IMG/VR virus record: IMGVR_UViG_3300025118_000059
Location: 1 to 37,072 of that record
Origin: a virus
Direction: 5' to 3' (one strand)
Length of the DNA stretch: 37,072 nt
Made by a program: the position numbers and the translations under genes. This document shows, piece by piece, positions 1 through 37,072 of this stretch. Numbering within the stretch: the stretch's first letter is position 1; each line of letters begins with the position of its first letter. The notes under the pieces were generated by a model that did no database searches, was not told where the DNA came from, and saw nothing but the letters and a program-made list of their open reading frames with translations.

Positions 1-2139
1 CCTAACGTCTAGCACTGCTGTAGGCGAACTCGTACCAATACCCACATTACCGCTAGAGTCGATGCGCATGCGTTCTGTGCCGCCAGCAGAAAACCTAAAG
101 TCATTACGTGTCTCAATTGAAGCAGTGCCTGTGGAGTCTTTAAACTCTACTACACAAGCTGTGTCTGTAGATTCAAACCGAGCAACATTATTATCTGAGC
201 CAGAGTTAACATGTAAAGCTCTACTAGGCGAACTCGTACCAATACCCACATTACCGCTGTTATCAATCGTCATCGCATTAGTCCAGCTAATCGCTGAGTC
301 TGCTGTGCCAGATGGGGCTACTCTAAAGTTGAATGTGCCGTTATCAAAATACAGATTAGAGGCTTCATCTGTGATCTGATAAGTCCAGTTAGAGCCGTTA
401 TGGTAGGCATTCTGCCCTAAGCTGAAATGGCCTCCTAATTGGGTCGAAGTAGTCGCTTGTATTGAACTATATCCACCAATTTGTAGCGCAGCGTAACCGC
501 TATACCAACCACTCTTAGGCGTGACACCAATACCCACGTTGCCATCACTGTCGATATTAACGCGCTTTGTCATAACGCCTGCTGTAGTGGCGGTACTAAA
601 ATGTAAATTGCCGCCAATACTGGAGGCCCGTGATGCGTCTATAGTTGCAAAGTTAGGCGTATCTGAATCACCATATGCCCACTCTATAGATGGTAGATAG
701 GCGGATGCGCCACTAGCAGGAGCAGACAAACTAATACCTTTAAATGGGGTGTTCTGACTAAGAGCCGTATATACATCAATATCACCATCGATTTCTACAT
801 CGCCATCAACAACCAAACCATCAGCCGTGACTGTGCCACTTACATCAATATCACCACCAAACGTACCGCCACTAGACGCAGAGACTGTATCAGCTACAGC
901 GAAGCTCTTAAACGCCATAACACGAAGAATCTTGCCAACTTCTGCACCATCATCAAGAACAATGGAAGTGCCGTTGGTTGCCGTATAGTCGGCTGTAGGT
1001 AGGTCAAAGCCTCCGTAAGTTACATGTATATTTCCTGCTGTGTAGCTTAGAGTCTGACCATTAGAATCAGAGCCGCTAAAGGTTGTCTGACCAGCCGTAG
1101 CAGTGTACTCATAGGAGTTCATAGAGACTTCGGAGCTATCTACTTCAGCCCAACTAGCGGTAGACCCATTAGTTGTTAGGTACTTGCCTGTGTTACCGGA
1201 CTGTGTAGGTAACGCATCTACGGTAGTCCAATCAGCAGAGGAGCCATCAGTTGTTAGGAACTGACCATTGTGTCCTGTTTGATCTGGTAAAGCATCTATG
1301 CCTGTTAGAGAGGAACCGTCAATAGCAGGCAATGGGCCTGTTAGCATAGAAGCAGGATGAGTAGTAGGATGAGTGTATGTCTCACCAGCAGGGCCAGTTT
1401 CACCTTGAATGCCTTGAATGCCTTGTGGGCCTGTGGCACCTGTGGTACCTGTAGCTCCTGTTGGGCCAGCAACAGTAGAGTCAGCTCCAGTAGCACCAGT
1501 GGCACCCGTAGCTCCAGTGGCTCCTTGTGGCCCTGTAGCACCTGTAGCACCTGTAGGTAAACCTAAACTAAGAACACCTGTTGATGAATTATAAGATGAC
1601 GTAGCAGAACCACCAGCAGCTACTGTAGAAGTAGTCGTAGTTAATGTAGTTAGTTCATCACGATAATCTTCAGCAGTGTCCCTAGCACTTTCAGCAGCAG
1701 TCTTAGCAGTTACGGCATTAGTCTCTGCAGTCTCTGCTGCTGTCTTAGCTGTCTCTGCTGCTGTCTTATAGGTTGATGAGTTAGCTTCACTAGCAGCACT
1801 AGATGTGGCACTAGAGGCACTAGCCGTAGCTGAGGTAGCTGCATTCGTTGCAGATGTTGCAGCGTTTGTTTCGCTATTAGCCGCATTGGTAGCTGAAGTA
1901 GCGGCATTAGTTGCACTTGTGGAAGCTTCAGAAGCCTTAGTTGTAGATGTGTCTGCATTAGATATTGCAGTGTTCTTAGCAGACACTGTATCGTTATACA
2001 TACTTACATACGCAGCAGTGATGTCACCATCATCACCCTTTGGGCCTTGAGGGCCTACTACTGTGTTTGTGTAGTCATCATTATCTAGCTGTAAAGGGTT
2101 GCTTGAGACTGGTGTCCCTTGACCACGATCAATAGCCAT
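1..2139 (-). CDS. Long tail fibre protein, N-terminal part (partial, runs off the left edge)
   Basis: An uninterrupted reading frame of 713 codons runs from the ATG at 2139 to base 1 without a stop. GGAG lies a normal distance upstream of the ATG. The protein begins [13 protein letters not shown]. It has a short [11 protein letters not shown] stretch near residue 30, an Ala/Thr/Ser-rich region at about 46-165, a collagen-like Gly-X-Y region ([10 protein letters not shown] type) at about 190-258, and then fibre shaft modules. These include [20 protein letters not shown] near 435-455 and several [12 protein letters not shown] repeats after about 530. This composition is typical of phage tail fibres, which bind the host surface. 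The distal end is the minus-strand frame at 36096-37072. The gene follows the holin-like gene in the late operon. Confidence 0.85.
49..80. repeat. 32-bp fibre repeat shared with 36576-36607
   Basis: Bases 49-80 and 36576-36607 are identical and encode the fibre segment [10 protein letters not shown] in the same frame. It is one of several internal fibre module repeats that can confuse assembly or support recombination. Confidence 0.85.
222..320. repeat. 99-bp exact repeat inside the left fibre part (copy of 36974-37072)
   Basis: Identical to the window's last 99 bases. Left of it (1-221) the sequence differs from what precedes the right copy (36973 and below), so the two copies mark a branch point in the fibre gene. 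Confidence 0.95.
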
Positions 2140-2143
2140 GTAT

Positions 2144-2575
2144 TTATCTCCGTACTAGTGACTGGCCAAAATAGAAACCGACCACAGCGTTAATAGAATG
2201 AGGTAGCCAGTTAGGAGTAACCATTCCTTGAAGGGTAACGAACTCAGTAACTGTCTTAGTTGTGTCTATAAATAAGAACTTAAATCCCTCAGTTACTTCA
2301 ACCGGAACAACCGTTTGAAAACCGAGCAAAGGAGCAGCTAAAATGAAAGCTGCCATTGACATGAAGCAGACAACTAAGAAGCGTCTAATCCACTGTGCGT
2401 TAGGGTTCTGATGTTCCCTTGCTGCCTGAACACTACCCTCAGAGGCCTCAAAACGCCGTAGGAGCATCTTTTGCTCTTCAGCCTTATCCTTACGTGCATC
2501 TGCCCAAACTCTCAGTAGAGCGCCTAATAAGGTGCTCCCTAAGAGGGTGACTGCTTCTAGTGGTAATCCAAACAT
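2144..2575 (-). CDS. Holin-like membrane protein (143 aa)
   Basis: The protein has a hydrophobic N-terminus ([20 protein letters not shown]), a charged amphipathic middle ([20 protein letters not shown]), a central membrane segment ([20 protein letters not shown] at about 86-105) and a hydrophobic C-terminus ([15 protein letters not shown]). This plan resembles the three-segment holin-like proteins found beside fibre genes in marine phages. The likely role is permeabilising the inner membrane at lysis, but the assignment rests on topology and context only. It lies between the zinc-ribbon gene and the fibre, 4 bases upstream of the fibre start. A second holin candidate lies at 33347-33637, so which of the two acts as the holin is open. 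Confidence 0.5.
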
Positions 2576-2577
2576 GA

Positions 2578-2826
2578 TTAGAGTGATCCGTGATTATCGA
2601 GTACCTTCTTCTCCTGTGCCATGTGCTTAGCTCGTTTACGTTCCCAAGAGAGGTACGTACCAGCAAAGGCAGGGTCAGCAGGGTTAAGGGCTATATTAGG
2701 TGGAACAATAAACATATGAGCATCTTCTCTACAGACCTTACACTGCTTCGGGCCTTCCCGTTCAGCGATAGGTGTTAGGTGGTCTGTTACGTGATCGTTG
2801 GAGCACTTATACGAGTAGATTGGCAT
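2578..2826 (-). CDS. Small zinc-ribbon protein (82 aa)
   Basis: The protein starts MPIYSYKCSNDH and has a second pair, CKVC, at about residues 29-32, giving a C-x4-H ... C-x2-C arrangement like the FmdB-type zinc ribbon. The C-terminal half is basic (SWERKRAKHMAQEKK). Its function is unknown; binding to nucleic acid or a role in virion assembly are both possible. It sits downstream of the coat gene and beyond a hairpin terminator, so it is probably expressed well below coat level. The stop is 2 bases before the start of the holin-like gene, which suggests translational coupling. Confidence 0.6.
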   Translation of the reverse strand: MPIYSYKCSNDHVTDHLTPIAEREGPKQCKVCREDAHMFIVPPNIALNPADPAFAGTYLSWERKRAKHMAQEKKVLDNHGSL

Positions 2827-2850
2827 ATATTCACCGTTAGGTAATTAATA

Positions 2851-2877
2851 GAAAACGGCCCCCATTGCGGGGGCCAT
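2851..2877 (-). terminator. Hairpin terminator after the coat gene
   Basis: On the minus strand a 7-bp all-GC stem (GGCCCCC/GGGGGCC, 2857-2863 with 2869-2875, 5-nt loop) is followed by TTTTC. It lies about 30 bases after the coat stop codon. The U-tract is short, so it may be a partial terminator that lowers expression of the genes beyond the coat gene. Confidence 0.65.
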
Positions 2878-2905
2878 TGGTACGTCAGCGAGTGCCGACA
2901 GTGGT

Positions 2906-3784
2906 TTAGCTGGCAGCTACCTTAAAGGCAACACCAGCGTTATCGCGTAGTTCAGCAACACCGTAGATAGTGTCAGCAGTGAACAAATCACCCAAGTACT
3001 CTTGCTTGTACTGAGTTTGGCTACGAACACCCATTTGCTCGGCTAGAACAACAGCATCCTTGTGTACCAAAGCGCCAACGCGGTTAGCGTTAGTGTCAGT
3101 AGTAGGTGCGTTGTTGGTTACGTATACGTCAACGCCATATACACGACCAATCTGACCGTTCTTGATTGCTTCACCAGTACCAATGAAGGCCTGTTCAGTG
3201 AAACGGTTGATACCCAACATGTCGCTCTTAGCAACAGGAGGAAGAATCAACGCACGACCGTTCATAGGAACGTCATCGTTGTCCAACTGAAGCATCATAG
3301 CTCGGATACCAGCATCAGTGATGTCAGCAGCAGCGCCTGAAGACCAAGTAGTACCGTCACCTTCAAGGAAAGTGCCACCGTTCAGTGCTTGAATAGCAGT
3401 GAACAAGTCGTTGTCTACCTGAGTAGCTAGAGCGAAACCAGCATCATCAGTATAGAAGCGACGCATTGAAGACAATGACTGCTTCTCTACGATATCTTCG
3501 ATCATTACGGAGTATTCGTAGTGCTTGTTGATGGTTACGATTGCTTCAGCAGCAGTATCGGTGTTTAGAGTCACTTGAGTGGAAGCCGCCTTAACGTTGG
3601 CTGCACCGCGACCCGGCTTAGGGATGTGAATGGAATCGCCCTTCTTACCAACGTGGTTAATACGGGTAACAAGGTTAGCTAGTACAAGGCTCTGCTTGTA
3701 TGCTGCGATTACTTCGTCTGACCAGATCTGTGGGATAAACTTATCCGCAGTAGTCAGTGTTTGATGATTAGTACCTAGTGCCAT
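2906..3784 (-). CDS. Major capsid (coat) protein
   Basis: A 292-residue protein begins MALGTNHQTLTTADKFIPQI and has conserved-looking coat features such as WSDEVIAAYKQSLVLANLV near the N-terminus, HIPKPGRGAANVKA at about 53-66 and a C-terminal GVAELRDNAGVAFKVAAS. Size, composition and position directly after a scaffold-like gene and the portal mark it as the HK97-fold coat protein that forms the icosahedral head. The start has a good AGGAGTT Shine-Dalgarno (SD). The terminator just downstream and the tight scaffold-coat pairing fit a very highly expressed gene. Confidence 0.85.
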   Translation of the reverse strand: MALGTNHQTLTTADKFIPQIWSDEVIAAYKQSLVLANLVTRINHVGKKGDSIHIPKPGRGAANVKAASTQVTLNTDTAAEAIVTINKHYEYSVMIEDIVEKQSLSSMRRFYTDDAGFALATQVDNDLFTAIQALNGGTFLEGDGTTWSSGAAADITDAGIRAMMLQLDNDDVPMNGRALILPPVAKSDMLGINRFTEQAFIGTGEAIKNGQIGRVYGVDVYVTNNAPTTDTNANRVGALVHKDAVVLAEQMGVRSQTQYKQEYLGDLFTADTIYGVAELRDNAGVAFKVAAS

Positions 3785-3802
3785 TTTATTTAACTCCTAT
3801 AG

Positions 3803-4597
3803 TTATTTGACACGATCTTCGGCGTATGCCATCAGAATCTCGTCTGACATGGCGTTATATCGCTCCGGATCATTAATTTTTAAACGGATGAGGTCTGCGC
3901 TACGGTAAACTTTCTTACCTCCAACGGATTCCCCTGATGACCTGCTCTCCGTACGACCTGTCTTGAGTGCTCGTTCTTTGGAAGCCTCTTTCGCCGACTC
4001 CACCTCCTTAGTTTTTGATATGAGCTGTCGGTCTTTCCAAGTGGAAAGAAGTTCATCGGCTGCATCAAAGTCGTAAGCATTTGCCTCTTGAAAGAGTCGT
4101 TGACGGATTTTACTCTGGGAAACCCATTCCTGAAAGTCAGCAGACTCAACTACAGTCTGTGCATCAGGATGTTGCGTCTGAAGCTTCTGAAGGGTCATCT
4201 CATGTTGACGTTCTTCTAGTTGCTTCTCGGCTGCCTTGATCTTCGGATTATTCTTGATTTTTTCTTCGATGTACTTATCAGGATCATCGTAGAAGTCAAG
4301 AGGGTCTTCTTGCGGACTGTCGGCTGGTTGATTTGTCTGTGTCTTGATGAAGTCTTCGGTGAGCTTACGCAGCTCTCCAATCTCTTGTCCCTTACGGCCC
4401 AGTTCTTTTTCTAACTGAGAGTAAGAGTCAACGATCTCTTCTACGGATTTACCTCTGAACTTATCCGGCACTTGATACTCAGCTTCAGCTTGTGTCTCTA
4501 CGACGGCTTCTGCTCGTACTTCTTGCTCTTGTTCTACTAGTTCAGTAGGTGCTTCAGGTTCATATGACTCAGGGTCAACTACAATGTTATTTACCAT
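3803..4597 (-). CDS. Capsid scaffold / assembly protein
   Basis: A 264-residue, highly charged protein, acidic at the N-terminus (EPEAPTELVEQEQEVRAEAV) and Lys/Arg/Glu-rich toward the C-terminus (EVESAKEASKERALKTGRTE). A long predicted coiled coil lies around 80-140 (KNNPKIKAAEKQLEERQHEM). Podoviral scaffolds that drive procapsid assembly and then leave the head look like this. It lies immediately upstream of coat (18 bases between them) and downstream of portal. The motif YQVPDKFRGKSVEEIVDSYS at about 41-60 is a form often seen in phage scaffold proteins. No protease signature is visible. Confidence 0.8.
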   Translation of the reverse strand: MVNNIVVDPESYEPEAPTELVEQEQEVRAEAVVETQAEAEYQVPDKFRGKSVEEIVDSYSQLEKELGRKGQEIGELRKLTEDFIKTQTNQPADSPQEDPLDFYDDPDKYIEEKIKNNPKIKAAEKQLEERQHEMTLQKLQTQHPDAQTVVESADFQEWVSQSKIRQRLFQEANAYDFDAADELLSTWKDRQLISKTKEVESAKEASKERALKTGRTESRSSGESVGGKKVYRSADLIRLKINDPERYNAMSDEILMAYAEDRVK

Positions 4598-4666
4598 ATC
4601 GGTTTGCTCCGTCCTTTATAGGATTGTGGAGTTAATAAAATGACACTTCAGAGAGGAGCCTTACGG

Positions 4667-4894
4667 TTATTCCTCGTCGTCAGTATCTACTTGCTTTGTC
4701 GTTTCCTCTAATGTGATCAGCATGCTGAGGACTGACATCTGCCCTTTAACGAAGTTAAGGGTCTTCTCATCTTCAATAGCCATTATGTTATTAATCGATT
4801 CAGACATATTAGTTAATTCGCCGATAAGGTCGGCCCACCCTGCTGTCGAAAACATATCATAACGATCATCAAAGAATGCTCTATCATCTTTCAT
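4667..4894 (-). CDS. Small acidic protein between portal and scaffold (75 aa, unknown)
   Basis: The protein starts MKDDRAFFDDRYDMFSTAGW and ends in an acidic tail (QVDTDDEE). It has a good SD (AAGGA) and is 3 bases from the portal stop, so it is cotranscribed and probably coupled. Many T7-like marine phages carry a small gene at this place whose role is unknown. I cannot assign a function. It is likely an accessory head protein or assembly factor by position. Confidence 0.7.
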   Translation of the reverse strand: MKDDRAFFDDRYDMFSTAGWADLIGELTNMSESINNIMAIEDEKTLNFVKGQMSVLSMLITLEETTKQVDTDDEE

Positions 4895-4897
4895 CTG

Positions 4898-6832
4898 TTA
4901 CTTTCCTTGTGCCTTAGCTCGCGCATTCGCTAGGTTTAGGATAGTCTCAGACTCTAGATGCTTCATTTCTGGTATGTTACGTACAATCTCTGACTCGATT
5001 GCAGCAACTTTCATCTGTTTCTCTTGTAGATCCATTGCCTTCTTCTGTAAGTCAAGGATACGTTCATACGCATCGTTGTCTGTAGGCATCTTCTCGGCTG
5101 CTTCTGCTTGTTTCTTATACGCATCCGCTAAGGTTTCTTGGATCTGAGCGCCTAGTAGCTGTAGCTGGGCTTGTGCCTCTGCCATAGCCATCTGCTGGGC
5201 TTGTTGTGCTGAAGGATCAGGCTGCATCATCTCAGTAATAGACTGAAGCATCTGTTCACGGTTGTTTAGGCTAGAGTTCTCGAATACAGACATCAACAAC
5301 AACATGAATGGCTTAGACTCCGGTGGGAGCATAGACATTAACTGGATAGTCTGTGTGTTCTCTAGCTCCTTAGCCATAATACCCATAGTAGAATAAGGGG
5401 TAAACTTATAGTCAAGGATAGGATAACGCTTGTCATCCAACTGCATCTTACGCCATACAATCTTCTCGATAGCAGGGATAAGGAAATCTGTCTGGAAGGC
5501 CATCAAGCTACGCTTCTGACGCTTAATAGACGCAGAAGTAAGCATGGACATGCCACTAGCTGTGTTATTACGTGGGTTAGAAGCACCACCTGTAGCGGAA
5601 TCCATAGCGCCTGTAGCCATCTGAACCATACGTTCTAGTTCAGCACCCTCAGAGAAGGTGTGTGCAGACAAGTTACCGAAGTTAAACGGTTGGATTACTG
5701 TACGTGGATCACCATTCGTTAGGATTGTCTTACCAGCCTTAACGTCTAGCTTAACTCCACGAGGTAGTTTAGTGGCATCCATCGCCATCATTGGGTGTGT
5801 AGTCAATGCTAATGCATCAATACGGCTACGTAGCTCAGCATCTAGTGCCTTCTGTGGGTTATAAGCCTTCTCACATACACCACGACCCCAAAACTTGTTA
5901 GGTACACGATCCATTTGACACGCTACGTATGGACGATCCTTCATTAAGTAAGGATTTTCCTCTGCACGTAGTACAACAGAGTCATTAGCGATGGTTACAA
6001 CAGATTCTACTAGCTCATCGTCATCGTAATCGAACTCATCACCTAAATCAGACATAGCTGATAGGTAACGCTTGGGCACTAGGCCCCAGTATTCGGTAAT
6101 CTTAACCTTATCGTCTTCGTTAGCGTGATTTTCTTCATTAAACCCTAAGTCAGCACGGTCTACAGAGGTACTGCTGATGGCTACGTCTTCATAGACACCA
6201 TCTTCGATACCCTTAACAACGTGATAACGGGACTTAATAGTCTCTGTAGCAGCGCCTAAGCCACCGGATACGTTTAAGGCAGCAGGATCGATGATAAATT
6301 CTTTAGGAGATACTGCTTCTATACTCACTACGATACGAGGAACGTCAACTACTTGTGCCGCTGTAGTTAGAGTACCTTCTACAGGCTGTTCTAGTGCTAC
6401 TTTCTCAGTTGTCTCGTTAACAATTACCTTACCGAGCATAGTACCGTAGATGGCACCATTAAGGAAGGACTCACAGATAGCAGGTTTAACACCATCACGC
6501 TCTAAGTCTTCCTGTAGTACCTTACGTAAGTAGGCTACATCTTCAGGGTTCTCATCTAGGATGTCATCACGGATATCAAACCACTTGTCACGACCGAAGG
6601 TAGCTTCTTCCAACTCAGACACAGTTGCTTCAACTGCCTGTTGGGTAGCTGGGGAGATTAGACGGGACTGTTCGCTATCACGTAGCTTATCAGACTCAGC
6701 CCAAATACCACGCCAGATGCGATAGTATTCATCCCACTTCTTCATGTAGTTCTGGTCACGGTGGTTCTTCCAACTCTCTAGTTTAGGGAGTAACCAACTA
6801 GCTAGACCAGCATATTTATTCTCTTCAAACAT
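4898..6832 (-). CDS. Portal (head-tail connector) protein
   Basis: A 644-residue protein follows the large terminase by 2 bases. The N-terminus contains MKKWDEYYRIWRGIWAESD and SRLISPATQQAVEATVSELE, and the C-terminal third is Gln/Ala/Met-rich and helical (QQAQQMAMAEAQAQLQLLGA), ending in long charged helices. This matches the portal of P22-like and SIO1-like podoviruses, larger than the T7 connector (about 536 residues). Twelve copies would form the DNA entry/exit ring at one vertex and dock both terminase and the tail-tubular proteins. I do not see a frameshift or truncation. Confidence 0.85.
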   Translation of the reverse strand: MFEENKYAGLASWLLPKLESWKNHRDQNYMKKWDEYYRIWRGIWAESDKLRDSEQSRLISPATQQAVEATVSELEEATFGRDKWFDIRDDILDENPEDVAYLRKVLQEDLERDGVKPAICESFLNGAIYGTMLGKVIVNETTEKVALEQPVEGTLTTAAQVVDVPRIVVSIEAVSPKEFIIDPAALNVSGGLGAATETIKSRYHVVKGIEDGVYEDVAISSTSVDRADLGFNEENHANEDDKVKITEYWGLVPKRYLSAMSDLGDEFDYDDDELVESVVTIANDSVVLRAEENPYLMKDRPYVACQMDRVPNKFWGRGVCEKAYNPQKALDAELRSRIDALALTTHPMMAMDATKLPRGVKLDVKAGKTILTNGDPRTVIQPFNFGNLSAHTFSEGAELERMVQMATGAMDSATGGASNPRNNTASGMSMLTSASIKRQKRSLMAFQTDFLIPAIEKIVWRKMQLDDKRYPILDYKFTPYSTMGIMAKELENTQTIQLMSMLPPESKPFMLLLMSVFENSSLNNREQMLQSITEMMQPDPSAQQAQQMAMAEAQAQLQLLGAQIQETLADAYKKQAEAAEKMPTDNDAYERILDLQKKAMDLQEKQMKVAAIESEIVRNIPEMKHLESETILNLANARAKAQGK

Positions 6833-6834
6833 TC

Positions 6835-8088
6835 TTAGTATCCTGAGTCAATGTCAAGTGGAGTCCACTCTTCTATTTCTATTGAGTTAGCGAAATCAGC
6901 AACAGACACCTGATCTATGTACGCTAAGGCATCTAATAGATCATCGTGTACTTGTGGTGATGGGAAGGCACACATCTGATCTGTAAACTCTTTCCAATCA
7001 CGCTTCTCGTTGAACTTAATCTTACCGTGTTCTAAACGGCCTTGTAGCGACCATGTAATACGGTCTGTCTTCTTCTTACCACCGTGTGATACGTCTGTGA
7101 TGACTACCCAACGGCCCTGTATACGCATCTCATCCTCTAAGTAGGGCATGATAGCATTCTTCAAGGCACCGGACTCAATACCTACTGTACTGGCCTCTGT
7201 GGCGATAGCTGCGTTCAATATAGCTGATGCTGTTCTCTTAATGTTCCATCTTCCGTGTAAGATGTCCTTCACCCACCAGACATCTCCACTAATCTTCACT
7301 ATTGCTATGGCTGTTTCGTCGAGTTTTGATCCTTTCGATCCTCTCTCTTTACCAACCTGCTCAAACCCCGCAGGGTCAACAGCAACAACGTAATGCCCAT
7401 AAGCAGGCTCAGTAGATGTCTCCATCCAGCCCTCTTCAAATATCCCACCACTGAAGGACTCGAAGGAGGCTTCGAATTCTTGTCGGAAGGCTTGTGTGGA
7501 CATGGACTTTCGGGCAACTTCAATCTCCGAAGGATCTATGAGTGGATTGTCTGTGGAGTTAAAACAGAAGCCTTCCCACTCTTCATTATCTTCCTTTATT
7601 GCTTCTGCATATAGATCGTAGAAGTGGTTACGCCCTTCAGGTGTACCGATGAAGAGTGCTTCACCCTTAACGTCAGCTAGTGTTGGACGTATAATCAATT
7701 CCCATACGGATGGCTTCATGAAAGCATATTCATCCATAACTACATATCGCAGACCTACGCCTCGAAGTGTATCCGGACGGTCACTACCCTTCAGATAGAT
7801 CTTACGATCATTTATCAGAGTTAAAGTAGCTGTGTTCTCATGGGCAGACTTGATGACATCACGTCCAATATCCTTTAACACACCCCATAAGATATCCTTC
7901 GCTTGTTGGAAGGTAGGGGCTATATAGAAGATGTCCTTGTCTTGACTCTGTAGACCTTTAATCAGTAGAGTCCATGCTGCTAAGTGTGATTTACCGAAAC
8001 GACGACCACAAGCTGCTACCTTAAAACGAGCTGTACTTGTGAAGATCTCCATCTGAGCAGGGTGGAGGTTAACCTTTATATCAGGCAT
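6835..8088 (-). CDS. terL: Terminase large subunit (packaging ATPase/nuclease)
   Basis: A 417-residue protein carries a Walker A motif GRRFGKS at residues 28-34 and a Walker B motif VVMDE at 116-120, followed by the coupling motif IGTPEG. The C-terminal nuclease half has RNase H-like acidic positions: AVDPAGF near 240, IESGA near 305 and DDLLDALAYID near 390. It powers DNA translocation into the head through the portal and cuts the concatemer. It lies directly after the small subunit with no gap and before portal, the standard packaging cluster. The sequence alone does not settle whether packaging is cos, pac or direct-terminal-repeat type. Confidence 0.93.
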   Translation of the reverse strand: MPDIKVNLHPAQMEIFTSTARFKVAACGRRFGKSHLAAWTLLIKGLQSQDKDIFYIAPTFQQAKDILWGVLKDIGRDVIKSAHENTATLTLINDRKIYLKGSDRPDTLRGVGLRYVVMDEYAFMKPSVWELIIRPTLADVKGEALFIGTPEGRNHFYDLYAEAIKEDNEEWEGFCFNSTDNPLIDPSEIEVARKSMSTQAFRQEFEASFESFSGGIFEEGWMETSTEPAYGHYVVAVDPAGFEQVGKERGSKGSKLDETAIAIVKISGDVWWVKDILHGRWNIKRTASAILNAAIATEASTVGIESGALKNAIMPYLEDEMRIQGRWVVITDVSHGGKKKTDRITWSLQGRLEHGKIKFNEKRDWKEFTDQMCAFPSPQVHDDLLDALAYIDQVSVADFANSIEIEEWTPLDIDSGY

Positions 8089-8544
8089 TTAGTCCTCCCG
8101 TTTGTTGTCATTCTCAGACATATCGCTAAACCCTACTACTATCTCCTCGAAGGCTGCGTCCTGTACTTTCTTCTCTTTACGTTTTACTTTCTTTACGTCT
8201 TGTTCAATGATAACACCGCCAGTATCCTCTATAGCCTTCTGGGCTACAGTGCCAATCTGTTCTACTACGATGTTAATAGAAGCATCCTCCTGCTTGATGT
8301 CAATCTCACGCTTAGGAGGTAGGATTCTATCCATACACATCTTCAGACAAGTAGTATCACCTTCCATCGCCATCTCAATGACTTTGTTCACGATGGCAGG
8401 GCCACTCTCAGACATAAGCTCTCGGCTTAGTTCTGTGTACTTGTTGGTAGAACCTTTAGGACGACCCTTAGGGTTCAGAGGGGGCATTCCCTTATAGAAG
8501 TTAGGATTACCCATCTTCTTCTTTACGGGTTTATTATCAGACAT
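8089..8544 (-). CDS. terS: Probable terminase small subunit
   Basis: A 151-residue basic protein whose N-terminus has GNPNFYKGMPPLNPKGRPKG, the signature seen in DUF5681-type proteins commonly encoded just upstream of terL. A helical region follows (ELSRELMSESGPAIVNKVIE) and then a Lys-rich stretch (KKVKRKEKKV). It would recognise phage DNA and load the large subunit. It is the first gene of the late operon, about 143 bases from the predicted transcription start. The SD at the ATG is weak (GGATAAAG), which fits control by the structured leader. Confidence 0.7.
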   Translation of the reverse strand: MSDNKPVKKKMGNPNFYKGMPPLNPKGRPKGSTNKYTELSRELMSESGPAIVNKVIEMAMEGDTTCLKMCMDRILPPKREIDIKQEDASINIVVEQIGTVAQKAIEDTGGVIIEQDVKKVKRKEKKVQDAAFEEIVVGFSDMSENDNKRED

Positions 8545-8592
8545 ATCGCTTTATCCACTGAGGGGAGCTTATTGGGAGGTATAGGAGGGGCC

Positions 8593-8688
8593 ACATTCTT
8601 ATACATGTGTGTCTTGTGTATGGCGTTAAGTGTTAAACATTAAGAGTTAATCATTAAGTAAAACATCTTAAGTAACACACAAGAATGT
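8593..8688 (-). promoter_or_regulatory. Fold-back structure at the 5' end of the late mRNA
   Basis: The first bases of the predicted late transcript (ACATTCTT then GTGTGT on the minus strand, 8688-8675) are complementary to 8593-8600 and 8607-8612. They would form a 14-bp stem with one 6-nt bulge. The stem closes a loop of about 60 nt that holds the TTAA heptads. It would place a helix at the 5' end of the late message, possibly stabilising it or controlling terS translation. Confidence 0.45.
8625..8673. repeat. Seven-base phased TTAA repeats in the late leader
   Basis: Seven consecutive 7-nt units read GTTAAGT, GTTAAAC, ATTAAGA, GTTAATC, ATTAAGT, AAAACAT, CTTAAGT on the plus strand. Six of the seven carry TTAA at the same position. 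The block covers roughly +15 to +63 of the predicted late transcript. A 7-bp period does not match a DNA helical turn, so an RNA target or a closely packed operator are both possible. Confidence 0.6.
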
Positions 8689-8693
8689 AGTAT

Positions 8694-8722
8694 ATTATAC
8701 CATATTTTTAATCAAAAGTCAA
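8694..8722 (-). promoter_or_regulatory. Strong sigma-70 promoter for the late operon
   Basis: On the minus strand, TTGACT (8722-8717) and TATAAT (8699-8694) are separated by exactly 17 bases, and TGG directly before the -10 box makes it an extended -10. Five of six -35 bases and all six -10 bases match consensus. The predicted start is near 8687. The phage has no RNA polymerase gene, so the host enzyme should transcribe the terminase-to-fibre arm from here. Confidence 0.85.
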
Positions 8723-9133
8723 TCTCTTTATTATAATCTCCATTATTCCTCCATAGTTACCCTCGCGCCACCCCCCCTTAGATTCTTTGGTTGTCTGAAC
8801 TAGAACTTATTATTGACTTATCTATTATTCATTCATTTGATGTCTTTTACTCTTACATTCATCCCACTTATGTGTCATATGGTCATCCCCTCCTGTCCTC
8901 CTCTCGTATTCCTGAATTCCCTTCTCATGTGCTTATGACTATGAATACACTTTTGTCTCCACACCACAGGGGGTCCCCCACACCCCAAATACCACAGAAC
9001 ACCAGTGAAGTCAATAGCGTGACTAATGGTGTCTGAATAGTCATAAACTGGAGGTGTAGTCATATGTAGACTTGTGTGGGTGTGTGAGTTCCAGAGATTG
9101 ACAGAAGAAAGAGCCTAAGAGTGTGGCTCTAGA
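8723..9133. other. Non-coding stretch between late promoter and repeats
   Basis: No convincing gene lies here. Open frames in it are short, lack a plausible SD and show no recognisable protein. Visible features are a perfect GGGGGTCCCCC palindrome at 8969-8979, a C-run at about 8771-8777, a GACTA...TAGTC inverted repeat around 9020-9042 containing TGTCTGAATAGTC, and a 6-bp hairpin (AGAGCC/GGCTCT) at about 9110-9131. Otherwise I see nothing assignable. Confidence 0.5.
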
Positions 9134-9238
9134 GGGTACATTAGCAAACACTTATGGGTACATTAGCAAACACTTATGGGTACATTAGCAAACACTTATG
9201 GGTACATTAGCACAACCAACAGACCATACACATTAGCA
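9134..9238. repeat. 22-bp tandem repeats (iteron-like)
   Basis: Three perfect 22-bp units, each GGGTACATTAGCA followed by AACACTTAT, occupy 9134-9155, 9156-9177 and 9178-9199. A partial fourth (GGGTACATTAGCA) is at 9200-9212. A fifth copy of the core ACATTAGCA is at 9230-9238. Cores are 22, 22, 22 and 26 bases apart, about two helical turns, so bound proteins would sit on one face. They could be an origin or a cluster of activator sites for the early promoters. Confidence 0.85.
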
Positions 9239-9258
9239 CATACTACTATTCACATAGG

Positions 9259-9274
9259 TGTCGCATAGCAGACA
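9259..9274. promoter_or_regulatory. TGT-N10-ACA palindromic site 1
   Basis: TGTCGCATAGCAGACA has 4-bp inverted arms (TGTC/GACA) and is followed by the palindrome GACATATGTC (9271-9280). The spacing TGT-N10-ACA is the form of the NifA-type upstream activator site. It lies about 150 bases upstream of the first sigma-54-like element. Confidence 0.35.
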
Positions 9275-9299
9275 TATGTCGCTTGTGAGATAGTTTAGT

Positions 9300-9315
9300 T
9301 GTCTGATTATAGACA
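9300..9315. promoter_or_regulatory. TGT-N10-ACA palindromic site 2
   Basis: TGTCTGATTATAGACA has 5-bp inverted arms (TGTCT/AGACA). It is 41 bases (about four helical turns) from the first such site and about 110 bases upstream of the first sigma-54-like element. A close relative, TGTCTGATTAGAC, overlaps the start of transcription at the SSB promoter (13840-13852). Confidence 0.4.
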
Positions 9316-9316
9316 T

Positions 9317-9354
9317 AGCCCTACAAGCTCCTATGAGGCCGTCTAAGGGCTTTT
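9317..9354 (+). terminator. Possible hairpin/terminator upstream of the early promoters
   Basis: AGCCCT (9317-9322) pairs with AGGGCT (9346-9351), with a weak inner CTC/GAG pairing, and TTTT follows. The loop is long and the U-tract short. It might stop read-through into the early promoter region or be incidental. Confidence 0.25.
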
Positions 9355-9407
9355 GTCTGTTAGGTAGGTGTTAGTATAGGTAAACTATTTACGTTGAAAT
9401 TCCATAG

Positions 9408-9424
9408 TTGGCACAGGACTTGCT
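9408..9424 (+). promoter_or_regulatory. Sigma-54 (-24/-12) promoter-like element 1
   Basis: TTGGCACAGGACTTGCT matches the RpoN consensus TGGCAC-N5-TTGCW at every fixed position, with GG and GC 10 bases apart as required. A start is expected near 9434-9436. The element points toward the early genes. Confidence 0.6.
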
Positions 9425-9443
9425 AGGGGTTTTAGGTGCAATG

Positions 9444-9460
9444 TTGGCACGTTAATTGCT
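9444..9460 (+). promoter_or_regulatory. Sigma-54 (-24/-12) promoter-like element 2
   Basis: TTGGCACGTTAATTGCT is a second exact match to TGGCAC-N5-TTGCW, 36 bases after the first. It also carries the preferred G after TGGCAC. A start is expected near 9470. The palindrome ACGTG-TG-CACGT (9461-9472) lies over the predicted start, and the octamer GCACGTTA occurs at 9448 and 9468. Confidence 0.6.
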
Positions 9461-9528
9461 ACGTGTGCACGTTAGGTAATAGCATGGGTTATATTCCTAT
9501 GTGCTCTAAGGCTTATAACAAAACGGTA

Positions 9529-9556
9529 TTGTACTTTTCTCAAGAACGTGTATAGT
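9529..9556 (+). promoter_or_regulatory. Possible sigma-70 promoter for early genes
   Basis: TTGTAC (9529-9534) and TATAGT (9551-9556) are 16 bases apart, about 50 bases before the first early gene. The -10 is good (5/6) and the -35 weak (3/6). It could give basal early expression alongside the sigma-54-like elements. Confidence 0.4.
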
Positions 9557-9609
9557 GGTACTCAAGTCAAAGGCAAACAGCCAACGGCACCACATAAGGA
9601 ATTACTAAT

Positions 9610-9849
9610 ATGTCTACTTACACTGATAACCAGAACCAAGCAATTAATTTTATTATGAACATTGCAGCAATTAATAAGCCAGATACAAAACTAGTTACCA
9701 TGCTTGTTATTGGCTTTAATCTAGACTATCAAGACCTACTGCATATAATGCCACATATTATCGAGCAGTGCTTCAACGGCTTAAACCGTGATTGCGGTAA
9801 CTGGGCAATCGAATTGAATGCTGTAATAATGACGGAAGCTTATCGTTAA
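9610..9849 (+). CDS. Early small protein 1 (79 aa, unknown)
   Basis: First gene of the rightward operon, with an AAGGA SD. The protein begins MSTYTDNQNQAINFIMNIAA and is mixed helical, with a hydrophobic patch (LVTMLVIGFNLDYQDLLHIM). No family is recognised. Its place as the first early gene suggests a host-takeover or defence-evasion role, which is inference from position only. Confidence 0.75.
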   Translation: MSTYTDNQNQAINFIMNIAAINKPDTKLVTMLVIGFNLDYQDLLHIMPHIIEQCFNGLNRDCGNWAIELNAVIMTEAYR

Positions 9850-9864
9850 CCACTACAACAAATA

Positions 9865-9878
9865 GGGGCTTAGGCCCC
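9865..9878 (+). promoter_or_regulatory. Intergenic hairpin before early gene 2
   Basis: GGGGC-TTAG-GCCCC forms a 5-bp all-GC stem. It is followed by ACTAATGGAGTATAGGACA and the start codon. The same arrangement recurs before early gene 3. Confidence 0.6.
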
Positions 9879-9897
9879 ACTAATGGAGTATAGGACA

Positions 9898-10122
9898 ATG
9901 AAAACTAAGTATAAAGCATGTGACATAATCGAAGCGTATCAAAATGTTGATCCAGTAAATAGACGTTTATTTACTGTAGTGACAAGTGAAGAGCTATTCC
10001 AACAGCATGCGCCAAACTTTAATTTTGAATTGAATGAAGTAGAATTGCTAGATGAAGCGCTGGAAAGGGAATATTTGTTTGATCTAGGCAACGGCCAGTA
10101 TTTAGTTAACCCACACTATTAA
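9898..10122 (+). CDS. Early small protein 2 (74 aa, unknown)
   Basis: The start at 9898 (MKTKYKACDIIEAYQNVD) is chosen because GGAG lies about 10 bases upstream. A longer frame from 9883 would place its start codon inside that SD. The protein is acidic in the second half (NEVELLDEALEREYLFD) and ends GNGQYLVNPHY. No family is recognised. It is flanked by two similar hairpin-SD leaders. Confidence 0.7.
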   Translation: MKTKYKACDIIEAYQNVDPVNRRLFTVVTSEELFQQHAPNFNFELNEVELLDEALEREYLFDLGNGQYLVNPHY

Positions 10123-10130
10123 CATAGAGA

Positions 10131-10142
10131 GGGCTTCGGCCC
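10131..10142 (+). promoter_or_regulatory. UUCG hairpin before early gene 3
   Basis: GGGC-TTCG-GCCC is a classic C(UUCG)G tetraloop hairpin. It is followed by CACTAAAGGAGCACAGAACA and the start codon, closely matching the leader of early gene 2 (CACTAATGGAGTATAGGACA). Confidence 0.65.
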
Positions 10143-10162
10143 CACTAAAGGAGCACAGAACA

Positions 10163-10864
10163 ATGAGTAACGGATACGTAGTATATAAAGGCCCATCTAT
10201 GTTAGATCCTAAATCTAATATTGTGGCTATTGTCACAATGAAAACTAGTAATGCTAAGACTGGCGACATGGCACAGCTATGGATTCTAGACGCAGACACT
10301 AACCCCGTTGAGGCGACCAAGACGGGCCAAGATGCGAGCGTATGCGGATCTTGCCCACATAGGCACTATAATGGTGGCGCTTGTTATGTAAACGTTGGAC
10401 AGGCCCCAAACAGCGTATACAAAGCATACAAGCGCGGCAGTTATAATTATGGTCTACCTGCTTATACTGATAAGGGTATACGTTTAGGGGCGTACGGCGA
10501 CCCTGCAGCACTGCCATATATCGTTCTATACAACATTACAACATGCTTTAGTGCGCATACTGGATACACCCACCAACGCAAGCACAAGCTATTTGATGCC
10601 CGTGTATTAGCACTAGTACAGGTATCCGCTGATACGCCTAAGCAGGCATTACAGGCCCAAAAGGCCGGTGGTAAAACCTTTCGGGTTAAGTTAGTGGGTG
10701 ATAGTCTATTGCCTAACGAATTAGAGTGCTTAGCAGATACTAAAGGCATATCATGCGCAGAGTGCTTGCTTTGTGACGGCAATAAAGCTAATGTAGCTAT
10801 AACAGTACACGGTTCACGCTCTAAGCGCTTTAAGAGCCAGTTAATTGAACTAAAAGAGGTATAA
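10163..10864 (+). CDS. Early 233-aa Cys-rich protein (unknown)
   Basis: A well-supported gene (GGAG SD, largest of the early block) beginning MSNGYVVYKGPSMLDPKSNI. Cysteines are clustered: CGSCPHRHYNGGACYVNVGQ at about 62-81 and CAECLLCDGNKANVAI near 201-216, which look like two metal-binding or structural Cys centres. A central region holds ITTCFSAHTGYTHQRKHKLF and a C-terminal basic patch (HGSRSKRFKSQL). Similar proteins of unknown function occur in early regions of other phages, so I give no function. Confidence 0.8.
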   Translation: MSNGYVVYKGPSMLDPKSNIVAIVTMKTSNAKTGDMAQLWILDADTNPVEATKTGQDASVCGSCPHRHYNGGACYVNVGQAPNSVYKAYKRGSYNYGLPAYTDKGIRLGAYGDPAALPYIVLYNITTCFSAHTGYTHQRKHKLFDARVLALVQVSADTPKQALQAQKAGGKTFRVKLVGDSLLPNELECLADTKGISCAECLLCDGNKANVAITVHGSRSKRFKSQLIELKEV

Positions 10865-10868
10865 AACA

Positions 10869-11180
10869 ATGACTATTGTACAAACACTTAATCTTGAAGA
10901 CTTCATACAAGCATTCAAACAGGCCGACCGAGACTACTTCTCATATGACGGCTATGAGGCGCTATATAACTACCTAGAGGAAATGAGCGAGGAAATGAAA
11001 CAGCCCTTTATGTTTTACGTTATAGATATCTGCAGCGACTTCACCGAGTACAACAGCTTAGAAGAGATACAAGAAGAGTATAAAGGCTCTGTAGAGCTTG
11101 AGACCCTAGAGGCTCTACACGACTACGCTACAGTCTTGGAGCTACCTAACAACAACGGCTTTGTTATATCTGCCTTTTAA
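10869..11180 (+). CDS. Highly acidic early protein (103 aa), possible DNA mimic
   Basis: The protein carries more than 20 Asp/Glu against about 4 Lys/Arg, with motifs FSYDGYEALYNYLEEMSEE and CSDFTEYNSLEEIQEEY. This pattern is familiar from small acidic proteins of phages and plasmids, some of which lie near anti-defence genes. The strong negative charge would fit a DNA-mimic anti-restriction role, but no structural evidence is available here. The SD is AAGAGG, 4 bases from the previous stop. Confidence 0.75.
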   Translation: MTIVQTLNLEDFIQAFKQADRDYFSYDGYEALYNYLEEMSEEMKQPFMFYVIDICSDFTEYNSLEEIQEEYKGSVELETLEALHDYATVLELPNNNGFVISAF

Positions 11181-11184
11181 TTGG

Positions 11185-11201
11185 CACACTTAGGAGGTGT
11201 G
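11185..11201 (+). promoter_or_regulatory. Hairpin enclosing the ribosome-binding site of the next gene
   Basis: CACAC (11185-11189) pairs with GTGTG (11197-11201). The loop TTAGGAG plus the first stem base hold the AGGAGG SD for the ATG at 11204. It may limit translation unless the upstream gene is being translated. Confidence 0.45.
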
Positions 11202-11203
11202 TT

Positions 11204-11419
11204 ATGACTAATAACATGTTCACGCATCAACAAGCATTAACGGGTAATATACTCGTATCAGACACAAACGAAGTATATATTCGGATGTGTTCCAACGGTG
11301 ACGGCTTAGACAACGTATGGTATAAGCTAGATCCGCTAACGAGCAATTTGGTATATTTAGAAATAGAGCAACACGACAAGCTGAATGCAGCTTACATTAA
11401 CAGCAAAAGAGGGTATTAA
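11204..11419 (+). CDS. Early small protein (71 aa, unknown)
   Basis: Begins MTNNMFTHQQALTGNILVSD with a strong AGGAGG SD set in a hairpin. It is beta-rich and hydrophilic (EVYIRMCSNGDGLDNVWYKL) and ends NSKRGY. Function is unknown. Its stop is one base before the next start, so translation is probably coupled. Confidence 0.7.
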   Translation: MTNNMFTHQQALTGNILVSDTNEVYIRMCSNGDGLDNVWYKLDPLTSNLVYLEIEQHDKLNAAYINSKRGY

Positions 11420-11420
11420 A

Positions 11421-11774
11421 ATGAATTATAAAAACTGGACTTCAAACGCACGTACTAGATTAGTTCGCCACTATATGGCTACTGGCGAGGTGGCATTGCT
11501 TGCTGATAGATGGCAAGTAACCGAAAATGCTTGTGCAGCGCAACTACTACGGATTAGGTCGGGCACAATTGCAGACTATGTGCCGCCCATTGACGTACAA
11601 GCATTTATAGCAGCTAACCCCGTACGTCGCTATAAGACTGGCGACACGGCACCAACACAGCAAGCAGAGCTACCCCTAGCACCTATGTCTGAAAACTCAA
11701 CTAAGGGGCTATGGGCTATCGTAGGTGGCGCGTTAGCCCTAACCGTCGGCATTATCGGAGGTGTTTTATTATGA
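11421..11774 (+). CDS. Early tail-anchored protein with helix-turn-helix-like N-terminus (117 aa)
   Basis: The start at 11421 (MNYKNWTSNARTRLVRHYMA) has GAGGG at normal distance, whereas a longer frame from 11385 would overlap the upstream gene. The N-terminal 45 residues (EVALLADRWQVTENACAAQL) look like a helix-turn-helix. A Pro-rich linker follows, then a C-terminal membrane segment (GLWAIVGGALALTVGIIGGV) ending at the last residues. A membrane-tethered DNA- or protein-binding factor is possible. Function unknown. Confidence 0.7.
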   Translation: MNYKNWTSNARTRLVRHYMATGEVALLADRWQVTENACAAQLLRIRSGTIADYVPPIDVQAFIAANPVRRYKTGDTAPTQQAELPLAPMSENSTKGLWAIVGGALALTVGIIGGVLL

Positions 11775-11965
11775 TTAGCGACGGGGTTGAATATGTCTAT
11801 TATGTAAAGGATAGCAAGGGCTTTTATATGAGTAACGACTCGCATTATTGTGATACAAAGAGCAAAGACAAGGCGCGGGTTATTGAGTGCTATCAACAAG
11901 CATGCAACACAGCAAAGCTAATTAATGCAGGAATAGAAGTAGGGGTTTGTCATGACTACGACTAA
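11771..11965 (+). CDS. Early small protein (64 aa, unknown)
   Basis: The start at 11771 overlaps the upstream stop as ATGA and has GGAGGTG just upstream, preferred over a longer frame from 11711. Begins MISDGVEYVYYVKDSKGFYM and continues with Lys-rich and Cys-containing stretches (VIECYQQACNTAKL). No family is recognised. It overlaps the next gene by 14 bases. Confidence 0.65.
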   Translation: MISDGVEYVYYVKDSKGFYMSNDSHYCDTKSKDKARVIECYQQACNTAKLINAGIEVGVCHDYD

Positions 11966-12152
11966 AGTATTATCACTAGTTGAATATAAAGAGTTATTAA
12001 AGAGCCACAATTGGCACTATGAGTATAGTATCGATCCGCGCGTGGTACAGATAGGTAAAGAGACGTATAAACAACTATATTATATGTCTAAGAAGCATAG
12101 CAGTTATTATAAGCTATGGAGTAAAGCCAATCCAATGTTAAGAGGTGATTAA
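11952..12152 (+). CDS. Early small basic protein (66 aa, unknown)
   Basis: Begins MTTTKVLSLVEYKELLKSHN and is rich in Tyr and Lys (YKQLYYMSKKHSSYYKLWSK). It starts inside the end of the previous gene and ends 1 base before the next ATG, so it is tightly coupled. The basic, aromatic composition could suit nucleic-acid binding. Function unknown. Confidence 0.65.
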   Translation: MTTTKVLSLVEYKELLKSHNWHYEYSIDPRVVQIGKETYKQLYYMSKKHSSYYKLWSKANPMLRGD

Positions 12153-12153
12153 A

Positions 12154-12330
12154 ATGACTGAGGTTTTTCAAGATAACAGGTGCTATACGCAAGCCCAAAA
12201 GGCCCGCTACGAGCTGATTAAACAAAGTGCACTCAAGGTACAGGGTAAACGTAAACAGGCCACACGGCAGCAAATAGAGCTGTTAATGGAGCAATTAATA
12301 ATTAAAGCAGGGGTTAATAACAATGGATAA
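12154..12330 (+). CDS. Early small helical protein (58 aa, unknown)
   Basis: The ATG at 12154 has AGAGG 8 bases upstream, and the GTG at 12145 lies within that SD, so the ATG is preferred. Begins MTEVFQDNRCYTQAQKARYE and is Lys/Gln-rich and helical (KRKQATRQQIELLMEQLIIK). No family recognised. It overlaps the following membrane gene by 8 bases. Confidence 0.65.
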   Translation: MTEVFQDNRCYTQAQKARYELIKQSALKVQGKRKQATRQQIELLMEQLIIKAGVNNNG

Positions 12331-12439
12331 CAATAAATTAGATATCGAGTTTTGGGCCATTGTGGTCATTGGTGTCGTTCTATGGTTCACGCTAGGCTAT
12401 GGCCTACTTGATGGCCAACACGTAATAAATGGAGGCTAG
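12323..12439 (+). CDS. Tiny single-pass membrane protein (38 aa)
   Basis: ATG at 12323 begins MDNNKLDIEFW. One membrane segment follows (AIVVIGVVLWFTLGYGLL), then a short tail DGQHVINGG. It sits between two real genes with an 8-base overlap upstream and a 5-base gap downstream, and the stretch would otherwise be unexplained. Function unknown. Small phage membrane proteins of this form may alter host envelope or block superinfection, but that is a guess. Confidence 0.6.
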   Translation: MDNNKLDIEFWAIVVIGVVLWFTLGYGLLDGQHVINGG

Positions 12440-12443
12440 AATA

Positions 12444-12626
12444 ATGTATATTAGTGAACACAATAAAAGGTTACTTAGGCAATCAGTTAAGCCTAACACA
12501 AGTGATGGTTTCTTTTGGTACATAGCAGGCTTTATGGACAGGGGCAAACTCACTCATGGCGAATTCGAGGCATTGAGGCGCTATCGTAATATAAACACCC
12601 GTATAATAAGGAGGTCAGAACAATGA
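12444..12626 (+). CDS. Early small basic protein (60 aa, unknown)
   Basis: The start at 12444 has GGAGG 9 bases upstream; a frame from 12429 would begin before the SD. Begins MYISEHNKRLLRQSVKPNTS and is Arg-rich at the C-terminus (EALRRYRNINTRIIRRSEQ). It overlaps the metalloprotease-like gene by 4 bases. No family recognised. Confidence 0.65.
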   Translation: MYISEHNKRLLRQSVKPNTSDGFFWYIAGFMDRGKLTHGEFEALRRYRNINTRIIRRSEQ

Positions 12627-13147
12627 GGGCACAGACTATGATGGAATTACTGCAACATAGCTTTAATGGGCTGGCGGATGTAGAACATAAAAAACCTCTG
12701 CAGCCCGACTTGTTAGGGAACCAAGCTATTGTTAGCGGTGATTATCACGATGGGGAAATAACACTGTATTTAGTATGTAACGACTTAAATGACATGCTAT
12801 GCACTACCCAAACACAGGAGCTAGAGTATGAAGCAGAGAAAACCTATGCGCATGAATACGTCCACTTAGAGCAAGACTGTAATGACATGCTGGCAGATGT
12901 GCCACTCAAGCAGACGCATAGGGATTACCTGTTATCACCCCATGAAGTAGAAGCATACGCCCGTGTTGACATACCTAACGATATAAGCCGTTATGGCGTA
13001 TCGCCAGACCTACAAGCATATGCACAGATTTTGTCTGAAAAGCGTATGATGGATACTGAGAAGGGTATGACCGCCTTTAGCATTCTATGCTACTATGAGG
13101 CACCTATAAACGATTATCTAGATAAATGGAAGGAAGGTGTACAATGA
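12623..13147 (+). CDS. Predicted zinc metalloprotease-like early protein (174 aa)
   Basis: Contains HEYVH (the HExxH zinc-peptidase motif) in TYAHEYVHLEQDC at about 71-83, and a downstream SPHEVEAYARV at about 111-121 that can supply the third zinc ligand, Glu. This pairing (HExxH plus a distal E in an xPxExxAxA context) is known in small predicted metallopeptidases of phages. Catalysis is inferred, not shown. The target might be a host protein in early infection. The start MRAQTMMELLQHSF has GGAGG about 9 bases upstream. The gene lies among small unknown genes and overlaps both neighbours by 4 bases. Confidence 0.65.
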   Translation: MRAQTMMELLQHSFNGLADVEHKKPLQPDLLGNQAIVSGDYHDGEITLYLVCNDLNDMLCTTQTQELEYEAEKTYAHEYVHLEQDCNDMLADVPLKQTHRDYLLSPHEVEAYARVDIPNDISRYGVSPDLQAYAQILSEKRMMDTEKGMTAFSILCYYEAPINDYLDKWKEGVQ

Positions 13148-13332
13148 ACCTACAAATGTCAATTTGTGATATGACTGGGGACTTAATACTAGTCTTTGGT
13201 GATGATCACTTTATAGTACAATACAGCGATAGGGATCGATTAGAAGACTATCTGGCTTGTATGCGTATGGACGAAGATATAAAGATTAGAGAACAAATGG
13301 AGGTGCTAAATGGTGTCAAGAAAGGGTTATAA
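13144..13332 (+). CDS. Early small protein (62 aa, unknown)
   Basis: The ATG at 13144 overlaps the upstream stop as ATGA and has AAGGAAGGTG upstream. Begins MNLQMSICDMTGDLILVFGD and is acidic in the middle (YSDRDRLEDYLACMRMDEDI). No family recognised. It overlaps the next gene by 23 bases. Confidence 0.65.
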   Translation: MNLQMSICDMTGDLILVFGDDHFIVQYSDRDRLEDYLACMRMDEDIKIREQMEVLNGVKKGL

Positions 13333-13552
13333 AGAGTTAGACACGTTAATAGCTAAGCAGCGTAAATACTCTATAAAATGGTGCGCTATGCAGTCACATG
13401 CTTTAGAAGACTATGTCACTTTCCATACTAGTGAATATTTGTATGAGGCTGCTAAGGCTCTAGATTGCGATATAAGCGACTTAATAGGTAATACGACTGT
13501 TACTATGACTATTACCAATAACAATGCCCAGAAGGCATTACAGGAGGCTTAA
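13310..13552 (+). CDS. Early small protein (80 aa, unknown)
   Basis: Begins MVSRKGYKELDTLIAKQRKY after a strong GGAGGTG SD. Mixed helical with Cys and His residues (KWCAMQSHALEDYVTFHTSE) and a Thr/Asn-rich tail (NTTVTMTITNNNAQKALQEA). No family recognised. It ends directly before the GTG start of the zinc-ribbon gene. Confidence 0.65.
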   Translation: MVSRKGYKELDTLIAKQRKYSIKWCAMQSHALEDYVTFHTSEYLYEAAKALDCDISDLIGNTTVTMTITNNNAQKALQEA

Positions 13553-13729
13553 GTGAGTAGATGTGCAGCTTGTGATAGGTTATTGTCCGATTCAGACAAC
13601 ACTAAGTTCTGTTATCCTTGCCAGAAGGTGTCTAATAAGACTACTATTGACAATGATTACGACGGATCAGACACCCATTTAGTTGAATTAGTAGAAATAT
13701 TAGAGGAGGCTGTTGACTTTAGGGAGTAA
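13553..13729 (+). CDS. Small zinc-ribbon protein with GTG start (58 aa)
   Basis: GTG at 13553 follows AGGAGG by about 6 bases and abuts the upstream stop (TAAGTG). The protein is (M)SRCAACDRLLSDSDNTKFCY followed by PCQKV, giving CxxC...CxxC, a zinc ribbon, then an acidic helical tail (THLVELVEILEEAVDFRE). Function unknown; it could bind nucleic acid or a host protein. Last gene before the SSB promoter. Confidence 0.7.
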   Translation: MSRCAACDRLLSDSDNTKFCYPCQKVSNKTTIDNDYDGSDTHLVELVEILEEAVDFRE

Positions 13730-13748
13730 ATATGCTACCCTCTACCTT

Positions 13749-13832
13749 AGTATTCTTAAGACATACTTATGTTTATTATCCTTTAGATTATTAGTCATAA
13801 GGGTTTACATACATAAGAGTCTTAAGTATACT
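13749..13832. repeat. Inverted repeat surrounding the SSB promoter
   Basis: Arms at 13749-13771 and 13812-13832 are imperfectly complementary (CATAAG...CTTAAG...ATACT), 40 bases apart. Each has the palindrome CTTAAG, at 13755-13760 and 13821-13826. The right arm covers the spacer and -10 of the promoter, so it could be an operator. CTTAAG also occurs in the late leader at 8667-8672. Confidence 0.5.
13804..13832 (+). promoter_or_regulatory. Strong sigma-70 promoter upstream of SSB
   Basis: TTTACA (13804-13809) and TATACT (13827-13832) are exactly 17 bases apart, 5/6 matches each. The start is expected near 13839, at the TGTCTGATTAGAC motif. It would drive the replication genes independently of the early block. 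Confidence 0.75.
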
Positions 13833-13899
13833 ATAAGGGTGTCTGATTAGACTAACCATCTATCAGAGACCAACCAACCAAACCAAAGGAGTTTACACA

Positions 13900-14304
13900 A
13901 TGAGTGTAGTTGAAGGATACGTTGCATTCTGTAACGTCTTAAATGAAGATGAATATCGTGGCCAGTCTGTAGGCTTTAATGTAACTTTATGTCTAGAGGA
14001 TAGTGCTAAAGAAGCTCTAGAATCAGAGGAGGTGATCGTAAAGGAATATCACGGTGTAGGCCAACGTAAGTTTAAGTCTAAGAGTCAAGAATACTTTGAC
14101 ATCCTAGACGCTGACGGTAAAGCCTTAAAGTTGTCTGAAGAGTTACCACGAGGTACTAAAGTACGACTGTTATGGAATGGTGGTAAGGATGTTAGTCCAC
14201 AGTATGGGCGTTCAACTTACTTGTCTAAGCTGAAGGTGCTAGAGATGGGCGATGGTAACATCCCATTGGCATTTGAAGGTGGTGACGACAATAACGATTT
14301 CTAG
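13900..14304 (+). CDS. ssb: Single-stranded DNA-binding protein (probable)
   Basis: A 134-residue beta-rich protein with an OB-fold-like pattern (SVGFNVTLCLEDSAKEALES, ELPRGTKVRLLWNGG, STYLSKLKVLEMG) and an acidic C-terminus with a final aromatic (GGDDNNDF). That tail is the hallmark of phage SSBs such as T7 gp2.5, where it recruits polymerase and helicase. It heads the replication gene cluster behind its own promoter (AAAGGAG SD) and is followed by a strong terminator. This suggests it is made in large amounts. Family assignment is by architecture, not by a clear motif. Confidence 0.65.
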   Translation: MSVVEGYVAFCNVLNEDEYRGQSVGFNVTLCLEDSAKEALESEEVIVKEYHGVGQRKFKSKSQEYFDILDADGKALKLSEELPRGTKVRLLWNGGKDVSPQYGRSTYLSKLKVLEMGDGNIPLAFEGGDDNNDF

Positions 14305-14328
14305 TAATTACTACTAGCTATACTAAAG

Positions 14329-14360
14329 ACCCCTATAGTGTTATACTGTAGGGGTTTTTT
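14329..14360 (+). terminator. Rho-independent terminator after SSB
   Basis: An 11-bp stem (ACCCCTATAGT with ACTGTAGGGGT, one G-U pair; 14329-14339 and 14345-14355), a 5-nt loop and a T6 run. Genes downstream are presumably read by partial read-through or by promoters not recognised here. Confidence 0.85.
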
Positions 14361-14380
14361 ATTATTTAAAGGAAGTACAT

Positions 14381-14872
14381 ATGTTCATAGAGTTGAAACC
14401 GTCAGACAAACAGATACTACAGGCTGTTAAGATGGGTCAAGAAATGGGAACACTTAGGAATAGTATATCTAAGGGTCAAGGCAACCAAGCAGGGTTTATA
14501 GGTGAGTTAGTCGTAGGTGAGTACTTAGGTGCTGAACAGACAAACACCTATGAGTATGACCTCACGCTACCTAATGGTAAGACTATTGACGTTAAAACTA
14601 AGCGTTGTAACTCAGAGCCTAAGCCAGAATATGATGCCTCTATCAGTTCTTTTAACACAAAGCAACAGTGTGACTATTATGTCTTTACACGTCTTCTCAA
14701 TGACTACTCAGTTCTGTGGATTGCAGGGTATGTAGAGAAAGAGGTATACTTTAATCAAGCAGTAGAGAGAAAGAAGGGGGAACGTGATCCAACTAATGGA
14801 TTCCTCTTCCGGTCTAACTGTTGGAATTTGCCTTACGGTGAGTTGAAGGACATTAAGGAATTATTAAAATAA
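14381..14872 (+). CDS. PD-(D/E)XK nuclease-like protein (163 aa)
   Basis: The order GFIGELVVGEYL (about 47-58), YDLTLPNGKTIDVKTKRC (about 67-84) and a later Gln/Lys region matches the PD-(D/E)XK fold: an early helix Glu, then D-x(n)-D-V-K. Such folds include resolvases and restriction-like nucleases. The protein may cut phage or host DNA, but an inactive or regulatory role is possible. Its SD is AAGGAAG. It lies between SSB and ThyX in the replication arm. No closer family is recognised. Confidence 0.6.
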   Translation: MFIELKPSDKQILQAVKMGQEMGTLRNSISKGQGNQAGFIGELVVGEYLGAEQTNTYEYDLTLPNGKTIDVKTKRCNSEPKPEYDASISSFNTKQQCDYYVFTRLLNDYSVLWIAGYVEKEVYFNQAVERKKGERDPTNGFLFRSNCWNLPYGELKDIKELLK

Positions 14873-14884
14873 ACAGGAGAAAAC

Positions 14885-15217
14885 ATGGGTAGCGGAACAG
14901 ACAACATAGAAGAGTTCTTGGAAGAAGATACAGCACTCCGTAAGAAGAATGCTGAAGCTGCTCACCCAGAACACGCACAGCAGAACCGCTATGGTGATTG
15001 GTGGTGGTGGGAAGAAGTAAAGCCTAACACCTACCTATTCAATATAACGGGTACGTGCATGATGATGTGCCGTACTATGGGTGATCCTAAACTAGACACG
15101 ATAATTGCCTTTGACCCTAGTGGTGGCCCTTACATCTCGTTAATCACTCTAATAGAGGGTAAGGCTATCAAACGTATCAGAGTTACAGAAGAAGGTTATG
15201 TGGCGGATGTAACATAA
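14885..15217 (+). CDS. Unknown 110-aa protein with a four-tryptophan run
   Basis: Begins MGSGTDNIEEFLEEDTALRK with an SD of AGGAG and follows the nuclease-like gene by 12 bases. It contains GDWWWWEEV at about 38-46 and a later hydrophobic beta-rich region (LDTIIAFDPSGGPYISLITL). The Trp cluster is unusual and could form a hydrophobic interaction surface. No family recognised. Confidence 0.65.
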   Translation: MGSGTDNIEEFLEEDTALRKKNAEAAHPEHAQQNRYGDWWWWEEVKPNTYLFNITGTCMMMCRTMGDPKLDTIIAFDPSGGPYISLITLIEGKAIKRIRVTEEGYVADVT

Positions 15218-15279
15218 ACATTACATTAAGATTAGATACTGTAATATACATTTTACAAGAATGAAACAGAGTACAAGTT

Positions 15280-15951
15280 ATGAAACAAATTAAAGTAGAA
15301 CTAGTAGCCTGTTGCTGCACTGACTTAGACACAGTGAATGCTGCAAGGGTATCCTTTGATAAGGAGAGTGAGTGGGAGTCTATTTGGGACACAGAGGATG
15401 AGCCGCCACTAAAGTCAGAGGATGAAAAGCTAATCAAGTACCTAGCTAAACATAAACATATGACACCATTCCGGCACAACTTTGTTAAGCTACGGGTGAA
15501 GGCTCCTATCTTCTTAGCAGCTCAGTTGAAGAAGCATCAGGCAGGCTTGAGTTGGAATGAAGTCAGTCGGAGGTATGTGTCTAGTGAGCCTGAGTTCTAT
15601 CAGCCTGAAGTGTGGCGAGGTAAGCCCGATGGTTCAATTAAACAGGGCAGTGGTGATGCTCATGTAGACAATGAACGCTGGCTCTGGGACTACCACATCT
15701 ACGTTAACAAGTGCGTGGAAATGTATCAGACCATGCTCAACGAGGACGTAGCACCTGAGATGGCTCGTATGGTCTTGCCTCAGAGCATGATGACTGAGTG
15801 GATATGGAGTGGCAATCTCTTAGCCTTTGCTCATGTGTACAAAGAACGTAAGGCAGCAGGCGCACAACAGGAAGCACAAGTCTTTGCTAAACAATTGAAT
15901 GAAGCTATGGGTGGATTAGCGCCTGTTAGCTGGGAGGCGTTAACTAAATGA
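15280..15951 (+). CDS. thyX: Flavin-dependent thymidylate synthase
   Basis: A 223-residue ThyX. Recognisable parts are NAARVSFDKES at about 20-30, HMTPFRHNFVKLRVKAPIF at about 60-78, the signature region KKHQAGLSWNEVSRRYV at 84-100, and the C-terminal ARMVLPQSMMTEWIWSGNL region. It makes dTMP from dUMP with methylenetetrahydrofolate, FAD and NADPH, supplying thymidylate for phage DNA without releasing dihydrofolate. The classic RHR-x7-S motif reads here KHQ-x8-S, a variant I associate with marine phage ThyX proteins. It lies with the ribonucleotide reductase in the same operon. Confidence 0.92.
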   Translation: MKQIKVELVACCCTDLDTVNAARVSFDKESEWESIWDTEDEPPLKSEDEKLIKYLAKHKHMTPFRHNFVKLRVKAPIFLAAQLKKHQAGLSWNEVSRRYVSSEPEFYQPEVWRGKPDGSIKQGSGDAHVDNERWLWDYHIYVNKCVEMYQTMLNEDVAPEMARMVLPQSMMTEWIWSGNLLAFAHVYKERKAAGAQQEAQVFAKQLNEAMGGLAPVSWEALTK

Positions 15952-16049
15952 TGTTCTTGAATCACTTTGATGAAATTATGAAGGGCTTTAAGTGTGACTT
16001 TAACACTGCCCTACAACTCTACCAACGAGGTACAACATGGGAGGATTAA
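15948..16049 (+). CDS. Tiny protein after thyX (33 aa, unknown)
   Basis: ATG at 15948 overlaps the thyX stop as ATGA. The protein is MMFLNHFDEIMKGFKCDFNT then ALQLYQRGTTWED, ending one base before the next start. The end of this frame carries the GGGAGG SD of the following gene. It reads like the small helical proteins phages often encode between larger genes. A second in-frame ATG at 15951 is equally plausible. Confidence 0.55.
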   Translation: MMFLNHFDEIMKGFKCDFNTALQLYQRGTTWED

Positions 16050-16301
16050 ATGATTAGTCTAATAACTGAGGTATTATGGCTCGCTGCTGCACTAGGTGTA
16101 CTCAGCACGGTAGTCTTAGTGATCTTACCAGAAGCGTATGAACACTATAAGTACAACAAGCACGACATAGATACCGAGAGCCGTATATATACTATTGTAG
16201 TAGATGCTATTGAAGAGCATAAAGAGACAGGCAAACCCGTAACCATACTTATTTCAGGTGAAGAACACGACGATGAAGAAACCAACAGCGAAGAAGAATA
16301 A
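16050..16301 (+). CDS. Small N-terminal membrane protein (83 aa)
   Basis: Begins MISLITEVLWLAAALGVLST followed by VVLVILPEAYEHY: one long N-terminal membrane segment, then a charged cytoplasmic or periplasmic domain and an acidic tail (GEEHDDEETNSEEE). SD is GGGAGG. Function unknown. It overlaps phoH by 29 bases. Confidence 0.65.
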   Translation: MISLITEVLWLAAALGVLSTVVLVILPEAYEHYKYNKHDIDTESRIYTIVVDAIEEHKETGKPVTILISGEEHDDEETNSEEE

Positions 16302-16947
16302 TAGTGGGTCTATTCAGTTAGTACCCTTGTCCTTAGCACAGAGTTACTACATAACATCTATCGAAGAGAAGGTAGTGTCTGTAGGTATGGGCTTTGCGGG
16401 TAGTGGTAAGACATACATTGCAGCCACCAAAGCAGCCCAGTTTAAGATAGATAACCGTAAGGAAGGTAAGATCATCCTCTGCAGACCTAATGTGTCTGAT
16501 AGCCGATCTATTGGCTACCTAAAGGGAACCTTAGAAGAGAAGATGGAGAGTTGGGTAGTGCCTTATATGGATGTCTTAAAGCGACACCTCAACGGTAAGG
16601 TTGAAGAGTATGTCGCAAACGAGACTATACAGGTCGTACCCTTTGAATACATGCAGGGCAGAACGTGGGACAATAGCTTTATCATGTTAGATGAGGCACA
16701 ACACACTAGCCCTAAAGAGATGGAGATGTTTCTTAAGCGTATTGGTACTGGGTCTACAGTAGTTATTACTGGTGACTTAGATCAGTCAGCTAAGGGACAA
16801 TCTAGTGGCTTAAAGAGCCTGTTAGACATGCAGACAAGAGTGAAGTATATACAGGAGTTTATTGGTATCACTGAGTTTAAAGACCCTGATGATATCGTAC
16901 GATCAGACTTCTGCCGTATTATAACTAAAGCCTATTCGGAGGTTTAA
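16273..16947 (+). CDS. phoH: PhoH-like ATPase
   Basis: The protein begins MKKPTAKKNNSG. It has a Walker A GFAGSGKT at about 40-47, a PhoH-type segment CRPNVSDSRSIGYLKGTLEE, a Walker B FIMLDEAQHTS and the terminal motif VVITGDLDQSAKGQSSGLKS. PhoH is an NTPase, possibly RNA-acting, common in marine phages and often linked to phosphate stress, though its role in infection is unsettled. An alternative GTG start at 16258 adds five residues. Cotranscribed with thyX and the primase-helicase. Confidence 0.9.
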   Translation: MKKPTAKKNNSGSIQLVPLSLAQSYYITSIEEKVVSVGMGFAGSGKTYIAATKAAQFKIDNRKEGKIILCRPNVSDSRSIGYLKGTLEEKMESWVVPYMDVLKRHLNGKVEEYVANETIQVVPFEYMQGRTWDNSFIMLDEAQHTSPKEMEMFLKRIGTGSTVVITGDLDQSAKGQSSGLKSLLDMQTRVKYIQEFIGITEFKDPDDIVRSDFCRIITKAYSEV

Positions 16948-17178
16948 ATGATTAACATTAATGATGAGCTACAGTGGTGTGAGGTACGTGACCTAATCAC
17001 TGTCGAAACACTACAGGAAGCGCATAGTACTTTAACGCACTCTAGTAAAGATCCTTACTTAGAAGCAACTGAGCGTATCAATGAACAGCAGTTATTAGCG
17101 TCGATTGAACATATCTTAAAATACTTCTTACATGAGAGTGATTATAATGAATGGATCAACAAAACATACGGACGCTAG
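16948..17178 (+). CDS. Unknown small protein between phoH and primase (76 aa)
   Basis: Begins MININDELQWCEVRDLITVE directly after the phoH stop with SD GGAGG. Acidic and helical (ATERINEQQLLASIEHILKY). Its end overlaps the primase start by about 32 bases, which indicates coupled translation. No family recognised. Confidence 0.65.
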   Translation: MININDELQWCEVRDLITVETLQEAHSTLTHSSKDPYLEATERINEQQLLASIEHILKYFLHESDYNEWINKTYGR

Positions 17179-18838
17179 TCGTCAAACAGTAGGTAGAGAG
17201 CCTTGTCCTAAGTGTGGTAGTAAAGACAATCTAGCGCGTTATGCTGATGGTCACGCTACGTGTTACGGTGCATCCTGTGACTACTTTGAGAGTGTGACTG
17301 GTAATACAGGATACGGTGAAGAACAAGCACGTAAACGTAGTGTGTCTGTTGTAGTGAATAATGCACAGATACCTGAGAAGGCAGTATATAGCCGCATCAA
17401 GGATCGTCGTATCTCTGAGGCTATCTGTAAGAAGTACGGTGTTAAGGTAGAGAATGACGAATGGGGTAATATCTCTAAGCATTACTACCCTTACTTCACT
17501 AAGGTGGGTGTAGGCTACCAGCAGACAGGGTATAAGAGTCGTATTTGTTCTAATAAGACGTTTCCTACTTATGGTAATACGAATAAGGCAGGACTGTTCG
17601 GACAACAGCTCTTTGAAGGTGAGACTGGACGTTACATTACAGTAACTGAAGGGGAGCTAGATGCATTAGCTGTATCTGAGATGTTCGATGGTAAGTGGCC
17701 TGTAGTTAGCCTTAAGAATGGTGCAGGATCAGCACGTAGAAACATACAGGACTCCTTAGAGTTCTTAGAGGGATTCGAGAATGTGATCCTGTGCTTCGAT
17801 CAAGATTCTGCTGGTAGAGCAGCTGTAGAAGACGTATGTGATCTATTCTCGCCTAATAAGGTCAAGATCATGTCTATGCCTCTTAAGGATGCATCTGAGA
17901 TGCTCTTAGAGAATAAGGTTAGAGACTTCACTAAGGCATGGTGGGAGTCACCTACATATAAGCCTGTAGGTATTGTGAGTCCTGCTACAGACACATCCGT
18001 ATGGGATAACTTTGTGTCTAGAGGTCAAGAAGAGGTCACACCGTTCCCTTCTGCCTTTGGTACTCTAAATAATATGATGAATGGTGGTATTGCAGCAGGT
18101 GAGATTACGACAATTGGTGCTTTAACTAGTATCGGTAAGTCTACAATGGTATACAATCTAATCTATGGGATGGTTAGTGAGTCTAATAAGAAGATTGGCT
18201 GTATCCTATTAGAGTCTAATCCAGCTGAAACAGTAGAGAAGCTACTCTCTGTACATATACAGGAGAATATCTCTAACGTACCGATGCAGGAGCGTGACTA
18301 CACTAAGTATAAGGACGCTTACGACGAGTTCTTTTCAGCAGACAAGCTACACATTCTTGATCATCAAGGAGCCGTAGATAGTGATGAACTGTTCTCTAAG
18401 ATGCGTTATTTAGTCAAAGGGATGGATTGTAATATATTAGTCTTAGACCCTCTACAGGCTGCTGTAACGAGCAATGAGAATGGTACAATAGATGACTTCA
18501 TGGATCGTTGTCTGAAGTTGACACAAGAAACTGGAGTTAGTATTATCATTGTTAGCCACATGCGTAAGCCTTTTGTTAAGGAAGCACATGATGTGAGTGA
18601 ATACGATTTGAAGGGTTCAGGCTCTATTAACCAAATCTCATTCAATACGATTCTACTGAGTCGTGATAAAATGGCTGAAGATGACTACGCTAAGAACTGT
18701 ACTAAGGTACAACTAGTGAAGTGTCGTCGTACAGGTAATACAGGTGATGCTGGTTGGTTACATTATAACGCCAACACTACACGACTAGAGAGGGGTATAG
18801 ACCCTAAGCTAAAGGAGACAGAGGATTATGACTTTTAA
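17147..18838 (+). CDS. T7-type primase-helicase
   Basis: About 563 residues. An N-terminal zinc ribbon has CPKCGSKDNLARYADGHATC then C six residues later. A TOPRIM primase core follows, with TVTEGELDALAVSEMF and VILCFDQDSAGRAAVEDV. The DnaB-like hexameric helicase has Walker A TSIGKST near residue 328, Walker B NILVLDPLQAA and a C-terminal arginine-finger region (CRRTGNTGDAGWLHY). It unwinds the fork and primes lagging-strand synthesis, as T7 gp4 does. The start at 17147 (MNGSTKHT) has a GAGAG-like SD; the ATG at 17132 would add five residues. Walker A has Ala in place of the first Gly. Confidence 0.93.
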   Translation: MNGSTKHTDASRQTVGREPCPKCGSKDNLARYADGHATCYGASCDYFESVTGNTGYGEEQARKRSVSVVVNNAQIPEKAVYSRIKDRRISEAICKKYGVKVENDEWGNISKHYYPYFTKVGVGYQQTGYKSRICSNKTFPTYGNTNKAGLFGQQLFEGETGRYITVTEGELDALAVSEMFDGKWPVVSLKNGAGSARRNIQDSLEFLEGFENVILCFDQDSAGRAAVEDVCDLFSPNKVKIMSMPLKDASEMLLENKVRDFTKAWWESPTYKPVGIVSPATDTSVWDNFVSRGQEEVTPFPSAFGTLNNMMNGGIAAGEITTIGALTSIGKSTMVYNLIYGMVSESNKKIGCILLESNPAETVEKLLSVHIQENISNVPMQERDYTKYKDAYDEFFSADKLHILDHQGAVDSDELFSKMRYLVKGMDCNILVLDPLQAAVTSNENGTIDDFMDRCLKLTQETGVSIIIVSHMRKPFVKEAHDVSEYDLKGSGSINQISFNTILLSRDKMAEDDYAKNCTKVQLVKCRRTGNTGDAGWLHYNANTTRLERGIDPKLKETEDYDF

Positions 18839-19178
18839 GTGGACTGACGTAACGACAGAATTGCCCTTAGATGCTGAGGCATACCTTGTATCAGTAACAT
18901 GTATATGGGGTCAAGGGAGTTCACATCACAGTATCGCTAGGTACATTAAGTCTGAAGAGTGCTGGGTAGATGCTTGTTATTCCGATGACTGGCTAGAGGG
19001 AGTAACACATTGGACGAGACTCCCTAAAGCTCCTGAGATTACTAACAAGCCTATTAAGAAAGAGGCAGGTTTTGATCCACATATTGCTTGTTATGCTTAC
19101 CCGTGCTGTGATGAAAATCCTCTAGGATGTACAGTTATTTACGGTTGTGATGCAGAGCCATACGGACATAGGGGGTAG
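18828..19178 (+). CDS. DUF551-like protein (116 aa)
   Basis: The opening pattern, MTFKWTDVTTELPLDAEAYL, then IARYIKSEECWVD, then EGVTHWTRLPKAP, follows the DUF551 form (W...LP...V...W...VTHW..LP..P), a phage-associated domain of unknown function. A Cys-rich C-terminal extension (CYAYPCCDENPLGCTVIYGC) is less usual and might bind metal. It overlaps the end of the primase-helicase by 11 bases and precedes the polymerase by 3. Confidence 0.65.
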   Translation: MTFKWTDVTTELPLDAEAYLVSVTCIWGQGSSHHSIARYIKSEECWVDACYSDDWLEGVTHWTRLPKAPEITNKPIKKEAGFDPHIACYAYPCCDENPLGCTVIYGCDAEPYGHRG

Positions 19179-19181
19179 TAA

Positions 19182-20909
19182 ATGACTAAACAGATTGTAC
19201 TAGACATAGAAGCAAACGGACTTAATCCAGACAAGATCTGGTGCATTGTCACTAAGGAAGTGATCAGTGGCGATACTGTCTGTTATGGGCCTAATGAACT
19301 AAACAACTTTAGCATAGAGGGCGTAGATGAGATCATCGGTCACAATATTCTCGGTTATGATATTCCTGTACTTGAGCGTTTACTTTCCATTGACTTTAGT
19401 GGTGTTAGGCTTACTGACACTCTGGTTATGTCTCGCTTATTTAATCCTGTACGTGAAGGGGGACATTCCCTCGCGGCATGGGGAGAACGATTAGGGTTTC
19501 CTAAAGGCGATCACACTGACTTCAGCCAGTATAGTGAAGAGATGTTAGATTACTGTGTACAGGATGTAGAAGTGAATACTAGAGCCTACACAATGCTCCT
19601 GAAGGAGACTGAAGGGTTCTCTGAAGAGAGTATTCAATTAGAGATGGATGTCCATAGGATCATAGCAGAACAATCCCGTAATGGATGGTTGTTAGATGAA
19701 GGTAAGGCATTCATGCTACTAGCAGAGCTAAAGGAGAAGATGCTAGATGCTGAAGAGCAGGTACACAATAGGTTCTTACCGCTACCTGTGTGGGTAAAGA
19801 AGAATTACCCTAAGAATCCTTACAAGAAGAATGGTGAGAAGGCAGCTATCCTAATCAAACATGAAGCTGAAGGGGTGCACTATAATGAAGAAGGATCGTA
19901 TGGTATTATTACCTACCCACCCTTTAAATTAAGCAGCAGACAACAGATTGGAAGGTATTTAAAGCACTTTGGGTGGGAGCCTAAAGAGTTTACAGAGAGT
20001 GGCTTACCTAAAGTAAATGAAAAGATACTTGAGAAGGTAGACATACCGGAGGCACAACTCATTAAGGACTATCTCTTATTACAGAAGCGTATAGCGCAGG
20101 TTCAGAGTTGGATTAACTCAGTAGAGGATGATGGTAGGGTTCACGGATTTGTTAATCCATTAGGCGCACAGACAAATCGTATGACGCATAGCAGCCCTAA
20201 TTTAGCACAAGTGCCTGCATCCTACAGCCCTTATGGTCAAGAGTGTAGAGAGTGTTGGACGGTGCCAGCGGGATATAAGCTCGTTGGTTGTGATGCAAGT
20301 GGTTTAGAATTAAGAATGCTCGCCCATTTCATGAATGATGAAGACTACACACAGGAGATACTAGATGGCGACATACACACAGCTAACCAGATTGCAGCCC
20401 AGTTACCTGAGCGTTCACAAGCGAAGACCTTTATCTACGGTTTCCTCTATGGAGCAGGGGATGCAAAGGTCGGAGAAATTGTTAACGGAACTGCTAAAGA
20501 CGGTAAGGCTCTTAAAGAACGATTCCTTAATGCAACACCAGCACTTAAGAGATTGCGAGAACAAGTTACTAAAGCTGCTGGAAGAGGGTATCTAAAGGGT
20601 TTAGACGGACGTAAGATATGGATCAAGTCAGACCACTCAGCATTAAATTACCTCTTACAGTCAGCAGGGGCTATAGTGATGAAGAAGGCATTAGTGATTC
20701 TCTATGGCTATGCTGAGGGGGCTAAGTTAGACTTTAAGCTAGTAGGTAATATTCACGATGAAATACAAGCTGAGGTAGCTGAAGAACACGCCGAAGTGTT
20801 CGGTAAGATGGCTGTTAGTGCTATCATCGAAGCAGGTAATCAGTTAAACATGAGGTGTCCGCAGGATGGAGAGTATCAAGTTGGTACTAGCTGGGCAGAC
20901 ACACACTAA
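19182..20909 (+). CDS. Family A DNA polymerase with 3'-5' exonuclease
   Basis: 575 residues. The N-terminal proofreading exonuclease has VLDIEANGL (Asp8, Glu10), IIGHNILGYDIPVLE and YCVQDVEVN. The polymerase domain has motif A VGCDASGLELRMLAH near 367, motif B RSQAKTFIYGFLYGAG near 410 and motif C NIHDEIQAEV near 523. It replicates the phage genome with the adjacent primase-helicase. It is shorter than T7 gp5 (704 residues), so it may lack the thioredoxin-binding insertion and use another processivity device; this was inferred from length only. Confidence 0.95.
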   Translation: MTKQIVLDIEANGLNPDKIWCIVTKEVISGDTVCYGPNELNNFSIEGVDEIIGHNILGYDIPVLERLLSIDFSGVRLTDTLVMSRLFNPVREGGHSLAAWGERLGFPKGDHTDFSQYSEEMLDYCVQDVEVNTRAYTMLLKETEGFSEESIQLEMDVHRIIAEQSRNGWLLDEGKAFMLLAELKEKMLDAEEQVHNRFLPLPVWVKKNYPKNPYKKNGEKAAILIKHEAEGVHYNEEGSYGIITYPPFKLSSRQQIGRYLKHFGWEPKEFTESGLPKVNEKILEKVDIPEAQLIKDYLLLQKRIAQVQSWINSVEDDGRVHGFVNPLGAQTNRMTHSSPNLAQVPASYSPYGQECRECWTVPAGYKLVGCDASGLELRMLAHFMNDEDYTQEILDGDIHTANQIAAQLPERSQAKTFIYGFLYGAGDAKVGEIVNGTAKDGKALKERFLNATPALKRLREQVTKAAGRGYLKGLDGRKIWIKSDHSALNYLLQSAGAIVMKKALVILYGYAEGAKLDFKLVGNIHDEIQAEVAEEHAEVFGKMAVSAIIEAGNQLNMRCPQDGEYQVGTSWADTH

Positions 20910-20918
20910 GGAGTAAGT

Positions 20919-21758
20919 ATGGGCAAGACAGTTGATACAGTAGTAGAGGACATCTACGAACTAGTAGATACAGGTAAGGTGTCTAAAGGTGTGGACGTAG
21001 ATGAAGCGTTTACGTTATTCAGTAAGAATGTAGATGAACTAGTCTACAGTAACATATTAGAGGAGCGTCAAGATAGTACAGGACTACGGATGTCCAGTAT
21101 AGGTAAGCCCGATAGGCAGATTTGGTTAAAACATAAAGGAACTGAGGCTGAGAAACTAGCACCTCATACCTTAATCAAGTTCTTGTATGGTCATATCATC
21201 GAAGAGCTAGTCTTACTTATGGTACGTCTATCTGGACATAAAGTAACCCATGAGCAGGAGCGTGTGAATATCAACGGTGTCAGTGGTTCTATGGACTGTT
21301 GTATTGACGGTACGTTGATTGATGTTAAGTCAGCCAGTAGCTTTGCCTTTAAGAAGTTTAAGGAGAATACTGTAGAGTTCGATGACCCCTTTGGTTATGT
21401 AGATCAGCTAAAGGGCTATGGTGCAGCCTTAAAGCAGGAGAAGGCAGGTTGGTTAGCTATGGATAAGGGGAATGGACATTTAGCACTGGCTATGATAGAC
21501 TTAACTCAAGGTCAGAAGATCGAGGATCGCATTGAACACATCAAGGCTGTCGTTGCAGACGAAGACACTATGCCTGATCCCTGTTATGATCCTGTACCGG
21601 ACGGCAAGAGTGGTAACATGAAACTACCTACAGGATGTTCGTACTGTAGTTATAAGAAGACATGTTATCCTAAACTACGGACATTCATATATAGTAGTGG
21701 GCCTCGATACTTAACTGAGGTTTGGAAGCTACCTAACGTATTAGAGGTAAAAGATTAA
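20919..21758 (+). CDS. Cas4/RecB-family exonuclease with C-terminal Cys cluster
   Basis: 279 residues. The nuclease core has LRMSSIGKPDRQIWLKH (about 50-66), a helix Glu in GHIIEELVLLMVRLSG and the metal site GSMDCCIDGTLIDVKSASS (D-x(n)-D-V-K), followed by a QLKGYGAAL motif. The C-terminus has CYDPVPDGKSGN... then CSYC and TC, four cysteines as in the Fe-S-bearing Cas4/AddB nucleases. It likely degrades or resects DNA ends during recombination and replication, the position T7 gp6 holds. It is 9 bases downstream of the polymerase. Confidence 0.8.
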   Translation: MGKTVDTVVEDIYELVDTGKVSKGVDVDEAFTLFSKNVDELVYSNILEERQDSTGLRMSSIGKPDRQIWLKHKGTEAEKLAPHTLIKFLYGHIIEELVLLMVRLSGHKVTHEQERVNINGVSGSMDCCIDGTLIDVKSASSFAFKKFKENTVEFDDPFGYVDQLKGYGAALKQEKAGWLAMDKGNGHLALAMIDLTQGQKIEDRIEHIKAVVADEDTMPDPCYDPVPDGKSGNMKLPTGCSYCSYKKTCYPKLRTFIYSSGPRYLTEVWKLPNVLEVKD

Positions 21759-21952
21759 TGTTATACACAGTAATAGAATCACCCCGTCCAGACCGATTCA
21801 CTAGTATGGTGAGTGGTCTACTAGACGATGGTTGGTCACTACACGGTAGCCCTTTTGTAGCCAGTACAGGCCAAATGTGTCAAGCACTAATTAAGGAAGA
21901 GAAGAAGAATGCTAAGCCAAAAGCCAAAGTTCAGGAGCAAACTGGAAGCTGA
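21758..21952 (+). CDS. DUF1737-like small protein (64 aa)
   Basis: Begins MLYTVIESPRPDRFTSMVSG and continues LLDDGWSLHGSPFVA...MCQALIKEE, the spacing of the DUF1737 domain (Y.VI...V..LL..GW...G..F.......QA). Its start overlaps the exonuclease stop as TAATG, and its last 44 bases overlap endonuclease I, whose SD lies inside it. Function unknown. Confidence 0.7.
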   Translation: MLYTVIESPRPDRFTSMVSGLLDDGWSLHGSPFVASTGQMCQALIKEEKKNAKPKAKVQEQTGS

Positions 21953-22307
21953 AGTCGCTAAGCAATTGAGTGGTTGGGAGTATGAGACTCAACGGGTAGC
22001 CTATGAGGTGCCTAAGACTTATACTCCTGACTTCACTAAAGGTATCGTCTACATTGAAGTTAAAGGTTTCTTCCGTGTAGGTGATACTGCTAAGTATAAA
22101 GCGATACATAAACAGCTACAGTCAGAAGGTAAACATTTAGTCTTTGTCTGGTCTAAGCCTAACCAAAAGGTACGAAAGGGATCTAAGATCACAAACGGAC
22201 AGTGGTGCGAAAAAGAGGGCATCAAATGGTTCGGTTTAACAGACCTAAAAGAACTAAAAGAGTGGAGTAAGAAGATTAATGACAAGAACAATCGAAGAAC
22301 TAGTTGA
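21909..22307 (+). CDS. T7-type endonuclease I (Holliday junction resolvase)
   Basis: 132 residues with the T7 gp3 pattern: the catalytic Glu helix SKLEAEVAKQL (about 9-19), YTPDF (about 38-42), IEVKGF (about 49-54) and the later GSKITNGQWCEKEGIKWFG. The Glu, Asp, Glu-x-Lys set matches the T7 active site. The dimeric enzyme resolves branched DNA before packaging. The SD is GAAGAGAAG. Neighbouring nuclease, polymerase and primase complete a T7-style replication set. Confidence 0.92.
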   Translation: MLSQKPKFRSKLEAEVAKQLSGWEYETQRVAYEVPKTYTPDFTKGIVYIEVKGFFRVGDTAKYKAIHKQLQSEGKHLVFVWSKPNQKVRKGSKITNGQWCEKEGIKWFGLTDLKELKEWSKKINDKNNRRTS

Positions 22308-22437
22308 GTATCTAGTAGAGTTCTATGATCCAGACTTACTCTGCGAGTTACTAGAGATAACCTCACAAGACATTTGTGATAGGTTTGATGATAAGCTAGA
22401 GATAGCTATAGATAAGGAGACGTTTGACGGTGAGTAG
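22279..22437 (+). CDS. Small acidic protein (52 aa, unknown)
   Basis: ATG at 22279 begins MTRTIEELVEYLVEFYDPDL and continues with an acidic helix (ITSQDICDRFDDKLEIAIDK). It overlaps the end of endonuclease I by 29 bases and fills the gap before the DUF3310 gene, overlapping it slightly. Function unknown; placement and even composition support it as a real gene. Confidence 0.6.
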   Translation: MTRTIEELVEYLVEFYDPDLLCELLEITSQDICDRFDDKLEIAIDKETFDGE

Positions 22438-22648
22438 TTTAGACGTACAGATTGGCGGTGGACACTATAAGGATCTAGCAATACAGCCTATGGAGTATTC
22501 CATGAAGAATAAGCTAGATGCCTGTCAACACACAGCTATTAAATATATTACACGATTTAGAGAGAAGGGTGGCGTTCAGGACTTAGAAAAAGCTAAGCAC
22601 TGTATCGACATGCTCATAGAGTTCGAGGAAGCAGATGGAAACAAGTAA
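22430..22648 (+). CDS. DUF3310 family protein
   Basis: IGGGHYKDLAIQPMEYSMKN, then HTAIKYITRFREKGGVQDL and EKAKHCIDMLIE match DUF3310, a small phage domain sometimes annotated as a nucleotide kinase but without proven activity. I chose the GTG at 22430 (about 10 bases after AAGGAG). A TTG at 22424 is also possible. It overlaps the reductase start by 14 bases, so a link to nucleotide metabolism is suggested by context. Confidence 0.8.
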   Translation: MSSLDVQIGGGHYKDLAIQPMEYSMKNKLDACQHTAIKYITRFREKGGVQDLEKAKHCIDMLIEFEEADGNK

Positions 22649-24488
22649 CGAGATCTTATCAGACATCACTGTCTTTAGTAAGTACGCTAAGTACGTACCG
22701 GAGTTACAGCGACGAGAGAATTGGCATGAGTTGGTAACTCGTAATAAAGAGATGCATCAGCGTAAATACCCACACATGAAGCAAGAGATCGAGGAGGTTT
22801 ATCAGTATGTCTACGACAAGAAAGTCCTCCCGTCAATGCGTTCGTTGCAATTCGGAGGTGCGCCTATTGAACTTGCACCAAACAGGGTATTCAACTGCGC
22901 ATATCTGCCAGTATCTGAAGTTGAAGCATTCAGTGAAACTATGTTTCTCTTATTGGGAGGCACAGGAGTAGGTTATTCTGTTCAGCGTCACCACATCGGT
23001 AAGTTACCGGACGTAGTTGGCCCTAAGAAACGTACACGTCGCTTTCTTGTATCAGACAACATTGAGGGATGGGCTGATGCAGTGAAGGTGCTAATGGAGT
23101 CTTACTTTAACGGATTAATGAATGTAGACTTCGATTACCGAGATATTCGTCCTAAAGGTGCTCTGTTGATTACATCAGGAGGCAAGGCTCCGGGGCCACA
23201 ACCTCTGAAGGACTGTATTCACAACCTACGTAGCGTATTAGATAACGCTATGGGTCGTCAGTTATCTACCTTAGAGGTACATGACTTGATGTGTTATATT
23301 GCTGATGCAGTATTAGCTGGTGGTATTCGACGTGCTGCCCTCATCAGTCTCTTCAGTATGGATGATACTAGTATGTTATCCTGTAAGTCTGGTAACTGGT
23401 GGGAAGAGAACCCACAGCGAGGACGTTCTAATAACTCCGCTGTTATTCTACGTCACCGTGTTACTAAGGAAGAGTTTGAAAAGCTATGGAAACGAGTAGA
23501 ACTTTCAGGTTCAGGTGAACCAGCAGTGTACTTTAGCAACGATAAGGACTGGGGGACTAACCCGTGCTGCGAGATCGCCTTACGCCCCTATCAATTTTGT
23601 AATTTATGTGAGTTAAATGTTTCAGATATAGAATCACAGGAGGATTTGAATGAACGATCTAAAGCAGCAGCTTTTATCGGAACGTTGCAAGCAGGTTATA
23701 CGGACTTCCATTATCTACGTGATGAGTGGAGGGAAACTACAGAGAAAGAAGCCCTAATAGGCGTAGGCCAGACGGGTATCGGATCAGGAGAGGTACTTAA
23801 GTATGATCTTAAAGAAGCTGCTATCAAAGTCAAAGAAGAAAACGCTAGGGTAGCCTCTCTTCTGCGGATTAACCCTGCTGCTCGCTGCACTACCGTCAAG
23901 CCATCCGGTACGTCATCTTGCGTTCTAGGGACTAGTAGTGGTATACACGCTTGGCATAATGATTACTACATCAGACGACAACGAGTAGGAAAGAATGAAG
24001 CACTATATCAACACTTAGCTATTCATCACCCTGAGTTAGTAGAAGATGAGTACTTCAATCCAGATAGTCAAGCAGTGATTGAAATACCACAGAAGGCTCC
24101 AGAAGGCTCTATACTGCGATCTGAGAGTCCTATAGACTTACTCAATAGGGTAGGACGGTTTAACACTGAATGGGTGCACAGCGGGCACAGAGAAGGCCAG
24201 AACACACATAACGTGTCCTGTACTATCTCACTGAAGGAGGATGAGTGGCCTTTGTGTGGTGAATGGATGTGGAAGAACCGTAATAACTTTAATGGTATTT
24301 CAGTCCTTCCTTATGATGGCGGTACTTATGTACAAGCACCGTTTGAAGACATTACTAAGGAGAGGTATGACATGCTGGAGTCTAGCCTGAATGCTATTGA
24401 CCTAACTAACGTGGTTGAGATGCAAGATGAAACAGACTTAGCTGGTGAGGCTGCTTGTGCTGGTGGTTCTTGTGAGATTACTTTTTAA
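22635..24488 (+). CDS. nrdJ: Adenosylcobalamin-dependent (class II) ribonucleotide reductase
   Basis: 617 residues with class II monomeric features: PSMRSLQFGG and NCAYLPVSEV (first redox Cys), GGTGVGYSVQRHHIGKLP, WADAVKVLMESYFNG, the radical site NPCCEIALRPYQFCNLCELN (catalytic Cys and Glu with partner Cys), VKPSGTSSCVLGTSSGIHAW, and a C-terminal CAGGSC pair (C608, C613) that regenerates the active site. It reduces ribonucleotides to deoxyribonucleotides using host-supplied B12. No small subunit or activase is encoded, as expected for class II. It is shorter than the 739-residue Lactobacillus enzyme. It is the last large gene of the rightward operon. Confidence 0.93.
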   Translation: METSNEILSDITVFSKYAKYVPELQRRENWHELVTRNKEMHQRKYPHMKQEIEEVYQYVYDKKVLPSMRSLQFGGAPIELAPNRVFNCAYLPVSEVEAFSETMFLLLGGTGVGYSVQRHHIGKLPDVVGPKKRTRRFLVSDNIEGWADAVKVLMESYFNGLMNVDFDYRDIRPKGALLITSGGKAPGPQPLKDCIHNLRSVLDNAMGRQLSTLEVHDLMCYIADAVLAGGIRRAALISLFSMDDTSMLSCKSGNWWEENPQRGRSNNSAVILRHRVTKEEFEKLWKRVELSGSGEPAVYFSNDKDWGTNPCCEIALRPYQFCNLCELNVSDIESQEDLNERSKAAAFIGTLQAGYTDFHYLRDEWRETTEKEALIGVGQTGIGSGEVLKYDLKEAAIKVKEENARVASLLRINPAARCTTVKPSGTSSCVLGTSSGIHAWHNDYYIRRQRVGKNEALYQHLAIHHPELVEDEYFNPDSQAVIEIPQKAPEGSILRSESPIDLLNRVGRFNTEWVHSGHREGQNTHNVSCTISLKEDEWPLCGEWMWKNRNNFNGISVLPYDGGTYVQAPFEDITKERYDMLESSLNAIDLTNVVEMQDETDLAGEAACAGGSCEITF

Positions 24489-24585
24489 CACAGTGCTGTT
24501 AGCCGCTTGTCTCGTTATGGCTGTCTGGATATATGAGTCCTTTCAGCCTAGAGACTTCTACGACTTAGCAGTTTCTTTAGACTAA
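24472..24585 (+). CDS. Possible tiny membrane protein at the end of the early operon (37 aa)
   Basis: GTG at 24472 opens (M)RLLFNTVLLAACLVMAVWIY then ESFQPRDFYDLAVSLD, overlapping the reductase end by 17 bases and stopping just before the terminator. One membrane segment is evident, and LAAC resembles a lipobox, although hydrophobic residues after the Cys argue for a plain anchor. The SD is weak, so expression would depend on coupling. Confidence 0.4.
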   Translation: MRLLFNTVLLAACLVMAVWIYESFQPRDFYDLAVSLD

Positions 24586-24625
24586 TAAAAAGCCCCGAAG
24601 GAGTGATCCAACGGGGCTTTATTTT
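24586..24625. terminator. Bidirectional terminator between the two arms
   Basis: AAAGCCCCG (24589-24597) pairs with CGGGGCTTT (24612-24620). A T-run follows on the plus strand (TATTTTG) and on the minus strand (TTTTTATTAG). It separates the convergent reductase and lysozyme-like genes. Confidence 0.9.
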
Positions 24626-24634
24626 GTCTGCTAT

Positions 24635-25453
24635 TTATTCAGGGAATGCTAACTCCAACGCTCTATCATAAACATCGTCACTAAGTTCATTAGCTGCGTC
24701 TCTACCATTTTCCTGTCTAGACATAGCCTTTAGCAGTTCCTTAGTGGTAGGATTGTTACCCGCTACAATCTCTTGATTAACAGGGATGTTAGCCCACTCA
24801 GAGACATTCTTAACATAAGCTTCTGTATCATTCTCATTAGGAGGTGCCCAGCGGTGAATAATATCACTCAATGTATTAACACCATGAACTTCCCTGTAGG
24901 TGTTTAGAATTCTAGCAGCAGCACGTATGCCATGTTCAGCGTCATCAAAAGTAGCGAACCTAGTATCTAATTGGTCATCAGCTAAGCCGTCCCAATTATC
25001 ACCGTGCTCAATATTAAGAGGATTGTTATTACGTACACCTCGTACATCTGACTGTTCTCTCATATCTACACTAGTGACTTCAGCTTCAGGCTCCGCTACT
25101 GCCTCTATTGTATCCATAGTAGGCTCACCAGTAACAGAGTCAACACCTATGTCTAACTCTGTCGGCTGAGAGGCAAAAGCATCAGCTTCTGTGTCTGAAG
25201 GACGATTACCTGTGAGTGGTATGCCTTCAGCCATTAGCTGCTGATCCCTAGTCATAGGAGGTGCCTGAGGTAAGAACGGGTCTAAGAATGTGTTATTAGG
25301 CGTATTCTCTATAAACCGCTCTTGTCCGGATAACTGAACTATATCATTGAAGAGGTCTTGTCCGTAAGAGAAGACCCGTTTATCAATCTCGTGTAGTTCT
25401 GTCTTAAAGCTCTCCCATAGTCCTTTAGTTTCAGGTGGTGTATCTATAGACAT
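24635..25453 (-). CDS. Lysozyme-like virion protein (candidate peptidoglycan hydrolase)
   Basis: 272 residues. The C-terminal half has VRGVRNNNPLNIEHGDNWDG, FATFDDAEHGIRAAARILNT and IIHRWAPPNENDTEAYVKNV, the layout of a phage lysozyme-like domain seen in structural proteins (NNPxNI ... F..FD...GIRA ... RWAPPNENDT). It may open peptidoglycan during DNA entry or also act in lysis, since no other endolysin is visible. The N-terminal half looks like a disordered virion segment. It is the last gene of the late operon, sharing one base with the 722-aa protein. Confidence 0.7.
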   Translation of the reverse strand: MSIDTPPETKGLWESFKTELHEIDKRVFSYGQDLFNDIVQLSGQERFIENTPNNTFLDPFLPQAPPMTRDQQLMAEGIPLTGNRPSDTEADAFASQPTELDIGVDSVTGEPTMDTIEAVAEPEAEVTSVDMREQSDVRGVRNNNPLNIEHGDNWDGLADDQLDTRFATFDDAEHGIRAAARILNTYREVHGVNTLSDIIHRWAPPNENDTEAYVKNVSEWANIPVNQEIVAGNNPTTKELLKAMSRQENGRDAANELSDDVYDRALELAFPE

Positions 25454-27621
25454 TACTCTTCTCCTTCTGTGCCATAAGTACTATAAGCCTCTAGTTGAGT
25501 CTCTGTCCGTATAATATCACTTACTAAAGCTTGGAACATGGTTGCAGCTTTAGTAGACTTAGAGCCTAAGCGTCTAATTGCTGTCATCTCAGGTTCCCAT
25601 TTAGGATTTAGGAGTGCTTTAGACAAAGCAGTTATTTTTTTATCTGTTAGGAACTGAATATGCTTCGAGTCAACAGACAAACGTCCCATATCACGAATAC
25701 TTCCGAATAGCTTGCCATAAATACGGACAGGCCATGAGACACGTAAATCCTCAGGCTTTGGACTAGTCTTTGACGGACGGCCTGTAGCAGCGCGTTTAAG
25801 CGCCCCTATTAAGAAGTCATAATTCCCTTGTTGTCCCTTCGACATAGACGACCTTAAAATATCATTCTTAGCTGTCTTACCACCAGTTAGTGCGTTGAGA
25901 AGTAACTGTGCTTCATTTCGTGATGTAACCGCATCAGCAGCTTCAGCACGTACATTGCCTAAACGTTTCTCCAGTTCGTGAGTGACTATAGCCTCCCATG
26001 CATCTGGATCTGTCTGACGAATAACGCGCTTAGAGTGTTCTAGAGCGGACTTATTAGTAGTAGAGCCAAACAAAATGTTAGTGACTTGCTCTATATTCTG
26101 AGGCTTTACATTAGATATAGCGAAAAGAGGAGATTCTAATAACGACGCAACAGTCTCCGACTCTTTAGCATAAGCTGCTCGTGCTGCTCCATAGTTAGGA
26201 ATGGTGCTATCCATATCATTAACTAAAGACTTTTGTACTTTAGACAACAGACTTCGTGTGGTGTTATCTACAGCGTTATCTCCTGTCTGTGCTAGTAAAG
26301 CATCAATCTCTAGTTTGACTGAGTGTAGATGCTTAGGATTAGTAACAGGTTTACGTACAGTAACGTCCTTTCCAAAAGTAATGACTCCATCAGCACCTAG
26401 TGTTGTTTTGCCTTTAGTAGTCTTTGAGTGCTGAAGTAACCCCTGTACTTTACCTAAAGCATTGTACATCTTAGTACCCTTCTTATAATCAGCCTTCAAG
26501 CCTTTTACTAGAGAAAGTGTACCAGAAACATCCCCTACGGCACCTGATTCTAAAGAATCTTTATAGATAGGAGAAGCCGCTTCTTTACGTTGTAGCTTAG
26601 CTATATTAATAGACGCTTCAGCTGCTTCCTTTACTTTGTATGGAGCCTTCATGGCCTGTTCTGGAGTAGCTAGTGCGTAGACAAAATTATCAACAGCCTC
26701 TGCTACTTGTTTGTCTTGACGTGCTAATGTCTTACGAGATACAGCAACGCCCAGATTACTAGTAAGGACAGTTTGTTGCGCAGCAGTCATTCGTGGATCT
26801 AATGTCTGTTGAGCTGGAAAAAACTCAATGCCGGTCTGCTGAGTGAGTGTTTTCGCTTCCCTTACAGACAACGCAGCATCATTAACTCCTCTACGATCAA
26901 CCCCTAGCTGCCTCGCTTGTTTACCTGTCTTCAACCAATTAAGGTAAGGCACAAGGGCCTCACCGCCAGCACCAAACGCAGCAGAAATCGCAGCTCGCTC
27001 GGCACTAATGCCTTCTGTAGCCCCTGCTTCCTGTGCTAATATGTCGCGTGTAACGGAAGTAGATGCAAAACCAGCAGCGCCTCTACTTATCTTATCTAAA
27101 GCACCTACCCCTCTACTCACATAGGCCATAGCAGGAACGTCACCAGCCATGTGGATGGCTAATCCTTTAATATCCGCAGAGGACATTCCGGGGCGATTAA
27201 GGAATGCAACCTTACCTCTATACTTTACTAACACATCACCATGCTTATTCGTATGAAATTGCATTGAAGGGATATTAGCTTTAAGTATGTCAATCTGTTG
27301 TTCAGGGGTACTGGCTTCGTAGAAACCCTCAACTACTTTAGTATAAGTACCTGAGCTGTGCTCAACCAATTCGTCAATTACTTCATCATTAGCACTAAAT
27401 AGCTCTGGTAGTTCCTGTAAATAAGGCTCTACTAAACGACTAGCGCCTGTTACAGTCTCCTTCGTTTGTTCATAAAGCGCTGAGCCTGTTTCCCCTGTAA
27501 TCTCTAAAGCCTTAGCCCATCGTTCCTGCATAGTAGGATCAGCACCTTCAGCACGTTCTTGGCGCAAACGAGCAGCTGCTGCCGCAGCCGCCCTTCGTTG
27601 TTGTAACTCTAAATCGTTCAT
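25453..27621 (-). CDS. Large internal virion protein (722 aa)
   Basis: A long helical protein starting MNDLELQQRRAAAAAAARLR with stretches of Ala/Lys/Glu-rich helix (AEASINIAKLQRKEAASPIY) and no enzyme motif I can see. In T7-like phages two or three such proteins (gp14, gp15, gp16) form the internal core and are ejected to build the DNA conduit through the envelope. Position after tail-collar and before the lysozyme-like gene supports this. The SD is AAGGA. Confidence 0.65.
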   Translation of the reverse strand: MNDLELQQRRAAAAAAARLRQERAEGADPTMQERWAKALEITGETGSALYEQTKETVTGASRLVEPYLQELPELFSANDEVIDELVEHSSGTYTKVVEGFYEASTPEQQIDILKANIPSMQFHTNKHGDVLVKYRGKVAFLNRPGMSSADIKGLAIHMAGDVPAMAYVSRGVGALDKISRGAAGFASTSVTRDILAQEAGATEGISAERAAISAAFGAGGEALVPYLNWLKTGKQARQLGVDRRGVNDAALSVREAKTLTQQTGIEFFPAQQTLDPRMTAAQQTVLTSNLGVAVSRKTLARQDKQVAEAVDNFVYALATPEQAMKAPYKVKEAAEASINIAKLQRKEAASPIYKDSLESGAVGDVSGTLSLVKGLKADYKKGTKMYNALGKVQGLLQHSKTTKGKTTLGADGVITFGKDVTVRKPVTNPKHLHSVKLEIDALLAQTGDNAVDNTTRSLLSKVQKSLVNDMDSTIPNYGAARAAYAKESETVASLLESPLFAISNVKPQNIEQVTNILFGSTTNKSALEHSKRVIRQTDPDAWEAIVTHELEKRLGNVRAEAADAVTSRNEAQLLLNALTGGKTAKNDILRSSMSKGQQGNYDFLIGALKRAATGRPSKTSPKPEDLRVSWPVRIYGKLFGSIRDMGRLSVDSKHIQFLTDKKITALSKALLNPKWEPEMTAIRRLGSKSTKAATMFQALVSDIIRTETQLEAYSTYGTEGEE

Positions 27622-27630
27622 TAGGAATCC

Positions 27631-29058
27631 TTATTTAAAAAGTGCCTTGTCTGCTTCAGTCATATACTTCCACGATAGTGCTGTGTGTCCTGCTGCTACA
27701 AAGTTATCGTATAGAGACAGCTCAGTTTCAGGTACTTTACTGCGTAACTGTTGTGCACGAGTAGGAACAGCATTAGAAGAGCCTGTGCCTTCTACAAAGG
27801 CTTTAGTAACGTCTTGATCGGGAAGGGCAGTTGTAGTTACTGTTTTAGTGCCTTCGCGGGCGGCTTTAATTTCAGAAGGTGTGGGTGCAACTAAGGCATT
27901 ACCCTCTTCCCACTGATTAATAAAACGCTGACCTTCTAAATAGTCAGGTACATTACCATCAGCAGACGACTCAGATACCCAGTTATTATATGCTAGTGCT
28001 CTCTGTTGTTTCCATTCAGCTACTCGCTCAGCAGTACTTAGGATCAATCGGTTACCTTCAACAGTACGGGATAATGCAGCAGAAGCTTTCTCAAACATAG
28101 TCATTTCTTTTTCAGAAATAGCACCCTTAGTGCCAGCAATCCAATCCATAATGTTCTTCATGCTATTAACACGGAATTGTTCAGCTCCCGCTGCTGCATC
28201 CGGAACAGTAAACCCTAAAGAAGCGCCTAATGCAGTTATGTCTGCTACTAAGTCACCACCGAAGCCTGTATATAAACCTTCATCTAGCAAACTAAGTGAT
28301 TGTGTTATGGTAGCTAACTGCTCCTTCGATTTCTGTAGTGTATTAGAGAACTCTTCCTGTTGTTCGCCTAATTTAGCTACTTTCAGCTTAGCATACTCTT
28401 TAGAGGCGGTAGACTCGTCTATATTAAACAGACTACGTGTTTCACGTATCTTAGCTTTCAGCTTATCAGGATCATCAGCATATTTCTCTTCTAGACGTGA
28501 TACTTCTGCATTGAAGGCATTTAGATTCCTCTGTGCCGCTGTTTGCTCTGTAGTGCCACCTTTAGCTGTCTGCTGTAACATCCATGCTCTTCGTTTATCT
28601 GGATCCTCAGGGAACAGTGCTGTTGCATTCTTCATTAGCTCAGTAGGAGTTTGTGCACCTTTAGCTGTCTGTTGTAACATCCATTCTCTTCGTTTATCCG
28701 GATCCTTAGGGAACAGTGCTGTTGCATTCTTTAATAGCTCAGTAGGAGCGTATGTCTTAGGAGCCAAAGAAGCCTGTAGCTGCTGACCTCTAGCTGCCAT
28801 GTCCATAGCTGCTGATGGATCAAAGGATAATGCCTTACTAGCCGCAAAGAATGTCTCAGGCTTAGTCCAATCAGCATTAGCGAACTCTTGTTTAAACTTA
28901 CGCATACCGATTGTCTTAGGATCAATAGCTTTACCGAAGGCACCCATTGCCTCACGCATAGCTACGCCTTTCTGCTTCTCTGCATCTACCATTCCTTGAT
29001 ACATAGGAGCTACTGTCTGTAATATATTGGAGCGTGGCCCCGAACCGAATAGTGCCAT
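27631..29058 (-). CDS. Internal virion protein (475 aa) with a tandem repeat
   Basis: Helical protein starting MALFGSGPRSNILQTVAPMY (SD AGGAGG). Two adjacent 33-residue units, each PTELxKNATALFPxDPDKRR then xWMLQQTAKG, lie at about 105-170. Elsewhere it is coiled-coil-like (EQQEEFSNTLQKSKEQLATI). Probably an ejected core protein by context; no enzymatic motif is visible. Confidence 0.65.
   Translation of the reverse strand: MALFGSGPRSNILQTVAPMYQGMVDAEKQKGVAMREAMGAFGKAIDPKTIGMRKFKQEFANADWTKPETFFAASKALSFDPSAAMDMAARGQQLQASLAPKTYAPTELLKNATALFPKDPDKRREWMLQQTAKGAQTPTELMKNATALFPEDPDKRRAWMLQQTAKGGTTEQTAAQRNLNAFNAEVSRLEEKYADDPDKLKAKIRETRSLFNIDESTASKEYAKLKVAKLGEQQEEFSNTLQKSKEQLATITQSLSLLDEGLYTGFGGDLVADITALGASLGFTVPDAAAGAEQFRVNSMKNIMDWIAGTKGAISEKEMTMFEKASAALSRTVEGNRLILSTAERVAEWKQQRALAYNNWVSESSADGNVPDYLEGQRFINQWEEGNALVAPTPSEIKAAREGTKTVTTTALPDQDVTKAFVEGTGSSNAVPTRAQQLRSKVPETELSLYDNFVAAGHTALSWKYMTEADKALFK
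28549..28746. repeat. 99-bp in-frame tandem duplication
   Basis: Two adjacent 99-bp units (28746-28648 and 28647-28549) encode near-identical 33-residue segments of the 475-aa virion protein. Few differences are seen (Leu/Met, Lys/Glu, Glu/Ala and a divergent last few residues), so the duplication looks recent. Confidence 0.85.
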
Positions 29059-29076
29059 AGTTATTTCCTCCTATGA

Positions 29077-30057
29077 TTAACCTAAAATAGCGCCCAATAG
29101 GGCAGACCACATAGATGCACCCGTAGATGCTCTATTAGCTGCTGCCTGAGCTGCAATCTGATCTTGTGCTAGTTGATACTGGAACTGAGGTTCTTGAGAG
29201 AAGGACATAATCTCCTGACCTAATGGGATAGCCCCTAGTGCTGCCTGTTGGCCTGCAAACTGTTGACCTGCAACACCCGTTAGTAGACCCTGCAGTGCCT
29301 GCTGTTGTGCAAATAGGTTCTGTTGTTCACCTAATGCCTGCTGACGTGCCATCGCAGAGGTTTGAATGTCCTGTAGACCTCGTTGTGTCTCCTGTTCAGC
29401 CATAGCACGAGCACTGCCGGAAGCACCTAACTTACCACTAGCAATCATACGACTTAGTGTTGTTTGATCCTGTTGGGCACGTTGTGCTTCAAGTGGCTGC
29501 ATTACAGCCTGTAAGTATACGTCTGCGGCAGAGCCTACATCAAAGTCAGACAACTGCTGTTGGACACCCTGCATCTGATCCCATAGGCCAGAAGCCATCC
29601 CAGCAGCTTCAGGGCTAGTCTCTTGGATGAACTGGCCTGTATCCGGATCCCAACCAGTAGAACCAAAGATATTACCGAAAGTAGTTGTTCTAGGCGCTCG
29701 TGCTGCTGATAGTGCATCAACTGCACTTGAACCACTCGTAGTGTCTGTTGTATTAGTGCCTGTATTAGCGCTACCACCACTAGAATGATCACGAGAGAAG
29801 ATACCTGCTACGTGGGCTTTATCCCTTGCATTCGCCTTAGCTACTACAGATTCACGGCCTAGCTCTTCAGGTGACTTACCCATCGCTGCTGCCATGTTGC
29901 GTAACTCAGGATTATCGCTTAGCATTTTCTGTGTAGCATCTTGAGTCAGCTCATTAGTGAAGGAGCTAAAAGAAGGGACATTAAAGGAGGAACTCGCCTG
30001 CCCTAATGTATCGGCAATATTCTGCTTGTGTGATTGTAAATCATCCCAAATACTCAT
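29077..30057 (-). CDS. Small internal virion protein (326 aa, Gln/Ala-rich)
   Basis: Begins MSIWDDLQSHKQNIADTLGQ. It has a low-complexity Ser/Thr region near 95-115 and a long Gln/Ala-rich helix in the second half (GEQQNLFAQQQALQGLLTGV), ending in a hydrophobic stretch (GASMWSALLGAILG). Such a protein fits a T7 gp14-like channel or core component. Shares one base with the tail-collar gene stop. Confidence 0.6.
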   Translation of the reverse strand: MSIWDDLQSHKQNIADTLGQASSSFNVPSFSSFTNELTQDATQKMLSDNPELRNMAAAMGKSPEELGRESVVAKANARDKAHVAGIFSRDHSSGGSANTGTNTTDTTSGSSAVDALSAARAPRTTTFGNIFGSTGWDPDTGQFIQETSPEAAGMASGLWDQMQGVQQQLSDFDVGSAADVYLQAVMQPLEAQRAQQDQTTLSRMIASGKLGASGSARAMAEQETQRGLQDIQTSAMARQQALGEQQNLFAQQQALQGLLTGVAGQQFAGQQAALGAIPLGQEIMSFSQEPQFQYQLAQDQIAAQAAANRASTGASMWSALLGAILG

Positions 30058-30710
30058 TATGCTGTCCTCTTCCAGAAGTAAACTGTGATGTATGGTTGTA
30101 AGTTATTATGTGCACTACCGCCACCAGTTGAGTTAGTAGTACGAGTAGAGCCGCCTTCATCCACTTCAGATATATCAGTAATAGTACCACCAATCAACTC
30201 TACTTGATCTTGATCAGAATATTTATAAGTGTGAGTGTGTGACGGCATTTCAGCTTCAGTCAACGTATGAGTCTTACTACCGCCTGTCTCTTCTACTGTA
30301 TCAAACTCAGTCTGGCCTGTATCAACACCAATTAGCGTACGTCCAGTAGCAAAAGCTACCCATGTACCTACACCTAATAGAGTAGAAGGATTAGTAGAGC
30401 TGATGGATGTATAGATAGAACCTACGGGATATGCATGCCCGTTTACTTGTGCTGCGGTAGGAGTCGCCGCTGCGACAGCAGCTGTTACAAAGGCTGTAGT
30501 TGCTACCTGTGTAGTGTTAGTGCCAGCAGTCGCTGTAGTAGCATTAAACGCTTGAGTAGCAGACCCTACTAGCTCAGCCTTAGAGTTAATGGCTGTTTGA
30601 ACAGCAGTGAACTCCGTATCGAAGTGATCACCAGAGATTACTTTCTCTGGATCAGAGTCCGGAAGCGCGTCAACACCACCCCAGTCTTTTTGAATAGAAT
30701 AATTACTCAT
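30057..30710 (-). CDS. Tail-collar domain protein (217 aa)
   Basis: PVGSIYTSISSTNPSTLLGV, then GTWVAFATGRTLIGVD, then MPSHTHTYKYSDQDQ and NLQPYITVYFWKRTA match the phage tail-collar/short fibre fold (PVGSIYxS...P...LG.GTW ... G...N.QPY...W.R). The N-terminal part (VISGDHFDTEFTAVQTAINS) is a shaft. It probably forms a short fibre or spike at the tail. It overlaps the tail-tubular B gene by 4 bases. Confidence 0.8.
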   Translation of the reverse strand: MSNYSIQKDWGGVDALPDSDPEKVISGDHFDTEFTAVQTAINSKAELVGSATQAFNATTATAGTNTTQVATTAFVTAAVAAATPTAAQVNGHAYPVGSIYTSISSTNPSTLLGVGTWVAFATGRTLIGVDTGQTEFDTVEETGGSKTHTLTEAEMPSHTHTYKYSDQDQVELIGGTITDISEVDEGGSTRTTNSTGGGSAHNNLQPYITVYFWKRTA

Positions 30711-32329
30711 CGTATTTTCCCGCCTTTAGCTAGAACTGTCATGCTCTGTAGAGAGCCTTTATAACCTTTAACTGTTGTTGTCATGTCTATCTGCACTACC
30801 TTAGCAGACTTAGATAGGTTGACGTGATATTCTTTAGGAGTGAATAGCAGACCAAACTTAGCAGACCCATATAAGGACGTAGGTGAACCAAATAAGTAGA
30901 TTTCACCTACTGCATCTGGAACTATAGTCTTAGTGTATTCATCATATGTATGTGCATAATCCCTTAGCCACTTGATTGATATGTCTGACTCACGACCACC
31001 ATCTAATACATAACGTAATTTCTTAAGGATCTTAGCTATGGAAGGATCACCGAAGTCCATGTAGACAGAGCGCCAACTGGTCTGATAGGGTTTATTAACA
31101 AACGACCCACTCTCATAGTCTACATCAAAGTAACCGTCATACTTGTAGAGGGCACCATGATGAGCGTCTGTTCCTAAACCTACATACAGAGTACCGTCAT
31201 ATAGAGAGAGGAATGACTTAGGTGCGTGGTCACTTGTGAAAGTCCACTTAGAGATGCGTGGGGTATTGTCTGGATTAAGCGTTTTGAAGTCGAGGACGTA
31301 ATGCTTATTAATGCCTGTGAAAGAGATGATGTAGTAACCACCTGCATGATTGTAGGCTGCTTTTACGTCTTTCTTCTCAGAGGATGTGATGTCCTTTATA
31401 ATATCATTCTTGACATTCTTAGTCAAGTCTGTTAAGGGCATCTTGTCCTGAATCTTCGTACGATTAAGCGATCTAACACCGTCAGCAGATAGAAATAGAA
31501 TATCATCACCGAACGCTTTAATTGAATCCCTCGATACACAGCCTACTCCTTTAATGATTTCAGACAAACCAAAGGTCTCAGTCCCATCCGTAACATCGAT
31601 GTCCCAAGGGCCATTATAGATAGCAATGTTGTACTTACCGAATACGATCAACTGGTTGTTGAATATCTCTAGGCCAACAATGACATCATATCCCCACACG
31701 GCATTCAGGTTCAGTGAACCACTACCACTAGCACCAAAGTCATGGTGGTCTGCAACGGCACTATATAGTAAAGTATTAGGATCTTCTGATAGACCACCTA
31801 CCCAACTACGACCATAAGCACTAACAGCACAAGAAGGGTTAAAAGTAGTGATGCCTGCAGGCGCTCCCCAAGCAGTAGTGTCTACCATACGTGCCCATGT
31901 GCCTGTCGTACTATCGTAATGGATAGCATCATGACCTTCTTGAACACCTAATAGATCATCATCATACTGACTAAACTGCCAGTTACTGTCTGTAATCGTA
32001 GGAGCTGTAGGGGAGAACGTCTGTGCAGTAACTGTAGCAGGAACAGTCGTATGGTCTACCTTATAGATAGAGTTATTACCTGCAAAGAATAGCTCAGTAG
32101 TCGCATCAGTCTTAGTTACTTCAGTAATAGCCTTAACAGCGTGATTACCAATGTCGTTAGAATACTGACGTACACCCTTACGTGAGGTTAGGCGACCAGC
32201 AGAGTTAATCATTACGTTGTCTGCTTTAGTCAACCAACGACGGTCTAAGCTAGAGGCGTTATCCTGTGTGTTTAATCCGAATACACCAATAGAGTCTAGT
32301 ACTAGTGGGGATATAGGTTTAGTTGGCAT
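30707..32329 (-). CDS. Tail-tubular protein B-like / tail hub protein
   Basis: About 540 residues from the Met at 32329 (MPTKPISPLVLDSIGVFGLN). Longer starts at 32344 or 32377 would lie deeper inside the upstream gene. Beta-rich throughout, with GGYYIISFTGINKHYVLDF and WLRDYAHTYDEYTKTIVPDA. Position after the tail-tubular A gene and before collar and core genes is that of T7 gp12 or the P22-type stabilisation protein, which forms the tail tube end. The family resemblance is architectural. Confidence 0.65.
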   Translation of the reverse strand: MPTKPISPLVLDSIGVFGLNTQDNASSLDRRWLTKADNVMINSAGRLTSRKGVRQYSNDIGNHAVKAITEVTKTDATTELFFAGNNSIYKVDHTTVPATVTAQTFSPTAPTITDSNWQFSQYDDDLLGVQEGHDAIHYDSTTGTWARMVDTTAWGAPAGITTFNPSCAVSAYGRSWVGGLSEDPNTLLYSAVADHHDFGASGSGSLNLNAVWGYDVIVGLEIFNNQLIVFGKYNIAIYNGPWDIDVTDGTETFGLSEIIKGVGCVSRDSIKAFGDDILFLSADGVRSLNRTKIQDKMPLTDLTKNVKNDIIKDITSSEKKDVKAAYNHAGGYYIISFTGINKHYVLDFKTLNPDNTPRISKWTFTSDHAPKSFLSLYDGTLYVGLGTDAHHGALYKYDGYFDVDYESGSFVNKPYQTSWRSVYMDFGDPSIAKILKKLRYVLDGGRESDISIKWLRDYAHTYDEYTKTIVPDAVGEIYLFGSPTSLYGSAKFGLLFTPKEYHVNLSKSAKVVQIDMTTTVKGYKGSLQSMTVLAKGGKIR

Positions 32330-32996
32330 ACCAATCAGTCTCATATTGGGTCTTGCCAGAGTCGATCTGTACGGCACGGGACAAGACGGATTGATATTCA
32401 GCAGCAGCTACAGACACTTGTGTACCACCATCTTCACCACGTTCAGACAAAGCTCTAGTATAAGCACCTAAGATCACTGCTTGTTCATTAACATAGCATT
32501 GGATAGTAGCTGACTGTAGCTTATCTTGTGGTTTAACGATATTAAAGTTAATCTGTCGAGAATCGTTAGGTACAGGCCATAGATCAACAACCATATCTAA
32601 GTTATCGTCAATACCGTTAAACCCGTACTCAGATGCCGCACCTGTAGATTGGTCTGCTGTAGGGAATGCACGTTGGTTCATCTCAACAGAAGAGATTTGC
32701 TTTAAGTGACTACCCGTAGTAGTGTCAATTACATCAAGTACCTTGAAGTTACGATCAGCACCTACTAGACTATAAGACATAGTGTCAGCTAGTGTCTGTA
32801 CACCAGCAGTAACACGTAAGACCTGCCAATCCCAGTACTGCTCTACTTCATATTTAGCATCATTGACTAGTTCACCAATCATCTGTTGGTAGTCAGTGAC
32901 ACCATTAGCCGTAGATAGATTACCACTCCAATCAGCGTCTATCTGATCTTCACGTAACCTACGTAAGACCTCGTTAATAATCTCTCTGTATGTCAT
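32319..32996 (-). CDS. Tail-tubular protein A-like (head-tail adaptor)
   Basis: 225 residues starting MTYREIINEVLRRLREDQID with a GAGAGGA SD. VNDAKYEVEQYWDWQVLRVT near 48-67 and AVILGAYTRALSERGEDGGT near 172-191 follow the T7 gp11 pattern (LVN.A...V...WDW..L). It would form the ring between portal and tail tube. It overlaps the following tube gene by 11 bases. Confidence 0.85.
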   Translation of the reverse strand: MTYREIINEVLRRLREDQIDADWSGNLSTANGVTDYQQMIGELVNDAKYEVEQYWDWQVLRVTAGVQTLADTMSYSLVGADRNFKVLDVIDTTTGSHLKQISSVEMNQRAFPTADQSTGAASEYGFNGIDDNLDMVVDLWPVPNDSRQINFNIVKPQDKLQSATIQCYVNEQAVILGAYTRALSERGEDGGTQVSVAAAEYQSVLSRAVQIDSGKTQYETDWYAN

Positions 32997-32997
32997 A

Positions 32998-33288
32998 TTA
33001 TCCTCTCAGTAGGTAAGCGACAGCGCCTACCATCGTTGCTATGAGTAGACGAATGAACCACTCATTAGTACCTGAAGTCTTTTCCATTCTAGTAGTGTCT
33101 ACAAACAATTCATCCAAAGCATCACTGTGCTTGTTTAGTCTTTTATCGTGATGATCTAATCGTTGTTGTACTGCTACGTGTTTCTCTTCGATACGAGCCA
33201 ATGCTGTTACTACTTCAGACATTTGCTCAACCTTACTCGTTAATCTATCAAGACTATTCTCAAGCCTATCGAACCTCTGTTCAGACAT
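32998..33288 (-). CDS. Coiled-coil protein with C-terminal membrane anchor (96 aa)
   Basis: Begins MSEQRFDRLENSLDRLTSKV, forming heptad coiled coil through about residue 60, then WFIRLLIATMVGAVAYLLRG as a C-terminal membrane segment. This form is common in phage tail/lysis clusters (sometimes called haemolysin XhlA-like), where it is suspected to help lysis. One base from the tail-tubular A start. Confidence 0.65.
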   Translation of the reverse strand: MSEQRFDRLENSLDRLTSKVEQMSEVVTALARIEEKHVAVQQRLDHHDKRLNKHSDALDELFVDTTRMEKTSGTNEWFIRLLIATMVGAVAYLLRG

Positions 33289-33346
33289 TTTATTAAACCC
33301 TTATAGACTACGTCAGCTTCCTTAAAATTTTTTTCTAAATCGTTTA

Positions 33347-33637
33347 TCATTTTTTCATCCCTACTGCACTGCCTGTAAGTATCGCTCCAAAGGCTAAGTG
33401 AAACAAGCCACCACCCATAAGAGTAAAAGGGCTATGCTGTCCAGTAAGTTTCTTCATCAATTCCATTTGAACTAATACATGCTCAGTTGAATCTATTATT
33501 TCCATGAACTGCTCAATGTTAGGTCTATTAAGGCCATACCATACTGGCACAAATAGAAAGTCGTAAAAGCAAATTAAGAGGTAGACAGACAGAGCAGTCC
33601 ATCTCCAAGTCATTGTACTTCTTTCTACTTCAGTCAT
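33347..33637 (-). CDS. Holin candidate (96 aa)
   Basis: The start at 33637 (MTEVERSTMTWRWTALSVYL) overlaps the upstream stop as TAATG; 33613 (MTWRW) is an alternative with a better SD. Two membrane segments, ALSVYLLICFYDFLFVPVWY and GGGLFHLAFGAILTGSAVG, flank a loop with TEHVLVQMELMKKLTGQHS. Size and topology suit a holin, and small membrane proteins on both sides suggest a lysis cassette. No homology signature confirms it. Confidence 0.55.
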   Translation of the reverse strand: MTEVERSTMTWRWTALSVYLLICFYDFLFVPVWYGLNRPNIEQFMEIIDSTEHVLVQMELMKKLTGQHSPFTLMGGGLFHLAFGAILTGSAVGMKK

Positions 33638-33738
33638 TAGCAGACAGCTTCTCTGCACATGGTTACACTAACACCCCATACCATGAAAGTAACTAGAACT
33701 GTTAATCCAAGACCTATCCATACCCACTTGCTGTTCAT
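33637..33738 (-). CDS. Tiny membrane protein of the lysis region (33 aa)
   Basis: ATG at 33738 encodes MNSKWVWIGLGLTVLVTFMV then WGVSVTMCREAVC. One membrane segment and a terminal Cys. GAGGTG provides the SD, and the stop overlaps the holin candidate start (TAATG). It may be a lysis accessory or small tail-associated membrane protein. Confidence 0.6.
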   Translation of the reverse strand: MNSKWVWIGLGLTVLVTFMVWGVSVTMCREAVC

Positions 33739-33761
33739 GTTGCACCTCTACATAACTGATA

Positions 33762-34085
33762 TTAGTCAGCTCCTGTAACCACAATAGAAGCCCAAGGCAT
33801 CCCAGCAACAACGCTAGGCGCTTTCATCTCAGCAATCGCCGCTTCCAGTCGTGCCTCCACAACGTCTTGCTCAACTTTAGTAAACACCCAACCTAATACG
33901 ATATCTTCGGTCAGTGAGTCAAAGTCTGTGGATGCTGGCATAGTCTCAGGGTCAAAGCTAACAGTGCCATAAGCACCCTTGCTAAACTCACCGTCAACAG
34001 CGTCTACGCCATAGTGAACTACAAGCACGTAGTCGTCAGCAGTAGAGCGTTCTAGTTGGTTAATTTTCCAGTTAAATGTGGTCAT
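33762..34085 (-). CDS. Phage tail-region protein (107 aa), DUF7936-like
   Basis: Begins MTTFNWKINQLERSTADDYV and has VVHYGVDAVDGEFSKGAYGT then EDIVLGWVFTKVEQDVVEAR. This TFxWKIxQLER...G..G.VSF pattern recurs in small phage proteins beside tail fibre genes; the family name is from memory and should be checked. Function unknown. GGAG SD. Confidence 0.6.
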   Translation of the reverse strand: MTTFNWKINQLERSTADDYVLVVHYGVDAVDGEFSKGAYGTVSFDPETMPASTDFDSLTEDIVLGWVFTKVEQDVVEARLEAAIAEMKAPSVVAGMPWASIVVTGAD

Positions 34086-34094
34086 TTTTAGCTC

Positions 34095-34334
34095 CTAGGG
34101 CTTCGGATATTTAGCTTTAACGGCTTCAATTCGTGCTTTCCACGCGTCAATGCTGTGGAACATTTCGTCAAGCTGGTCACTCCAACTGCCGTATTCAGAC
34201 AATCGCCCGTCAAGCCACGCTCTAGCATCTTGCTCGGCTTGTGCCGCTTCACCGTCTGCTAGACGTTGGTTGTTTTCGGCTTCCGTCAATTCGATGCGCT
34301 CGCCGTTGACTAATTTAAATACGTTTGTACTCAT
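34095..34334 (-). CDS. Tail-fibre-associated small protein (79 aa)
   Basis: Begins MSTNVFKLVNGERIELTEAE and ends YGSWSDQLDEMFHSIDAWKA then RIEAVKAKYPKP. That C-terminal segment (Y.s...QLDemf.....W...I.avKakyPKP) is found in many small proteins next to phage tail fibres, likely chaperones or fibre-linked subunits. SD GGAG. Confidence 0.65.
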   Translation of the reverse strand: MSTNVFKLVNGERIELTEAENNQRLADGEAAQAEQDARAWLDGRLSEYGSWSDQLDEMFHSIDAWKARIEAVKAKYPKP

Positions 34335-34356
34335 TTTTAATTACTCCAATTCTAAT

Positions 34357-35052
34357 TTATGAATTTGCAATGCCGTACAAAGTGACTCGTCCGCCAGCGG
34401 GGAACCCTCCCGAAGCAGTCGTGCTCATTTTTAGTGCGTCAACGGGAGAAGTTGTGTCACTACTTGGGTCAGTGTTTATTGCGCCATAAACACCAATTGC
34501 CTCAATACTTTTGAACCCATATCCCCAGTGCCCTATACCACCGCTGATTGAATAATACGATTTACCCGTATCAGCAAGTTTGTAGAGGTAAACATACGCA
34601 GACTCAATGCCATTGTTTGTTGATAGTGGAAAGTAACCATTATCATTCTTTGCGTACGGGCCTTGAAATGAGTTGTTGTAATAATCAACACCGTAAGTGG
34701 AATAGCGATACATGCTTGTTGATGTGTCATATGATGATCCACCATCTGTTGAGAAATACATCTTCGGCCCTGACGTATTTCCTGTTGGGAGGCCGGTTAT
34801 TTTCATCACGTATGAGTCGTAAGTGCTGTCGATGTTTGATGTTATTTCAATCGAAGTATCACCACTGGATGTTGTCACTGTACTGAGTGGCACCCAACCG
34901 CCACCACCGCCACCACCACCGGAGATACCCGTAAGACCACTACCATCACCAGAGAATGCGTCTGCAGTCACTGTGCCTGATACGTCTAAATTTCCGCTTG
35001 CATCTTCAACAACAACATCATCTGCCGTTTGTCTTGTGTTTGATTTAGCCAT
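34357..35052 (-). CDS. Second tail fibre protein (231 aa)
   Basis: The N-terminus [20 protein letters not shown] and FSGDGSGLTGI resemble the shaft of the long fibre. A GGGGGGGG linker sits at about 46-53, followed by a Tyr/Ser/Gly-rich globular part (MYRYSTYGVDYYNNSFQGPY) ending GGRVTLYGIANS. Probably a short receptor-binding fibre or a fibre tip. Its GGAG SD lies in the remnant of a fibre chaperone domain just upstream. Confidence 0.75.
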   Translation of the reverse strand: MAKSNTRQTADDVVVEDASGNLDVSGTVTADAFSGDGSGLTGISGGGGGGGGWVPLSTVTTSSGDTSIEITSNIDSTYDSYVMKITGLPTGNTSGPKMYFSTDGGSSYDTSTSMYRYSTYGVDYYNNSFQGPYAKNDNGYFPLSTNNGIESAYVYLYKLADTGKSYYSISGGIGHWGYGFKSIEAIGVYGAINTDPSSDTTSPVDALKMSTTASGGFPAGGRVTLYGIANS

Positions 35053-35054
35053 TG

Positions 35055-35168
35055 TTATATTGCTCCTATAATGAATGCGAGTAACTCTGAGTAACGCACA
35101 CCCATGCGTGTACGCTCTGTGGCGTTCTCTGGGGCTTCTTCAAGAGTATCGAATGTGTCTGTTACTAA
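35055..35168 (-). pseudogene. Remnant of a fibre C-terminal chaperone domain
   Basis: A frame with no start codon except a late ATG reads TDTFDTLEEAPENATERTRM then GVRYSELLAFIIGAI and stops at 35055. The ending matches the last helix of intramolecular chaperone (peptidase S74) domains of tail fibres (ERxGVRYSELLAFII). Two stops separate it from the upstream oxygenase frame. It looks like the leftover 3' end of an older fibre gene. Confidence 0.5.
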
Positions 35169-35183
35169 TCAGGTTTTGGGTAT

Positions 35184-35699
35184 TCAACTGCCCTCTCTTA
35201 CAGTGCGGAAGCCAAAAGCAAACCTAACGCCCTCGCTATAGACACAATGCCACAAGGGGTCATCTTGAATAACCTCAAACTGTCGACAAGTCCATCCAAC
35301 CTTCTCATGGCTGATAACCTTCTCACCTGTTTCCTTGTTAAGATATACGAAAGATCCCGGTTTTGCAGAGAAGCAGTAGTAAGTGCGTATCCCTACAGAG
35401 TCCCCATTAGTGTGCCACTTCATATAAGAATGTGGTGGATACACTATACGATTGGTACATGTAGTCGCTCCAAGAATCTTTCGGGCTTCTTCAACAGCTT
35501 CTACCACCCCATCCTCTCGAGTTAAGTCGATTACAGGACAATGTCCTAAGTATATCTCCGTTGTTGGCAGAGGTTCTGCTAGAACTTTCTCTAGCGTCCA
35601 CCCATTACTGGGAGTTGACCGCCAACTCTTCTCAGTGTCTTTTATGACTTTGTTCAGAATAGCGGTGACTTGGGGGTTTGGTTCAATTAATTTAGCCAT
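35184..35699 (-). CDS. 2OG-Fe(II) oxygenase-like protein (171 aa)
   Basis: Central and C-terminal parts read YMKWHTNGDSVGIRTYYCFS, then GSFVYLNKETGE, GWTCRQFEV, and LWHCVYSEGVRFAFGFR. A proximal His (HTNGD), a distal His about 55 residues later and an Arg that would bind 2-oxoglutarate fit the double-stranded beta-helix dioxygenases known in phages. The acidic metal ligand is displaced (HTN-GD rather than HxD), so activity is uncertain. It lies between the fibre and the second fibre and may modify a structural protein. It overlaps the upstream gene by 8 bases. Confidence 0.6.
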   Translation of the reverse strand: MAKLIEPNPQVTAILNKVIKDTEKSWRSTPSNGWTLEKVLAEPLPTTEIYLGHCPVIDLTREDGVVEAVEEARKILGATTCTNRIVYPPHSYMKWHTNGDSVGIRTYYCFSAKPGSFVYLNKETGEKVISHEKVGWTCRQFEVIQDDPLWHCVYSEGVRFAFGFRTVREGS

Positions 35700-36087
35700 T
35701 TAACAACTCCTGTAAGTCGGCCATCTCTTCTGAATCTATCGCATTATCGTCCGTAATAAGATCTAACTGCTCGTCCGTCAGTATTGGAGATAGTCTCTCA
35801 ATTATACTGTGGAAAAGTTCAGCATCTTTCATAGCTCCAACATTGATTTGGTGGAGTCGTCTAGCTTCCATTTGCGCCTGTAGTTCCTCTTCACTCAGTA
35901 GAAGCATGCCCTCTTTTTCAGAGAATACCCCTGTGTCAAAGTCGTACATTAAAAGTGTAATATTTTCATATTCAGGCGGAGTTTCAGCATGTACTTGTTC
36001 TACATTAGTAGTGAGCATGAAAGTGGGAAAGGGTTCTTCGCCATGACAGTTGTAGCTGCCATCGTCTTTGTTAATTAAAAAATACAT
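35692..36087 (-). CDS. Small acidic fibre-linked protein (131 aa)
   Basis: Begins MYFLINKDDGSYNCHGEEPF with a good GGAG SD and follows the fibre stop by 8 bases. The second half is helical and acidic (MEARRLHQINVGAMKDAELF, DEQLDLITDDNAIDSEEMAD). Genes in this place often encode fibre assembly chaperones. That role is inferred from position. No family recognised. Confidence 0.6.
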   Translation of the reverse strand: MYFLINKDDGSYNCHGEEPFPTFMLTTNVEQVHAETPPEYENITLLMYDFDTGVFSEKEGMLLLSEEELQAQMEARRLHQINVGAMKDAELFHSIIERLSPILTDEQLDLITDDNAIDSEEMADLQELLNG

Positions 36088-36095
36088 TATGACTC

Positions 36096-37072
36096 CTAAG
36101 ATGAAATAGTTCTGTATATGCGGCGAGCATAGTTGTAATAATAAACAGAGTCGCTACCCGAATCTACTCTCGCATGGTAAGTCTCATAGCCCACAGTAAT
36201 AGAAGTAGAGTCGCCTCCTGATGATGCTGCTTGAGCAGAGGAAAGTGCAGATGGGTAGGCATCCCATTGAGTTGTTGCCCCACTGAAATATCCACCCCAG
36301 TGTGTGGTAGAGGGGTATGTTTCATCAGAAGCATCCTTATCACCATCGTGGTAGGAGGCATAAGTAAACCAACTACCATACTGAACTGAACCTAGTAATC
36401 CGCTTATAGATGATGCGTCTGCTGCTGGGCCTTGTGGGCCTGTAGCACCTGTAGCGCCTGTAGCACCTGTAGCGCCTGTTGGGCCTTGAGGGCCTGTATT
36501 AGTTGGTAGGTTGGATAAGGTGGAACCATCGCCATAAAACTCAGTAGCCGTCACTGTGCCTGAGAATTGAGCGTCACCGCTAGAGTCGATGCGCATGCGT
36601 TCTGTGCTGTTAGTGCCGAGAATCAGAGCCTGTTGATAACCAGATTGGACATAAGCCTCTGATTGGCTAGAGCCTATCTCAACCCCATAGCCTGTGCTGG
36701 TATGAAACTCAGCAATTTTACCATCTGCATCGTCTCGCCTAACATCTAGCTTTGCTGTAGGCGAGCTAGTACCAATACCCACATTACCGCTACTATCCAC
36801 CCTGAGTCGTTCAACGCCAGAGGTGGTGAGCTTTAAGTTATCACCAACCGCTCCAATCGTGTTGTAATACCAATTTGAACTTGTGGCATCTTTGAAGCCT
36901 ATGTAGCTACCTGTTGTCGTAGTTTGCGCCGATACACCCACGGAGTCTGAGGTGCAGACGGTTGTAAGGCTTGTACTAGGCGAACTCGTACCAATACCCA
37001 CATTACCGCTGTTATCAATCGTCATCGCATTAGTCCAGCTAATCGCTGAGTCTGCTGTGCCAGATGGGGCTA
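36096..37072 (-). CDS. Long tail fibre protein, distal part (partial, runs off the right edge)
   Basis: The minus-strand frame is open from the right edge (codon boundary at 37070) to a stop at 36096. It begins [20 protein letters not shown], the same sequence as inside the left-hand fibre part. Two [12 protein letters not shown] modules, a LDVRRDDADGKIAEFHTSTG segment, a second collagen-like run ([13 protein letters not shown]) at about 36425-36495 and a Tyr/Ser-rich tip (YHARVDSGSDSVYYYNYARR) follow. No chaperone domain is present at its end. It is the C-terminal portion of the fibre at 1-2139. Confidence 0.85.
   Translation of the reverse strand, partial: APSGTADSAISWTNAMTIDNSGNVGIGTSSPSTSLTTVCTSDSVGVSAQTTTTGSYIGFKDATSSNWYYNTIGAVGDNLKLTTSGVERLRVDSSGNVGIGTSSPTAKLDVRRDDADGKIAEFHTSTGYGVEIGSSQSEAYVQSGYQQALILGTNSTERMRIDSSGDAQFSGTVTATEFYGDGSTLSNLPTNTGPQGPTGATGATGATGATGPQGPAADASSISGLLGSVQYGSWFTYASYHDGDKDASDETYPSTTHWGGYFSGATTQWDAYPSALSSAQAASSGGDSTSITVGYETYHARVDSGSDSVYYYNYARRIYRTISS
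36974..37072. repeat. 99-bp exact repeat at the right end (copy of 222-320)
   Basis: The last 99 bases are identical to 222-320 and lie in the same fibre reading frame, offset by 36,752 bases. The match runs to the final base, so its true length may be greater. It encodes the [12 protein letters not shown]...GIGTSS segment. Confidence 0.95.

Follow-up and report, generated by a model that had tools for sequence, protein, structure and literature searches.

Why would a phage place promoter elements of the sigma-54 type in front of its early genes? Transcription by sigma-54 polymerase depends on an activator and reads the physiology of the host (nitrogen, envelope stress, motility). The window, by which we mean the whole stretch of DNA that was analysed, is an entire virus record of 37,072 bp with two divergent gene blocks. 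The rightward genes encode thymidylate synthase, PhoH, primase/helicase, DNA polymerase, exonuclease, endonuclease and ribonucleotide reductase; the leftward genes encode the large terminase, the portal and the major head and tail proteins, and the largest ORF (722 aa) lies within this structural block. According to the ORF list, the annotation of the terminase and its neighbours, and the arrays found in the equivalent gap of relatives, a non-coding gap of 1,065 bp (8545–9609) separates the leftward packaging block, which extends to 8544, from the rightward early genes, which begin at 9610. This gap may act as a regulatory hub; the gaps of relatives hold sites for host proteins and possibly an origin. 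No tRNA or Rfam element was found in the window, and a family search with the first early ORF (9610–9849, + strand, 79 aa) returned no match.

Within the gap, TGGCAC-N5-TTGCT occurs twice on the + strand with no mismatches, at 9409–9424 (TGGCACAGGACTTGCT) and at 9445–9460 (TGGCACGTTAATTGCT), with a start-to-start distance of 36 bp. In element 1 (TTGGCACAGGACTTGCT, 9408–9424) GG lies at 9410–9411 and GC at 9422–9423, and the predicted transcription start is near 9435. In element 2 (TTGGCACGTTAATTGCT, 9444–9460) GG lies at 9446–9447 and GC at 9458–9459, and the predicted start is near 9471, about 140 bp before the first early ORF. Both elements carry GG at −25/−24 and GC at −13/−12 with the exact spacing of TGGCAC-N5-TTGCW, the bases at −20 are A and G, the base at −21 is C, and both lie upstream of the early genes and point into them. 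The earlier note had described two tandem, consensus-perfect elements, the only obvious ones in the genome, at the place of an early promoter. This description held throughout: the two are the sole perfect matches in the 37-kb record, the reversed-motif control gave none, and placement and direction are supported across the clade.

About 0.035 exact matches are expected by chance in 37 kb on both strands (10 fixed bases plus W), and two perfect copies on the same strand, 36 bp apart in the sole long non-coding gap, are far beyond chance. Only the perfect pair is informative, because the record contains 18 matches with up to two mismatches versus 17 in shuffled sequence. Scored with a matrix derived from 29 ChIP-mapped Salmonella sigma-54 sites (PMC3844500), elements 1 and 2 obtain 16.9 and 15.6, the two highest values of the genome, with reference sites ranging from 15.8 to 23.0. 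However, the best match per random genome averages 13.9 and can reach 22, and hence a single matrix score is not significant alone. Moreover, the pair is kept in two further contigs of the same species, in which the gap is 99.6–99.7% identical.

Relatives were picked by terminase similarity alone, blind to the motif, and the DNA upstream of the terminase was examined in 39 loci resembling that of the window and in 58 more distant ones; many of these loci are contig fragments, and the sequence counts are not phylogenetically independent. With Y at −21 in the motif, 25 elements with the N5 spacer were found in 16 of the 39 window-like loci and 77 in 20 of the 58 more distant loci, giving a total of 102 versus 0–1 for spacers N3, N4, N6 and N7. 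The Salmonella matrix scored 16 of 39 and 24 of 58 loci as positive, and matrices with N4 or N6 gave 0–4. Elements of relatives cluster into arrays at one place, as in L133, where nine follow each other in the order > > > < > < > < >. Among 13 related arrays, pairwise divergence was 0.04–0.07 at most core positions but 0.41 where the spacer is freest, and DNA outside the elements diverged by 0.32; in four close genomes the GG/GC blocks diverged by 0.00 and the flanks by 0.14. This pattern reflects purifying selection that acts on precisely the bases contacted by sigma-54. The scan of relatives proposed in the earlier note had a divided outcome: the core is kept relative to spacer and flanks, but about 60% of the terminase relatives are without elements, including L043, L044, L047 and L052, whose terminases are 83–85% identical. 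So frequent an absence suggests that the elements are gained and lost, perhaps with the host.

The orientation of the elements is informative as well. In the terminase relatives, 80 of the 102 elements point toward the early genes and 22 away, and no arrangement, out of about 22 distinct ones, has more elements directed away from these genes than toward them. Some relatives contain inverted, overlapping and nearly abutting elements, which cannot all fire or be occupied at once. In L053, L058, L060, L395 and L399, an element resembling element 2 is followed by TTGCTACG. Because relatives can have as many as 12 elements in an array, part of them inverted, and certain close relatives have none, the simple picture of two promoters in the earlier note is incomplete.

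Given that the elements of this clade are directed at the early genes, they are best understood as host sigma-54 promoters, and we consider it probable, on comparative grounds, that the window elements are genuine sites of the host sigma-54 (RpoN) polymerase and form an early-gene promoter in this clade. In the earlier proposal that sigma-54 elements gate the early genes, the identity of the recognition elements is strongly supported by spacer specificity, core conservation, the purine at −20 and the Salmonella matrix, and the gating would proceed as follows. Genes for sigma-54 activators were not recognisable in the window or in 41 array-bearing or related records; a phage-encoded activator was rejected on this basis, activation would come from the host, and early expression would be conditional on the host state. 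From the sequence, location, orientation, conservation and specificity of the elements, together with this lack of a recognisable phage activator, we infer binding, transcription, dependence on the host state and a role for site multiplicity. At DNA entry, host E-sigma54 would sit as a silent closed complex on one or both elements. A host enhancer-binding AAA+ ATPase, not encoded by the phage, would then open the complex, and early transcription from near 9435 or 9471 would run only while this host activator is active. Repetition of the sites (2 in the window, 3–12 in relatives) would lead to higher occupancy by a scarce sigma factor. In addition, the dominant spacing of same-strand elements is 25–29 bp, or about 2.5 helical turns, which may leave room for several closed complexes next to one another; helical periodicity outside this peak was not clearly separable.

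Other sources of early transcription were also considered. From 8745 to the start of the first early ORF at 9610, the + strand has no sigma-70-like promoter that matches at least 9/12, which is weak evidence in a region of this size. No phage RNA polymerase was recognised among the window proteins scanned with PHROGs or Pfam; promoters of a single-subunit phage RNA polymerase were rejected, as neither search matched such a polymerase and the 722-aa ORF, the largest, is in the structural block. If host sigma-54 promoters are indeed the correct reading, infection by a lytic phage lineage would depend on the state of the host and on rpoN.

In a blind scan of IMG/VR, two tandem elements were found in at least 120 stretches versus 8 with a six-base spacer, and three in a row likewise in at least 120 stretches of viral contigs; both viral numbers are lower bounds. 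In 257 Gb of bacterial and archaeal genomes, three in a row occurred in six stretches, one of which is a microsatellite, leaving five credible ones. Among the matches listed, clustering joined 107 array-bearing loci to the protein cluster of the window, and the terminase family of the window recurs in 109. Long phage records have almost all of their exact elements in a single cluster, with 0–1 in the reversed-motif control, and sites of a host regulator, here sigma-54, are concentrated in a skewed manner in one region of the genome. The array signature is easily detected and was found in many uncultured phages; searches from three unrelated array-bearing contigs found no cultured relative with a known host.

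These arrays also bear on a second explanation, in which the elements bind host E-sigma54 without productive activation, so that they sequester the sigma factor or park the polymerase and thereby silence host responses or delay phage genes. E-sigma54 occupancy can be repressive (PMC4551910). Arrays of up to 12 elements, mostly spaced near the packing limit of polymerase, inverted and nearly abutting pairs in relatives, and the absence of a phage activator all fit such a decoy. In unrelated phages, moreover, uniform arrays show little regard for direction, 27 having the same and 20 the opposite direction as the next gene, and several arrays lie between convergent genes. However, those orientation counts rest on crude gene calls, the clade of the window itself is strongly biased toward the early genes, and the two sites of the window are too few to titrate sigma early in infection. 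Hence we regard a decoy as an unlikely account of the window, although it stays a rival because arrays without direction bias or between convergent genes are hard to understand as promoters. A further version, which we also hold to be unlikely, is that the dedicated non-coding arrays of many unrelated phages are a DNA trap for sigma-54 polymerase, with closed complexes on opposite faces at the spacing of about 2.5 turns, and that the window pair is a small version doubling as early promoter. If arrays do trap sigma-54, they would be a DNA-only way to shut off host responses.

Another possibility is that the elements are operators or replication iterons of a phage-encoded protein, to which the likeness to sigma-54 sites is incidental; the earlier note had offered direct repeats bound by a phage protein as its alternative. 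The regular spacing is iteron-like, and the equivalent gap in some relatives has clusters of DnaA boxes or other repeats, as an origin would. The fine specificity of the elements speaks against it. Although position −20 was absent from every search pattern, 99% of 257 clade elements and 96% of 337 elements of unrelated phages have a purine (G or A) there. Even the ratio of the two purines is similar, with G.71/A.28 in the clade, G.69/A.27 in unrelated phages and G.66/A.34 in the Salmonella sigma-54 sites. One would not expect this rule to recur in unrelated phages if the binder were a protein specific to a single phage family. Because the same specificity, including the exact N5 spacer, recurs there and matches bacterial sigma-54, the phage-protein reading is weakened, and we judge it very improbable. 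Bacterial sigma-54 promoters, such as Salmonella rpoH (TGGCACGGTTGTTGCT), glnA and pspA (PMC3844500), share with the phage elements the −24/−12 bases, the exact spacing, the purine preference at −20 and C/T at −21. They differ in that bacterial sites are mostly single, whereas the phage sites are arrayed in tandem or inverted order, an arrangement that bacterial genomes hardly ever show. The least probable explanation is chance resemblance or a functionless relic in the window genome: random genomes can reach the individual matrix scores and some close relatives miss the sites, but two perfect adjacent copies stand in the sole long gap, in three contigs of the species and at the position of conserved arrays in relatives.

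A comparable arrangement exists in a cultured phage. VpV262, whose host is Vibrio parahaemolyticus, has an array of six elements at 173–346, before the early genes and just inside the terminal repeat, and these are the six best Salmonella-matrix matches of its genome. No sigma-70-like site of 9/12 or better was found in positions 1–1034 of VpV262. Like the window, this member of the Zobellviridae has a short-tailed layout, rightward early and leftward late genes and a sigma-54-type array in the early leader, and several of its genes resemble those of the window; unlike the window, it has an unrelated terminase, a relaxed base at −15 and six elements in both orientations. An RpoN regulon of V. 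parahaemolyticus has been published (PMC9817140), and VpV262 offers a cultured test system. Roseophage SIO1 (Zobellviridae, Cobavirinae) resembles the window in its layout, in having ThyX, primase/helicase, polymerase (37% identical), RNR and PhoH and in having no annotated RNA polymerase, but it contains zero exact sigma-54-type elements. Other Zobellviridae-type and further phages that were fetched, some of them as partial genomes, had one or two scattered matches at most and no array.

We found no paper on arrays of sigma-54 sites in phages in the open-access literature. Among published ideas, the closest concerns the clusters of CtrA sites in phages of alphaproteobacteria, described as 'lytic deferment' (Mascolo et al. 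2022, PMC9437464), and by analogy the sigma-54 case could work alike. In both cases, consensus sites of a host master regulator are confined to one region, which in some cases is a gap of about 1 kb between divergent gene blocks, and the clusters arose in several unrelated phages. The differences are that the regulator here is sigma-54 rather than CtrA, and that the elements are promoter cores rather than activator sites. CtrA sites themselves (TTAA-N7-TTAA) occur 3 times in the window versus 1.1 expected, which is no significant excess, and none lies in the gap.

The gap contains further elements. A repeat search identified three perfect tandem copies of a 22-bp repeat, GGGTACATTAGCAAACACTTAT, at 9134–9212 on the + strand, with partial copies up to 9244, about 200–275 bp upstream of element 1. 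In L069, L082, L085, L086 and L089, CATAAGTGT, which the window repeats contain on the reverse strand, is repeated just upstream of an element, and L081 has one copy. These repeats are candidate sites of an upstream activator or of an origin. On the − strand, a strong sigma-70-like promoter (TTGACT-17-TATAAT, extended −10) at 8694–8722 faces the packaging genes. It is contained in a block of 48 nt (8690–8737) that matches non-coding DNA of Pseudoalteromonas phage Slicky01 at 90% identity, and this shared block may hint at a host among the Alteromonadales.

An origin based on DnaA boxes was rejected for the window, which contains no cluster of TTATCCACA and no single copy. In relatives, perfect host DnaA boxes (TTATCCACA) are clustered upstream of the terminase in L393 (7), L461 (11), L397, L401 and L395, where they take the place of sigma-54 arrays or are added to them; such clusters are likely a host-DnaA origin or a means of DnaA titration. 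In L442, at 1147–1320 upstream of the terminase, and also in L437, L447 and L451, repeats resembling CAACAGTTAGACTTAGG occur in about 5–7 copies at intervals of about 31 bp.

Many contigs (L232, L257, L290, L131 and both ends of G002) start or end inside or beside an array, which would be assembly breakpoints or genome termini. In the large phage records G018 (39.0–42.8 kb), G021 (5.9–15.6 kb) and G017 (82–104 kb), sigma-54-type elements are spread over several to about 20 kb, many as pairs or triplets, and in L187, a locus of G017, three clusters lie for the most part on the minus strand in surroundings where most ORFs are on the plus strand. The early gene at 10163–10864 of the window belongs to phrog_2554, a family of unknown function; it shares about 52% identity with genes from 145-kb Klebsiella/Proteus phages and 46% with one from Pseudoalteromonas phage KB12-38, and genes of this family also lie near arrays in L154, L215, L219, L221 and L234.
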